Assembly: GCA_025054775.1 (NCBI GenBank)
Contig: JANWZA010000016.1
Coordinates: 1-52,205, forward strand
Direction of reading: 5' to 3'
Length of the DNA: 52,205 nucleotides
Origin: Microscillaceae bacterium
GTDB lineage: Bacteria > Bacteroidota > Bacteroidia > Cytophagales > Microscillaceae
Shown here: piece after piece, positions 1 through 52,205 of the stretch
Numbering within the stretch: the stretch's first letter is position 1
How the letters are laid out: every line of letters starts with the position of its first letter
Translations under genes and position numbers: made by a program
Notes under the pieces: generated by a model
Told to the model about the DNA's origin: nothing
Database searches by the model: none
What the model saw: the letters and a program-made list of their open reading frames with translations, nothing else

Positions 1-719
1 TCTAATCCTGTATTAAACTCTTTTTTGTCTTTGGCTTTGGCATACCAATCGGCATCATAATAAGTTTGACGAATTAAGGCAATAGCTCCCATTAAAGAAC
101 TTGGATAGTCTTGTGGAGAACTTCCTTTGTTAAAGGAAAAATGCGTAGTTGCTTTTCCTTTCAAAACTACTTCTTGAGCTTTGCCCTCTGCCAAAGAAAC
201 AACGGCACCTGTACCGCGCAAAATGCCGTCAGGATTGTGTGTAAGCACTGTACCGAAGCCTAATTTGCGTAAAATTTCGGCTTGGGTATTATCAGGCACA
301 AATATTTGTTCAGCTACGTTTTCTGCTTTCAGGGCTTGATTCCAGGCGGTAGCAGTGCGGTTAGCGTTTTCAGTGGGTTCGGCTCCTGAAAGATTAGTGG
401 GTCGCTTTACAGGAGGCATACCATACGTGCTGTACAAATCAATTAGAGAAGGATAAATAAATTTTCCTTTCAAATCAATTACAGTGGCTTCTTTAGGCAA
501 AGGAAGGTTTTTTCCTACAGCTTGCACCGTGCCGTTTTTAATAATCAGTGTTCCGTTTTCTATTTTGGTTTGATAGTCAGTAAAAATAGTAGCATTGATA
601 AAAGCGTAATGCCTTTGGCGTTCATCTTGTACACCATTAGTAGGAAATGTGGTTTGGGCTTGTAAGTAAGTGTAAAAATTTACAAAAATAAAAGCAAAAA
701 GTAAGGTGTTTTTTTTCAT
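1..719 (-). CDS. Amidohydrolase-family protein, secreted (5' part only)
   Basis: The gene starts at ATG 717-719 on the minus strand and runs off the left edge, so about 239 N-terminal residues are visible. Residues 1-22 form a signal peptide (MKKNTLLFAFIFVNFYTYLQAQ). Next comes the composite beta-sandwich typical of amidohydrolases: a strand with INATIFTDYQTKIENGTLIIKNG, then VIDLKGKFIYPSLIDLYSTYG. In canonical members this last segment carries the metal-binding HxH; here it reads LYSTYG, so the first metal site looks absent, as I recall for some large Bacteroidota imidazolonepropionase-like exported proteins. The catalytic half lies outside the window. It is divergent from pnp, with a -7-like box about 50 bp upstream. 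Substrate unknown. Confidence 0.8.
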   Translation of the reverse strand, partial: MKKNTLLFAFIFVNFYTYLQAQTTFPTNGVQDERQRHYAFINATIFTDYQTKIENGTLIIKNGTVQAVGKNLPLPKEATVIDLKGKFIYPSLIDLYSTYGMPPVKRPTNLSGAEPTENANRTATAWNQALKAENVAEQIFVPDNTQAEILRKLGFGTVLTHNPDGILRGTGAVVSLAEGKAQEVVLKGKATTHFSFNKGSSPQDYPSSLMGAIALIRQTYYDADWYAKAKDKKEFNTGL

Positions 720-772
720 AGGTTGTATTGCATAAGTAAATAAACTTTAACTTTAGTAATTAGTTTTAAGAA

Positions 773-780
773 CAAAAGTA
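773..780 (-). promoter_or_regulatory. Possible -7 box for the amidohydrolase gene
   Basis: On the minus strand this reads TACTTTTG, matching the Bacteroidota -7 consensus TAnnTTTG, about 54 bp upstream of the ATG. No TTTG lies at the usual 19-21 bp further upstream, so only the -7 half is supported. Confidence 0.4.
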
Positions 781-879
781 AAATTTTTTTTTATAAATTA
801 TGCCTCAATAAAAGACATTTGAAAATATCTAACCCAAGTAATTAAAACTTAGAAGCTATTTAGATAAATACATTTATCA

Positions 880-1263
880 GAAGTTAAGTTTTTGATGTGT
901 AATGTCAATGTTTTAATAGTTTAGGGTAAGATCTTAATAGTAAATGTTAAGGTTTCGATGGTTAATGTTAAAGTTTTATTATCTAATGTTAAGTTTTTAA
1001 CGCTATATGTTAGTATTTTAATGTTAAATGTTAATACTTTAATATAATTTTTTAAGGTTTTTAGATCAATGTTAAATTTATATTATTTATTACTAAATGT
1101 TTACTATTAAAAACAAAATACTTGCTATTAAATAATAAACATTTAATAATAAAAGTTAAACATTAAGTATTTATAATTTAATATTTAACATTAAAAACTT
1201 AATTTTTACTATTAAAAATTAGATATTGATTACTAAAAAGTAGATATTAAACATAGAAAACAC
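880..1263. repeat. Degenerate 21-bp tandem array with central orientation switch
   Basis: From 880 to about 1068 the sequence follows a strict 21-bp period. Units begin at 880, 901, 922, 943, 964, 985, 1006, 1027 and 1048; most start with AATGTTAAG or close to it and continue with TTTTTAATAGT-like sequence. From 1096 to 1263 the same period continues (1096, 1117, 1138, 1159, 1180, 1201, 1222, 1243), but the units are the reverse complement: read on the minus strand they again give TTTTTAATAGT followed by AAATATT or AATGTT. The array is therefore two opposed blocks of about eight units around a roughly 27-bp centre. Units are diverged (often 60-80 percent alike by eye) and there are no spacers, so it is not CRISPR. 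Confidence 0.75.
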
Positions 1264-1547
1264 AACCTTTATTACTCAATTGTTTGTTAATAGATTTCAT
1301 AGCTATGGCTTTTTGCAAAGGTAACCAAAACTTATTTTTAGGGGGTTGTTAGTAGTTAAGCAATGCTAATTATCGTTTATCTAATACCCAAAAGTTTGAT
1401 TTGCATACTTACCGACTAATAAGCTTATTGACTACCTTGCTTAACAAATTAAATAATCACGACGCAATTTTGTTGCAAAAGGGCTTGGAGCACTTGTTAC
1501 TTATAGTCAGCTTTTAGATAGGCTTTCAAAGCAAAACGACTCAAAAC

Positions 1548-1578
1548 TTTGCTTTTCCATAAAAAACTACTAAATTTG
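1548..1578 (+). promoter_or_regulatory. Promoter of pnp
   Basis: TTTG at 1548-1551, a 19-bp spacer and TAAATTTG at 1571-1578 match the Bacteroidota TTTG / TAnnTTTG promoter. Transcription would start around 1585, leaving a leader of about 30 nt before the ATG at 1616. Confidence 0.65.
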
Positions 1579-1615
1579 CTAAATTATAGTTGAAAAATAA
1601 AAACGAAGAAAGAGA

Positions 1616-3805
1616 ATGTTCAAAATCCATAGAAAAACCATACGCTTTGCCGATGGTCGTGAAATCCTAATTGAGACAGGCAAACTTGCACGCCAAGCCG
1701 ATGGAGCAGTAGTCCTTAAAATGGGAGCTACAATGCTTCTAGCCACAGTGGTTTCTGTAAAAGAAGCCAAAGAAGATATAGACTTTATGCCCCTCTCGGT
1801 AGATTATCAAGAGAAATTCGCTGCAGCAGGGCGTATCCCTGGCGGCTTCAGCAAACGAGAAGGAAAACTCTCCGATTATGAAATCCTAGTAAGCCGCTTG
1901 GTGGATAGAGCTATACGCCCTCTTTTTCCAGAAGACTACCATGCCGAAACACAAATCAACATCTATCTTATTTCTGCTGACCCGCAAATCCAACCCGATG
2001 CCTTAGCCGCCTTAGCCGCCTCATGTGCTATCGCCGTTTCGGATATCCCCTTTGAAGCCCCCATCTCCGAAGTCCGTGTAGCACGCATTGACGGAAAATA
2101 CGTAATCAATCCCCCTACCGATGACCTGCAACGGGCTGACCTTGACCTCATCGTAGGAGCTACCTATGACTCCATTCTCATGGTAGAAGGAGAAATGAAG
2201 GAAGTACCCGAAGAGGTTATGATTGAGGCAATCCGCACCGCCCACGAAGCCATTAAAATCCACTGCCTCACCCAAAAAGAACTCATGGAAGAACTAGGAA
2301 CTACCCAAAAACGTGCCTACTCTCACGAAAAAAACGACGAAGAGCTACAAACCCGCATGAAAAACGAACTTTTTGACAAAATCTACGAAGTTGCCAAAGC
2401 CGCCAACCCCTCTAAAAGCGAACGCACAAAAGCCTTCAATGCACTCAAAGAAGCTTTCATTGAGCAACTTAAACAAGAAAATGCCAAAAATCCCGACTAT
2501 CAAGTCCCTGAAATACTTATTAACCGCTACTTCCACAAAATCCAAAAAGAAGCCTGCCGAAAGCTAGCCCTTAAAGACAAAAAACGCCTCGATGGACGAG
2601 CCTTCGACGAAATCCGCCCCATCCAATGCGAAATAGACTATCTACCCGCCGCTCACGGCTCAGCTCTCTTCACCCGCGGAGAAACACAATCGCTTACCAC
2701 CGTAACCCTAGGAACCAAAATCAACGAACAAATGATAGATACCGCCATGGAAACCTCATCAAGTAAATTTATGCTACATTACAACTTCCCCTCCTTCTCC
2801 ACAGGAGAAGCCAAACCCAACCGCGCCCCCGGTAGACGTGAAATCGGACACGGAAACCTCGCCTTCCGTGCCTTAAGACCCGTAATGCCCCCCGACGAAG
2901 AAAACCCCTACACCATCCGTGTAGTTTCTGACATCTTGGAGTCCAACGGTTCTTCTTCTATGGCTACCGTGTGTGCAGGCGCGCTAGCTCTCATGGATGC
3001 AGGCATACCTATTAAAGCTCCCGTCGCAGGAATCGCTATGGGACTTATCTTCGATGAGGAAACCAAGGAATATGCCGTTCTCTCAGACATCCTAGGAGAC
3101 GAAGACCACTTAGGTAACATGGACTTCAAAGTCGCAGGAACTGCCAAAGGAATTACCGCCTGCCAAATGGATATCAAATTAAGCGGCTTATCTTATGAAA
3201 TCTTATCTCAAGCCCTCGAACAAGCCAAAAAAGGAAGATTACATATCCTTGATGTCATGAACCAAACCATCGCCCAACCCCGCCCTGACCTTAAACCCCA
3301 CGCCCCACGCTCCCTAATCATGCGTATTGATCGCGACTATATCGGTGCAGTTATCGGACCAGGAGGTAAGGTAATTCAAGAAATTCAACGTGCCACAGGA
3401 GCCACCATCACCATAGAAGAAAAAGACAATGCAGGTTGGGTAAACATCTTTGCTACAAGCCAAGCAGCTATGCAAAAAGCTGAAAAATGGATTAAAGGCA
3501 TTATTACAGAGCCTGAATTAGGCAACATTTACGAAGGAAAGGTCAAAAGCATTACACCCTTTGGAGCATTCGTAGAATTTCTCCCAGGAAGAGAAGGGCT
3601 ACTGCATATTTCAGATGTAAAGTGGGAAAAGCTACCCACCTTAGAGGGTATTTTAGAGGTAGGGGAAGAGGTTACCGTAAAATTAGTAGAAATAGACAAA
3701 AAGGCAGGCAAGTTCAGACTCTCACGCAAGGTGCTAATTCCTAAACCCGAAAGTGGAAGAAAATTACAAAATAATAGCCACGGTAGTTCTAAACGCAGAA
3801 AGTAA
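1616..3805 (+). CDS. pnp: Polyribonucleotide nucleotidyltransferase (PNPase)
   Basis: This is a cytoplasmic 3'-5' phosphorolytic exoribonuclease that degrades RNA to nucleoside diphosphates and can add tails in reverse. The 729 residues show the full family order: RNase PH-like domain 1 (about 10-145), a helical linker (about 220-330), RNase PH-like domain 2 (about 335-470, with [24 protein letters not shown] sequence), a KH domain (about 560-628, with the [11 protein letters not shown] loop) and an S1 domain (about 635-706, [15 protein letters not shown] and GLLHISD), then a short basic tail. The start ATG follows AAGAAAGAG. A consensus promoter sits just upstream. rpsO, a frequent upstream neighbour of pnp in other bacteria, is not adjacent. 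The first three quarters are clearly richer in C-ending codons than the last 450 bp and than the neighbouring genes. Confidence 0.98.
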
Positions 3806-3897
3806 CCTAACTTACACTTTTCGCAATAACTCCTTATCCTAGAAGAATTATGTTTTCTTTGGTGCGAGCACTTACGCTTGTACCAACACCTATTAAC

Positions 3898-3927
3898 TTT
3901 CCAAAATTTTCACAAAAATTTTGGAAA
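3898..3927. terminator. Palindrome between convergent pnp and UMF1 genes
   Basis: Arms TTTCCAAAATTTT (3898-3910) and AAAATTTTGGAAA (3915-3927) are perfectly complementary around a CACA loop. Its position 92 bp after the pnp stop and 21 bp after the stop of the facing gene suggests a bidirectional terminator, although the flanking T-runs are short. Confidence 0.5.
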
Positions 3928-3948
3928 AAGGTTTCATCGTAGCTAATT

Positions 3949-5259
3949 CTAAGCTCTACGTGTTTGATAAGTCGTTTTAGAAGGTATTTTGAGCAAAAGA
4001 AATAGACCAATGATAAAAAATAGCCCTAACGCAATAACGCTATTTCGCATGCTGCCTGTAATTTGGTCTAATACACCATAAACGAGAGTACCTAAAAAAA
4101 TGGCAACTTTCTCTACAAAATCATAAAAACTAAAATAAGAGGCACGGTCTTCAGTATCTTCGGGCATGAGTTTACTATAAGTAGAGCGTGAAAGTGCCTG
4201 CACTCCCCCCATTACAAAACCTACCAAAGTAGCTAAACCATAAAATTCATTACCGCTGGTTACAAAGTACGCAAACACACAAATCAAAAGCCATATTACA
4301 ATTGAAACCCCAAGGGCTCTCGTATTCCCTACCTTGTTAGAAAGCCACGCAAAAAACGCTGCTCCCACAATAGCAATAATTTGCAAAATCAGCACCGTAA
4401 TGATTAAATTCTGGGCAGGGAGTTGAAGTTCCTTATCACCAAAAAGCGTAGCCACATACATTACCGTTTGTACACCCATATTATAGAAAAAAAACGCTAA
4501 TAAAAAGCGATTAAGCAAGGGCAAATGCTTCAGTTCGTTCAATACTTTGCGTAGTTCTCTGAATCCCTCCCAAATCCAGTTAGTTTGAGAGGATATCTTT
4601 TTAGCAGACTTGGGCAAATATGCAAAAGTATATTGAGCGAAAGCAAACCACCAGATACCTGTAAGCAAAAAAGTAAGTTGTGTGGGGAGGGTTTTATTTG
4701 TGAAGCCATACACCTCAGGCAGCATTATCATAGAAAGGCTAAAAACGAGTAGTAATACACTCCCTGCATAGCCGTAGGCAAAACCATTAGCACTTAAAGA
4801 GTCAAATTTGTCTTCAGTAGCAATTTCTGGAAGGTAGGCATTATAAAACACTAAACTTCCTGAAAAACCTATCAAAGAAACAGTGAAAAGTATTATACCT
4901 ATTTCATAGTTAGAACTATCTATCCAGAACAATCCTGCAGTAGCTATGCTTCCTAAATAGCAATAAAACTGCATAAATTGCTTCTTAGTACCCGTATAGT
5001 CAGCTATGGCAGTAAAAAAGGGATTGATAAAAGCCACAAACAAAAAAGCAAACGAAACACTATACGAGAATAATGCCGAATTTTTAACAGTCTGCCCCAA
5101 AAACATTATCATGTCGCTTCCATCCGTACCTTTGGCGATGTTTCCCCAGTAGATAGGAAAAATAGTGGAGACAATCACCAACGCATGCACTGAATTTGCC
5201 CAATCATAAAAGCACCAAGCATGTAACACACGCCTAACATTTTTGGTAGAGATTTCCAT
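3949..5259 (-). CDS. UMF1/Atg22-like MFS transporter
   Basis: An integral inner-membrane protein of 436 residues with about 12 hydrophobic segments. The N-terminus HAWCFYDWANSVHALVIVSTIFPIYW is the hallmark of the UMF1 family (bacterial relatives of the yeast vacuolar effluxer Atg22). A second MFS-like signature is GFVMGGVQALSRSTYSKLMPE around residue 360, and the charged loop ADYTGTKKQ lies after TM2. Members are thought to export small metabolites such as amino acids; the substrate cannot be read from sequence. The ATG is followed at once by the family motif, so the start is secure. It lies 39 bp downstream of the sugar nucleotidyltransferase on the same strand and may be co-transcribed with it. 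Confidence 0.9.
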   Translation of the reverse strand: MEISTKNVRRVLHAWCFYDWANSVHALVIVSTIFPIYWGNIAKGTDGSDMIMFLGQTVKNSALFSYSVSFAFLFVAFINPFFTAIADYTGTKKQFMQFYCYLGSIATAGLFWIDSSNYEIGIILFTVSLIGFSGSLVFYNAYLPEIATEDKFDSLSANGFAYGYAGSVLLLVFSLSMIMLPEVYGFTNKTLPTQLTFLLTGIWWFAFAQYTFAYLPKSAKKISSQTNWIWEGFRELRKVLNELKHLPLLNRFLLAFFFYNMGVQTVMYVATLFGDKELQLPAQNLIITVLILQIIAIVGAAFFAWLSNKVGNTRALGVSIVIWLLICVFAYFVTSGNEFYGLATLVGFVMGGVQALSRSTYSKLMPEDTEDRASYFSFYDFVEKVAIFLGTLVYGVLDQITGSMRNSVIALGLFFIIGLFLLLKIPSKTTYQTRRA

Positions 5260-5298
5260 AGCAGGTTGTTTTTGCAGGTAAGGGTAAAAATTGAAGGT

Positions 5299-6306
5299 TT
5301 ATTCTTTGAAATAATTATAATCTCCAAGACTTACATCTTTGAATTTGCCTTCATAATGCACATAGCTACCAATCATAGAATTTTGAATTTTCACATCCTT
5401 CAAAAAACTATAATCTTGAATGATTGAATTTTGAATAATAGAATTAACGATTTTGGTATTGTTGCCTACTGACACATAAGGGCCGATAATACTATTTTCA
5501 ATTTCTACATTATCACCTAAAAAAACAGGTTCTATAATAAGGGAGGAGTAAGTTTTTGAAGAAGGTGAGATTAACCCCCTAGTACCGCGCAAATACTCTA
5601 AATAACGTTGATTAGTGTGTACAGTAGCATCTTTGTTGCCACAATCCAACCACTCCGTTACTCGCCCTATCTTAAATTTGAGCCCTTTCTTTTTCATATT
5701 TTCTAGGGCATTAGTTAATTGATATTCACCTTTTTCTTTGAGGTTATTATCAATCAAATATTGTAATTCTCTACGTAGGAACTCTCCGTCTTTAAGGTAG
5801 TAGATACCAATGATTGCCAAATCAGATACAAAGGTTTGAGGCTTTTCAACAAATTCTATAATTTCTTGATTTTCGTTTAATTTCACTACACCAAAAGAGC
5901 GCGGGTCATTTACTTTTTGCACCCAAACGATACCTTCACTCTGCTCGTCAAGGGTAAAATCGGCTCTAAATAGAGTATCAGCGAAGGCAATCACTACGTT
6001 TCTGTCCAAAAATTCCTTGGCACAAAGTACAGCGTGGGCTGTGCCAAGTGGTTCTTCTTGATAACAAATAGCTCCTTGTGCTCCTATACTTTCGGCAATA
6101 GCTAGTAACTTTTGCTCTACTTCATTGCCAAATTTACCTACTACGAAGGCAATATGTTCAATATTTTTACCACATACTTTGGCAATATCTTCTACCAAAC
6201 GCTGTACGATAGGTTTGCCTGCCACAGGAAGGAGTGGTTTGGGAATTGTAAGGGTATGAGGTCGCATGCGTTTGCCCATACCCGCCATTGGGATAATGAT
6301 ATTCAT
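5299..6306 (-). CDS. Sugar-phosphate nucleotidyltransferase (NDP-sugar pyrophosphorylase)
   Basis: This cytoplasmic enzyme transfers a nucleotidyl group from an NTP to a sugar 1-phosphate. The 335 residues begin with the family signature GMGKRMRPHTLTIPKPLLPV (residues 9-28). The metal-binding Asp is in VIAFADTLF near residue 109, and EKP is at about 154-156. After about residue 250 the sequence changes to hexapeptide repeats (VFLGDNVEIENSIIGPYVSV and following), a left-handed beta-helix seen in GlmU- and RfbA-like enzymes. I cannot decide between glucose-1-phosphate thymidylyl- or uridylyltransferase and a mannose enzyme; no acetyltransferase His motif is obvious. No sugar-pathway genes flank it. 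Confidence 0.88.
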   Translation of the reverse strand: MNIIIPMAGMGKRMRPHTLTIPKPLLPVAGKPIVQRLVEDIAKVCGKNIEHIAFVVGKFGNEVEQKLLAIAESIGAQGAICYQEEPLGTAHAVLCAKEFLDRNVVIAFADTLFRADFTLDEQSEGIVWVQKVNDPRSFGVVKLNENQEIIEFVEKPQTFVSDLAIIGIYYLKDGEFLRRELQYLIDNNLKEKGEYQLTNALENMKKKGLKFKIGRVTEWLDCGNKDATVHTNQRYLEYLRGTRGLISPSSKTYSSLIIEPVFLGDNVEIENSIIGPYVSVGNNTKIVNSIIQNSIIQDYSFLKDVKIQNSMIGSYVHYEGKFKDVSLGDYNYFKE

Positions 6307-6371
6307 TTTTTAGACTAATTGCTGAAAAAAATTGGTGCTTGAATTGAACACAATAAAGTTGAAAGATTTTG

Positions 6372-6379
6372 CAAAGATA
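6372..6379 (-). promoter_or_regulatory. Possible -7 box for the nucleotidyltransferase gene
   Basis: The minus strand reads TATCTTTG, a match to TAnnTTTG, 66 bp upstream of the ATG at 6306. A clear -33 TTTG at the usual distance is not seen. Confidence 0.4.
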
Positions 6380-6382
6380 AAA

Positions 6383-6426
6383 ATAGCAAATCAATTCGGT
6401 GAAATATCGCTTATTAACTTGCTATT
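6383..6426 (-). terminator. Weak hairpin after the barrel gene
   Basis: TTGCTATT (6419-6426) and AATAGCAA (6383-6390) are complementary and, read on the minus strand, run into a short T-tract. The long loop (28 nt) makes this a weak candidate. It lies 13 bp past the stop of the gene at 6440-7927. Confidence 0.3.
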
Positions 6427-6439
6427 GTATTGAGTATCA

Positions 6440-7927
6440 CTAAAACCCAAAGCCCAAGTAAATACTTGCATCAAAAAGTCTTCCCCCTAGGGTTGCTAAA
6501 CTTATTATATCGCTTGAGCCTACTGCCAAGCGTAATCCTGATACACGCCAAGAGAAAAAAGCCCCCATACCTGCCCCTACAAAACCTCCGAAAGTAGGAG
6601 TAACACCCACCTGAAATGCTGTACCGAGGCTATGCACATAGCCGAGAGTAATTTGAGGAGTAGTAGTAGCACTCCCCAAATTACGTAAGCCCTGTATATA
6701 AGTAGCAAAGAAATGATGTTTGTAAAAAATCCTACCTTTGCTAGTTTCTTGTGGAATACGGTATTCTCCTTGCAATACTAAACGTGTAGGCATAGGCATG
6801 GTAAAAGCTTCTTGTGTTTCTGAACCTCTAAAACTTTTTTGCAACGAGTCCAATACATTACCTGCATTTTGAATACCTCTTGCACTTACATTCACACCTT
6901 GAAAACTTGCCATTCCTGCCCCGTTGTAGTTTCTTACATTTTTCTTATAGTGAATACCGCCAATATCCAAGAAACTACCTGAAAGCACTATCTTATCTTT
7001 AAGAACAACACTTCCGCCTATATCTATACCGAAACCTCGCCCATAGTTTTGCGAATTACTTACGCCATCGTTAAAGTTTGCTTCGTTAATTCTATAATCC
7101 GCATTAAATCTTATCTCAGAAGTATCAGCAGCAATTGTCATTTCGCCTTTACCTCGTTGTGTATGTACCCCCAGGATTCCAATCAAATATTTAGGACGTG
7201 CAGCAATACGGATTTTCATATCATCGGTATTCACAATATTTTTAGCAAAACCTGCATATATTTCTGCAAAAGAGGAGAAATTGAAGTTAAAACGTCCTAC
7301 ATCTACCGTTTTGCCCACAAAACCTGCATTCCCATTGGCAATAAATTCAAAAAGTGTACGTGATAGTAACACGTTGGCTTCATTTCTTAATGCTATGCCT
7401 GCTGAAACCGTAAAGTTTTCCTCGCGGGGTGGTTTATACTCTCGGTGTCTTTTTATCAAAGGAATATCTTTTTTGAGCGTATCTAATACGTTTATTTCAC
7501 TTGAACGTGTATCAGGACTATCCTTGATTAGGCTATCTTGAGGTGTTTCTGTGGGGGGAGCTACTGAGGGTTTCTTTTTATTAAAACGTAAAGAAATACC
7601 AAAAATATCTATGGCAATTGCTGAGCCAAATATTACATTTTTAGGAAATCTGCTTATGGCACTGTTCAAAGTAACCTTGCCTTCTTTTACGTCCAAAGCC
7701 TTGGTTACGCTAATCGCATTATTGCCTAACCAGCTATTGAAACCAATCAAAGGTAAAGCTAAGTTCACATTTGCTGTTCCTGTTCCTAATTTGGTAGGCT
7801 GATAGCGAGAAGCTTGCAAATCAAAATGGTCAGTGTAAAGGATGGTAGAATTAAGCTGAGCCATACTTGGACAAACTTCAAGCCATAAAGCTAAAAGTGT
7901 GTAAAAAATGAGACAGGTCCTCTTCAT
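6440..7927 (-). CDS. Outer-membrane barrel protein, DUF5723-like
   Basis: I chose ATG 7925-7927 (MKRTCLIFYTLLALW), which gives a clean signal peptide ending near SMAQ; a TTG nine bases upstream is the only longer option. The 495-residue product is rich in alternating hydrophobic/polar strands and Gly, as in Bacteroidota outer-membrane barrels, and ends in aromatic Phe (DASIYLGFGF), consistent with BAM insertion. The overall look (LGTGTANVNLALPLIGFNSWLG near the N-terminus, Gly-rich strands at the C-terminus) resembles DUF5723 proteins, whose function is unknown. Residues about 125-175 are a low-complexity, Pro/Lys/Asp-rich insert that may be a surface or periplasmic loop. It follows a lipoprotein gene by 48 bp and is probably in its operon. 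Confidence 0.7.
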   Translation of the reverse strand: MKRTCLIFYTLLALWLEVCPSMAQLNSTILYTDHFDLQASRYQPTKLGTGTANVNLALPLIGFNSWLGNNAISVTKALDVKEGKVTLNSAISRFPKNVIFGSAIAIDIFGISLRFNKKKPSVAPPTETPQDSLIKDSPDTRSSEINVLDTLKKDIPLIKRHREYKPPREENFTVSAGIALRNEANVLLSRTLFEFIANGNAGFVGKTVDVGRFNFNFSSFAEIYAGFAKNIVNTDDMKIRIAARPKYLIGILGVHTQRGKGEMTIAADTSEIRFNADYRINEANFNDGVSNSQNYGRGFGIDIGGSVVLKDKIVLSGSFLDIGGIHYKKNVRNYNGAGMASFQGVNVSARGIQNAGNVLDSLQKSFRGSETQEAFTMPMPTRLVLQGEYRIPQETSKGRIFYKHHFFATYIQGLRNLGSATTTPQITLGYVHSLGTAFQVGVTPTFGGFVGAGMGAFFSWRVSGLRLAVGSSDIISLATLGGRLFDASIYLGFGF

Positions 7928-7975
7928 AACGATCAAAATTAGGTTTTAGGTTGAATTAGTCTTATTGGGTTGGAT

Positions 7976-9019
7976 TTAGTTTCCACCTAAATTGAGTTGT
8001 GCTTTCAAATCTCCAATCATTTGGAAGCGAAGGGTGCGCGTTTTATCTACTCGCACTGTAGGCGAATTACTAGGTACACTAAATTGGGCTTTAGCTCTAA
8101 TAAATTTTATCTTGTTTGCATCTCTTAGAATATTAGTGGCATTTATCATTGCCGAAGTTCGGTAAGGGGTATCTACCGTTCCTTGTAGCAAAACTATGGG
8201 TGGGTTGGTAAGTTGCCCTGCTATGGTTTGCTGATTGCTCTCTAAAAAAACCACGTCAAAAAGTATATTAAGTGGCAAGCGATTTTCAAATTTAATTCTG
8301 ATATTTCCCGAGAAGCGGTCATCATTACTCAAACCCAACTCAAACTCACCTGTATATTCTATTTCATTCACCGAACCAGATGGAAAGTCTATATAATCTA
8401 GCTTAAGAAACTCCAAAGTAATTCTCACGTTTACCTGATTGTTACTTACATCTACTGGTGTAAAGCTACCAGGTGAACTTACGTTTACAACATCTAATAC
8501 TAAATTAGGCTTTACCACAAAATTACTCGCTTCTACTCTAAAATTGTACTGCCCGCGTGGTGGAATATCTTGTGTAGTAACGTGAGTAACAAAAGGCGTA
8601 GACTCATTTTTATTTCTCAAACGAATAATTGCTCCTTTATTAATCGTAATATTAAAAGGGCTGTTCAATACACCTCTAAAAGTAAAGTTAGCTACACGCA
8701 TTTCGCTAAATATAGGCTCATCAATTGTAAAATTAGCAGGAGCAGAGCTTTTATTACTAAACGGAGGCACAGGTAAAGGTACAGGACCAGAAACTCCAAT
8801 ATCTAAGGTAAAGGACAAATCATAATCAATACTACTCAAATCAGGCTGGTCATCGATACTTAGCTCACCTTTTGCCAAAGGTACTACCATTTGAGGTTCT
8901 ATTTTTACATCAACTTTATCGCTTGTAAATCGGTCAAGGTTACAAGAAAGCAAAAAAAATAGTCCCACCGACAGGGAGGCAACCACCGTCGTTTTGAAAA
9001 AATAAATTGTTTGTTTCAT
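7976..9019 (-). CDS. Uncharacterised lipoprotein
   Basis: 347 residues beginning MKQTIYFFKTTVVASLSVGLFFLLSCNLD: a signal with lipobox LLSC, so lipid attachment is expected at Cys26. The mature part is largely beta-strand-like (DYDLSFTLDIGV, IRLRNKNESTPFV, FELGLSNDDRFSGNIRIKFENRLP), suggesting repeated Ig-like or jelly-roll folds, but I recognise no named family. Immediately downstream, on the same strand, is a barrel gene, so the pair may form an outer-membrane complex of barrel plus lipoprotein. ATG 9017-9019 is the first codon of the signal peptide and gives a normal N-region with Lys. Confidence 0.75.
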   Translation of the reverse strand: MKQTIYFFKTTVVASLSVGLFFLLSCNLDRFTSDKVDVKIEPQMVVPLAKGELSIDDQPDLSSIDYDLSFTLDIGVSGPVPLPVPPFSNKSSAPANFTIDEPIFSEMRVANFTFRGVLNSPFNITINKGAIIRLRNKNESTPFVTHVTTQDIPPRGQYNFRVEASNFVVKPNLVLDVVNVSSPGSFTPVDVSNNQVNVRITLEFLKLDYIDFPSGSVNEIEYTGEFELGLSNDDRFSGNIRIKFENRLPLNILFDVVFLESNQQTIAGQLTNPPIVLLQGTVDTPYRTSAMINATNILRDANKIKFIRAKAQFSVPSNSPTVRVDKTRTLRFQMIGDLKAQLNLGGN

Positions 9020-9327
9020 TTTAGTTTTAGAGTTTAGGTTTAATGTAAGTCTAACGTTTTTTTGTAGATATATACTCTTAAAGAAAAAAAAAGTTGAAAC
9101 ACTTGTTATATTTCAACTTTATTTTTCTGAAAATTTTCTAAAATATAATTTGAAGTTGTTTAGGATTGTAGTTTTAGGGTTGTAAGAGATTTCCAATCAA
9201 AGGTTTATTTTTAGGTGCCTAATCTAAAACAACCCTTTTATGGAAATCTTTAAACAAGATAGTATTGTTTACATTCTTATTGTACGCAAGGTGAACGAAA
9301 AACAAATCCTGAATACCTTCTATACAA
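9020..9327. other. Spacer with terminator and dispersed-repeat copy A
   Basis: No coding region is seen. It contains the minus-strand terminator at 9082-9120 and most of a sequence (9160-9331) that recurs at 13896-14072. Confidence 0.6.
9082..9120 (-). terminator. Rho-independent terminator (minus strand)
   Basis: AAAGTTGAAA (9090-9099) pairs with TTTCAACTTT (9111-9120) around an 11-nt loop. Read on the minus strand the hairpin is followed by a run of about nine T, so it would stop transcription coming from the YihY-like gene before it enters the lipoprotein gene. Confidence 0.65.
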
Positions 9328-9331
9328 TTAA
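9160..9331 (+). repeat. Dispersed repeat, copy A
   Basis: Aligned by eye with copy B (13896-14072). Shared blocks include GTTTATTTTTAGGTGCCTAATCTAAAA-like sequence (9202-9230), CTTTTATGGAAATCTT (9235-9250), GATAGTATT (9258-9266) and ACAAATCCTGAA-like sequence (9302-9313), in the same order with small gaps. The 3' end overlaps the last bases of the YihY-like gene. In copy B the equivalent 3' flank leads into a barrel gene, so copy A may be the leader of a lost paralogue. Confidence 0.6.
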
Positions 9332-10275
9332 TTTTTAGTATTGTTGTTTTCTCTGTATTGTTGTTTAGCTTCATAAATACTTGCGTTAATTTCAAATCCT
9401 AAAATTAATACCCACCCTAAAATATACAACCAAAACATGAGAGCAATAAAAGTTCCGATAGAACCATAAAACTTATTGTAATTAGCAAATTTACTCAAAT
9501 AAAAAGAAAAGCCGTTAGTAACAATAATTGCTGAAACAGAAGCAAAGACAGCACCAATAGAAAAAAAACTCCAATGATTATGTACAGCGGGAGCTACACG
9601 ATAAATGTAAGCAACACCTATCGTAAATACACCAAATACGATTAAATAACGCAGTAATACCACTGCATAATACAACCAATTGCTTTCAATCAATTTAATA
9701 TGACTAATAAAATCTATTACAAAGTTTCCGATAATAATAACCGTTACCGCAAAAATAAGTAGGAAGGCAAAAATAAAAGCAATAAATATTGCAATCAAAC
9801 GCTTGTTGATAAAATTACGAGGTTTAGCAAATGGATAATTTTGATTAAAGGTTTCCATTAAATCACTTACGCCGCTGGTAGCGGAATAGAGAGCTAATAT
9901 AAAACCTAATGAAAGTAAATCTACGCGAGGCGTATGAAGAATATCTAATACGGTATCGGCAACGAAGTCATACAAACCTGCGGGCATAGTGCTTTCCAGA
10001 ATTTGCGTAACTTGCAGTTTTAAGTCAGGAATAGGGATAAATGGTAAGAGTGTAAACAAAAAAATAATAGAAGGGAACAGCGAAAGCGTAAAACTGAACG
10101 CAATAGCACTTGCTTGTTGGTGAATATTTTGAGTAATTAGCTTGTTCCAAAGAATAGTCAATACGTTTTTAAGTGGTACTTTATCTTTTGAAATATAAGT
10201 ATGTTGCAAAAAGTAGAGTAACCTTTGATGAAGCTTACGAAATAATAAGAAATTAGGTCGGTTGGTCTGTTCCAT
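9328..10275 (-). CDS. YihY/BrkB-family inner-membrane protein
   Basis: 315 residues with six hydrophobic segments and the family pattern: an N-terminal amphipathic region, HQQASAIAFSFTLSLFPSIIFLFTLLPF (first TM with the conserved Ala/Ser/Phe-rich stretch), ATSGVSDLMETFNQNY (the conserved loop after TM2), and GSIGTFIALMFWLYILGWVLILGFEINA as the last pair of TMs. Formerly called ribonuclease BN by mistake; the real function of the family is unsettled. The C-terminus is a short polar tail. The gene stands alone, with a terminator about 200 bp downstream. Confidence 0.92.
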   Translation of the reverse strand: MEQTNRPNFLLFRKLHQRLLYFLQHTYISKDKVPLKNVLTILWNKLITQNIHQQASAIAFSFTLSLFPSIIFLFTLLPFIPIPDLKLQVTQILESTMPAGLYDFVADTVLDILHTPRVDLLSLGFILALYSATSGVSDLMETFNQNYPFAKPRNFINKRLIAIFIAFIFAFLLIFAVTVIIIGNFVIDFISHIKLIESNWLYYAVVLLRYLIVFGVFTIGVAYIYRVAPAVHNHWSFFSIGAVFASVSAIIVTNGFSFYLSKFANYNKFYGSIGTFIALMFWLYILGWVLILGFEINASIYEAKQQYRENNNTKN

Positions 10276-10340
10276 AGCATATGTATAATGTACGGTATCA
10301 GGAACATAAAGATATAAAGTTTTTGGAAAAATGAGATAAT

Positions 10341-11591
10341 TTACTTTGCTCTGATAGCCTCTACAGGGTCTAAACGCGCTGCTACGTAAGCAGGCACTAC
10401 CCCAGAAACAACACCTACAAAAGAAGCGATAAGCAAGCCACGCAGTACGTTTTCTATGGTGAGCGTCATGGAAAAGAAGTCTTGAGGAAAAATAGTTAGC
10501 AAGAAAACTAAAAATATACCGATTACTCCTCCAAAGAGGCTTAAGAATACGGCTTCAAATAAGAATTGGAGTAAAATAAAATAGTTCTTAGCTCCTAAAG
10601 ACTTCTGTATGCCGATGATATTAGTACGCTCTTTTACAGAGACAAACATAATGTTGGCAATTCCAAAACCTCCCACTAAAATGGAGAACAAACCGATGAT
10701 ACCCCCTGCCAAGCTAATAGTTTGGAACACGGAGCTGATGTTTTGTGAAAGAGTTTCAGAGCGGTTAAGGGCGAAATTGTCTTCTTCCGTAGGTTTCAAT
10801 CCGCGTTTAGTACGCATTAACCCGCGCACTTCATTTTCTAATTGAAGCAAATCAGGGTCATAGTCATATCCTTTAAGAGCGATGGTAGGTTCTAATCCTT
10901 TTCTACCGATGAGATACATGCGGCTAAAAGCAGGGTAAGGAATAACGATGCGTATGTCTTTAGAGGGTTCTCCGAAGATATTTTCTCCTTCTTTTTTTAA
11001 TACACCAATGACGGTGAATTGACGTCCTTTAATTTTAATAGTTTTACCTATGGGGGATTCTACTTGAAAGAGGTTTTGGGCAACATTATGCCCGATGAGG
11101 GCAACCGCTCTACCTGCATCAACCTCTTCGCGGTTGAAATAACGCCCTTGTGCAATTTCAAGGTCGGTAAGTTTATCATAGTCATAGGAGACTCCTCCTA
11201 GATATACTTCTTTTACGCTATTACTTTCATACTTAACGGTTAGCCCTCCGATGAGGGTAAGCAACACGACGGCTTGAGCATGTTCGCATTGTTTTTCAAG
11301 GTATTTGAACTCGGCAACGGTATTGGAGGGTCGCCTAAAATAGCGCCACCAAGGGTAGTTAGGTTCAAAAATCCAAGGAAATTTTTGGATATAGAGCGTG
11401 TTTTGTCCAATAAAAGCTAAATCTTTGCGTATGTTGCGTTCTAGGGAGTCCACCATGGTATAAATGGAAATAATAGCAAAGATTCCTACGGTAACTCCTA
11501 ACAAAGAGAGTATCGTGCGAAGCATGTTTGCCCGCAAGGCTTGCAATGCGAAGGCAAAACTTTCCCAAATGAGGCGAATAAGTAGTAACAT
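10341..11591 (-). CDS. MacB/FtsX-type ABC transporter permease
   Basis: 416 residues in the MacB arrangement: an N-terminal TM (LRTILSLLGVTVGIFAIISIYTMVD, residues 23-47), a large periplasmic MacB_PCD domain (about 48-280) with GGLTVKYESNSVKEVYLGGVS and ALIGHNVAQNLF, then three C-terminal TMs carrying the FtsX signature (GGFGIANIMFVSVKERTNIIGIQKSLGA, and VVSGVVPAYVAARLDPVEAIRAK at the end). Such permeases work with an ATPase and usually a HlyD-type adaptor. Neither is adjacent here: pfkA is upstream and the YihY gene downstream. An adaptor gene lies far away at 50380-51513. Function in lipoprotein, peptide or drug export is possible but unassigned. Confidence 0.92.
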   Translation of the reverse strand: MLLLIRLIWESFAFALQALRANMLRTILSLLGVTVGIFAIISIYTMVDSLERNIRKDLAFIGQNTLYIQKFPWIFEPNYPWWRYFRRPSNTVAEFKYLEKQCEHAQAVVLLTLIGGLTVKYESNSVKEVYLGGVSYDYDKLTDLEIAQGRYFNREEVDAGRAVALIGHNVAQNLFQVESPIGKTIKIKGRQFTVIGVLKKEGENIFGEPSKDIRIVIPYPAFSRMYLIGRKGLEPTIALKGYDYDPDLLQLENEVRGLMRTKRGLKPTEEDNFALNRSETLSQNISSVFQTISLAGGIIGLFSILVGGFGIANIMFVSVKERTNIIGIQKSLGAKNYFILLQFLFEAVFLSLFGGVIGIFLVFLLTIFPQDFFSMTLTIENVLRGLLIASFVGVVSGVVPAYVAARLDPVEAIRAK

Positions 11592-11666
11592 ATTTTTAAG
11601 GTTCTAATCAGATAGATTAGAGGGATAGCAGTTCAAAATATTACAAGCATGGGGTAGTTTATTTTA

Positions 11667-12641
11667 CTAAATACTCAAAATACCTACCATGCGCAAGAGG
11701 TCTGGGTGGATAGGTTTTTGCTTACCAATAGCTTCTTCAAAGGGGGTGTACACAACTTCATCGTTAATGATTCCAACCATTGCATTTTTTTGCCCTTTAA
11801 GCAATCCTTCTACGGCAGCAATACCTAACCGGCTTGCTAAAATTCGGTCTTTGGCAGTAGGTGAGCCTCCACGTTGGATATGCCCTAAGGTAGTTACACG
11901 AATATCTAAATCGGTGAGTTGGGCTTTTACTTTTTCAGCAATTTCAGCAGCACTTCCTTCCTCATCACCTTCAGCCACTACTACAATGGAGGAGCTTTTT
12001 TTTCGCATCCAGCCCTCTTTAAGCGTATTGATTACGTCTTGAATAGTGGTAGAGGTTTCGGGCATCATAACAATTTCGGCGCCTCCTGCAATGCCAGACT
12101 GAATGGCAATATATCCTGAGTCTCGTCCCATTACTTCTACAAAGAAGACGCGATTGTGTGAGTCAGCTGTATCGCGGATTTTATCTATGGCATCTAGAGC
12201 AGTGTTGATAGCGGTATCATAGCCGATGGTATAGTCTGTGCCGTATAGGTCATTATCAATAGTACCTGGAACACCAATGGTAGGAATGCCGAACTCTTCG
12301 TAGAATATTTTTGCTCCTGTAAAAGTTCCGTCTCCGCCGATGGCTACAAGGGCATCAATGTCAAAGTTACGGAGTTGTTGGTAGGCTTTTTTCCTTCCTT
12401 CTATAGTCATGAACTCTTTACTTCGGGCAGATTTGAGGATAGTGCCTCCTTTTTGGATAATATTGCTTACGGAGTGGGAGTTCATAGGGTAGAGTTGCCC
12501 TTGGATCATACCTTCGTAGCCGCGTTTAATGCCATAGACTTCTAATTTGTTGTAAATAGCAGTACGTACTACGGCACGTACGCAGGCATTCATGCCAGGT
12601 GAATCGCCTCCGGAGGTAAAGACACCGATACGATTGTACAT
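11667..12641 (-). CDS. pfkA: ATP-dependent 6-phosphofructokinase
   Basis: Catalyses fructose 6-phosphate + ATP to fructose 1,6-bisphosphate, the committed glycolytic step. The 324-residue length is typical of short bacterial PfkA. Visible motifs are TSGGDSPGMNA (residues 9-19, nucleotide binding), GGDGTFTGA (102-110), PGTIDND (125-131, with Asp129 as catalytic base), the conserved VEVMGRDSGYIA, and HIQRGGSPTAKDR near 255. In this enzyme class a Gly in GGDGT favours ATP over pyrophosphate. A consensus promoter lies inside the 3' end of the upstream ppx-like gene, so pfkA can be transcribed on its own. Confidence 0.98.
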   Translation of the reverse strand: MYNRIGVFTSGGDSPGMNACVRAVVRTAIYNKLEVYGIKRGYEGMIQGQLYPMNSHSVSNIIQKGGTILKSARSKEFMTIEGRKKAYQQLRNFDIDALVAIGGDGTFTGAKIFYEEFGIPTIGVPGTIDNDLYGTDYTIGYDTAINTALDAIDKIRDTADSHNRVFFVEVMGRDSGYIAIQSGIAGGAEIVMMPETSTTIQDVINTLKEGWMRKKSSSIVVVAEGDEEGSAAEIAEKVKAQLTDLDIRVTTLGHIQRGGSPTAKDRILASRLGIAAVEGLLKGQKNAMVGIINDEVVYTPFEEAIGKQKPIHPDLLRMVGILSI

Positions 12642-12726
12642 AGTTTTTATGATATTAGGTTAATGTTACTTTTTAGTAGCTTCTTAAAAACGAGTAGAAT
12701 TGGTGCTTATTTAGTTTTTTTCGTTT

Positions 12727-12757
12727 CAAAGATACTACAAACTTTGTAATTGCTCAA
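12727..12757 (-). promoter_or_regulatory. Promoter of pfkA
   Basis: On the minus strand TTTG (12754-12757), a 19-bp spacer and TATCTTTG (12727-12734) match the Bacteroidota consensus exactly. The -33 half lies within the last codons of the ppx-like gene and the -7 box is right behind its stop. Predicted leader about 80 nt. Confidence 0.6.
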
Positions 12758-13661
12758 AAATAAAACCTTCTTTTAAGGAATAATTAGAAACTTTGATAGT
12801 ACGGAAAGGGTATTTTTTTATTAAATAGTGTACTAAGATTGCTCCTACGACAATCATATCTACGCGGAGTTCGGTTACTCCTTTTATTTGCAGGCGTTGC
12901 TCACGATTAAGAGGTAATAAGATTTGGTATATTTTTTCAAAAGTGGGAATAGGTAAGTCTATTTCTGTGTAGGGAGGCACGTATTTTTTATTTTGTAAGT
13001 GTAAGGCATCCACAGCAGCGAAAGTAGTAAAAGCTCCAGAGGAGCCCACTAATATGCTAGGTCGGTGCTGTTGCATAGCTTGGTCTAGTTCTTTGAGTTC
13101 TTTGGAAAGATAGGCTTTCAATTTAGGAATATTTTGAGCGGGCATAGGCTCTTGGTACATAAACTTTTCTATTAAACGAAGCCCACCGATTTCAAAACTT
13201 TTTTGCCAAAACACTTGCTGTGCATTAGCAATAATAAACTCAGTACTACCGCCACCAATATCTACAATTAAGTTTGGTTGTTCGCCTAATTGTACAGCTC
13301 TTTTTACACCTGCATAAATCCACGTAGCCTCTTGTTCGCCGTCAATAACGAATACCTTAATACCTAATTTTTCTTGAATTTTCTTTGCAAATTCCTGTCC
13401 GTTTTCAGCGTTACGTATAGCACTTGTACCAAGGGCATATATTTTATCTACTCCATATTTTAGAGCTATTTCTTTGTACTCTTGCAAGGTTTTCCAAGCG
13501 CGCAATTCTGCCTCAGGGCTAATTACGTTTTGATTAATTCCTCCTTTACCTAATTTTACGGCTTGTTTCTCTTGATATACTATCTCAAAATTACCATTCC
13601 CCTTTAAGTTAATAATCAATAGCTGAAAGGTATTTGTGCCTAAATCAATAACTGCTTTCAT
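12735..13661 (-). CDS. Ppx/GppA-family phosphatase (exopolyphosphatase-like)
   Basis: 308 residues, the short single-module form containing only the ASKHA-fold phosphatase domain. MKAVIDLGTNTFQLLII (phosphate-1 motif), ALGTSAIRNAENG (the conserved TSA-R-A segment), LIVDIGGGSTEFII (residues 127-140, phosphate-2 motif), and a GSSGAFTTFA stretch near 208 are all present. Family members hydrolyse terminal phosphate of polyphosphate or pppGpp; short Bacteroidota forms lack the C-terminal HD-like domain of E. coli Ppx, so substrate is unassigned. ATG 13659-13661 begins at the first strand of the fold. pfkA lies 93 bp downstream but has its own promoter. Confidence 0.9.
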   Translation of the reverse strand: MKAVIDLGTNTFQLLIINLKGNGNFEIVYQEKQAVKLGKGGINQNVISPEAELRAWKTLQEYKEIALKYGVDKIYALGTSAIRNAENGQEFAKKIQEKLGIKVFVIDGEQEATWIYAGVKRAVQLGEQPNLIVDIGGGSTEFIIANAQQVFWQKSFEIGGLRLIEKFMYQEPMPAQNIPKLKAYLSKELKELDQAMQQHRPSILVGSSGAFTTFAAVDALHLQNKKYVPPYTEIDLPIPTFEKIYQILLPLNREQRLQIKGVTELRVDMIVVGAILVHYLIKKYPFRTIKVSNYSLKEGFIFEQLQSL

Positions 13662-14102
13662 AAACTGCCGTGTTTTGTTTCAGAAACAGAGACAGACCTT
13701 TTTGGAGAGATAACTTGCAAAATATAAATTTTTCGTAGCACACTGAATGTAACCTATTTGGTTAGGAATCAACTTATAGCTAGTTTTCCAATAACCGAAA
13801 GTTAAAACAAAATTAACAAGATCATGGTTATTTTTATATGGTTGCTCGTCTTTTAGCTTATTTTTTGTTATTTTTTTCTATTATTGAAGAGATTTAAGAT
13901 TGTAAAATAAGATTTTCAATTAAAAGTTTATTTTTTTAGGTGCTTAATCTAAAATAGCTCTTTTATGGAAATCTTAAGCAAAGATAGTATTCATTAAATA
14001 TCTTACCTTCATTTTTATACGTAGAAAGAACAAAAAATAAATCCTAAACAATCTCATTATCAAATTAATTCACAAATACTAAAACTTAAACTCAAAATTA
14101 TT
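13662..14102. other. Divergent spacer with dispersed-repeat copy B
   Basis: No coding region seen. It separates the leftward ppx-like gene from the rightward barrel gene. The central and right part (13896-14072) is repeat copy B. A minus-strand TATCTTTG lies inside it (13979-13986). I see no consensus promoter with correct spacing for the barrel gene. Confidence 0.55.
13896..14072 (+). repeat. Dispersed repeat, copy B
   Basis: Homologous by eye to copy A: GTTTATTTTTTTAGGTGCTT and ATCTAAAA, then CTTTTATGGAAATCTT (13960-13975), GATAGTATT, and a downstream ATAAATCCTAAAC block, ending about 30 bp before the barrel gene. It may be a conserved leader region or a degenerate mobile sequence. Confidence 0.6.
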
Positions 14103-14771
14103 ATGAATATTATGAAAAAAAATCTCATTTTCCTTGCTCTTTATTTAGTAATTTTCTCTAATGCTAATGCACAAACTCGCTTCGGGATAAGAGCAGGTCT
14201 TAACCTTGCTGATATAAACGGTAAAACGAATGGAGTATCTTACAATTCTGATACTGAGATACGTATAGGTTTTCACCTTGGAGGCATTATTGATATTGCT
14301 TTGGCAGAGAAATCTTACTTTCAACCTGGTTTGTTGTTTAGCTCCAAAGGTTCACGTGCAGAAAACTCCTCTCCAGGAGTTACCACTACTTCTAATACTA
14401 ACTTGGGTTATCTTGAAATTCCTTTGAACATAGGCTATCGTGTAAATGCCGGTTCTAATAAACTTTTACTTACTGCGGGCCCCTACCTGGGTTTGGGTAT
14501 TACGGGTACGGTAACTACTAAAGTTACAACTGGTAATGTCAGTGTAAAAGAAACCCGAGACGTAGAATGGGGAAATAGTGCAAATAGCACTTTAAAACCA
14601 CTTGATTTTGGAGTGAATCTTGGTATAGGTACGGAGTTTAGCAATTTTCAGGTGAATTTGCAATATGGTTTAGGACTATCTAACAACCGACCAAAGGGAA
14701 ATAGTGATAATACTTCAAGAAATAGCGTAATAAGTATATCATTAGGCTATTTCTTTGGTAGTAGAAAATGA
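14103..14771 (+). CDS. Small outer-membrane beta-barrel protein (porin-family/PorT-like)
   Basis: 222 residues. Signal peptide MNIMKKNLIFLALYLVIFSNANAQ is followed by TRFGIRAGLNLADINGK, the classic opening of the Bacteroidota outer-membrane barrel family (OMP_b-brl_2). It continues with amphipathic strands (IRIGFHLGGIIDIAL, YFQPGLLFSSKGS, LGYLEIPLNIGYRV, LLLTAGPYLGLGITG, FGVNLGIGTEFSNFQVNLQYGLGLSN) and ends SVISISLGYFFGSRK. Role unknown; relatives are abundant outer-membrane proteins. The in-frame ATG at 14112 (MKKN) is an equally good start; no Shine-Dalgarno separates the two. The upstream spacer is repeat copy B, and a third inverted part-copy lies 450 bp downstream. Confidence 0.85.
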   Translation: MNIMKKNLIFLALYLVIFSNANAQTRFGIRAGLNLADINGKTNGVSYNSDTEIRIGFHLGGIIDIALAEKSYFQPGLLFSSKGSRAENSSPGVTTTSNTNLGYLEIPLNIGYRVNAGSNKLLLTAGPYLGLGITGTVTTKVTTGNVSVKETRDVEWGNSANSTLKPLDFGVNLGIGTEFSNFQVNLQYGLGLSNNRPKGNSDNTSRNSVISISLGYFFGSRK

Positions 14772-15361
14772 TAGAAAGTATGTTTCTAGAAAATTTTTAG
14801 AAAGGGTTCCTTTTTAGGATTTGTTTTTTAGTTCATTCTGCGTATAAAAATGACCATTTAAGCCACGTCATTCGGTTTCCTAATGTATGCTTAAAGTCTT
14901 GAATTGGGCTTGCCAAGCATTTGGCTCTTTTAATTACATAAGCGTTACGCGTATACCTCTTCATCAAGATATGATATGAATACGCTGAGATAAGTTCAAC
15001 TAGTGCCGATGCTATAATAACAAATTCGCCCATACTTTCGTTCAAGAGCCGTCTTTTATCCAATTTCTAATAAGCCCTTGCCACGTAAGACTTTGGGAAC
15101 TAATAGAGATTGGACAAGTGAAAAATACCACCTCACACTCGTTTTCAAACGATAAAGAAGGCTGATATTATTTCAACCCTAAAATTAAAATCAAGGTCTA
15201 AAGATTTTCCACAAGAACATTCTTGATAAATCTTTTTGCTTAAAAATTTCCATAAAAGAAACAAACCCTTGATTAAATTTATAATCCTAAAGAACTTCTT
15301 GTATAAACATTATTTTCAAAAAATAATACGCTACTTTAAGTTTTGAATACCCATCTTAAAC
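14772..15361. other. Gap with GC-richer non-coding patch
   Basis: Between the barrel gene and hemL (convergent). The part from about 14830 to 15115 is less AT-rich than usual spacers here. All three minus-strand frames show broken fragments (for example ending HTLGNRMTWLKWSFLYAE in one frame and AYIRKPNDVA-stop-MVIFIRRMN in another). The longest open stretch (14833-15063, 76 codons, TTG start only) is not recognisable as a protein. It may be a decayed gene or element; the identity is not known. Confidence 0.4.
15222..15300 (-). repeat. Dispersed repeat, partial inverted copy C
   Basis: Read on the minus strand it gives GAAGTTCTTTAGGATTATA (copy A: GAAGTTGTTTAGGATTGTA), then AATCAAGGGTTTGTTT, CTTTTATGGAAATTTTTAAG and CAAAAAGAT. 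This matches the order of copies A and B with an internal deletion of about 35 bp. It is inverted relative to copy B, so B and C bracket the barrel gene and the GC-richer patch. Confidence 0.45.
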
Positions 15362-16663
15362 TTATTTTAGCTCTAAAACTTCCCTCAGACTTTGTTCATG
15401 AGCATATATTATTTGCTCGATTAAGTCAGGAGTAAGAGCGATAGAGAGAAAAAGACTTTCAAATTGAGAAGGAGCTAAATAGATACCACGTTTCAGCATA
15501 GCTTTAAAGTATTGAGCAAACAAGTTAGTATCGGAAGTTTTAGCAGATGCAAGGTCGTAAACAGGCTTTTCAGTAAAAAATAGACTATACATAGAGCCGA
15601 TATGGTTAATAGTATAGTTTAGTCCTAATTTCCGATTGACAGCTCTTAATCCATTCACTAATTGCGTACCAATGTTTTCTAAAGTTTGATATACATCGGG
15701 GTTTTCTTTCAGGTAAGTAAGTGTAGCTAGTCCTGCACTTATGGCAATAGGGTTTCCTGAGAGTGTACCTGCCTGATAAACCTTTCCTACAGGGGAGACG
15801 CATTTCATGATATCCGCTTTTCCGCCGTAAGCACCTACGGGCAGTCCTCCGCCAATAATTTTTCCGAGTGTAGTCATATCAGGTATAACTCCGAGTCGCT
15901 CTTGCGCACCTCCTTTGGCTAATCGGAACCCTGTCATTACTTCATCAAAGATTAAAACAATATTTTCCTTATTACAAATAGCCCGCAAGCCTTCTAAAAA
16001 TCCTTGTTGTGGTAGTACCAAACCCATATTACCAACTACTGGTTCTATAATAATAGCGGCGATTTGGTTTGGATTAGCTTCTACTAATTGTTGCACTTGC
16101 TCTAGATTATTAAAAGCGGCGGTAAGTGTATCTTTTGCTACTCCTTGGGTAATGCCTGCACTGTCAGGTATGCCTGTAGTCATTGCTCCACTACCTGCAG
16201 CAATTAGAAATGCGTCTCCATGTCCATGATAGCATCCTTCGAACTTGATAATCTTCTCTCTGCCTGTATAACCTCTTGCGGCACGGATGGCACTCATGCA
16301 CGCCTCAGTTCCTGAATTGACGAAACGCACCATTTCAATAGAGGGGCACATTTCTACAACCAACTCGGCGATTTGTACTTCTTTGGCAGTGGGTGCACCA
16401 AAAGAGAAAGAGTATTGCAGGGCATCTCTAATAGCTTCTTGAATGCTCTCGTGAGCGTGTCCTAATATCATTGGTCCCCAGGAATTGATGAGTTCAATGT
16501 AGGCGTTGCCGTCCTCATCATAGATATAGGCTCCTTTAGCTGATTTGATAAAGAGTGGATTTCCCCCTACGGAGCGAAAAGCTCGCACAGGGGAGTTTAC
16601 ACCTCCAGGAATAAGTTTTTGAGCTTTTTCAAAAAGTTGCTGACTTTTGAGAGTAGGTTGCAT
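15362..16663 (-). CDS. hemL: Glutamate-1-semialdehyde 2,1-aminomutase
   Basis: PLP-dependent cytoplasmic enzyme converting glutamate-1-semialdehyde to 5-aminolevulinate, the last step of the C5 route into tetrapyrroles. The 433 residues match the family length. Family landmarks: KLIPGGVNSPVRAF (residues 16-29), NSGTEACMSAIRAARG (116-131), FEGCYHGHGDAFL (141-153), IFDEVMTGFRL (238-248) and the PLP lysine Lys268 in TTLGKIIGGGLPVGAYGG. It shares its strand with menA upstream, 132 bp apart; no other heme genes are nearby. Confidence 0.98.
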   Translation of the reverse strand: MQPTLKSQQLFEKAQKLIPGGVNSPVRAFRSVGGNPLFIKSAKGAYIYDEDGNAYIELINSWGPMILGHAHESIQEAIRDALQYSFSFGAPTAKEVQIAELVVEMCPSIEMVRFVNSGTEACMSAIRAARGYTGREKIIKFEGCYHGHGDAFLIAAGSGAMTTGIPDSAGITQGVAKDTLTAAFNNLEQVQQLVEANPNQIAAIIIEPVVGNMGLVLPQQGFLEGLRAICNKENIVLIFDEVMTGFRLAKGGAQERLGVIPDMTTLGKIIGGGLPVGAYGGKADIMKCVSPVGKVYQAGTLSGNPIAISAGLATLTYLKENPDVYQTLENIGTQLVNGLRAVNRKLGLNYTINHIGSMYSLFFTEKPVYDLASAKTSDTNLFAQYFKAMLKRGIYLAPSQFESLFLSIALTPDLIEQIIYAHEQSLREVLELK

Positions 16664-16795
16664 ATTAAAAATATAGTTTGAAATTAATGAAATAGTTTTA
16701 TTTTGCGAATGTGTATTAAACTTTTTTTAAGATAGATAAATTTAGTAAAAAACTATACAAACCGTGTGTAAAATAATATGATGTAAGATTTTTGC

Positions 16796-17695
16796 TTATA
16801 GGATAAGCCCCAAACCGAGGCAAAAGACAAAAAAAAGCGTAGTCAATACCATTTGGCGAAGGTGGGGGTCAAGGAGTTGGGCTTGTCGTTTTTCATAAAT
16901 AGCTTTGGCATTGAGGTAAAATAAGGGTAAGGGCAAAAAAATGAGAAGCAATTGGATGACATGCTTAAAGTGAAGCATTACATAAGCTAAGCCACACAAG
17001 AAAGCAATACTGAGCAAAGTGATGTGATAATAAACAGCCTTTTCTCTTCCCAAGCGTACGGGAATAGAGCGTTTGCCTGCCTTTTTATCGGTTTCAAGGT
17101 CACGTATGTTATTGATATTTAAGACAGCAGTAGCTAATAAACCACAACTTATGGCAGGTAAAAGGGTTTGCCAAAGGAAGAGTTGGGTATGCAGATAGAA
17201 GGTTCCTAAAACAGCAACTAATCCAAAGAAGATAAATACTGAGATATCTCCCAAACCTATATAGCCGTAAGGTTTTTTTCCAAGCGTATAGGCGATAGCA
17301 GCAAGGATAGCTAACAAGCCCAAGCCCAAAAACAGGAAAAAAGTTTGCCAATCTTTGAAGGCAACATACAACAACGCTAATCCAGAGGCGAAGGCTAAAA
17401 GTGTAAATAAGATAATAGCATTAAGCATAGCTTGTGGGCTAATCTCCCCACTTTGGACGGTGCGCGTTGCCCAAGTACGTTCTTGGCTGTCGGCGCCGTG
17501 TTGGTAATCTCCATAGTCATTAGCTAAATTAGATAAGATTTGCAAAAAAATAGTAGTACTAACACTCAGCACAAAAATAGGTAATTGAAAAAAACTATAA
17601 CTATAGGCCAAAAAACTGCCCATCAAGATACTAGCAAGTGATAGAGGCAGGGTTCGCAAACGGAAGGCTTTGAGCCATGCTTTGATTTGTGCCAT
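16796..17695 (-). CDS. menA: 1,4-dihydroxy-2-naphthoate polyprenyltransferase
   Basis: Inner-membrane UbiA-family prenyltransferase that attaches the isoprenoid chain to DHNA in menaquinone synthesis. The 299-residue form starts MAQIKAWLKAFRLRTLPLSLASILMG. The first Asp-rich motif is NLANDYGDYQHGAD (NDxxD at 59-63) and the second is in NNIRDLETDKKAGKRSIPVRLG. Nine or so membrane segments follow. A longer version beginning at 17749 is open, but that ATG lies only 5 bp after the T-run of a terminator and adds an uncharged-to-basic leader without family resemblance, so I prefer 17695. Confidence 0.93.
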   Translation of the reverse strand: MAQIKAWLKAFRLRTLPLSLASILMGSFLAYSYSFFQLPIFVLSVSTTIFLQILSNLANDYGDYQHGADSQERTWATRTVQSGEISPQAMLNAIILFTLLAFASGLALLYVAFKDWQTFFLFLGLGLLAILAAIAYTLGKKPYGYIGLGDISVFIFFGLVAVLGTFYLHTQLFLWQTLLPAISCGLLATAVLNINNIRDLETDKKAGKRSIPVRLGREKAVYYHITLLSIAFLCGLAYVMLHFKHVIQLLLIFLPLPLFYLNAKAIYEKRQAQLLDPHLRQMVLTTLFFVFCLGLGLIL

Positions 17696-17753
17696 AGGGA
17701 TAGAGTAATTTCTTTGAGGTTTGAAGGTAGATTGACGAGAAGTAAGCATAAAA

Positions 17754-17789
17754 CAAAAAAACGGCCTACCCGTGCAAAGTAAACCGTTT
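17754..17789 (-). terminator. Rho-independent terminator after the YwqK-repeat gene
   Basis: On the minus strand AAACGGTTTAC and GTAGGCCGTTT form an 11-bp stem with two G-T pairs around a 9-nt loop, followed by seven T. It lies about 55 bp after the stop at 17845 and immediately before menA. Confidence 0.75.
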
Positions 17790-17844
17790 GTATGGAAAAA
17801 TGTTGTGTTTTATGTAAAGTTCAATTGTAATAATTAAGTAAGAG

Positions 17845-19233
17845 CTATTTAAGTTCTAAGTCATAACAGCCCCAGTTGTGAGTATAGCCGCCTTCGGCAT
17901 TAACTGAATAGGCTTCTGCTCCCTCTATAAAACTAACGTTTTTGGTGTTAGGGCTAATCTTATCAAATACTAGAACAAAGCTAAACATTTCCCCAAACCA
18001 CATGGATTTAGGTCGGTCATCGTTTAGTAGGTAGAAATGCTTCACTAGAGGTTTAACTTCTTTTGTATCATTGATTTGCATAGTAAAGGCTTCTTTCGCA
18101 CCTACTTTAGGGGTATATATGGTAGAATTTCCCTTAAATTGACTTACATAGTGAAAATAAGCGATGGTGTACTTATCTGTAAGTTGAATTTTGTCAATAT
18201 ACAATCCTTTTCCTCTGCCATCACATTGCTTTTTAAGTTTGTATTCTTTGGTAATAGTTCCTACTTGTTTCAAGAAGTCATCAAAATTTAGGTTTTCTAA
18301 GGTAGGTTTACCGTTTTGATATTCAATAATGTATCCTTTTTTGCCTGCTGAGTCAAGGCTCGGCCCATGGCGTAGCCCATCTTTTACGTTGTATTGCGAT
18401 TTGAGTTTTCCTGATATGTATTTATCTATTACTACACCACTGAAGTTTTTTCCATCTTTAGTAAATATTTCTGAAACTACTCTATCGTTTTCGTATTTTC
18501 TGGTAGCTACCACACCATCTTCGTAATATTGTTTCCATTCACCTATGCGTTCGTTTTTGCTGTATGTCCCTTCTTCTTTAATACCATTTTTGTGGTATCT
18601 TTTATATTTACCATCATAGTAAATAGTTTTTAGTTCCTTACCTTCCCAGAGTTCGAGTTGCTCTACTTCTACGGTTTGTGAATTAGCCGACATGTAAAAT
18701 GCTCTTGATTTTTTAATGTTACCATCACTTTGCAAATATTCTACCTTACGTTCAGGTTTTTCAGTTTCGGCGCTAAAGTAGGTAATGGTTTTTAGCTTAC
18801 CTTGGTCGTATAGCTCTTCGGTTTCTAATTTTCCAAAGAGATAATATTTACAGATACCGTGTTTTACACCATTGAGGTAGTTTTCATCTTTAAGTAGGGT
18901 TCCATCGGGTAACCATTCCTTATAGTTTCCGTTAGGTTCACCTTTTACAAACTCAGCTTGTAAGTAGGGAGTACCGCCTTCTTTATATTTCAAATCAGCC
19001 TTACCATGCAATAATTTACCTTTGAAACTTCCTTCTGAATTAGTTACCACTTCATTACTGTCCCAATAAGCATATATTTTAGAGGCTTGTGGTTTAATAT
19101 CTTGGCAATTCTCGCATACCTCTAAACTTCCTTCATACTCATCGTGTTTTACCACAATGGATTTGCTTTTATACTGCCCCCAAGCTACCGAAAACCATAG
19201 CATTAAGATAAGAAGAGATATTATCCTTTTCAT
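17845..19233 (-). CDS. Secreted YwqK/MORN-like repeat protein
   Basis: 462 residues from ATG 19231-19233, giving the signal peptide MKRIISLLILMLWFSVAWGQ; a TTG two codons earlier is less likely. The mature N-terminal half consists of repeats of the YwqK/MORN-variant type: GSFKGKLLHGKADLKYKEGG, AEFVKGEPNGNYKEWLPDGTLLKDENYLNGVKHGICKYY, YKRYHKNGIKEEGTYSKNERIGEWKQYYEDG, each a beta-hairpin with Gly-x-W/Y-x-x-Y/W-x-x-x-G. The C-terminal about 150 residues (KKQCDGRGKGLYIDKIQLTDKYTIAYFHY onward) are a separate region that I do not recognise. These repeats are often labelled antitoxin YwqK, but nothing here suggests a toxin partner. A strong terminator closes the unit. Confidence 0.8.
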   Translation of the reverse strand: MKRIISLLILMLWFSVAWGQYKSKSIVVKHDEYEGSLEVCENCQDIKPQASKIYAYWDSNEVVTNSEGSFKGKLLHGKADLKYKEGGTPYLQAEFVKGEPNGNYKEWLPDGTLLKDENYLNGVKHGICKYYLFGKLETEELYDQGKLKTITYFSAETEKPERKVEYLQSDGNIKKSRAFYMSANSQTVEVEQLELWEGKELKTIYYDGKYKRYHKNGIKEEGTYSKNERIGEWKQYYEDGVVATRKYENDRVVSEIFTKDGKNFSGVVIDKYISGKLKSQYNVKDGLRHGPSLDSAGKKGYIIEYQNGKPTLENLNFDDFLKQVGTITKEYKLKKQCDGRGKGLYIDKIQLTDKYTIAYFHYVSQFKGNSTIYTPKVGAKEAFTMQINDTKEVKPLVKHFYLLNDDRPKSMWFGEMFSFVLVFDKISPNTKNVSFIEGAEAYSVNAEGGYTHNWGCYDLELK

Positions 19234-19517
19234 ATTCAATCAGGAAAGTGGATATTTCTTTAAGTTTAATACAAAATTAACAAAAATTTAACACTAATAC
19301 TAAAAAAGATTTTTCTTTTTTCTAAAAAACTTGTGAACATTTATGTAATATTTATATCAAAAAACATACAAAATATTAGCTTAACGATAGCTTAATAAAG
19401 AAAAGGATTTGTTTAGCAAAAATTATCTTTTTGTAAAAAAATTAGTTAAGTAGCTCATATTTCATTGAATAGATATTATTTTGCAAATAATTTGTAAAGA
19501 TTGAACCTAAAACTAAT

Positions 19518-20780
19518 ATGCTTGTGAGTTTATTGATAGGAATTAGTTTAATTCTGCTTGATGTAATTTTTTGGCTCAATGTTAAGCCTCTTTTTGCTCG
19601 TTGGGCTAAAGGAGCAAAAGACGGGTCACTAATTAGTTTTTGGATTTGGGGTATTTTGGGGGCTCTTTTTATTATTTACTTCAGAGCTAACTATACAGAA
19701 CTATCTTTGAATGTTGGATTTCGGCTCACGTTTGTTGCTTTCATGAGTATCTACTTTGCTAAGTTTTTTGCCCTTTTGGTGGTAAGTTGCGTAATATTTT
19801 TCCAAAAAACAAAGCAACTTTTGGGTTGGTTATTTTCTCCGTGTGTTAAGAAGTCGCAATTATGCAATGCAGAGATTGAAGATATAAGCCGAAGAGAGTT
19901 TATAGCGCGTACCGCTTTGGTAGCTGCTAGCATACCCGTAGCCACCATGAGTTTTGGTATTATCTCAGGAGCCCATGACTACCAAGTAAGACGACAAAAA
20001 TTAGTACTGCCTAATCTACCTCAATGCTTTGAAGGGCTACGCATCGCTCAAATTTCAGATATTCATGCAGGTAGCTTTTATAATAAGACGGCAGTAAAAG
20101 GTGGGGTTGAAATATTGTTAGCTCAAAAACCTGACATAGTGTTTTTTACAGGGGATTTGATAAATAGACAAGCCTGCGAAATGAACGATTACATAGACGT
20201 ATTTAACAAAGTGAAGGCTCCGCTGGGCGTATATGCTATCTTGGGAAACCATGACTATGGTAACTATTTAGAGTGGAGTACTTGGACGAAAGCTCAAAAA
20301 GAAGCCATAATTAAGAATATTTGCAAAGTTCACCAAAATTTAGGATGGGACTTGCTACTAAATGAAAATGTATTGATTAAAGAAAATAACGAACAAATTG
20401 CTATTATCGGAGTAGAAAATTGGGGTGATAAACTCCGATTTCCTAAGTTTAGCCAACTAGATAAAGCGAAAGCCAACACCCAAGATGCTGCAGTGAAGTT
20501 ATTACTTTCTCATGACCCAAGCCATTGGCGTTCACAAGTTGTACCCGAACACAAGGATATTGATGTAATGTTTGCAGGGCATACCCATGGAATGCAGTTT
20601 GGAATAGAAATTGGAGATTTTCAGTGGAGCCCTGTGCAATATATTTATCCTGAATGGGCAGGGCTATATACTGAAGGTAAACAAGCTATTTACGTGAATA
20701 GAGGTTATGGTTACATTGGCTTTCCAGGAAGAATTGGTATACCCCCTGAAATTACTATTTTTGAATTGAAAAGGACATAG
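19518..20780 (+). CDS. Membrane-anchored metallophosphoesterase
   Basis: 420 residues. Three or four N-terminal membrane segments (about residues 1-115) precede SRREFIARTALVAASIPVATMSFG near 129-152, which resembles a twin-arginine-type signal or another anchor. A calcineurin-like phosphoesterase domain follows, with all metal-ligand motifs: RIAQISDIHAGS (DxH), FFTGDLINR (GDxxxR-like), ILGNHDYGNY (GNHD/E), LLLSHDPSHW and MFAGHTHGMQFG (GHTH). The domain order matches YaeI/YkuE-type phosphoesterases, which act on lipid or nucleotide phosphates outside the cytoplasm; the true substrate is not known. It is followed by an 833-bp gene-free stretch. Confidence 0.92.
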   Translation: MLVSLLIGISLILLDVIFWLNVKPLFARWAKGAKDGSLISFWIWGILGALFIIYFRANYTELSLNVGFRLTFVAFMSIYFAKFFALLVVSCVIFFQKTKQLLGWLFSPCVKKSQLCNAEIEDISRREFIARTALVAASIPVATMSFGIISGAHDYQVRRQKLVLPNLPQCFEGLRIAQISDIHAGSFYNKTAVKGGVEILLAQKPDIVFFTGDLINRQACEMNDYIDVFNKVKAPLGVYAILGNHDYGNYLEWSTWTKAQKEAIIKNICKVHQNLGWDLLLNENVLIKENNEQIAIIGVENWGDKLRFPKFSQLDKAKANTQDAAVKLLLSHDPSHWRSQVVPEHKDIDVMFAGHTHGMQFGIEIGDFQWSPVQYIYPEWAGLYTEGKQAIYVNRGYGYIGFPGRIGIPPEITIFELKRT

Positions 20781-21613
20781 GGTATAGCAAGAGGCAAGAT
20801 TGTTTAGATTTTTTATGATATAATACTTTGCTTATTAAACTATTAAACTATCAAGTCTATTTTTCCTACATTTTCCTACAATTATTACTACATTATCATT
20901 ACATCTTTTCTGCACACAGGCATAATTCAATAATTCCAATTTTTTTCATATTTTTATCCTTGTACCTAGATTTAGTCTCTCGTGCCTAGATTTAGCAGCA
21001 CTTTTCTAACTCAATTATGGTAAAATAATGACATTAGAGCAGAAAACATTGTATTGTCATCAATAGCTTTGCAACGAAAAGCAATAAACTACTCAACCAA
21101 GGCCCTACCTTTACTCGTAATATCAGTTAAATCTTTGGAAAGTGAGCTAAAAAGATAATCATTTGCTAATAAAGCAGGAAGCTTGTACCTTAGGTAAAAA
21201 AACGAGTATTTTTGGCAAGCAAAATCAGCATCTAATACATTGAAAAATAGTCTTTTAACGAAAAAATCTAAATTACTCCGATTTGTTCTAAAAAAATTTT
21301 TTAGCACAGTTAGCACTAAATTTGAAAAGAAATTGTTATCATGTAGTTTATGATTAACTTAGAATAACTTTAACTTTGATTTATACTCAACTAATAGAGG
21401 TTTTGATTTTTTAGAAATTGTAACTTGCTGAAAATCAAAATTTGATACTTGGAAAATTTACAAAATCACTTTTTGTTTAGTATAACTTTCAAAACTAAAC
21501 TTTTTTTTCGTGAAAGCCCCCAATTTTATTACTTATTATTACATTTTTTTCAGAATTAGCAACTTTACGCTTTTTTTCAGAAGTAGTAACTAGGCTAAAA
21601 ACACGAGAGAAAA
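20781..21613. other. Long AT-rich gap, possibly with a gene remnant
   Basis: No secure gene in 833 bp. Short direct repeats are visible (TACCTAGATTTAG and TGCCTAGATTTAG near 20970-20995; TTTTTTCAGAATTAG and TTTTTTCAGAAGTAG near 21545-21585). A 75-codon open stretch on the minus strand (21089-21316, GTG start only) is listed separately as a possible remnant. I see no consensus promoter for the following amidotransferase gene. Confidence 0.5.
21089..21316 (-). pseudogene. Possible winged-helix fragment
   Basis: The open frame ends FFYLRYKLPALLANDYLFSS and then LSKDLTDITSKGRALVE, which looks like the recognition helix plus wing of a winged-helix domain ending with the common ITxKGRALVE motif. 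There is no ATG; a stop codon lies upstream, after about 12 further open codons, and no matching N-terminal half is found. It may be the tail of a decayed regulator, or chance. Confidence 0.2.
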
Positions 21614-22453
21614 ATGGAAAACTACTTGAACATTGCAATTTTGGACATGTACAACAATCACCCTAACGAGGGCATGCGATGTATTTTGCAAATTATTCAT
21701 GCTTTTTTAGGTGAAGAGCAAATAAGAGGAAATTACAAAATTTACAATGTGCGAGCAAAAAATGAATTTCCAGTTATCCAAGATTACGATATCTTTATTT
21801 CCACAGGAGGGCCAGGTTCACCACATCCTGTGGGTGAGGAATGGGAGAAAAACTACTTTCAGTTTTTAGACGATATTTACTACCATAATAAATATAATCA
21901 TACCAAAAAGTTTTTATTTCTTATTTGCCATTCCTTTCAAATGGCTTGTATTCATTGGGATTTAGCTACGGTTAATAAGCGTCGCTCTACTTCATTTGGA
22001 GTAATGCCTATTCACCGTACTGAATTAGGCTTTCACGAAAGCATTTTTGAAGGCTTGCCCGAACCTTTTTATGCTGTTGACTCACGTGATTATCAAGTCA
22101 TTAGCCCTAAATACGAGAATTTAGAGAAAATGGGGGCAAAGTTACTTTGTTTGGAAAAAATACGCCCTCATGTAGATTTAGAGCGGGCTATAATGTGTAT
22201 TCGCTTTACGCCCGAAATTTTTGGTACACAGTTTCACCCAGAGGCTGACTCCGTAGGTATGCTACACTATTTTCAAACAGAAGAGAAGCGCAAACTAATT
22301 ATAGAAACACACGGAGAAGCTAAATATAAGGAAATGATGGAGCGGTTAGACGATCCTGACAAAATTAAACTTACGGAAGCTACCATTATTCCTAATTTCT
22401 TGCGTAATGCCGCAGAGAACTTGTTAGGAGTAGTTCTAAGTGAGGTATCTTAA
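21614..22453 (+). CDS. Class I glutamine amidotransferase-like protein
   Basis: 279 residues. A GATase1 domain covers about residues 5-215: LNIAILDMYNNHPNEGMRCI at the start, DIFISTGGPGSP (59-70, oxyanion strand), FLFLICHSFQMA (Cys105 nucleophile in LICHSFQ, a variant of the GxCxGxQ elbow) and IFGTQFHPEAD (His208 and Glu210). The catalytic triad is therefore intact. About 65 C-terminal residues form a charged helical tail. No synthase partner is adjacent and there is no fused synthetase, unlike GuaA, CarA or PyrG. It could cut gamma-glutamyl compounds or supply ammonia to a distant partner. It is convergent with nadE, whose stop lies 22 bp beyond. Confidence 0.85.
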   Translation: MENYLNIAILDMYNNHPNEGMRCILQIIHAFLGEEQIRGNYKIYNVRAKNEFPVIQDYDIFISTGGPGSPHPVGEEWEKNYFQFLDDIYYHNKYNHTKKFLFLICHSFQMACIHWDLATVNKRRSTSFGVMPIHRTELGFHESIFEGLPEPFYAVDSRDYQVISPKYENLEKMGAKLLCLEKIRPHVDLERAIMCIRFTPEIFGTQFHPEADSVGMLHYFQTEEKRKLIIETHGEAKYKEMMERLDDPDKIKLTEATIIPNFLRNAAENLLGVVLSEVS

Positions 22454-22474
22454 TTTTTTGTGAACAAAATGGAC

Positions 22475-24391
22475 TCAACCATCTATCAATTCTTGAATTT
22501 CTTGCTGAAAGGCTCCTGAAAGGATAGGGAAACGGCACCAGCTGCGGGAGTCAATGCTGTAATCATCTAAATGAAAACTTGGGGCAAGGCGTTCACGTTT
22601 CCATTGATTTCTTGCCCAAAGTTGAAAAAATTTGACGATATGTTGTTTGAGTAAAGTCTCATTTTCCAAATTTTGGGTTTTTAGTTTCTCAAATACTTGC
22701 TTAGGCGAGGCATGGTTTCTAATGGCTTCATACTCAATGGCTTGTAAGACCTCATAAGGCATCAGGTCTTTTTCATCGGTTTGAGCATTTTCTTTAGGGC
22801 GAAGTTCTGCAGTAGGAACTAATTGATTTACAGCTTTTAGCCCATAGTAGCCGAGTTCGTTTTGGGCAAATTTTAGCCATTGACGGATAAAATGTTTATC
22901 TACTCCGGCAATGGGAGCGATACTTCCTGAAGTGTCTCCATCCATGGTGGCATACCCTACACTGCCTTCACTGCGGTTAGAAGTAGTAATAAGCAAAGCA
23001 TTCTTAACATTTGCCAGCATCCAGATAATGGGAGAGCGAGCGCGGGCTTGAATGTTTTGCAAAGCAATATCGTGTAATTCCCAAGTAAGTTGCCTTCCGA
23101 TAACATACTCTATTTTTTTGCTGTAACTAATTACTTCATCAGCAATGCTCCATACAAAAAAAACTGCATGAATACTATTCGCTAAGGTACGTGCCGCTTG
23201 CAAGGTTTGGAAAGAGGAGTTATCAGAGGATTGATACACGCAAGTAAGCAAGCGAGGCATTACTTTTTTTAGTACTTCGTTTATATCGTTATTGATATTT
23301 TTTTTAAGTATTTCACCATTATTATCTTCTAAGATTTGTTGAATTTCTTGGGGAGAGAAGTAACCTATCTTTTTCAAAAAGTTTTCCAAACCTAATTCCG
23401 TAATACCGCGCTTTGCCATTTCTGCAACCAAAACAGCACATGTAGCTGAGTCAGCCCCTCCTGAAAGCGAGAGAACAAAACCTTTACTACGGCTTTTGCG
23501 AACATAGTCAAACAAGCCTAAAGCAACCGCTTGAGCAAAATCAATATTTTTATTTTCTTGTACGCAAGTTATTCCTGTAGGTATTTCTTTGGTTGTTTTC
23601 AAATCAATTTGTACTGATGCAATATTTACATCTTGAAAAGAAAAGCGTGAATTAGCCTGCAAAAAGGTATTTTTATAGGCAATTAAGATTTCTCCGTCAT
23701 AAATCATTCTGCCTGCCTCATTGCCTAGAAGATTAGCATAGATATAAGCACAAGAAATACTTTGAGTAGCCTCTAAAATGACGGCTTGCCGTAAGGTAGA
23801 TTTACCGAAAGCAAAATGACTAGCACTTGGGTTGAGAATCAAATCTACTCCTTTTTTAGCGTGCCGAAAAGCAGGGCGTTGTGCTTTATGCCAAGCATCT
23901 TCGCAAATTTCAAAACCTATTTTAATGTTTCGTACCAAATAGACCAAATCCCCGAAGAGAAAATTTTTTTTATCAATAACGATGCGTTCTATACGGTTAG
24001 GTTGCCAGGCCTTGAACCAACGTGGTTCGTAATGTACACCTTCATTTGCTAAAAATTGTTTAGCGGAGAAGCCCAAAATCTCCCCATCGGCTATAAGGCA
24101 AGCACAATTATAGGTATCCTGCCCGACACGCATGGGCAATCCTACGGCAACTACCATATTTTGGCAATGAGGTACTATGCGAATTAGCTGTGCTAAAGCT
24201 TTTTCAGGCACATACTCACTCAAAAACCAATCCTCACAGCCATAACCTGTAATGCATAATTCAGGGAGGCAAAGAATATCAATGCTTCGCTTTTTTGCTT
24301 CTTGAATAGCAGTAAGAATATTCTTCAGGTTACCTTCCCAATCCAAAGGCGTTTGGTTAAGTGCCGCACCTGCAATGTGTAGGAGAGCCAT
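22475..24391 (-). CDS. nadE: Glutamine-dependent NAD+ synthetase
   Basis: Makes NAD+ from deamido-NAD+, ATP and glutamine-derived ammonia. From ATG 24389-24391 the product is 638 residues (MALLHIAGAALNQTPLDWEGNL), the usual size for the two-domain form. The nitrilase-type glutaminase domain carries the triad Glu44 (CLPELCITGYG), Lys111 (SAKQFLANEG) and Cys163 (GFEICEDAWH). The synthetase domain has the P-loop LSLSGGADSATC (Ser310 to Ser315). TSNRSEGSVGYATMDGDTSG and PTAELRP are also as expected. A TTG-started extension (to 24433) begins upstream of the likely -7 box at 24421-24428, so I reject it. No gene follows in the same direction before the convergent amidotransferase. Confidence 0.97.
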   Translation of the reverse strand: MALLHIAGAALNQTPLDWEGNLKNILTAIQEAKKRSIDILCLPELCITGYGCEDWFLSEYVPEKALAQLIRIVPHCQNMVVAVGLPMRVGQDTYNCACLIADGEILGFSAKQFLANEGVHYEPRWFKAWQPNRIERIVIDKKNFLFGDLVYLVRNIKIGFEICEDAWHKAQRPAFRHAKKGVDLILNPSASHFAFGKSTLRQAVILEATQSISCAYIYANLLGNEAGRMIYDGEILIAYKNTFLQANSRFSFQDVNIASVQIDLKTTKEIPTGITCVQENKNIDFAQAVALGLFDYVRKSRSKGFVLSLSGGADSATCAVLVAEMAKRGITELGLENFLKKIGYFSPQEIQQILEDNNGEILKKNINNDINEVLKKVMPRLLTCVYQSSDNSSFQTLQAARTLANSIHAVFFVWSIADEVISYSKKIEYVIGRQLTWELHDIALQNIQARARSPIIWMLANVKNALLITTSNRSEGSVGYATMDGDTSGSIAPIAGVDKHFIRQWLKFAQNELGYYGLKAVNQLVPTAELRPKENAQTDEKDLMPYEVLQAIEYEAIRNHASPKQVFEKLKTQNLENETLLKQHIVKFFQLWARNQWKRERLAPSFHLDDYSIDSRSWCRFPILSGAFQQEIQELIDG

Positions 24392-24420
24392 AATTTGACA
24401 TTTGCATTGTATTTTGTGTT

Positions 24421-24428
24421 CAAAGTTA
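24421..24428 (-). promoter_or_regulatory. Possible -7 box for nadE
   Basis: Minus strand TAACTTTG matches TAnnTTTG, 30 bp upstream of the chosen ATG. No -33 element at the standard spacing is seen. It argues against the TTG start at 24431-24433, which lies upstream of it. Confidence 0.45.
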
Positions 24429-24510
24429 CACAAAAAAACAAAAACATAGTATTAGCCTGCTCTCTCTTTCACACGTTTAGCTAAACAAACATTTCAAAAG
24501 CAATACTAAT

Positions 24511-25347
24511 TCATTGAGTACACAATACCAACCAAGCCATATAAAGCACCACTTCGGAGATTTGCTGAGTAGCCCCCAAACAATCACCTGTATAGCCACC
24601 AATCCATTTTTGAAAATACCAGCCTAAATACATTTTAAGCAGAACCAACGGAAGCAATAAAAGTAAAAAATTGAACTGCTTTGTCCAAAAAACTAACCCT
24701 ATTAGGGGTAACAAGCCGAAAGCGAAAGCAAGTAACAACTCATTGAGAGAGAGTAAATTAGCTACGGGTTTAGCTTTGCTGTCTTCATTTTCGCGCACAT
24801 AAGTATGTGTAAATATGAAAGTGAGTGCTGTTAATCGGCTTAAAGTATGAGGTACGACAAACAAAGCCCAAAGCAAAGGATTAGTTAAAGTAGTCCAAAA
24901 ATCAATTCTACGTGAAGTGCCGGATAAAAGAAGACGTAAGTTTTCAGTTAAAAGCAAATATTTGAGTATTAAAACACTCATTAATCCAATAACACCATAC
25001 GTCCCGATGCGGCTATCTTTCATAATTTCTAAAATTTTAGGCTTTGTCCAACCGCCACCAAAGCCATCGCAAACATCGGCTAAGCCATCTTCGTGGAATG
25101 CCCCCGTTAAGAAAATACTGCCTACCATAGAAAGGGCTAACCCCACCCCTACACCCACCAATGAGGAGGTTAGGATAAAAACAAAAGCACTATACCCTCC
25201 CACTATCCAGCCAATGATAGGGAAATAGATTGTGGCTTTGTTCAAATAGTAGGCTTCATGCGTTATCCACTTAGGGCAAGGGATACGCGTGTAAAACATC
25301 ACTGCGGTAAGAAAAATTTGAAGTTGCTCTTTGAAGAAATGTTGCAT
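24511..25347 (-). CDS. cobS: Adenosylcobinamide-GDP ribazoletransferase
   Basis: Polytopic inner-membrane enzyme that joins adenosylcobinamide-GDP to alpha-ribazole, the last assembly step of cobalamin. 278 residues. Family motifs: FYTRIPCPKW (18-27), GAFHEDGLADVCDGFGGGWTK (the conserved DGLAD...DG.GG segment near 82-102) and ILEIMKDSRIGTYGVIGL. The C-terminal GGYTGDCLGATQQISE is also conserved. No cobU, cobT or cobC gene is near and I see no B12 riboswitch upstream; it lies between nadE and a LolC/E-like permease gene whose stop is only 6 bp upstream. It therefore probably belongs to the transcription unit that also contains the permease and the ceramidase-like gene. Confidence 0.95.
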   Translation of the reverse strand: MQHFFKEQLQIFLTAVMFYTRIPCPKWITHEAYYLNKATIYFPIIGWIVGGYSAFVFILTSSLVGVGVGLALSMVGSIFLTGAFHEDGLADVCDGFGGGWTKPKILEIMKDSRIGTYGVIGLMSVLILKYLLLTENLRLLLSGTSRRIDFWTTLTNPLLWALFVVPHTLSRLTALTFIFTHTYVRENEDSKAKPVANLLSLNELLLAFAFGLLPLIGLVFWTKQFNFLLLLLPLVLLKMYLGWYFQKWIGGYTGDCLGATQQISEVVLYMAWLVLCTQ

Positions 25348-25353
25348 AAATTT

Positions 25354-26592
25354 TCAATCAAACCGAATGGCTTTTATAGGTTGTATACTAGCAATAATTT
25401 GCGTAGGAATAAGCGTAACCAAAAAAATTAATCCAAAAGTAAGAAAATTGACTAGCATAATTGCCCCCCAGTCCCAAGCAATTGGGACGGAGTGCATGTA
25501 GTAGTTTTCCATATCTAATGGAATAAGTTTGCAATAATATTGCACTAAGCAAATCCCTAGTCCTACGATATTTCCCCAAAGTAAACCTCTAAAAATGAGG
25601 TAGATAGCTTGCCAAAGAAAAATTTGACGGATTTGAGCATTAGTTGCGCCGAGGGCTTTCAAAATACCTATCATAGAGGTCCGCTCCATGATCATAATTA
25701 GCAAAATAGCTGACATATTGAAGCAAGCTACAATCAAAATTAGTGCTAAAAAAATACGCACATTGTTTTTAAGTAGAATTAGCCAATCAAATACTGCCAC
25801 GAACTTATCCGTAATGCGTTCCAAACGCATATCATAAGCCATTTTATCATAAATAACTTTGGTAGCTTCGGCATAATTGTCAAAATCTTTAATAAAAATC
25901 TCATATCCTCCTACCAATGTATCTGCCCACTGATTAAGTTTTCGTACTAATTGAATATCAACAAGAGCTAATTTTTCGTCTAAATCTTCCATACCCGTTT
26001 CATAAATACCACACACGTGTAATTTACGAAAGCGTGGCGGATTTTGCACGAAATACACCAGTATTGTATCATGTAGGTTAAGGTTAAGTCTATTAGCAAT
26101 TTTTTGGCTAATTATGATATCTACTGAGGCAGTACTATCTTTGGAAAAAGCAATAAAATTACCTTTTTTGAAATGTGGCTTGAACTTTTGCCAATAAAAA
26201 TCCTTACCGATGCCTTTCAAAATAACTCCATGTACCTCATCTTGGGCTTTAATGATAGCAGGTTTTTGGATATAGCCTTGCAAGTGAGCTATATCTAGAA
26301 TTTCTCGGTAGCGTTGAAAAAGATACGTGTTCGTGCTAATAGGCGCATCTTGGTAGGAATTGTTCGTGTCAAAAAAAGTAACCTGAAAATGCCCATGAAA
26401 ACTAAACAATTTATCTTGAATCGCTTGCTCAAATCCGCGAAGTACACCGAAAGCAATCAAAATAATAGCTAAACCTATAGCAATACTAGCAATAGCGATA
26501 CGCGCTGCAATAGCAGAAAAAGAAAATTTTTTCGTATTTTTTAAGCTATGCTGATTTAATCTTTGGGCAACAAAGCGGTAAAAGTTACTCAT
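25354..26592 (-). CDS. LolC/LolE-like ABC transporter permease
   Basis: 412 residues with one N-terminal TM (AARIAIASIAIGLAIILIAFGVLRGFEQ, about 29-56), a periplasmic domain of about 220 residues, and three C-terminal TMs. It has the FtsX/LolE signature MIMERTSMIGILKALGATNAQI near 305. The N-terminal FVAQRLNQH...K..SFSAIAARIAI matches lipoprotein-releasing permeases of Bacteroidota, which are annotated as LolC/E but have not all been tested. No LolD-type ATPase gene is adjacent. Its ATG overlaps the stop of the upstream ceramidase-like gene by 4 bp (ATGA), implying translational coupling. Confidence 0.9.
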   Translation of the reverse strand: MSNFYRFVAQRLNQHSLKNTKKFSFSAIAARIAIASIAIGLAIILIAFGVLRGFEQAIQDKLFSFHGHFQVTFFDTNNSYQDAPISTNTYLFQRYREILDIAHLQGYIQKPAIIKAQDEVHGVILKGIGKDFYWQKFKPHFKKGNFIAFSKDSTASVDIIISQKIANRLNLNLHDTILVYFVQNPPRFRKLHVCGIYETGMEDLDEKLALVDIQLVRKLNQWADTLVGGYEIFIKDFDNYAEATKVIYDKMAYDMRLERITDKFVAVFDWLILLKNNVRIFLALILIVACFNMSAILLIMIMERTSMIGILKALGATNAQIRQIFLWQAIYLIFRGLLWGNIVGLGICLVQYYCKLIPLDMENYYMHSVPIAWDWGAIMLVNFLTFGLIFLVTLIPTQIIASIQPIKAIRFD

Positions 26593-27992
26593 GACTCAAT
26601 TCGTTCTAAAATAGTTCGTATCAATTCTGAAAAATATGCTCCATTTTCAGGACCGTGCCAAGCCATATCATAAGTTTCATATTTGGGCAAATCATACCAG
26701 GCATCATGGGTAATATAACCAATATATGCACCATTGAAACTTGTTATCATAAGTTGAATATTCTTTTGCTTGCAAATTGACTCAAATTGGGCTACTAACT
26801 CCCCTGAAAAGTCACAAGGCATACCTAGCAAGACAATATTTCCTAAACGAAGGACTTGCACAAACGGCCTTTGTTCGCCATAAATTTGCCGAAAGAGCCA
26901 TGAGGAGAGTACCCAATTTTTGGCAATCCGAAAGTGTGGTGAACGCAAATACAAAGGTAGCCGAATAACTTGAATTTGGGCAATGCTGTCAGTAAGTACT
27001 ATATTATTTGAATGAAATATGATTTTTTGGGCTAATATTTTAGCTATGCGTTGCTTGTGCAGTTCGTCAGGTTGTTGGTTTTTGCGTATCGTACCTTGCG
27101 AAGCCATAGCTCCTGCTAAAAAAGCAACCATATCGATAGATGTATATTTTTCTATGTATGCAATCATATCCGAAGGATAATCACCTGACAAACAAGTAAT
27201 TTTTTCAGACAAACATGTTGGGTGGGCAGCATAGCTTACTAGAAGTGCCGTTTTGCCTTGCTCTTGTTCAACTTTAATAAGCCGAAGCCATGAGTCTGTT
27301 TGCCCTTTATAGCCCACTAACCGATTACACACTATCCCTGCTGTAGCTAATCTTTGAAAACCAATTTTAGCTTTCTTTTTAGTCTGTCTCGCTTTTTGGA
27401 TAGCCTGTACTACTTTTTGAGCTAAATTTACTACTAGTTGCGGTCTATATTCTCCTGTAAAGAAGTAACCGACCAAGTTATCCCCCCAACCGCCGATGCT
27501 AGAATGCGTGTGTGTGGCAGAGAAATACACGTTTTCAGGTAAAAAGCATATATTTTCAAGTTTTTTTTGAACGATTTGTACTAAACTAGGAGGCACGATG
27601 AGCAAATCCAAGGTTACAATAGCAACTTCAACTTCTTGATTATCAAAGACAAAAGCCCTTACAAAGAGCGAGTCTTGCACACAATCAAATTTATTTTTTT
27701 GCCTATTGAGGTAGCCTGTCATTTCTATTGGCTCAGAGGGGGTAAAATTTTCTTTTGCCCAACCTACAAGCCATATCTTACCTTGGGTATGAATATATTT
27801 TTTTTTATTAAAAATTCTGTTCCAATATTGTTTGGTTTGAGCATAAAATTCAGTTCGTTGGTATGGAGTACGGTCAAGTGGGCGAATAAAAAGCAAAGCA
27901 AACAGAAAGCATAAGCATAGCAAAGCAGTGCACACATAACCTACATAAATTAAGATTTTTTTACACGTTTGTAGGAGTATGGGTAACATCAT
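26589..27992 (-). CDS. Neutral/alkaline ceramidase-like protein, membrane-anchored
   Basis: 467 residues. An N-terminal hydrophobic segment (ILIYVGYVCTALLCLCFLFALLFI, about 13-37) is followed by the neutral non-lysosomal ceramidase N-terminal fold: VGWAKENFTPSEPIEMTGY, VRAFVFDNQEVEVAIVTLDLL, ENVYFSATHTHSSIGGWGDN (the zinc-binding THTHS motif), GWGDNLVGYFF, VSYAAHPTCLS (second metal His) and LSGDYPSDM. Ceramidases cleave the N-acyl bond of ceramide. This protein lacks the C-terminal Ig-like domain of full ceramidases and so may act on other lipids. Some Bacteroidota make sphingolipids; this window shows no serine palmitoyltransferase. The first two codons are both ATG. Confidence 0.87.
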   Translation of the reverse strand: MMLPILLQTCKKILIYVGYVCTALLCLCFLFALLFIRPLDRTPYQRTEFYAQTKQYWNRIFNKKKYIHTQGKIWLVGWAKENFTPSEPIEMTGYLNRQKNKFDCVQDSLFVRAFVFDNQEVEVAIVTLDLLIVPPSLVQIVQKKLENICFLPENVYFSATHTHSSIGGWGDNLVGYFFTGEYRPQLVVNLAQKVVQAIQKARQTKKKAKIGFQRLATAGIVCNRLVGYKGQTDSWLRLIKVEQEQGKTALLVSYAAHPTCLSEKITCLSGDYPSDMIAYIEKYTSIDMVAFLAGAMASQGTIRKNQQPDELHKQRIAKILAQKIIFHSNNIVLTDSIAQIQVIRLPLYLRSPHFRIAKNWVLSSWLFRQIYGEQRPFVQVLRLGNIVLLGMPCDFSGELVAQFESICKQKNIQLMITSFNGAYIGYITHDAWYDLPKYETYDMAWHGPENGAYFSELIRTILERIES

Positions 27993-28041
27993 AGATAGTT
28001 TTTACAATGCAGATTAAGGAATTTGAAAATCAACGACCTAA

Positions 28042-29385
28042 CTAATCCAAGCGTCTACGTTGGAACTTGCGGTCGTTGATACTCACGCCAAAGCTAAACC
28101 TAAAGAATCGTTCACGTACTAATTCATTAGCCAACATACCGCGTTGCCCGAGGGCAAAGCCAAAATTAAGCAGCGAGGAGTTACGAGAGATAGGAAAAGA
28201 TATTCCCCAATGCAAAGCTATGTCTTTGATTTGTTGGTTTTGTAGTTGAAAAGGTAATTGCGTGTAGTTGATACCTACTCGGTAAATAACACGTTTGAAA
28301 TAGCCTGTAAGTGCAGTATAGTCAGGCACCCATTCACCCCCAAGGTGAACAGAATAGCCTTGTATCAGGTTTTGACTGATACCCAAACTACTAAATTGCG
28401 TCCAATCTTGCGTAGAAAAGTCAGCTACGATTGCCCATTGGTATTGCTGTTCTAAGCTAATGCCTATGGTATACCGAGCAGGCAAAATCGTTTTTCCTTT
28501 ATTTTCATTGAGGTTTTGTAAGGTATCGCTAAAAATAATTTCGTCATTTTGGGTACGTTGTTCAAGAGAGGCAAATTTACGAGTAGAAACATTACTTTGC
28601 AAACTATACACTGCCCCAATGTTCAAAAAGCGTTCCTTATTGTTCAAAGGAATTTTGAGTGCTACGGCAGGTTCTAGAAGTAAGCCTGAATAAACAAATT
28701 TCTCGTTTAGGGCGATATTATAGTCCAAAGGTGTATTCGTAAATAAACGCGTGGAAATTTCCTGTGAGGTAGTGCCATACAAGTAACTAGCTTTCAGCCC
28801 TGCATATATTTGTTTATTAAGTTTGAAACCATTAGCCCAATACACTGTACCTATTCCTCCTGAGCCTTTGAACAAATAATCGGCAGAGAAGTCGGAGTTA
28901 GTAATGCGTTGGCGAAACCTATTTTCATAATTTACCATGCTATAAGGAGCAATGCCCATACTAGAAACCCATCGATGAGTAATAGGGAAAGCCATAGACA
29001 TATAAAGTAACCCACCACCAAGGTCTAACTGGGATTGTGCTGTACTTTGAATTTGCTTGTATTGCCCTGCTACCCCTGACTCAAAAATGAGATTAACATT
29101 ACCTGCCAAGAGAGCTGGATTTTGCCCACTGATAAAATAAGTAGGTGAATAGCTTACACTGCTCCCCCCTAATCCCATTTGTTGAGCAAAAGCTCCATTG
29201 TAAATTTCGCCTACCCCCAAACCTGTGTAAGGTGAATTTCCCGTTACTTGGGCAAAAGCAGGCAAAGCAACTCCCCAAAAAGATAAAACAAAAATATGAA
29301 ACAAGAAATATTTTTGGAAAAAAGACTTTTTAAGGAAAATTACAACAAGAAAAATTATAAGGTTTCTTGACTGATTATAGTTCAT
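28042..29385 (-). CDS. Outer-membrane barrel protein downstream of coaX
   Basis: 447 residues. A long N-terminal region with two hydrophobic parts ends in AFAQ at about residue 46, followed by VTGNSPYTGLGVGEIYNGAFAQQMGLGGSSVSYSPTYFISGQNPALLAG. This opening is characteristic of Bacteroidota FadL/OmpP1-like barrels (small N-terminal hatch, NPA motif). The rest is amphipathic strands. The C-terminus RFFRFSFGVSINDRKFQRRRLD ends in a basic tail rather than an aromatic residue. The gene follows coaX after 12 bp, a pairing I recall as common in Bacteroidota. Possible role is uptake of hydrophobic compounds. The start is uncertain because of the extended leader. Confidence 0.8.
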   Translation of the reverse strand: MNYNQSRNLIIFLVVIFLKKSFFQKYFLFHIFVLSFWGVALPAFAQVTGNSPYTGLGVGEIYNGAFAQQMGLGGSSVSYSPTYFISGQNPALLAGNVNLIFESGVAGQYKQIQSTAQSQLDLGGGLLYMSMAFPITHRWVSSMGIAPYSMVNYENRFRQRITNSDFSADYLFKGSGGIGTVYWANGFKLNKQIYAGLKASYLYGTTSQEISTRLFTNTPLDYNIALNEKFVYSGLLLEPAVALKIPLNNKERFLNIGAVYSLQSNVSTRKFASLEQRTQNDEIIFSDTLQNLNENKGKTILPARYTIGISLEQQYQWAIVADFSTQDWTQFSSLGISQNLIQGYSVHLGGEWVPDYTALTGYFKRVIYRVGINYTQLPFQLQNQQIKDIALHWGISFPISRNSSLLNFGFALGQRGMLANELVRERFFRFSFGVSINDRKFQRRRLD

Positions 29386-29398
29386 TGCAAAAAATTAG

Positions 29399-30142
29399 CT
29401 ATTGCGATAATGATAGTTGGTATGTAAGAATGGCGTGAAGGCCCCAAAGTAATAGGTCTTTTTTTAAGTATTTAGGCTGATAATCAAGTTGTTGCATGAG
29501 TAATGGGGCATCTCCACCGCACAAAAATAGCGAAAAAAAACCATATTCTTTTTGATAACGCTCCAAAATACCTTTTACTTCAGCAAGATAACCATTAACT
29601 ACACCACTTTTTATAGCATCGTGCGTATTTCTACCTATCAAATCTATAGAATTTTGTGAACTAAAATTCCAGGCAATAAGTGGTAACTTTTGAGTAAAAT
29701 GAGCGAGGGCTTTGAATCGCATCTGTAAACCTAAGGAAATTGCACCACCTGAAAAAACATTTTCTGTAGTAAGCAAGTCATAGGTAATACATGTTCCTGA
29801 GTCAATGACTAAGCAGGCATTTTGTTTATCAAAATAGCGCGCTCCCAAAAGTGCGGCTATTCTATCCATTCCTAAGGTGTGAGGGGTTTGGTAATGATTG
29901 TGAATTGGCAAGGGGGTCTGGTAAGTAAGCTGAAAAACTTTGCAAGCATGTGAGGCTAATTTTACCTTCCACGTTTCAGCATTTTGCCTCACGGTGCAAA
30001 AGATTATGTTTTCAACAAAGTGTTGATTTAGAATACGTTGTGCATCTATTTCGCTTAACTCTTCGTGTAAGGCAACAAGTTGATTATTTCTAAAAAAAGC
30101 TATTTTGATAAATGAATTTCCTATATCTATGGCAAGATTCAT
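29399..30142 (-). CDS. coaX: Type III pantothenate kinase
   Basis: Phosphorylates pantothenate, the first step of coenzyme A synthesis; ASKHA fold, cytoplasmic. 247 residues with the type III landmarks MNLAIDIGNSFIKIAFF (phosphate-1), TPHTLGMDRIAALLGARYF (GxDR motif), CLVIDSGTCITYDLL (phosphate-2), GGAISLGLQMRFKALAHFTQKLP (adenosine/pantothenate region) and FLCGGDAPLL near the C-terminus. It is the first gene of a unit with a barrel gene 12 bp behind. The region upstream is a structured repeat rather than a recognisable promoter. Confidence 0.96.
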   Translation of the reverse strand: MNLAIDIGNSFIKIAFFRNNQLVALHEELSEIDAQRILNQHFVENIIFCTVRQNAETWKVKLASHACKVFQLTYQTPLPIHNHYQTPHTLGMDRIAALLGARYFDKQNACLVIDSGTCITYDLLTTENVFSGGAISLGLQMRFKALAHFTQKLPLIAWNFSSQNSIDLIGRNTHDAIKSGVVNGYLAEVKGILERYQKEYGFFSLFLCGGDAPLLMQQLDYQPKYLKKDLLLWGLHAILTYQLSLSQ

Positions 30143-30189
30143 AGTTCAGGTAATTTTATGTAACTACATCGCCTATATTTTCAGATACT

Positions 30190-30360
30190 GGGGCAGCCTT
30201 GTGGCTGTAACTAAATTGAAAACCTAACGACTGCGTTAGGGATTGAAAGGGTAAGCCTGAAGGGCTTAGTGCGTAGCACCGAAGTGTTAGCGAAGCCCTG
30301 TAAAGCCCGCTCTTTTGCCCTTTTCGCTTTTGGCTCAAAGGGCAAAAGGAACGCCCAAAA
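30190..30360. repeat. Structured repeat with four consecutive hairpins
   Basis: Perfect or near-perfect stems follow one another: CAGCC/GGCTG (30194-30207), CCTAACG/CGTTAGG (30223-30240), AGGGCTT/AAGCCCT (30261-30299, with an alternative TAAGCC/GGCTTA at 30252-30268), and CTTTTGCCCTTT/AAAGGGCAAAAG (12 bp, 30312-30348). The patch is much more GC-rich than adjacent spacers. A second partial copy lies at 38201-38261. The 60-codon minus-strand open frame across it is a by-product of the repeat. It may be a mobile palindromic unit or a structured RNA. Confidence 0.7.
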
Positions 30361-30387
30361 AATAGTTAAATCAAAAGTAAAAATTTC

Positions 30388-31290
30388 TTAATGTATAGCA
30401 AAAATCTCTTGGTATGCAAGCAAAAAAATAGCCAAAACAGATAAAAAAATGCCTAAATAATTTAACTTTGATAAATTTTCGCGAAAAATAACTACGGCAA
30501 GCAAGGCACTTAACAAAATAATACAAATATTGAAAATAGGAAAAACCAAAGCTCCATCATTATTAAAAGCAGTTAAAGCTTTTAGCAAAAAGTAAAATGA
30601 AAAGAAGTTAGGAACTCCTAAGGCTATGCCTGCCCAAAGGCTTTTCGCTTCAAAGTATTGCTTCTGAAACATTATACTATATATCAACATTGCTAAGCCT
30701 CCTATACCTGCCGAACCAAAGGTAAGAATACTAAATAAAGCCTCCTGCCCTTGCTTTACAAAGTAATAATTCAGAACGTTAGTACCTGTGTCGCACAAGC
30801 CATTCAGAAAAAATACTAATAATGGTAATAAAAATGTTGTTTGGCTCATTTTTTTATTTTGTTGATCTTCTGATTTTATGGAAGATAACAAGACTGATAC
30901 AAGTGCTAGCACTACTCCACAATAATTCCAAAAATCGAATAATTTTTGAGTCGTTTGTAATACCCAAAGGTTTACTACGACAGGTATTACCATAGAGGCT
31001 TTGCTAGCTATGGTTGCTAAGGTTACACTTACGTTCTTGGCCGTAAGAGCAACTAAATAGAAAGTACCTACAAAAGACAAACCTAAAAGAAAAGCATACT
31101 TATTCCATGAAATAGTAAAAAGTTGAGTTTTATCCGTAACTTGATGCTCCAGAAATAGTAATCCCGTAGCTACACACACCCAATAATTCACTACCACTGC
31201 CTGTAAAGTATTTACTTTGAAGGTACGAAAAGCCCGCATAACTAAAAACCATACCACAGAAAGAAGGATACTCACAGAGAAAGATAACAT
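30388..31290 (-). CDS. EamA/DMT-family transporter
   Basis: 300 residues with ten hydrophobic segments, arranged as two EamA halves of five TMs. Typical signs are the N-terminal VVWFLVMRAFRTFKVNTLQAVVVNYWVCVATGLLF, the internal loop ASKASMVIPVVVNLWVLQTTQKLFDFWNYCGVVLALVSVLL that closes half one, and PIFNICIILLSALLAVVIFRENLSKLNYLGIFLSVLAIFLLAY that closes half two (the conserved FxExLs motif). Substrate unknown; DMT members export amino acids, nucleosides or other metabolites. It follows tRNA-Leu and its terminator on the same strand and ends about 30 bp before the structured repeat. Confidence 0.88.
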   Translation of the reverse strand: MLSFSVSILLSVVWFLVMRAFRTFKVNTLQAVVVNYWVCVATGLLFLEHQVTDKTQLFTISWNKYAFLLGLSFVGTFYLVALTAKNVSVTLATIASKASMVIPVVVNLWVLQTTQKLFDFWNYCGVVLALVSVLLSSIKSEDQQNKKMSQTTFLLPLLVFFLNGLCDTGTNVLNYYFVKQGQEALFSILTFGSAGIGGLAMLIYSIMFQKQYFEAKSLWAGIALGVPNFFSFYFLLKALTAFNNDGALVFPIFNICIILLSALLAVVIFRENLSKLNYLGIFLSVLAIFLLAYQEIFAIH

Positions 31291-31363
31291 AAAAAACAGG
31301 AAATTTTGGTTTCTTTACAACTCCCAAGTTTGACCTAAAAAGGTATGAATTTTCTTATTGCAT

Positions 31364-31400
31364 GAAAAAAACCCGCAAATTAGAAGACTTGCGGGTTTTG
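31364..31400 (-). terminator. Terminator of tRNA-Leu
   Basis: On the minus strand AAAACCCGCAA and TTGCGGGTTTTTTT form a GC-rich stem (8 bp core ACCCGCAA/TTGCGGGT, extended by A-T pairs) with a 10-nt loop and a T-run. It begins directly behind the tRNA. Confidence 0.85.
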
Positions 31401-31484
31401 TGCTCACAGGGAGAGTCGAACTCCCACGCCAGGGAAGGCACCACCCCCTCAAGATGGCGTGTCTACCAATTCCACCATGTGAGC
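31401..31484 (-). tRNA. tRNA-Leu (anticodon GAG)
   Basis: An 84-nt class II tRNA. The acceptor stem GCTCACA pairs with TGTGAGC, and the discriminator is A73. The D-arm has TGGTGGAATTGGTAGACAC. The anticodon stem CCATC/GGTGG carries the loop TTGAGGG with GAG. A long variable arm (TGCCTTCCCTGGCG region) and the T-arm GGGAGTTCGACTCTCCC follow. CCA is not encoded. A promoter with TATCTTTG sits 13 bp upstream and a strong terminator follows. Confidence 0.97.
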
Positions 31485-31496
31485 AAGATAGGCTTG

Positions 31497-31527
31497 CAAA
31501 GATATAAACTCTTTGGGAGCTATGCAA
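31497..31527 (-). promoter_or_regulatory. Promoter of tRNA-Leu
   Basis: Minus strand TATCTTTG at 31497-31504 matches the Bacteroidota -7 box. TTG at 31525-31527 lies 20 bp further upstream and can serve as the -33 element. The -7 box is 13 bp before the mature 5' end. Confidence 0.6.
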
Positions 31528-31546
31528 TTTTTAGGTAAAAATTATA

Positions 31547-32032
31547 TTACAATTTTGCAAGCATACTCTTACATTCAGCCTCAAAATTTTTGGCTTTGGC
31601 TTTTATTTTTTCGTGTTCTTTTTTCATTTTTTCGTGTTCCGCATTCAACTCTTGGTGTTTTTTTATGAATTCTGCATCAGGTAATTCTCCTCTTTGATGA
31701 GCTGCTGTAATTTGCTCGTGATTATTCAAAAGAGCTTCATGGTTTTGCATCATAGCCAAGAAGTCTTGGAGCATGATTTTATGGTAGTTAGCTAACTGCT
31801 CGTAAGTACTGTCTGTGCCTTTTAGTTTAGCGCGCACTTGTTGGTCTAATTCATTAAAGGCTTTTTCCATCTCCTTATGTTCTTTTTCCATGGCCTCATG
31901 CTCTTCTATCAATTCGTCGTGTTCTTTAGATAGTTTTTCATTCAAGTCTTGTGAACTTTCTGAAGTTTTGCTACAAGCCAAAGTAAGATACATAACCCAG
32001 ATGGTAAGCAAAAGGTAGTGATATTGTTTCAT
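31547..32032 (-). CDS. Small lipoprotein with histidine-heptad coiled coil
   Basis: 161 residues. MKQYHYLLLTIWVMYLTLAC has a lipobox with Cys20 as lipid anchor. The mature part is almost entirely charged helix: LSKEHDELIEEHEAMEKEHKEMEKAF (34-59) and a second block 120-150. His residues fall exactly seven apart: 38, 45, 52; then 84, 98, 105, 112, 126, 133, 140, all in one register. The two His blocks flank a middle segment with RGELPD, which could be a turn, suggesting an antiparallel helical hairpin with a stripe of His/Glu. Function unknown; metal binding or a periplasmic spacer are options. A tRNA gene with its own promoter lies downstream. Confidence 0.8.
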   Translation of the reverse strand: MKQYHYLLLTIWVMYLTLACSKTSESSQDLNEKLSKEHDELIEEHEAMEKEHKEMEKAFNELDQQVRAKLKGTDSTYEQLANYHKIMLQDFLAMMQNHEALLNNHEQITAAHQRGELPDAEFIKKHQELNAEHEKMKKEHEKIKAKAKNFEAECKSMLAKL

Positions 32033-32202
32033 AGTTGTAAGGTTTTAGGTCAGGAGACAAGAAAGGTAGAATAAATTGAAGATTAGGTAATTATTTGTTT
32101 GTTAATTTTACGAAAAGATTACGCACTTTTACCCATAAAGAGCACAAAATTTGTGCCTTACTTATAAGTAACTTACAACCATGCAAAACAAGGCCTCGCT
32201 AG

Positions 32203-33300
32203 CTAAAATGCCTCTCCTAAATTGAGATAAATATCTGAGGTTTGATAACCTACGCCGTAATCCAAGCGTATGTTTACACGATCTTTTTTATTTACCATAA
32301 ATCGTACTCCTACTCCAAAATTCGGTAACCAATTTGTAAATTCAGAAATTTCACGAGCTACACTTCCTGTTCCTACGAATGCGTTTGCCCCAATAAACTT
32401 CCATACAGGAAAACGATACTCTACTTGAAAAGCTATATAATTTCTGTCCCTATATCTTCCTCTGTAATAGCCTCGCATGATGGCATCATCCCCTAACTCA
32501 GCATTTTGGCGTATCATTGGAGGTGCCCCTGTGGTAAAAACACCTAAAAATTGCAAACCTAAAATATGATTTTTTTTAGGAATAATAGGGATAAACTGGC
32601 GTAAATCTGCTCTAAAAACATCATAAACACTATTGCCTCCTATACCTCCATGCGACAGGGTAGAGAGTTCTACAAAAGTTCCTTTGAAGGTATTTACGAC
32701 ATTGTCTCTATCATCATACAAAAGCACCACTCCTAATCCAGAAGCCGAAGAACCGTTCTTACCTACGGGATTGATTTGGTCTATCAAGCTACCTGCAGGA
32801 TACTTCACGTTATAGATTTCTAAATAACGATGCTGAATACCTGCAAAGAAATTACCTTTCACTTTACGCAAAAAGCGGTTCTCTATTCTAAACAGCTCGT
32901 AATCGATACCTATTCTATTTGCTTTATCCAAAGGCGAATTGCCGATACCATAAAAATACTCAGGAAACTGAAAATAAGCTATATTGCCTCGCAAAATGTA
33001 CTTCTCCTGATTAAAAAATAAAGTGTAGCTTGGTGAGGTAAGTAACTGATTTCTAAGCGTATAAATAAAGTAAGCTTGTACGTTGGAAGTACGAGTAAGG
33101 GTATCTTTGTAATTAAACTTGAACAAGTACATCCCAATTGCTCCAAAGGATAGACTGGTTTCAGGAGAGGTAGAAAGTACGGGCAATACTACAAAACCAC
33201 CCTTTTTGCGATGCGAAGTACTATCTTGAGCATGTAAGTTATTGAACAACGTGAGCCAATACAACAAACAAAAAAAAGTATGTAAAAAGGTATGTTTCAT
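32203..33300 (-). CDS. Omp85/BamA-TamA-type outer-membrane barrel without POTRA domains
   Basis: 365 residues. Signal peptide ends near NLHAQ. The mature protein goes straight into barrel strands (FVVLPVLSTSPETSLSFGAIGMYLFKF), so no POTRA domain is present. Omp85 surface-antigen features are YDDRDNVVNTFKGTFVELSTLSHGG (strand pair before loop 6), MRGYYRGRYRD (the conserved loop-6 RGY motif) and GVGVRFMVNKKDRVNIRLDYGVG (penultimate strand with the KxxRVNIRxDxG motif). It ends in Phe. Patatin-like and other single-barrel relatives exist; the function here is unknown. A TACCTTTG -7 box lies 44 bp upstream. Confidence 0.9.
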   Translation of the reverse strand: MKHTFLHTFFCLLYWLTLFNNLHAQDSTSHRKKGGFVVLPVLSTSPETSLSFGAIGMYLFKFNYKDTLTRTSNVQAYFIYTLRNQLLTSPSYTLFFNQEKYILRGNIAYFQFPEYFYGIGNSPLDKANRIGIDYELFRIENRFLRKVKGNFFAGIQHRYLEIYNVKYPAGSLIDQINPVGKNGSSASGLGVVLLYDDRDNVVNTFKGTFVELSTLSHGGIGGNSVYDVFRADLRQFIPIIPKKNHILGLQFLGVFTTGAPPMIRQNAELGDDAIMRGYYRGRYRDRNYIAFQVEYRFPVWKFIGANAFVGTGSVAREISEFTNWLPNFGVGVRFMVNKKDRVNIRLDYGVGYQTSDIYLNLGEAF

Positions 33301-33343
33301 AAAGTTAGAAAAAAAATTATTACCTTCAGCTAACGTGATTTTA

Positions 33344-33351
33344 CAAAGGTA
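33344..33351 (-). promoter_or_regulatory. Possible -7 box for the Omp85-type gene
   Basis: Minus strand TACCTTTG matches TAnnTTTG 44 bp upstream of the ATG. No -33 element seen. Confidence 0.4.
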
Positions 33352-33461
33352 AGCATTTTTAAGTATTTTTTATTCTTTGTTTAAGTTCATGGCTTATTTG
33401 TGACTTATGGTTGTTTGATATTCACAATAAAAGAAGCTTATGCTATGTAAAAGTATTTAGC

Positions 33462-34760
33462 CTATTGTTTGGGCTTTTTGATAGCTAACATTAGATTAGA
33501 ATTTCCCTCAACAAATTGATAACCAATCCCGAAGGGCAAAGGGCGAAGGGTGCTATTCTTGTCCTTAAATGCAGCGGCTAAATCATTTTGCCATCTACCT
33601 GCAAATAATTGGATAGGGCCGATATACCTACCGAAGAATATAAAATCCCATTCGTTCTTTTTGAAACTTGCAAAGGGGATACCTGAGTCATCTTGTAAGT
33701 GGTATTTTGTTTGTGTCAAAATTATGTTTTTTATTTTGCTAAAGCTAGCATTATACATAAGGTAAGACGCTGATTTGATGTAAGTAGTATTGATTTTAAG
33801 GCTTTGCAAAAAGGTTAAGAAATGAGGTTTATTGTTCAATCCTGCATCAGAAATATCAGCAGAGAAGTAGTAGAGGTTTTTACGTTCATTACTTACGCTA
33901 TCTCTGCGGTAAGAAATTTTGTTACCAAACAATACTCCTTGTGGATTTTTTATACTTTGAGCGGCAACCATTTTTCCATCTTTGCCGATAGCAACTTTTT
34001 CAATGTCCAAAATAGTATGGTTAGTGCGTACCATAAAAAGCATAATCAATGGCAGGGTGCCATCTATATTAACGTTTACCTTTCCTGTTAGATCTACCTG
34101 CATGTCTAATGTTCTGAAAAAGCTATATTCCAGCACGGTAGCTAAGGAACGATTTAAGCCATTAAAATAATATTGAAAGGAACTTCTAGCTATTTTCTCT
34201 ATGTCAGGTACTGTGCCGATAGGCTCAAGCCCAATCATTACTATTTCACTCAACGTAGGGAAAAAAATACCTACGTGTAAAAAATCGGCTCCACTAAAAG
34301 GATAAAACAAAAATCCTCCCTCTTGGGTAAGGGCTTTTAGTTCCTCGTTGCGCCATTGGGTCATTTTAGGGATTTTTCTGGTCATGATGGTATTCCAACG
34401 TGCATTACTTTGTGCGGCATAGTTTTTCCAAGCAGTATTCTCTTCATATTTTTTCAAAGGAGAGTTCGTATCTATTTGAGGCATACCTGCAATGAAACGC
34501 GCAATTTGGTTGTATTTCATATCCGTATTTCCACTATCCCAGAGTTGGGTTTGCGTATTTTTAACCTCAACTTCCTTTGCAGTTTTTATTTCCTTCTTGT
34601 GGGGATTGTTCGTTGGAGGAGCCGCTTTTTCGGTTTGGTTTGTTCGGGGATTTTTTTTATTTTGGTCAGCGTTCTCTTGAGAATTAGTGCTACAAAAGGT
34701 AAATAATGCTATCACTCCTGATATTAGGATTGCCTGCGGAATTTTGCGAAAAACTAACAT
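33462..34760 (-). CDS. Uncharacterised lipoprotein, low-complexity N-terminal linker
   Basis: 432 residues. The signal ends in the lipobox-like ALFTFC, so lipid attachment is likely at Cys23. Residues 24-80 are a Lys/Asn/Pro/Thr-rich linker. From about 85 a globular domain begins: YNQIARFIAGMP, NAAW-like YAAQSNARWN, GGFLFYPFSGADFLHVGIFFPTLSEIVMIGLEPIGTVPDI near 148-187, and RSLATVLEYSFFRTLDMQVDL. I do not recognise the family. The gene lies upstream of the Omp85-type barrel on the same strand with a 160-bp gap, so an envelope role is plausible. ATG 34758-34760 precedes a normal N-region. Confidence 0.7.
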   Translation of the reverse strand: MLVFRKIPQAILISGVIALFTFCSTNSQENADQNKKNPRTNQTEKAAPPTNNPHKKEIKTAKEVEVKNTQTQLWDSGNTDMKYNQIARFIAGMPQIDTNSPLKKYEENTAWKNYAAQSNARWNTIMTRKIPKMTQWRNEELKALTQEGGFLFYPFSGADFLHVGIFFPTLSEIVMIGLEPIGTVPDIEKIARSSFQYYFNGLNRSLATVLEYSFFRTLDMQVDLTGKVNVNIDGTLPLIMLFMVRTNHTILDIEKVAIGKDGKMVAAQSIKNPQGVLFGNKISYRRDSVSNERKNLYYFSADISDAGLNNKPHFLTFLQSLKINTTYIKSASYLMYNASFSKIKNIILTQTKYHLQDDSGIPFASFKKNEWDFIFFGRYIGPIQLFAGRWQNDLAAAFKDKNSTLRPLPFGIGYQFVEGNSNLMLAIKKPKQ

Positions 34761-34938
34761 GGATTTATGCTAAAAAATTAGGAATAGACACAAAAATGAT
34801 TTTCTTTTACCCTATGAGAATGATATAGTATGTTCTTTGCTTTTTTGCAAAGGTGCGTGCAAAGTAACGTAATATTTGGTAATTACGAAAATTTTACCTC
34901 TACGTTTCAAGCTAATCGTTAGTTTAGTTTGTTTATGG

Positions 34939-36450
34939 TCAGTTTCGTTTTACTCCCCCATTTATTTTCAGCTTAATAATTTCTAAATTTTCAAGCCCTT
35001 CATTATCAACTACTTTTACTGCAATTTTGTGTTCGCCTGGCTTAAATTTGTATGTCTGTTTGCCTTGCTTGTCAAACAAAATTTTAGGGATAAAATTATC
35101 TTGATAATCAAACTGCCAGGCATAAAATTGTACGCCTGTTTCGCTTTCGCCTATTGCCTCAAATGCGATTTCTCGCAAGCCTTTGCTTATACCCCAATCA
35201 GTAATTTCTACTTTGAGGCTTGGTTTTTTGGCTATTGGCACAATTTCCTCTACTGTTACTAATTTTATCAATACATTTTCCTCTACTTTCAACCTTGCTA
35301 CCTCTTGGATAGCCCCTTTGCCAAATGAGAAGGCGATGATAAAGCCCACTGGATTGCCTTCGGCTTTGTTTTTTTCGTAAAGGGCTTTATCATAACGCAT
35401 GACTGCCGAATGAAAATTGTCTATCACGTTGCGTCCCACGTTCTCACTTCGTTTCACTTGGATGGGTTGGTTATCTTTGGTTCTGCCGTCAAGTCCTAAG
35501 TCATTGCGTTGTTTGGTGTTTACCAAGCCGCCGAATTGGTTTATAATCCATGTTTCAAATTCAAAGGCATCTTTGTAGCGTAGCGTGTCGTAATCGTATT
35601 TGTGAAGTTGCACTGTAAAAGGTTTGGAGAATAAACTTTGTTGTTTGTTTAACCGAAATTCGGTTACTTTGATGGCTTGCGGGCTTTGGTCAATTCCTAT
35701 CCAGTTGCGGTTTAGGCGGTCTGCTACGGCTACCGTGGTGCCGCCTCCCAAAAAACAGTCTAACACAGTATCACCTTCGTTGCTTGCCATTTTGATAATC
35801 CTTTCTAACAAGGCTTCAGGCTTTTGGGTGGGGTAGCCAATCCATTCTTTTGAGTTACCTTTCAGCATTGGTATGTCCCACCAATCTTCGGGGAGTTTAC
35901 CTCCTTCTTTTAATTCTACATTTCCCCCGTCAGTCATTTTACTTGCATTAGCAACATACCCCGCCCTCGCTATACTACTATCCGCATAGGGTATACGTAT
36001 ATCATCGCCATTAAAAATCCAAATATCGCTTTTGGAATACCAAAAAATAGTATCATGTAATCTAGAAAGTTGCTTTTGTTTAGGTGCAGAAGGTCGTTTA
36101 TATCCCCATATCAGTTCATTTCTAAAATTATTAAGCCCAAAGATTTTATCCAAGATATACACGCGGATATAAGCGTTAGCGTGCCAATCACAATGCACAA
36201 AAATACTTCCTGTGGGTTTCAAAATTCTGTGCATTTCAATAATTCGCTCTTTGAGCCAAGCAACATAATGCTCAATACCACCTGCCCAGCGGTCTTGGAA
36301 GCTACGCACTTCGCCCTTATCGCCCCAAATTACTTCATAATTTTTATTGCTAAAAAAGGGTGGGTCAATATAGATTAGGTCTATGCTTTCGCTATTTATG
36401 GTTTTCAGCACTTCTAGGCAGTCGCCTAAAATGAGTTTGTTGATAGTCAT
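34939..36450 (-). CDS. DNA methyltransferase fused to nuclease-like and Ig/PKD-like domains
   Basis: 503 residues. The N-terminal about 270 residues are a beta-class amino-methyltransferase: DPPF at 29-32 (motif IV), then TQKPEALLERII (208-219) and DCFLGGGTT (231-239, motif I, AdoMet binding), that is, catalytic motif before AdoMet motif. Residues about 290-405 hold DAFEFETWIINQFGG, DLGLDGRT and PIQVKRS (D321...QVK333), which fits a PD-(D/E)XK/Mrr-type nuclease core. Residues about 420-498 (FEAIGESETGVQFYAWQFDYQDN, YKFKPGEHKIAVKVVDNEGL) look like a PKD/Ig-like beta-sandwich, unusual in a cytoplasmic enzyme. No specificity or separate restriction gene is adjacent. It may be a single-chain restriction-modification protein. 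Confidence 0.85.
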   Translation of the reverse strand: MTINKLILGDCLEVLKTINSESIDLIYIDPPFFSNKNYEVIWGDKGEVRSFQDRWAGGIEHYVAWLKERIIEMHRILKPTGSIFVHCDWHANAYIRVYILDKIFGLNNFRNELIWGYKRPSAPKQKQLSRLHDTIFWYSKSDIWIFNGDDIRIPYADSSIARAGYVANASKMTDGGNVELKEGGKLPEDWWDIPMLKGNSKEWIGYPTQKPEALLERIIKMASNEGDTVLDCFLGGGTTVAVADRLNRNWIGIDQSPQAIKVTEFRLNKQQSLFSKPFTVQLHKYDYDTLRYKDAFEFETWIINQFGGLVNTKQRNDLGLDGRTKDNQPIQVKRSENVGRNVIDNFHSAVMRYDKALYEKNKAEGNPVGFIIAFSFGKGAIQEVARLKVEENVLIKLVTVEEIVPIAKKPSLKVEITDWGISKGLREIAFEAIGESETGVQFYAWQFDYQDNFIPKILFDKQGKQTYKFKPGEHKIAVKVVDNEGLENLEIIKLKINGGVKRN

Positions 36451-36496
36451 TTGTTTGTTGGGTTGTTTTTTGATAAATTTAGGAGTTTTATTAGCT

Positions 36497-36504
36497 CAAA
36501 GTTA
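36497..36504 (-). promoter_or_regulatory. Possible -7 box for the methyltransferase gene
   Basis: Minus strand TAACTTTG matches TAnnTTTG 47 bp upstream of the ATG. A CAAA on the plus strand at 36535 is 30 bp away, too far to be a regular -33 element. Confidence 0.4.
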
Positions 36505-36712
36505 AAAATCGTGAAAAAGAGGGTTTTCCTTAATCAAAGCTATGTGCAAATATTTGCGTTTGTTTTTTCATATAAGAGGGGGTAGCAAGCGTCTTAAAAA
36601 GATGGAATTTTGTTTTTTCTAGATTAGGGTTTGCCCGAATGAAGTATTGTTTGTTTCCTTTTTTTACAAAAGGAACGATAGTTTTTTACACTACACAAAC
36701 CAATTATAAGTA

Positions 36713-36754
36713 GAAAACGTACCACACTTTTTGTATTTCTTTGGGTACGTTTTC
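36713..36754 (-). terminator. Hairpin downstream of hpf
   Basis: GAAAACGTACC (36713-36723) pairs perfectly with GGTACGTTTTC (36744-36754), 24 bp past the hpf stop. The T-run is stronger on the plus strand (GTTTTTTT), so it may work in both directions or act as a 3' stabiliser. Confidence 0.5.
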
Positions 36755-36777
36755 GTTTTTTTACTGTTTTTTTAGCT

Positions 36778-37080
36778 TTAATGCTTAATTAGCTTTTCTT
36801 TGTATTTCTTGATTTGAGCAACAAGCCTGTCTAAGGCAATATCTGTGGCAGATTCAAAGGAGATAGATTGTTCTTTAACAAACAAGGAATGACCAGGTAG
36901 GTTGATTTTTACTTCTACCACTTTGTTTTCGCGAGTAAAGTCTCCTTTTTCTAGACGCAAAAAAACTTCTCCATCAATGATGCGGTCAAAAAAAGTTTCT
37001 AGTTTAGTAAGTTTTTTTTGGATAAACTCCAAGAGTTTCTTGTCAGCATCAAAGTGGATTGAATGAATTTGGAGTTTCAT
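36778..37080 (-). CDS. hpf: Short ribosome hibernation-promoting factor (HPF/RaiA family)
   Basis: 100 residues, the length of short HPF without the dimerising C-terminal domain. The beta-alpha-beta-beta-beta-alpha fold is readable: MKLQIHSIHFDADKKLLEFIQKKLTKLETFF, a strand with GEVFLRLEKGD, VVEVKINLPGHSLFVKEQS and the terminal helix SATDIALDRLVAQIKKYKEKLIKH. Members bind the 30S subunit at the A/P sites and hold ribosomes inactive in stationary phase. It follows the Xer recombinase gene on the same strand with a 90-bp gap. Confidence 0.95.
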   Translation of the reverse strand: MKLQIHSIHFDADKKLLEFIQKKLTKLETFFDRIIDGEVFLRLEKGDFTRENKVVEVKINLPGHSLFVKEQSISFESATDIALDRLVAQIKKYKEKLIKH

Positions 37081-37170
37081 AGTACAACTGGGTTTGAAGG
37101 TTTGAAAATAAAAGTATCTAAAAAATATTTCATTGGTATGACTATTTTTGAGTTTATCTTTTCGTTTACC

Positions 37171-38055
37171 TTAGGCTTTGGGGTGTGCCCGATTAAAAAT
37201 AGTTCGTATTTTTTCTAATGAGTTGTGCGTATAGACTTGGGTGGTGGCTAGGCTTTCGTGCCCTAGTAATTCTTTTACTGCATTTAAATCTGCTCCGCGA
37301 TTAAGCAGGTGCGTAGCGAATGAATGCCGCAAGACGTGTGGGCTTCTTTTAGCTTGCGTAGTTACCAAGCCTAAATATTTCTTTACAATCTTATAGATTA
37401 GCATAGGGTAACTTTGCTTTCCATCTTTTGTGCATACAAGATAAGGACATTCTGCGATAAGAGGCAACTGCTTTTTGAGGGCAATGAATTTTTGTAATAA
37501 TTTTGCCAAAGGTGCAGTAATGGGTACGATGCGTTCTTTATTGCGTTTGCCTAATACTTTGATTTGTTGATTATAAAAATCAATATCCTGTTCTTTTAGG
37601 TGTATTAGCTCGGAGAGGCGTATGCCTGTACCGTATAACACTTCTAGCACAACTCTGTTGCGTTGCCCTTCATAATCTTCGCTAAAATGGGTTTCTTCAA
37701 GGAGGTGATTCAATTTATTCTCTTCAATAAAGGTAGGAATTCGCCTTCCTACTTTAAGCCTTCGTATACGGGCTGTGGGGTTTTTAGTTATTTCTCCATT
37801 TCTTAGCAAGAACTTGTAAAAGGATTTAAGCGTAGCAATCTTTCGGTTTATAGAAACTGCCGTATTTTTGGCTTCCGAAAGGCTAGCAATCCATGCTCTG
37901 ATTTGAAAAAAATCAACTTCACAAAGGTTAGTTATTTGAAATTCCTTTTGCAAAAACTTCTCAAATTGACATAAATCTGTTAGGTATGCCGTAATAGTAT
38001 GTTGGCTATATCGCTTTTCGTATTGAATATATTGCAAAAAACGCTCAATTATCAT
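37171..38055 (-). CDS. Tyrosine recombinase XerC/XerD family
   Basis: 294 residues from ATG 38053-38055 (MIIERFLQYIQYEKRYSQHT), the usual Xer length; a 30-codon upstream extension has no family resemblance. The N-terminal SAM-like core-binding domain covers about 1-90. The catalytic domain has Arg146 (GTGIRLSEL), Lys170 (VLGKRNKERIVP), His240 and Arg243 (SPHVLRHSFATHL), His266 (LGHESL) and the Tyr275 nucleophile (TTQVYTHN). It is the housekeeping type that resolves chromosome dimers at dif; no phage or integron genes accompany it. Whether it is the XerC or XerD orthologue cannot be settled here. Confidence 0.94.
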   Translation of the reverse strand: MIIERFLQYIQYEKRYSQHTITAYLTDLCQFEKFLQKEFQITNLCEVDFFQIRAWIASLSEAKNTAVSINRKIATLKSFYKFLLRNGEITKNPTARIRRLKVGRRIPTFIEENKLNHLLEETHFSEDYEGQRNRVVLEVLYGTGIRLSELIHLKEQDIDFYNQQIKVLGKRNKERIVPITAPLAKLLQKFIALKKQLPLIAECPYLVCTKDGKQSYPMLIYKIVKKYLGLVTTQAKRSPHVLRHSFATHLLNRGADLNAVKELLGHESLATTQVYTHNSLEKIRTIFNRAHPKA

Positions 38056-38420
38056 TATTTTTCTCTCTATTATTTTAGAAGAGCAATATAAAGAAAAAAA
38101 ATGGAATTTCAAAATTTTGATATATTTTTTTTGCAGTAAGCTCATGGATTTGCTTAGTTTACAGCCAAATAGTTATTTACGGCTATTTTTATTTCTTATG
38201 TTTTAGGTGTTCCTTTTGCCTTTTTATTTTTTAGCTCAAAGGGTAAAAGAGCGGGCTTTACTTATTAGTTTCCCAAAAATTGCCAACTCTTAAAGGGTTC
38301 AACATTTTACTAAACAAAGTTTTGACTTTTTGAGAAGCACAAAATTGTATAAATCAACTACTTACTAAAAAACCTAACAGAACTAATTTTATTTTCGTAC
38401 AATGTAGTTACAACCGAATT
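38056..38420. other. Spacer with partial structured-repeat copy
   Basis: No gene seen. The only recognisable feature is the second copy of the structured repeat (38201-38261). The stretch on both sides is AT-rich without obvious signals. Confidence 0.55.
38201..38261. repeat. Structured repeat, partial copy with inverted loop
   Basis: Compared with the reverse complement of 30300-30360, the left flank (GGTGTTCCTTTTGCC) and right flank (AAAAGAGCGGGCTTTAC) match almost exactly. The loop between the palindromic arms, however, matches the opposite orientation (TTAGCTCAAAGGGTAAAAG here, TTGGCTCAAAGGGCAAAAG on the plus strand of the first copy). The loop segment is therefore flipped relative to the flanks. 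Confidence 0.65.
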
Positions 38421-39011
38421 TTACTCACTTACCCAAGTTACTTTTTCTTGTATGGGTCTGCGTTCGGAGATAGGCGAAGGTTTGGCAATATTGCCTAGGT
38501 ACAAGAAACCTAATAGCTTATCTTGAGGAGATAGCCCAAAAAAGGGTTTTGCTTCTTCGTAGTAGGTAATACCTCCTGTTCTCCAATATATGCCAATTCG
38601 GTAGGCTTCAGCAGTGAGATACATATTTTCTACGGCACAGGCTACGGCTTCAATCTCTTCAATTTCAGGGATTTTACCACTCTCTTGGCGCTTCATGCAG
38701 ATAGCTATTACATGAGAGGCTCTAAGTGGATCAGTCTGCAATTTTTGGTAAGTTATTTCACTAAATTTATCTGCCGGGGTAAGTCGTTTGTAAAGTTCGC
38801 TTTGAAAATCAGCTAATTTTTGTAATCCTTTGCCTTCAAATACTACAAAGCGCCATGGCTCGGTTCTGCCGTGTGTAGGGGCGCGGTTGGCATTTTCCAA
38901 GAGTTGCCAAATAAGGTTATTGGGCAGTGGTGTTTCACAGAATTGTGTGGGAGGGGTGGAGCGTCTTTGTGCAATAATCTCGTTAATAATTGCAGGGTAA
39001 TCGCGATACAT
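38421..39011 (-). CDS. Nitroreductase family protein
   Basis: 196 residues from ATG 39009-39011 (MYRDYPAIINEIIAQRRST). A TTG extension begins at 39053, upstream of the likely -7 box, and is rejected. FMN-binding nitroreductase features: the Arg-rich RRST near residue 17, NRAPTHGRTEPWRFVVF (42-58), a middle region with LRASHVIAICMKR, EAVACAVENMYLTAEAYRIGIYWRTGG (AVENM..AA...G motif) and LGFLYLGNIAKP. Members are NAD(P)H-dependent flavin reductases of nitro compounds and quinones. Substrate unassigned. The gene stands alone between the repeat-bearing spacer and the subtilase terminator. Confidence 0.92.
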   Translation of the reverse strand: MYRDYPAIINEIIAQRRSTPPTQFCETPLPNNLIWQLLENANRAPTHGRTEPWRFVVFEGKGLQKLADFQSELYKRLTPADKFSEITYQKLQTDPLRASHVIAICMKRQESGKIPEIEEIEAVACAVENMYLTAEAYRIGIYWRTGGITYYEEAKPFFGLSPQDKLLGFLYLGNIAKPSPISERRPIQEKVTWVSE

Positions 39012-39040
39012 AATAGTATAGAATTTTTTTTTTTTGTAAG

Positions 39041-39048
39041 CAAAGATA
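39041..39048 (-). promoter_or_regulatory. Possible -7 box for the nitroreductase gene
   Basis: Minus strand TATCTTTG matches TAnnTTTG, 30 bp upstream of the ATG. No clear -33 element. It lies downstream of the TTG that would start a longer product. Confidence 0.45.
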
Positions 39049-39054
39049 TACAAA

Positions 39055-39091
39055 AAAATAAAAGTTCCACCTCTATTGAAAGTGGAACTTT
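39055..39091 (-). terminator. Rho-independent terminator of the subtilase gene
   Basis: AAAGTTCCAC (39061-39070) and GTGGAACTTT (39082-39091) form a perfect 10-bp stem with an 11-nt loop, 11 bp after the stop at 39102. On the minus strand it runs into TTTTATTTTTTT. Confidence 0.8.
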
Positions 39092-39101
39092 CTAAATAAT
39101 C

Positions 39102-41738
39102 TTATTTCCTGCTCAATCGTTTTATGACTTTACCGTTAGGTGTATCTATCACGGCTTGGTAAATGCCTTGTGGCAGGTGTGAAAGATTAAGAGTAATTTT
39201 TTCTTCGGCAGTTAATTTTTCAAAGGTGGTTTGATAAATCATTTTGCCTTCGCTATTTAGGATTTGAACATTTACTTTACCTAGTTTTTGCATTTTGATG
39301 CTGAGATCAAATATGCCCTCACTGGGGTTAGGGTAGATATCGATAGCTTGTTGCAAGTCTTTATCTAAAGCCACAGGGTTATTTCCTCCTGTGCCACCGC
39401 TTGAAGTATTAGTGGTAGTGGCTTGTACCACGTTGCTATAAGCTGAACTTCCTGACGGATTAACAGCACGTACTCTAAAAGCATAGGTAGTTCCTGCTTG
39501 TAAATTTCCCCAGTCATAGGTATTAGTAGTAGGACTAAGCGTAATCTTGTTGTTGAAAAAAGTAGTGTTATTTGCTGCAGAGCGTTCTAGTTCTATGCTA
39601 GTAGCTGTAGTGGCATTATTTACCCAACTTAGGCTAATTTGATTATCACTTACAGCAGTAACTATTAGGTTGGTAGGTGCGGCAGGTAAGGGAGCAGTTC
39701 CTGTACCTGAAACGGGCATGGTATTAGTCCCTGAGGTGGCATTACTTACAATTTCCAGTTGCCCAGAGTAAGTCATTTGGGCTGTAGGGCTAAAAGTTAC
39801 TTCTAGATTACGTGTGGCATTAGGGGCGATAGTAGCTGTAGTCCAACTTGGAGTAAAGCCGTTAGGTAATTTTACATCACTGATTACCAGGTTGGCTTGT
39901 CCTGTATTTCCTACGGTAATAGTACGTGTGGCAGTAGTATTTTGAGGTACATTTCCAAAAGCCAACGAACCTGAAAGAGTGATCACTCTTGGAATAACAG
40001 GAGCAGGGGTAGCACCTGTAACAATCAGTGAATAGGCTTGTAAATTGTTAGTAAGAGTTCCCTTATGAGTTACACGGATTGTGTATTCCCCAGCAGTAGG
40101 ATTAGCAATATATATTTTTTCTACATTATCACGATCATTATCACCTTTGGTAGCATTATTAGCAGGGTTCAATGGGTCTAAAATATATGGCATTTCTATC
40201 GTAGAACTACCCACTCTTTGCACACGAACATCTAAATCATTTACTAAATATCGCAAATTGGGGGAGTTCAAAAAGTTAATATCTACTCCATTTGCGTTAA
40301 TATTGGTAGGTGGCGGGTCTGTCCAGCAGATAGTAACGGTAAGTGGTTTCGTGCCGTCAGAAAATACGGATTGTACATAAGTTTGCCCTTGATTAAGTAC
40401 ATTTTCTTGGATAATTGCTGCACCATTATTTTTGAAATCAGTAATAGTTTGCACCATTCGCTCTACGTTGAGCAAGCCCCAGCCAAAACGATAATCGGGG
40501 CCTTCCCCTGTGCCTGCCTCGTCTGCTGTATGAATGGCTAACCCTTTGAGTGTAGCAGAACGCATGACTTGGTTATTGAACAAATTTTTGTAGTGCTGTT
40601 GCACCAAAATAAGTGAACCACACGCATTAGGCGAAGCCATTGAAGTACCACTTTTGGTAGTATAATTTACGTCTCCAGAACTACTAGTTGAAAATAAATT
40701 TACTCCCGCGGCTACTATATCAGGCTTAATGCGTCCATCGTCAGCGGGTCCCCAAGAGCTAAAACTTGACATAATCACGTCGGAAGGTTGGGTGTAACCA
40801 TTGGGAATTTTACTCACTGCTCCTATGGAAAGCACATTTTTGGAAACAGCCGAGGCAACACACGAGTTGTAACCGTTAGCATAATTCACTACCTCAGCCC
40901 ACTGGCGGTTATTACCTCCTGAACGCACAATAAGGTAAGTAGGTGAATTAAAAGCTAAATTATCCCAGTTACGTGCATTTTGTTCATAGGCTCCCATAAG
41001 CCAAGGGGTAAAAGTTCCTGTTTGCATGGGATTGACATTGTAGGAATGGTTAGAAACTAGTAATCCATTCGTGCTTGCATTAGCGGCAGCAGCTGTCATT
41101 TCTGCAAGATCGTTACTTGAGTCATAACTAATCAAGTTAGCTTGCCAAGCCATGCCTTTGGCATTCGAATTTACTCCGCTGGCAACCAAAGTACCTGCCA
41201 CGTGGGTAGCATGGTCGTCCAGAGTGCTAGCTCCATCGCCTTGCAAGGTACGAGTATCAAATTCTTGGTGTGTATGCCTTACGCGCCCTGTGTCCCATTC
41301 AAATACGGTCATTCCTTGCCCGTTAAGATGTAGCCCTAGGCCTCCTCCTGTCCAAAGGCGACTAGCACGGGTAGTAGCTGCTGCACCCAAGTTGTTTACT
41401 TTTTTAATGTCAAAAGGTTCAAGGTCTAAATTACGGTCTAATTTTACGGCATCATCTACATAGTAAATTGGTGTACCATCATCATAAATCCCTTCTAAGC
41501 GGAAGCGTGAGCCAAACTCGTTCACACCTTCTATTTGCCAACCTTTTTGTGCGGCTATGCGAAGGGCTTTATCTCGGTTTATTTTGTATTCGCGGTCATA
41601 TTTCTCGAATAAAGTTTCGAGGTATTTTACGTTTGGCTCTTTACTTGCAGGAGTCCACTCCTGCTGGGCATGGCTCGGTAAAGCAAGCAGGCAAGCGTAT
41701 GCCCAAACAATGACAGTTGATAAATAATTTTTCTTCAT
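39102..41738 (-). CDS. Secreted S8 subtilisin-like peptidase with T9SS sorting domain
   Basis: 878 residues from ATG 41736-41738 (MKKNYLSTVIVWAYACLLALPSHAQ, signal peptide). A TTG six codons earlier is not needed. The catalytic domain (about 120-440) has Asp149 (VFEWDTG), His176 (DDHATHVAGT), the oxyanion Asn in RSGGNN and Ser366 (SGTSMASP). A jelly-roll/P-domain-like part follows (LTVTICWTDPPP, TAGEYTIRVTHKG), then an ASH/Hydin-like domain (LAFGNVPQNTTATRTITVGNTG), a fibronectin type III domain (APTNLIVTAVSDNQISLSW...AGTTYAFRVRAVN), a Ser/Gly linker and a type A C-terminal sorting domain (IDIYPNPSEGIFDLSI...GKVIKRLSRK). Export across the outer membrane by the type IX system is expected, with removal of the tail. 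Substrate proteins are unknown. Confidence 0.96.
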   Translation of the reverse strand: MKKNYLSTVIVWAYACLLALPSHAQQEWTPASKEPNVKYLETLFEKYDREYKINRDKALRIAAQKGWQIEGVNEFGSRFRLEGIYDDGTPIYYVDDAVKLDRNLDLEPFDIKKVNNLGAAATTRASRLWTGGGLGLHLNGQGMTVFEWDTGRVRHTHQEFDTRTLQGDGASTLDDHATHVAGTLVASGVNSNAKGMAWQANLISYDSSNDLAEMTAAAANASTNGLLVSNHSYNVNPMQTGTFTPWLMGAYEQNARNWDNLAFNSPTYLIVRSGGNNRQWAEVVNYANGYNSCVASAVSKNVLSIGAVSKIPNGYTQPSDVIMSSFSSWGPADDGRIKPDIVAAGVNLFSTSSSGDVNYTTKSGTSMASPNACGSLILVQQHYKNLFNNQVMRSATLKGLAIHTADEAGTGEGPDYRFGWGLLNVERMVQTITDFKNNGAAIIQENVLNQGQTYVQSVFSDGTKPLTVTICWTDPPPTNINANGVDINFLNSPNLRYLVNDLDVRVQRVGSSTIEMPYILDPLNPANNATKGDNDRDNVEKIYIANPTAGEYTIRVTHKGTLTNNLQAYSLIVTGATPAPVIPRVITLSGSLAFGNVPQNTTATRTITVGNTGQANLVISDVKLPNGFTPSWTTATIAPNATRNLEVTFSPTAQMTYSGQLEIVSNATSGTNTMPVSGTGTAPLPAAPTNLIVTAVSDNQISLSWVNNATTATSIELERSAANNTTFFNNKITLSPTTNTYDWGNLQAGTTYAFRVRAVNPSGSSAYSNVVQATTTNTSSGGTGGNNPVALDKDLQQAIDIYPNPSEGIFDLSIKMQKLGKVNVQILNSEGKMIYQTTFEKLTAEEKITLNLSHLPQGIYQAVIDTPNGKVIKRLSRK

Positions 41739-41802
41739 AGTAAAGCGATAATTCAAGAGTGGTTTAACAAAAGGATACCTTATTTGCGAAAAAAATTATT
41801 TT

Positions 41803-41810
41803 CAAAGTTA
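41803..41810 (-). promoter_or_regulatory. Possible -7 box for the subtilase gene
   Basis: Minus strand TAACTTTG matches TAnnTTTG, 65 bp upstream of the ATG. A standard -33 element is not seen. Confidence 0.4.
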
Positions 41811-41945
41811 CGTTTTTTTTCTGATTTTCTTTTTAAGAAACAGAAATATTTTTATCAACTAGAGCTATTACTACATAAAGAAAACACTTTGGTGAATAAA
41901 TCCGAACCCAAGTCTCTCTAAACTTAATAGTTTTTATCATATTTT

Positions 41946-43277
41946 CTACTTTTCAGTGTGTACAGGTACTTCGGGCAAAATTTTAGGGGCCTGAGTTCTT
42001 TCGTATTGATAAATCAACTTACCCAAATTCTCTAAAAAAGGGAAACCTATCTCCTCGTACTCCTCTTTATTGAACAAAATATCATCTTCATTAGCATAAA
42101 TTACGGCAGAGAGAAAAAACTCTACTTTGTTCTCAATATCCAAAAAATACGCACTGTCTATGAGGTAGCCTGCATACCAACCTACAATGTTGTAAATGCG
42201 TAACGTAGGTTCTACAGGTTGCTCACGTCTACCGTAATAAAGATATTTTTTATAAGTATCGTAATAATTAGTAGCGGGATCTTTGGTAGGTTGGTACTGG
42301 GTAGCTAATACACCTTCACGCGGATAAGCTCCCATGGCTCTTCTGAGAAATTGATAATCGTCAGGGGTAAGGTGGAAGCGTTTGTAAGGAGCTACAGCTT
42401 CAGGCAATATGATAGAGATTACCATTTGATGCAGATCGGCCAGATTGAGTAAATTATTCGTAGTATAATCTATTGGCTCGTCCACGCGTTTACCTTCGGA
42501 AGTGTAATAGCCTTTATGTTTTTTGATTATTCCCAATGGGAAGGTATAAGGTTCAGAGTTGCAAATAAGCGGTTGGTGAAAAAGCACTTCAGCTTTTTCG
42601 TTGAAAAAAGTAATTGGATTAGTACAACGATTTTGAGCTGAGTCACAGTTGCTAAATCGCCTGATAATACGTACTGTTGGATAGCCCTTGGCTTTTAGTT
42701 TATCGTGAATATATTTTTGCCCTAAAAATTCATACAAACGGGTGTAGGCTTCGTTGTCGCTTACAAGCAGAATTTTCTCAATATAACGGGCAATGCTCGG
42801 ATAGTCTGTGGCATTAAAATCTTTAATCAAAGTTTCGGTTTGGCACTCGGCAGCTTTTTCGGTCTGCATACGAGTATATTTGTCTAAACCTTTGATATTC
42901 AAATCATTCAATTTTTCTAAACTAAGTGCTACCACAGGAAGTTTAACAGTACTAGCAGGATTAAAATATGCCTTAGGATTAAGGCGATAAGTATAATCTT
43001 GCAGTAAGACGTGTCCCTTTCTATCCCGATAGACCTGAGAGTAAATAATTTGCACCTCGTATTTTTCAGGATTTTCTAAAATATGCCCAAACTTTTCATA
43101 ATTCAGTCGCATGAGTTTCTCTAGCAACCCCTCCTGCCCAAAAACAGGAGTACAAGATAAAACCCCCCCTATCCAAGTGATAATGAGCATAAAACGATAA
43201 ACTTGAGGGGAGTGCTTGAGAGTGCTAAGGTAAATAAGTAGGCAATACATAGTCAAAAATCCTAAAAAAACAATCAT
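41946..43277 (-). CDS. Serine hydrolase, class A beta-lactamase-like fold
   Basis: From ATG 43275-43277 the product is 443 residues with a long hydrophobic leader; a GTG at 43331 and later ATGs (MYCLL, or MLIITWIGGVLSCTPVFGQ at 43190) are alternatives, the last giving the neatest signal peptide. The domain starts about residue 50. The active-site SxxK is Ser109-Thr-Val-Lys112 (FNPASTVKLPV), and SDN at 173-175 (LLVSDNEAYTRLYEFLG). The third, KTG-like strand reads RIYNIVGWYAG, with Ile where I recall Lys in related proteins. Likely periplasmic; penicillin-binding or esterase function is more probable than resistance, but neither is shown. It is divergent from the regulator-kinase gene. Confidence 0.85.
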   Translation of the reverse strand: MIVFLGFLTMYCLLIYLSTLKHSPQVYRFMLIITWIGGVLSCTPVFGQEGLLEKLMRLNYEKFGHILENPEKYEVQIIYSQVYRDRKGHVLLQDYTYRLNPKAYFNPASTVKLPVVALSLEKLNDLNIKGLDKYTRMQTEKAAECQTETLIKDFNATDYPSIARYIEKILLVSDNEAYTRLYEFLGQKYIHDKLKAKGYPTVRIIRRFSNCDSAQNRCTNPITFFNEKAEVLFHQPLICNSEPYTFPLGIIKKHKGYYTSEGKRVDEPIDYTTNNLLNLADLHQMVISIILPEAVAPYKRFHLTPDDYQFLRRAMGAYPREGVLATQYQPTKDPATNYYDTYKKYLYYGRREQPVEPTLRIYNIVGWYAGYLIDSAYFLDIENKVEFFLSAVIYANEDDILFNKEEYEEIGFPFLENLGKLIYQYERTQAPKILPEVPVHTEK

Positions 43278-43423
43278 TCCAGTTATTCTTACAACAAAAA
43301 GCCTAAAAAAACGTATTTTGTTTGAAAACACAAAATAAATAGTAAGCAGAGGTTTTGCCTATTTTCGCATACTAAAATTTGTTTTTATTTTTGCACGCAT
43401 GATGCATTTCTTATCTATTGTTT

Positions 43424-44704
43424 ATGCCCCAAACTGTCCTTTTGTGTGTAGATGACGATACTATCTTATTGGAAAGCCTTTACATGGAGCTCTCCCAAGA
43501 ATTTGGGACAGAACATTCCATAGAATTGGCTAATAATGGAAAAGAAGCCCTTGATTTAGTGAAAAAACTCATGCAGGAAGGCCATCTAATAGCAGTAGTT
43601 ATTTGCGATTATTTAATGCCTGACATGCGTGGCGATGAGGTTTTACATCAAGTACACAAACTTTCTCCTCAAACGCGCAATATTATGCTTACAGGGCATA
43701 GCAATTTCGAAGGCGTAGCTAATGCTATTAACCATGCTAACCTCTATCGATATATTACTAAACCTTGGCAACCTAGCGACCTCAAACTAACCGTGCGTGA
43801 GGCTATCCGCACTTTTACGCAAACTCTCCGCTTAGAAGAGCAAAAACAAATGCTAGAACAGCGTAACCGCGAACTAGAGCAAATCAAAGCTAGCCTTGAA
43901 CAAAAAGTACTAGAACGCACCTCACAACTGCACCTACAAAAGCTAGCTATTGAAGCCCAAAGAGATAAACTAGAAATGCAACGCAACCAACTAGAACTGA
44001 TTAACCAAACCAAAGATAAGTTTTTTTCTATTATTGCTCACGACCTTAAAGGACCTTTGAACTCTTTTATTGGCTTTACTACCTTGCTTAGCCAACATAT
44101 TGAATATCTTACCACAGAAGAGATTGCCAAGTTGGGCAAAGATTTGGATAAATCAGTAAAAAACTTAAAAAACTTAATTGAAAACCTGCTCACATGGGCA
44201 AGAAGCCAAACAGGTGCATTAGAATTTAACTTCTGCAAAATACCTCTGCATGAAATCGTACAAAATAATTTTACCTTGTTTGAACCCGCCGCACAAGGCA
44301 AAAATATTCACCTCTATAATCATACCCACCAAAATGATGCTGTATATGCATGGGCTGATTATAATTCCATAGATACCGTAGTAAGGAATTTACTCTCTAA
44401 CGCTATCAAATTTACTAAAGAAGAAGGGCAAGTCAATATAAAAACTTATTCACAAAACTACCACTCTTATATCGTAGTAAGCGATACAGGGGTAGGTATT
44501 CCAGAAGAAATTCAGGATAAGATATTTAGGATTGATGTAAAGTACAGCACCAAAGGCACTGCAGGGGAACTAGGAACAGGGCTAGGGCTAATGCTTTGCC
44601 ACGAGTTTGTAGTCAAAAATAGAGGTAAGATTCGCTTAGAAAGTAAAGTTAATCAAGGAACTACTTTTATCATAGAACTTCCTATTTCTGAACCTGAGGA
44701 GTAA
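43424..44704 (+). CDS. Response regulator-histidine kinase hybrid
   Basis: 426 residues from ATG 43424 (MPQTVLLCVDDD); a TTG two codons upstream is not needed. It starts with a receiver domain (about 3-125): acidic pocket D10-D12, phospho-acceptor Asp62 in ICDYLMPDM, Thr90 in MLTGHS and Lys113 in ITKPW. A long coiled coil follows (135-200, QKQMLEQRNRELEQIKASLEQ), then a HisKA domain with His206 (FFSIIAHDLKGPLNS) and a HATPase domain with N, G1 (DTGVGI) and G2 (GTGLGL) boxes. No membrane segment: a cytoplasmic kinase with an N-terminal receiver, so it is itself controlled by another kinase. It faces a second kinase gene with a 12-bp gap. Confidence 0.93.
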   Translation: MPQTVLLCVDDDTILLESLYMELSQEFGTEHSIELANNGKEALDLVKKLMQEGHLIAVVICDYLMPDMRGDEVLHQVHKLSPQTRNIMLTGHSNFEGVANAINHANLYRYITKPWQPSDLKLTVREAIRTFTQTLRLEEQKQMLEQRNRELEQIKASLEQKVLERTSQLHLQKLAIEAQRDKLEMQRNQLELINQTKDKFFSIIAHDLKGPLNSFIGFTTLLSQHIEYLTTEEIAKLGKDLDKSVKNLKNLIENLLTWARSQTGALEFNFCKIPLHEIVQNNFTLFEPAAQGKNIHLYNHTHQNDAVYAWADYNSIDTVVRNLLSNAIKFTKEEGQVNIKTYSQNYHSYIVVSDTGVGIPEEIQDKIFRIDVKYSTKGTAGELGTGLGLMLCHEFVVKNRGKIRLESKVNQGTTFIIELPISEPEE

Positions 44705-44716
44705 AAACCATAGTCC

Positions 44717-45655
44717 CTACTCGTACTTATAATAAAAATTTTTGTTAGGGATACGTACCATAAAAGCCGTCTCTACTTCGTTAGAATAAGCTAATTCAAT
44801 CCTACCTTCTAACTTTTCAGTAGCTACGCGTGCGATATACAAGCCTAAACCTGCCCCTTGCGAAAGATTAGTTGCCCGATAGAACATATTAAACAACTTC
44901 TCTTGTACTGCCTCTGAAATGGGAATACTGTTGCTCTTAACAGTAAAAACTACCTCTTCAGAAGCATTTTTTTCTATACAAATCTGCGTATAAGGGGGAA
45001 CTTCAGAGTAAGGGTTGATATGGTGAATGGTATTTTCTAATAAGGAGGTTAAAATGATTTCCAGCAAAGTAACATCAGAATAAAAATCCTGAATAGGAGT
45101 GCAAAATTCTATTTGAAATTGATTACGGTCGAAATTATCTAATATTTCAAGGTCTGTCAAAACACGGTTCAATAGTTCCTGTATATCAATCTTTTGGTAC
45201 TCAATACTTTTGTAATTCACTTTACTTACATTAGCTACTTTGAGCAGAACACGATTCATTTTTTTAGTCAAGAAATCAATTTTTTCAAAAAAATCTTGGT
45301 ATACTTCTATTGGTGCGTTCCTGTCCATACGAATAACATAGCATAAGCCCATCATAGTAGCCAGAGGGCCACGTATATCATGCGAAACGCGATAAAGAAA
45401 TGTATCTAGGGCCTCGTTAATTTTCTTATTTTGTGCTGCAATTTTCTCTTGGGCTTTGTCAAAGCTTTCTGCAGCTATTAGGAGAGCATCGCGCTGGGCC
45501 TCTATCTCCTCTTTTTGCAATTCAAGCGATTGGCTTTGTGCCGCAACTTTACTTAATTGGCGGTACAAAATAATCACCAACACTATAATAAGCAACGTAG
45601 AAAAGATAATTCCGTACAGCAGTAAAGTTTGCGTATTTTGTGTAAAGTTTGGCAC
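44717..45655 (-). CDS. Membrane sensor histidine kinase
   Basis: 312 residues. The only reasonable start is GTG 45653-45655; upstream codons lead to a stop and no ATG precedes the TM. One TM helix (LLLYGIIFSTLLIIVLVIILYRQL, about 11-34) precedes a coiled coil (LELQKEEIEAQRDALLIAAESFDKAQEKIAAQ). A HisKA helix then reads FLYRVSHDIRGPLATMMGL, with its His near residue 91. The HATPase part has a degenerate N box (LLENTIHHINPYSEV) and a G2 box QGAGLGLYIA; a clear G1 DxGxG is missing (VKSNSIPIS instead), so kinase activity is uncertain. The coiled coil motif EAQRD...QRNQL-like resembles the neighbouring kinase, suggesting related origins. Confidence 0.88.
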   Translation of the reverse strand: MPNFTQNTQTLLLYGIIFSTLLIIVLVIILYRQLSKVAAQSQSLELQKEEIEAQRDALLIAAESFDKAQEKIAAQNKKINEALDTFLYRVSHDIRGPLATMMGLCYVIRMDRNAPIEVYQDFFEKIDFLTKKMNRVLLKVANVSKVNYKSIEYQKIDIQELLNRVLTDLEILDNFDRNQFQIEFCTPIQDFYSDVTLLEIILTSLLENTIHHINPYSEVPPYTQICIEKNASEEVVFTVKSNSIPISEAVQEKLFNMFYRATNLSQGAGLGLYIARVATEKLEGRIELAYSNEVETAFMVRIPNKNFYYKYE

Positions 45656-45766
45656 AATACGTAAGCTATTTTAGGGTAGATGTTTCGTGCAAATATATAA
45701 AATCTCTTAAAATAATATGTATTTTTGCTGTAAAAACCTCAAAAACCCCTGTTTTTTTTTAAGTGC

Positions 45767-46435
45767 ATGAATATATTTATCCATCAAACTCAGATTAAAA
45801 TTAGTAATAAATCTGCTTATCAATTTTCTATAAAAAAATATATCTTTATAGATGCCACTCAACAAGACTGGGACGTAAATAAACTTTTGGGCAATGTTGT
45901 ATTCCAAAACTTGTCTTGGGAGGCTGTACAAGAAATTTTATCGTTTCTTATTCAAAATCCGGAAAATAAAATAAAAAAAATTGTTATTCTTACTCACGAT
46001 AAAAGGGCATTGTGCCAGAAAATTAAATCTGAGTTTCACCTCTTGCAAGCTTCTGGAGGAATTGTACAAAAGGACAAGCAAGTCCTTATGATTTATCGTT
46101 TAGGAAAGTGGGACTTGCCCAAAGGCAAGTTAGAACCTAACGAAAAATTTAGCCTCGCTGCTGTGCGCGAAATAGAAGAAGAAACAGGCATTAAAGCTGA
46201 AATAGTGAAAAAAATTACAACTACATGGCACTTTTATTGGCAAGACAATCAGAAGATATTAAAACAAACTAAATGGTATTGGCTTCTATGCCAAGAAGAG
46301 AGCCAAACCAAGCCACAAACAGAAGAAAATATAGAAAAAATCACGTGGGTAAGTCGTGAGCAACTCCCTGATTTGCTCAAAGAGAGTTATGCCTCTATTG
46401 CTTTTGTATTTCGTAGATTTATGAAGATTAAGTAA
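45767..46435 (+). CDS. NUDIX hydrolase
   Basis: 222 residues. The NUDIX domain begins near residue 93. The Nudix box G120-x5-E126-x7-REIEEETGI (R134, E135, E138, E139, G141) is complete and preceded by VLMIYRLGKWDLPKG. A further about 90 N-terminal residues have alternating strands and helices (KYIFIDATQQDWDVNKLLGN, KIVILTHDKRALCQKIKSEF), a domain of unknown role. The substrate is a nucleoside diphosphate derivative of unknown type. ATG 45767 is chosen; the upstream bases are AT-rich without Shine-Dalgarno. A possible terminator follows. Confidence 0.93.
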   Translation: MNIFIHQTQIKISNKSAYQFSIKKYIFIDATQQDWDVNKLLGNVVFQNLSWEAVQEILSFLIQNPENKIKKIVILTHDKRALCQKIKSEFHLLQASGGIVQKDKQVLMIYRLGKWDLPKGKLEPNEKFSLAAVREIEEETGIKAEIVKKITTTWHFYWQDNQKILKQTKWYWLLCQEESQTKPQTEENIEKITWVSREQLPDLLKESYASIAFVFRRFMKIK

Positions 46436-46458
46436 TCTTCAAGAGGGGGTGATGATTA

Positions 46459-46492
46459 TTTTGGTTTTAATTTTGACGTAAAAAAGCCAAAA
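46459..46492 (+). terminator. Possible terminator after the NUDIX gene
   Basis: TTTTGGTTTT and AAAAAAGCCAAAA pair with one mismatch around an about 12-nt loop, followed by CATTTTTG, 24 bp after the stop. Confidence 0.45.
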
Positions 46493-46687
46493 CATTTTTG
46501 AATTTAACAACCTAAATAATTCTAAAATTATAATTTGAGCTTCTTAACAGAAACATAACAAAGAGAAAGTTTAGAAAATTTTAGAAATTTACACCATTTA
46601 TAGCGAAAGCACTATTAACAAAAAACAACAATATTTTTAAGAACCAAACTTGAAATTTGAACAAGCATACAAAAGATAAAAAAGCTC

Positions 46688-48253
46688 ATGCACTCTGAAT
46701 ATTTGCCTAAACAGATTGCTGTTCCTATATTATTAGTTTCTGTTTGTATTATTGCAATATGTGGTATTTTATATGAACTGCTTATCAGCACCATCTCCTC
46801 TTATTTTTTAGGAAGTAGTGTATTTCATTTTTCGCTTACTATTGGGCTTTTCTTGTCATTTATGGGCTTAGGGGCGTATATTTCCAAATTTCTAAAAGAT
46901 GAAAACTTACTTAATGGTTTTATTATGATTGAAATTTGGCTCGGCTTTATTGGCGGGGCCTCGGGTAGCATCTTATATAGCAGTTATGCTCTCACTGAAA
47001 ACTATTACATTTATGCTTTTGTGCTTATTGCCATTATCGGTACATTAGTTGGGTTGGAAATCCCTGTTTTGGCACGTATCGTAAAGCATTATTTTGATTT
47101 GAAGGAAACTTTAGCTCAAGTGCTTTCTTTTGATTATTTGGGAGCATTAATTGCTTCGGTGATTTTTCCATTGTTTTTGTTACCCTATTTAGGCTTCTTA
47201 CGAACTTCATTTTTTATTGGCTTGCTCAACCTGACGGTAGGTATTTTCAACTTGTGGCTATTTAGAGAACAAATTTGGCTTTGGCAACGCAAACTTATTT
47301 TGGTAGGTATGGCATTTGTGCTATATGTAGCTGGTTTTATTTATGCTTTTGGAATTAGTGCATACTTTGAGCAATTTCTTTACCAAGATGAAATTATACT
47401 CACCGAACAAAGCCCTTACCAACGTATCGTTGTTACGCAATGGAAAGATGACATACGATTATATCTGAACGGGAATTTACAATTTTGTGCTATTGACGAG
47501 TACCGCTATCATGAAAGTTTAGTGCATATCCCTTTAGCGGCTACTCCGCAAGTCAAAAATGTACTCGTACTGGGTGGGGGTGATGGGTTGGCTGTGCGTG
47601 AAATTCTCAAGCATAGTAAGGTGGAAAAAATACACGTAGTAGATTTAGACCAAGCTATGACCGACTTGGGCAGAAAACATCATCTCTTTAAGAAACTCAA
47701 TAAAAATGCTTTTGATAGCCCTAAAGTACAAATTTTTAACCAAGATGCACACAAGTTTTTAGAGCAAACGAACAATTTTTACGACCTTATTATCATTGAC
47801 TTGCCTGACCCTAACGATGTGAATTTAGCCAAACTTTATACGCAAGAGTTTTATCAATTAGTTAGTCGTCGCCTTTCGGAGTTTGGAGCAATGGTTACGC
47901 AGTCAAGCTCACCATTTTTTGCGCGAGAGGCTTTTTGGTGTATCAATCATACTTTGAAAAAAGTGTTCACTAATGTTGTGCCTTATACTGTAAATGTGCC
48001 TTCATTTGGGCAATGGGGCTTCAATATGGCAAGTCGCAGAGGATTAAACCCACCTAATTTGATCCAACAAGTCCAAACCCAGTTATTTGAAACTTCTCCT
48101 AAAAAAGAATTTCATTTCCTAAATAAAGCCGTCATTCCCACGCTTTTTGTATTTGATGAGGATATGAGCGAAATTCCTACGGCAATCAATCAACTTAATA
48201 CGCAAAAAATCGTGCATTACTACGAAAAAGGTTGGCGAAAATGGAATGATTAA
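46688..48253 (+). CDS. Membrane-anchored spermidine-synthase-like protein
   Basis: 521 residues. The N-terminal about 220 residues hold seven or so membrane helices (VPILLVSVCIIAICGILYELLISTISSYFLG opens, the typical GxxYELLxSTxSSYxLG start of this class). The C-terminal about 300 residues form a spermidine/spermine synthase (Rossmann methyltransferase-like) domain: QSPYQRIVV, LYLNGNLQFCAIDEYRYHESLVHIP, VLVLGGGDGLAVREILKH (AdoMet-type GGGDG), HVVDLDQAM and LIIIDLPDPND. The core motifs match aminopropyltransferases; many members with the membrane half have unknown physiological products. A hairpin lies between it and the convergent M42 peptidase gene. Confidence 0.92.
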   Translation: MHSEYLPKQIAVPILLVSVCIIAICGILYELLISTISSYFLGSSVFHFSLTIGLFLSFMGLGAYISKFLKDENLLNGFIMIEIWLGFIGGASGSILYSSYALTENYYIYAFVLIAIIGTLVGLEIPVLARIVKHYFDLKETLAQVLSFDYLGALIASVIFPLFLLPYLGFLRTSFFIGLLNLTVGIFNLWLFREQIWLWQRKLILVGMAFVLYVAGFIYAFGISAYFEQFLYQDEIILTEQSPYQRIVVTQWKDDIRLYLNGNLQFCAIDEYRYHESLVHIPLAATPQVKNVLVLGGGDGLAVREILKHSKVEKIHVVDLDQAMTDLGRKHHLFKKLNKNAFDSPKVQIFNQDAHKFLEQTNNFYDLIIIDLPDPNDVNLAKLYTQEFYQLVSRRLSEFGAMVTQSSSPFFAREAFWCINHTLKKVFTNVVPYTVNVPSFGQWGFNMASRRGLNPPNLIQQVQTQLFETSPKKEFHFLNKAVIPTLFVFDEDMSEIPTAINQLNTQKIVHYYEKGWRKWND

Positions 48254-48316
48254 CCTTTGAAGTCATTCAATCAACTTTAAGATTTTTTAACTAGTTTATG
48301 CTGTATAATGCTTAAC

Positions 48317-48364
48317 TTTCCTGACTGCTAATAGCTAACTTGCAAGCATTAAACAGTCAGGAAA
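48317..48364. terminator. Hairpin between convergent genes
   Basis: TTTCCTGACTG (48317-48327) is perfectly complementary to CAGTCAGGAAA (48354-48364). The 26-nt loop is long; CTTTTTT follows about 12 bp later on the plus strand. Likely a bidirectional terminator for the spermidine-synthase-like and M42 genes. Confidence 0.5.
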
Positions 48365-48412
48365 CATAAGCCTAACTTTTTTATGCTTCTAGATTAGAAG
48401 GAACGAGCACTA

Positions 48413-49480
48413 TTAGTGAAAATACTGAAAATCATAACCTGCTTTGAACTGCACCAAAAATTCATAAAATAACCGAATAACTGCCTCTACATCGTCCTTG
48501 TGTGCCATTTCTACGGTAGTATGCATATACTTCAAAGGAATGGAAATAAGTGCAGCAGGTGTACCAAAGTTTGCGTAGGCAAAAGAGTCGGTATCGGTGC
48601 CTGTGGTGCGCGAAGAGGCTTGCCGTTGGATAGGAATTTGGTTTTTCTCTGCCACTTCAATCAACATATCGCGTAGCTTGGCTTGGATAGGCGGTGCATA
48701 TGAAATAACTGCTCCTTTGCCTGCTTTAATATCTCCATGCTTTTTCTTGTCATATGCAGGTGAGTGGGTTTCATGGGTAACATCTACAATTACAGCAACG
48801 TCAGGTTTGATGCGTCTTGCCATCATTTCTGCCCCGCGAAGTCCAATTTCCTCTTGTACAGAATTGACTACGTAAAGAGCATAATCTAATTTTACATGGT
48901 TTTCTTTCAATCTGCGAGCAACCTCGGCAATAATGTATCCGCCCAAACGGTTATCCAAGGCTCTCCCCACGTAATAACGGTTATTTAGTTCTCTTAAATC
49001 GCCCTCAAAAGTTACAATCGTTCCTACGTGAACCCCCAAAGCAAGCACCTCGTCCTTGGAACTGCAACCAATATCAATAAAAATATTTTTCACTTCGGGT
49101 TTAGGGTCATCTTTTTCGTCAGTTCTTACGTGAATAGCCGCCCAACCAAATACACCTTGCACGATGCCATTTTTGGTATGTAAATGGGCTTTCATAGAAG
49201 GAGCAATGAGTGCGTCAGAGCCGCCATTGCGAATTACGTAGATATAGCCATCGTCAGTGATATAATGCACAAACCAAGAGATTTCGTCAGCATGGGCTTC
49301 TATCACCACTTTATAGCTCGCTTCTGGATTGATAATAGCCGCTACTGAACCAAATGTATCTATGATATAACTATCGGTGTAATTTTTTACATAGTTGAGC
49401 CAAATTTGTTGCCCTTGGCTTTCTGCTCCAACAGGTGCATTAGCATTTAGGTATTGATATAAAAATTCTTGTGAGGTCAT
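48413..49480 (-). CDS. M42-family metallopeptidase
   Basis: 355 residues from ATG 49478-49480 (MTSQEFLYQYLNANAPVG). The TTG extension to 49567 lies upstream of the promoter and is rejected. M42 dinuclear aminopeptidases (glutamyl/leucyl type, dodecameric TET assemblies) have a conserved ligand set that is seen here: His in VVIEAHADEISW, Asp in VGRALDNRLGGYI, Glu-Glu in VNSVQEEIGLRGAEM, Asp in VAVIVDVTHETH and His in TTVEMAHKDDV. RTTGTDTDSFAYANFGTPAALISIPLKYMHTTVEM is the family C-terminal block. Cytoplasmic peptide turnover is the expected role. Confidence 0.95.
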   Translation of the reverse strand: MTSQEFLYQYLNANAPVGAESQGQQIWLNYVKNYTDSYIIDTFGSVAAIINPEASYKVVIEAHADEISWFVHYITDDGYIYVIRNGGSDALIAPSMKAHLHTKNGIVQGVFGWAAIHVRTDEKDDPKPEVKNIFIDIGCSSKDEVLALGVHVGTIVTFEGDLRELNNRYYVGRALDNRLGGYIIAEVARRLKENHVKLDYALYVVNSVQEEIGLRGAEMMARRIKPDVAVIVDVTHETHSPAYDKKKHGDIKAGKGAVISYAPPIQAKLRDMLIEVAEKNQIPIQRQASSRTTGTDTDSFAYANFGTPAALISIPLKYMHTTVEMAHKDDVEAVIRLFYEFLVQFKAGYDFQYFH

Positions 49481-49515
49481 ATTTTTTTTAAGGTTTAAGT
49501 ATGAATTTGAATTTT

Positions 49516-49548
49516 CAAAGTTAATATTTTTTGCAGCAGAATAACAAA
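49516..49548 (-). promoter_or_regulatory. Promoter of the M42 peptidase gene
   Basis: Minus strand TTTG (49545-49548), a 21-bp spacer and TAACTTTG (49516-49523), followed by a leader of about 30 nt to the ATG at 49480. The match decides against the TTG start at 49567. Confidence 0.6.
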
Positions 49549-49699
49549 AATGAAAAATAACCCTCAATCTTTACGATAGGTTACCTACTAATTTGTAATA
49601 GTGGTTCAGAATGTGTGAAAGTGGTAATTTCTTTGCTAAAACATAACTTTAGTAAACAATACGATTACGAAATTTTGTTTAGAATTGAAATACTAATTT

Positions 49700-50371
49700 C
49701 TATTTTTGTTCTAACTTGCAAACTGAGACTAATGCCCTTTTAAGCAACTTTGGAGGGGTAAACCGACTGCACCAAGGGTTATCCTTTATGACAAATCGCC
49801 AAGGCAAAAGTGCATCTTCTTGGGCATAATCTACACCAATGCGCGTAGTAGTTACTATTTGCGCTGCTGCAAGTGGTTCAGCATTTTCAATCCAAATATA
49901 AGGAGAGTGGGCAAGGTGTATGCCATTGTGCATTTTGCTTATGCCCAAAGCAACAGACACTATCCCAGGTCCAGCAGTAAGTTTAGGTGAAAGTTGAGCA
50001 AGTTTTCGTCTTTGTAACATAATTTCTATACCTTCAGTAGGTTGAATAGCACGAATAAGCACTGCATCGGCTTTACCCTCAACATTTGTAACCACATTAA
50101 AAAGGTGATGCATACCATAGCACAAATAAATATAAGCTGTCCCTCCCTCTCGATACATTACTTCAGTACGCTTAGTAAATTTGCCTAAATGCGCATGGCA
50201 TGCTCTGTCCCTTTCGCCACAATAAGCTTCGGTTTCCACAATGATACCTGCGGTGCGTTGCCCTTCAAAGCAAGTTACCAGGGTCTTGCCTAAAAGTTCA
50301 CGCGCAATTTGCACCACATCAGAGCGAGTATAAAAATTAGTAGGCAAACGATTATCTTGAAAACCAATCAT
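49700..50371 (-). CDS. 3-methyladenine DNA glycosylase (AAG/MPG type)
   Basis: Base-excision-repair enzyme that removes alkylated purines such as 3-methyladenine and hypoxanthine. 223 residues with the AAG fold markers: DVVQIARELLGKTLVTCF (N-terminal helix and strand), IIVETEAYCGERDRACHA (catalytic Glu46), RTEVMYREGGTAYIYLCYGMHHLFNVVT (the conserved YxCYGMHxxFNV segment) and KLTAGPGIVSVALGI. It starts 8 bp after the stop of the efflux-adaptor gene, so the genes are probably co-transcribed despite unrelated roles. Confidence 0.96.
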   Translation of the reverse strand: MIGFQDNRLPTNFYTRSDVVQIARELLGKTLVTCFEGQRTAGIIVETEAYCGERDRACHAHLGKFTKRTEVMYREGGTAYIYLCYGMHHLFNVVTNVEGKADAVLIRAIQPTEGIEIMLQRRKLAQLSPKLTAGPGIVSVALGISKMHNGIHLAHSPYIWIENAEPLAAAQIVTTTRIGVDYAQEDALLPWRFVIKDNPWCSRFTPPKLLKRALVSVCKLEQK

Positions 50372-50379
50372 TTACTTTT

Positions 50380-51513
50380 TTATCTTTTGTCAGGTAATAC
50401 TAACTCGTCTTGTTCGGAAAGTCCTGAAACAATTTGTACAAATTCTAAATCTTCTACTCCGATTTTCACCTCCTTGCGTCGTGGTTGATTTTTAAGTTGC
50501 ACATAAGCCTTATCTCCTTCTTTTTTGAGATAAATTTTAGGAATAACTAAGGCTTTTTCTACATTTTTGATAATAATATTTGCCTCAACCGAAATACCTG
50601 AAAGTATTTTATTAAGAAGTTCAGAAGAATTGATATTCAAATCAACTAATACTTTTACGGTTTTGCTTGCGGTAGATACAGTGGGATAAATTTCTTTAAC
50701 AGTTCCGTTAAGAAATTGTGGTATAGCGTCGGCTTTGAGCAATACTGCTTGTCCGAGTTGTATTTTGTAAATATCATCCTCATCTACCATCACCTCAGCC
50801 TCAAAATTTTGCACATCCCCAATTTCATAAAGTAATGCATTTTGAAAAACTAATTCTCCTTTTTTAGGAAAAATGTTATAAATTTTACCCTTCTGCTCAG
50901 CTTTGATGTTAAAATCCTCTTGGTTAGCTACAAGAGCTTGCCAAGAGAGCAGGGCATTGAGAGAGCGATTTTCTAGGTCCTCGCGTGAACTATTGAGCAA
51001 ATTTTGAGCTTTTTCGTAATTACGTTTAGCTATTTCGTATTGCGTTTTGGCTTGGTCTAATTGGTTGGCAGTAGTAGCGTTTTGTTGGTACAAATTGAGC
51101 AAACGAAAGTAATTCACCGAGTCATTTTGTAACTTAATGCGTGCATTTTCTACGTCATTTCTTAGGGCTTGGAGAGTAGCCTGGTCAAGGCGAGCATTTT
51201 TTTGGGCTAATTTGGCGGTATTTTCACTAATTTGTATGTTCTTTTCGTTAGTTTTGTTAGCAATTTGTAAGATAGGGGTATTGATGTCTACCTCTTGTCC
51301 TACTTTGACAAAGATATTAGTAACATAACCTACCACTTTACTTGCAACAACTTGTCTGTTTTTAGGATAAATTTTGCCTGAAGCATATACTGCTTCAATA
51401 ATTTTACGATAATGCGGTTGCACCGAAGTTTGTTTGGTTTGGCAGGCAGTAAAAAGCAAAAAAACCAACACTGAAAAGCGAAGGATTTTTTGGTACAAAG
51501 TCTTAAAAATCAT
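50380..51513 (-). CDS. Efflux periplasmic adaptor (HlyD/RND-ABC membrane fusion protein)
   Basis: 377 residues. The signal ends in LLFTACQ, with lipobox Cys24, so an inner-membrane lipoprotein adaptor is likely. The order fits membrane fusion proteins: beta-strand VYASGKIYPKNRQVVASKVVGYVTNIFVKVGQEV (lipoyl half), a long helical hairpin (about residues 100-200; IQISENTAKLAQKNARLDQATLQ... and NQLDQAKTQYEIAKRNYEKAQNLL), a second lipoyl half (IKAEQKGKIYNIFPKKGELV), a beta-barrel and a C-terminal part ending LVLPDKR. No RND or ABC partner is adjacent in the window; a MacB-type permease lies 39 kb away. It follows the universal-stress-protein gene after 12 bp. Confidence 0.9.
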   Translation of the reverse strand: MIFKTLYQKILRFSVLVFLLFTACQTKQTSVQPHYRKIIEAVYASGKIYPKNRQVVASKVVGYVTNIFVKVGQEVDINTPILQIANKTNEKNIQISENTAKLAQKNARLDQATLQALRNDVENARIKLQNDSVNYFRLLNLYQQNATTANQLDQAKTQYEIAKRNYEKAQNLLNSSREDLENRSLNALLSWQALVANQEDFNIKAEQKGKIYNIFPKKGELVFQNALLYEIGDVQNFEAEVMVDEDDIYKIQLGQAVLLKADAIPQFLNGTVKEIYPTVSTASKTVKVLVDLNINSSELLNKILSGISVEANIIIKNVEKALVIPKIYLKKEGDKAYVQLKNQPRRKEVKIGVEDLEFVQIVSGLSEQDELVLPDKR

Positions 51514-51525
51514 TTCACTGAATAT

Positions 51526-52205
51526 TTATTTGAGAGTAATCAGCGGTATTTTAGTATTAGAAACAAACAAATTGCTCACACTTCCATCTAAAAGATTCTC
51601 CCAAAAATCTTTGGTGCGAGGATGCATGATGAGCATATCAGGTTTGTAAACTCGTAGGAACTCGGCGAGTCCAACTTCGGTTTCATTATCTCCGTTGGTG
51701 CGCATAAAGTAGAGGTTTACTTTGGGATAAATATTTTGCAAGCGTTCTAAGAAGGCATGATTATCTAGTTTTTCAAGGTCAATACCATCAGGAAAAACGG
51801 GGTAAACGTGAACTACGTCAATCGTGGCATCAAAAAATTTAGCAAAAAGCATAGCTCTTTTTAGCTCGTCCTCTACATGGTGTAAGGTAGAAGCCATAGC
51901 AATTCGGCGGATAGGTTTTCGGTAATCTGCTTCCTTGGGGATAGCTAATACATCACACTTTACTTGCTTAATAAGGTTAGCCGTATTGCTTCCGAAGATT
52001 ACCTTTTTTAGCCCTGCTGCTCCCTGAGTTCCCATTACCACCAAATCTATTTTGTAATGATTGATAATCTCAATAATTGTTTCTACGATAAAGGGATTAG
52101 TTTTTACTAAAAAGCGTACATTTTCGGGGTTGCGTTTTTTTCCATGTTGAGTATAAGCTTTATCTACACTTTGAGCGAGTTTTTCGGTATTTTCTTTGAT
52201 AAAAT
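51526..52205 (-). CDS. Universal stress protein (tandem UspA), C-terminal part
   Basis: The frame runs without a stop to the right edge, so about 226 C-terminal residues are visible and the start is outside the window. Visible domain one ends with IDLVVMGTQGAAGLKKVIFGSNTANLI, the UspA ATP-binding loop GxxG...GS/T. A second UspA-like unit begins with IRRIAMASTLHHVEDELKRAML and ends MLIMHPRTKDFWENLLDGSVSNLFVSNTKIPLITLK, whose loop is degenerate. Tandem Usp proteins bind ATP and act in stress responses, but their mechanism is unclear. The ATG 52033-52035 inside the GTQG motif is not a start. Confidence 0.93.
   Translation of the reverse strand, partial: FIKENTEKLAQSVDKAYTQHGKKRNPENVRFLVKTNPFIVETIIEIINHYKIDLVVMGTQGAAGLKKVIFGSNTANLIKQVKCDVLAIPKEADYRKPIRRIAMASTLHHVEDELKRAMLFAKFFDATIDVVHVYPVFPDGIDLEKLDNHAFLERLQNIYPKVNLYFMRTNGDNETEVGLAEFLRVYKPDMLIMHPRTKDFWENLLDGSVSNLFVSNTKIPLITLK

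Follow-up and report, generated by a model that had tools for sequence, protein, structure and literature searches.

BrickBuilt elements of Porphyromonas gingivalis are built on a 23-nt unit, and most copies carry a leader and/or a tail bearing terminal inverted repeats (PMC4596501). The parS centromere of plasmid pSM19035 comprises six sites of 7 to 10 heptads (WATCACW) in mixed orientation, which are bound by the RHH protein Omega/ParB, and its DNA is described as not significantly curved (PMC9499535). ParR/parC centromeres consist of direct repeats of 10, 11, 17 or 20 bp depending on the plasmid, and their DNA wraps ParR in a solenoid (PMC9426499). Direct repeats of the heptamer TAACTGA are intergenic, occur also in five Bacteroidetes and, in the main genome of that study, lie mostly just before start codons (PMC4679880). 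Helically phased A-tracts have been linked to nucleoid proteins as a genome-wide statistical signal (PMC3940949). The window analyzed here, 52,205 nucleotides from a Microscillaceae bacterium, contains an array of 21-bp units that flips at its centre. As its preliminary description had supposed, no named family matched it: such flipped 21-bp arrays were not described in the literature searched, which included few subscription papers, and Rfam gave no match up to E 1 over window positions 1 to 3000.

Structure of the window array

TRF analysis of positions 880 to 1263 gave a 21-bp period on both flanks of the flip. The lag-21 identity of this block was 0.64, compared with 0.36 ± 0.025 (maximum 0.46) in 1000 dinucleotide shuffles. 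In addition, the array scored 90 over six in-phase units, whereas 1000 shuffles of its core scored −1.1 or less; the scoring profile consisted of 21 columns derived from the remaining 16 flipped arrays of this genome, without the window array, and the unit positions behind it came from a joint fit in which the window array took part. The flipped 21-bp array noted in the preliminary description is thus stronger than shuffled sequence.

The forward half (880–1047, + strand) contains eight profile-scored 21-bp units starting at 880, 901 and so on to 1027, and belongs to subtype alpha, with A in column 7 in 8/8 units. On the forward lattice, positions as far as 1047 scored +6 to +22, the stretch 1048–1068 scored −6.6 and later positions −12 to −31. 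Nine direct units had been proposed at 880–1068; eight of them were found, but the ninth is in step without scoring as a unit. The reversed half (1081–1248, − strand) also contains eight 21-bp units, starting at 1081, 1102 and so on to 1228, and belongs to subtype beta (column 7 was T in 6/8 and A in 2/8). Reversed-lattice scores were −5 to −28 before 1081 and +8 to +18 across 1081–1248, and a weak partial last unit at 1249–1269 (− strand) scored 4.8 in the joint fit and 2.9 with the profile of the other arrays. The earlier count of about eight reversed units at 1096–1263 therefore holds in number, but the block begins at 1081 and the unit at 1249 is weak. The array lies between divergent genes: on the left, a gene that is incomplete at the window edge (3–719, − strand) with a NagA_N composite domain (27.2 bits against a cut-off of 27), and on the right the gene of a 729-aa polynucleotide phosphorylase (pnp; 1616–3805, + strand) with RNase_PH, RNase_PH_C, PNPase, KH and S1 domains. 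Repeats of about two copies, with period 21 and a different sequence, were listed by TRF at 31601–31647, 31861–31905 and 51007–51047 of the window.

A genome-wide set of arrays

The preliminary description had suggested searching the same genome for the 21-bp profile. In this genome (3.01 Mb, 65 contigs), positions 860 to 1280 as the query gave at least 46 matches (40 of 91 candidates scored), and a sequence-only model, for which 150 of 1913 candidates were scored, gave at least 123 matches at E ≤ 0.01, including its training pieces, which match by construction. The model was built from 33 chosen well-scoring array pieces, 32 with four units and one with three. At least 18 similar arrays, a lower bound, were found in 18 places on 15 contigs between unrelated genes, and the window array is one member of this genome-wide set. 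In 868 kb of the genome's own DNA (overlaps included), a six-unit score above 25 was obtained for the 18 arrays and for two minor runs, C34:78.2 kb and C32:68.4 kb, and for no others; a further minor run lies at C3:35.0 kb.

Expectation maximization over the 18 arrays gave a consensus unit that can be written AATGTTWANTTTTTAATRNTW. Column 4 was G in 69–70% of units, with G making up 11% of unit bases overall, and columns 9 and 19 were almost free; the unit columns are base-specific, beyond AT content or curvature alone. Purine/pyrimidine identity at lag 21 was 0.83. A weaker heptamer sub-period was present, base identity being 0.52 at lags 7 and 14, 0.67 at lag 21 and 0.64 at lag 84. Some units scored near zero or negative in the joint fit, and 28-bp steps (7-bp shifts) were seen at the ends of arrays L021 and L013.

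A forward run was followed by a reversed run in 17 of the 18 arrays, the C6 array having no clear flip, and the opposite order was found in 0/18. Weak isolated units of either sense occurred outside the runs in several arrays, such as L012, in which two forward units follow the reversed run. Between the last forward unit and the first reversed one, the step was 34 bp in 15/17 arrays and 55 bp (34 + 21) in another; in the window it was 54 bp, and the junction there (1048–1080) amounts to one in-step stretch that no longer scores as a unit, minus one base. With the flip step the same in 15/17, the arrays keep one 21-bp lattice across the flip, centred on TAATATTA. The 21-column profiles of the forward and reversed halves were near-identical and differed mainly in columns 7, 10 and 21. 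The C6 array was left out of all unit-level tests (similarity, column 7, stops, subtypes, flip step, spacing, index-wise likeness and codon position).

Spacing and likeness of the units

In 34 half-array cores totalling 5754 bp, 1480 bases (26%) were off consensus. Indels in free bacterial DNA number about 1/10 to 1/20 of substitutions, which would give dozens in these cores. A cyclic alignment allowing indels found no shift more than 10 bp from a core end at penalty 7 in the 34 cores, a comparison that is fair for cores only, their edges having been placed where the phase holds. Inner events were one +1/−1 pair at penalty 6 and three at penalty 5, all of which cancel. Planted single-base indels were detected in 66/66 cases at penalty 7 and 65/66 at penalty 6. 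The lone uncompensated exception was a 7-bp shift about 22 bp inside the forward half of L021, near its outer end; array ends that lose score, or that shift by 7 bp as in L021 and L013, had been trimmed before the core test. When 63 bp of outer flank was added, shifts appeared in 27/34 halves, with 59 events in the outer flank, as expected of flanking DNA.

The identity of adjacent units within a half was 0.683, that of units 4 to 6 apart was 0.658, and that of units from different arrays was 0.62–0.63. Between arrays, units equally far from the flip were only marginally more alike than those at unequal positions (p 0.065–0.37, four tests). The present likeness is not accounted for by recent slippage or by recent duplication of whole arrays, and the latter was rejected on the weakness of the index-wise excess. 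Upkeep of each unit individually explains the likeness more simply than recent copying.

Two subtypes and the direction of the arrays

Column 7 agreed at 0.77 within a half, 0.23 between the halves of one array and 0.47 between arrays, and its majority base differed between the halves in 15/17 arrays (exceptions, C23:67 kb and C64). When the units of the 15 clear arrays were sorted by column 7, which then differs by construction, columns 10, 19 and 21 also differed by subtype (p 4e-9, 2e-8 and 4e-10, respectively, with units treated as independent), and column 9 did so less (p 1.4e-3). C64 and C15, which have a mixed column 7, were left out of the subtype, index-wise likeness and codon-position tests. 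In most arrays, then, each half has its own unit subtype, which gives the array a direction.

Array orientation agreed with fourfold-site skew on 12/14 contigs, and on 9/9 where |z| ≥ 1.5; the two that disagreed were the window's own contig C25 (z −1.0) and C3 (z 0.7). Over 17 arrays, orientation correlated with GC skew (rho 0.55, p 0.024) and third-position skew (rho 0.71, p 0.0014), and the value for gene-strand bias was rho −0.32 (p 0.21). At fourfold sites with the coding bias removed, 14/16 arrays agreed (rho 0.66, p 0.005; T/A term rho 0.25, p 0.35), the two C32 arrays being merged and C6 left out; the skew p values come from several forms tried and are uncorrected. On each of the three contigs with two arrays, both had the same orientation, and tandem gene direction showed a similar trend (8/10 tandem-flanked arrays). 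Replication-strand markers conflict: rpoB (C40) agrees and ribosomal protein L2 (C65, a contig with no array) is opposite (z 1.3), and 16S was not found in the own-genome search. These results indicate that array direction tends to follow local strand composition, the window being an exception.

Predicted curvature

The preliminary description had supposed that T-tracts phased by the 21-bp step might curve the DNA, and the models agree with it. With two dinucleotide wedge models, the mean predicted bend lay above the mean of 60 shuffles in 17/18 arrays in both models, the exception being C6; the mean z over the 18 arrays was 2.8 and 2.0. Four-base A/T tracts had a raw, unshuffled phase concentration of 0.59 at 10.5 bp, the highest among six periods tried, and 0.17 at 10 and 11 bp. 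A pure heptamer repeat had almost no predicted bend. With tract phasing and a modelled bend above that of composition, the arrays would count as intrinsically curved phased A-tract DNA.

Genes around the arrays

Pfam matches were obtained for 33 of the 34 proteins adjacent to the arrays. They were varied and mostly of housekeeping types, including TsaD, an AIR-synthase-domain (PurL-like) protein, a cytidylyltransferase-like protein, NAD-dependent DNA ligase, a class II tRNA synthetase, a Mur ligase, quinolinate phosphoribosyltransferase, PNPase, a ClpB/ClpA-like AAA protein, a TonB receptor, a Uma2-type protein, a Type ISP specificity domain and a kinase; no function common to the 34 was seen with Pfam. 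Among the 17 arrays with two neighbours, the genes were divergent in 4, convergent in 3 and tandem in 10, with a 127-aa ORF (L009) and a 92-aa ORF (L014) set aside; including these, the counts were 5, 4 and 8. The divergent arrangement noted at the window is thus real there (719–3, 1616–3805) but not general.

At L014:4367-9121 (C32), an acrB-type and an hlyD-type gene on the same strand are separated by an array, which a transcript of this likely operon would need to cross. Open frames of 103 to 127 codons enter or traverse arrays at L009 3926–4243, L012 4086–4421, L014 7635–7946 and L017 3879–4262. Such long frames are possible in the arrays because the unit length, 21, is a multiple of three, and an annotation pipeline could call spurious genes there. 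In view of these open frames, a role of heptamer arrays in supplying stop codons in every frame was discarded.

Relatives and wider searches

A match to the window array was found in 9 of 36 other genomes drawn, none of which is from the same genus, and loci were read in six of the nine (G003, G007 and G016 were left out). The search of relatives suggested in the preliminary description thus gave matches, but the diverged, in-register flipped form was found only in the own genome among the loci read. G002, G011 and G033 contained satellites with the same core heptamer. In addition, G008, G011, G002 and G013 contained 21- or 42-bp arrays of other units, often near-identical inside an array (L041, L042, L045/L095, L089 and L090 in G008; L098 and L099 in G011; L101 in G002; L046, L143 and L144 in G013). 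The G013 unit resembles, by eye, the reversed unit of the own genome, and in G008, G013 and G014 some loci showed AT-rich DNA with no evident array. The family favours periods in multiples of 7, often 21. No array was present upstream of pnp in the 10 relatives examined out of 14 loci, two of them with about 0.5 kb upstream (L157–L160 were left out, L160 having 1.5 kb upstream), and a conserved place upstream of pnp was therefore rejected.

A 37-base degenerate pattern gave 35 stretches, with one match each, in a genome collection of 84,980 species; the own genome was not among the matches. All 35 were scored; seven scored above 45 over six in-phase units, and all seven were heptamer satellites and not 21-bp arrays. 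The same pattern gave one match in IMG/VR, at a background score. Its sensitivity is limited, as a close form hit 11/17 own-genome loci and missed the window array. Heptamer satellites (for example of TAAACAT, TTAATGC, AATATTT and AAATAAT) were seen in Prevotella, Edwardsiella, Acinetobacter, Clostridium and Hydromonas records (L065, L066, L071, L073, L082, L084 and L086, besides the G002, G011 and G033 loci).

Interpretation of the arrays

The arrays may be sites for a putative base-specific DNA-bending or DNA-wrapping protein with an architectural rather than a gene-specific role, a reading to which we give about an even chance. We infer that such a protein would load side by side and cooperatively on the 21-bp lattice (two helical turns) and, once loaded, would bend or wrap the array DNA. 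The halves would offer its site in opposite directions on the common lattice, mostly as two subtypes; because of the opposed halves and, in most arrays, the two subtypes, the nucleoprotein complex would be double-armed and directional. Its role would probably be in chromosome architecture or segregation rather than in the control of one gene. Computed from the assembly were the genome-wide set of at least 18 arrays, the core phase with its near absence of indels, the base-specific columns, the fixed flip register, the predicted bend and the two subtypes; the first five of these, together with the small excess of likeness within arrays over that between arrays, the varied neighbours in all gene orientations and the array inside a likely operon, were counted in favour of protein sites. 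Counted against them were the tandem arrays of 7, 21 and 42 bp that relatives build from other units, many of them near-identical inside an array, which show a mutational bias to such periods in the family, and also the outer-flank shifts, the 7-bp shift in L021, the weak index-wise likeness, the units near or below zero and the lack of a pnp-upstream array in the relatives examined. We put forward only tentatively, and regard as rather doubtful, the further proposal that a putative dedicated protein loads the approximately 18 polar double-armed arrays as a new class of chromosomal site, whose subtypes (alpha first, beta second) would point along the replication direction.

The main rival is a decayed non-functional minisatellite family, in which AAATGTT-like heptamers became 21-bp higher-order repeats by slippage and are now drifting. 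It would suit the heptamer sub-period (identity 0.52 at lags 7 and 14), the 7-bp shifts at array ends, the same-core heptamer satellites of G002, G011 and G033, the 21- and 42-bp arrays of G008, G011, G002 and G013, and the TAACTGA-type heptamer arrays in print for Bacteroidetes (PMC4679880). However, slippage and drift predict the reverse of four features, which therefore count against it: no uncompensated core shift bar one 7-bp step beside 1480 differences, a constant flip direction with a fixed register, neighbouring units that are little alike, and two subtypes split by half. We hold this origin to be possible, with a clearly minor share of the probability. A transcriptional regulatory array for the adjacent genes, such as a curved upstream element or a multi-site operator serving pnp and the divergent gene at the window, is unlikely: it agrees with the intergenic placement, the divergent genes at the window and the 13 promoter-like matches in 700–1650 (6.0 ± 2.2 in shuffles; consensus matches only), but only 4/17 arrays lie between divergent genes, with 3 convergent and 10 tandem, and the neighbours have no common function, so that a promoter-only reading is disfavoured.

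It is most improbable that the arrays are remnants of a mobile element, that is, a BrickBuilt-like MITE with an internal minisatellite. The copy number is similar (19 BrickBuilt in P. gingivalis ATCC 33277), as is the intergenic placement, and 3/19 BrickBuilt lack both leader and tail, so that missing ends alone do not exclude it (PMC4596501); however, the 600-bp flanks of the 17 flipped arrays have only matches of 41 bp or less in common (best E 0.002), and index-wise homology between arrays is not clear. We attach equally slight probability to an RNA hairpin, a cruciform, a bidirectional terminator or a coding sequence. A fold of the two blocks had been proposed in the preliminary description, and an inverted pair of 100 nt (901–1000/1128–1227) is complementary at 72%. 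Mirror-paired units barely exceed random pairs (0.620 v 0.606, p 0.005), however, and column 7 mispairs systematically, agreeing in 23% of forward/reversed comparisons within an array against 47% between arrays; the arms are not kept complementary, and a hairpin or cruciform was rejected. No terminator-like site was found in 700–1650, and the Rfam result above also argues against an RNA element. In most arrays, few stops occur in one frame of each strand, and third codon positions in the alpha half are, by a narrow margin, the least conserved (0.709 v 0.718 and 0.828). On the other hand, the mean number of stops is the same on both strands (5.06 and 5.06), and shuffling the columns within arrays does not raise it (4.90 and 4.96). 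It is higher for units sampled across all arrays (7.6 and 8.5), the lower real number arising because columns such as 7 are uniform within a half. Third positions in the beta half are the most conserved ones, whichever strand is read (0.812). A protein-coding repeat was therefore rejected, since stops are not fewer, neither strand is favoured and third positions are not the freest.

If a protein does occupy the arrays, they would be a countable, sequence-defined chromosome-organizing site and a direct handle on that protein, with built-in controls in the fixed phase, the two arm types, the direction and the approximately 18 copies. Even as a satellite family they would be unusual, the 21-bp step having been kept through heavy base change.

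Comparison with known systems

The arrays resemble BrickBuilt in being a dispersed, intergenic, short-period tandem repeat, which is present in 19 copies per genome in that case; their period is 21 bp, not 23, they flip in register at the middle, and they have no common flanks (PMC4596501). A common leader or tail with terminal inverted repeats was not found in the 600-bp flanks of 17 arrays, the longest match being 41 bp. As in pSM19035 parS, sites based on 7 bp are contiguous and occur in direct and inverted orientation, the unit here being three heptamers (PMC9499535). In contrast to parS, the arrays are based on another heptamer within a higher-order unit of 21 bp, flip once, have predicted curvature and lie in 18 places (PMC9499535). 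The heptamer lattice is present, but the unit profile is without ATCAC. Sites of the pSM19035 type overlap the promoters of the par genes that belong to them, and no par genes were seen among the 34 adjacent proteins. ParR/parC centromeres are likewise arrays of short direct repeats; they are plasmid-borne and upstream of parM, whereas the present arrays are multiple and inverted (PMC9426499), and no ParM was found by Pfam among the 34 immediate neighbours, so that they do not fall under parC.

The TAACTGA repeats are also dispersed intergenic heptamer repeats, but they consist of one uniform heptamer in direct orientation, whereas the present arrays have 21-bp units in both senses regardless of gene orientation (PMC4679880); the units are not uniform 7-bp repeats, identity being 0.67 at lag 21 v 0.52 at lag 7. 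Finally, the arrays share with the phased A-tract signal A/T runs near the helical repeat that are associated with curvature, which here is predicted, and they differ from it in being discrete and in having base-specific, oriented units (PMC3940949).
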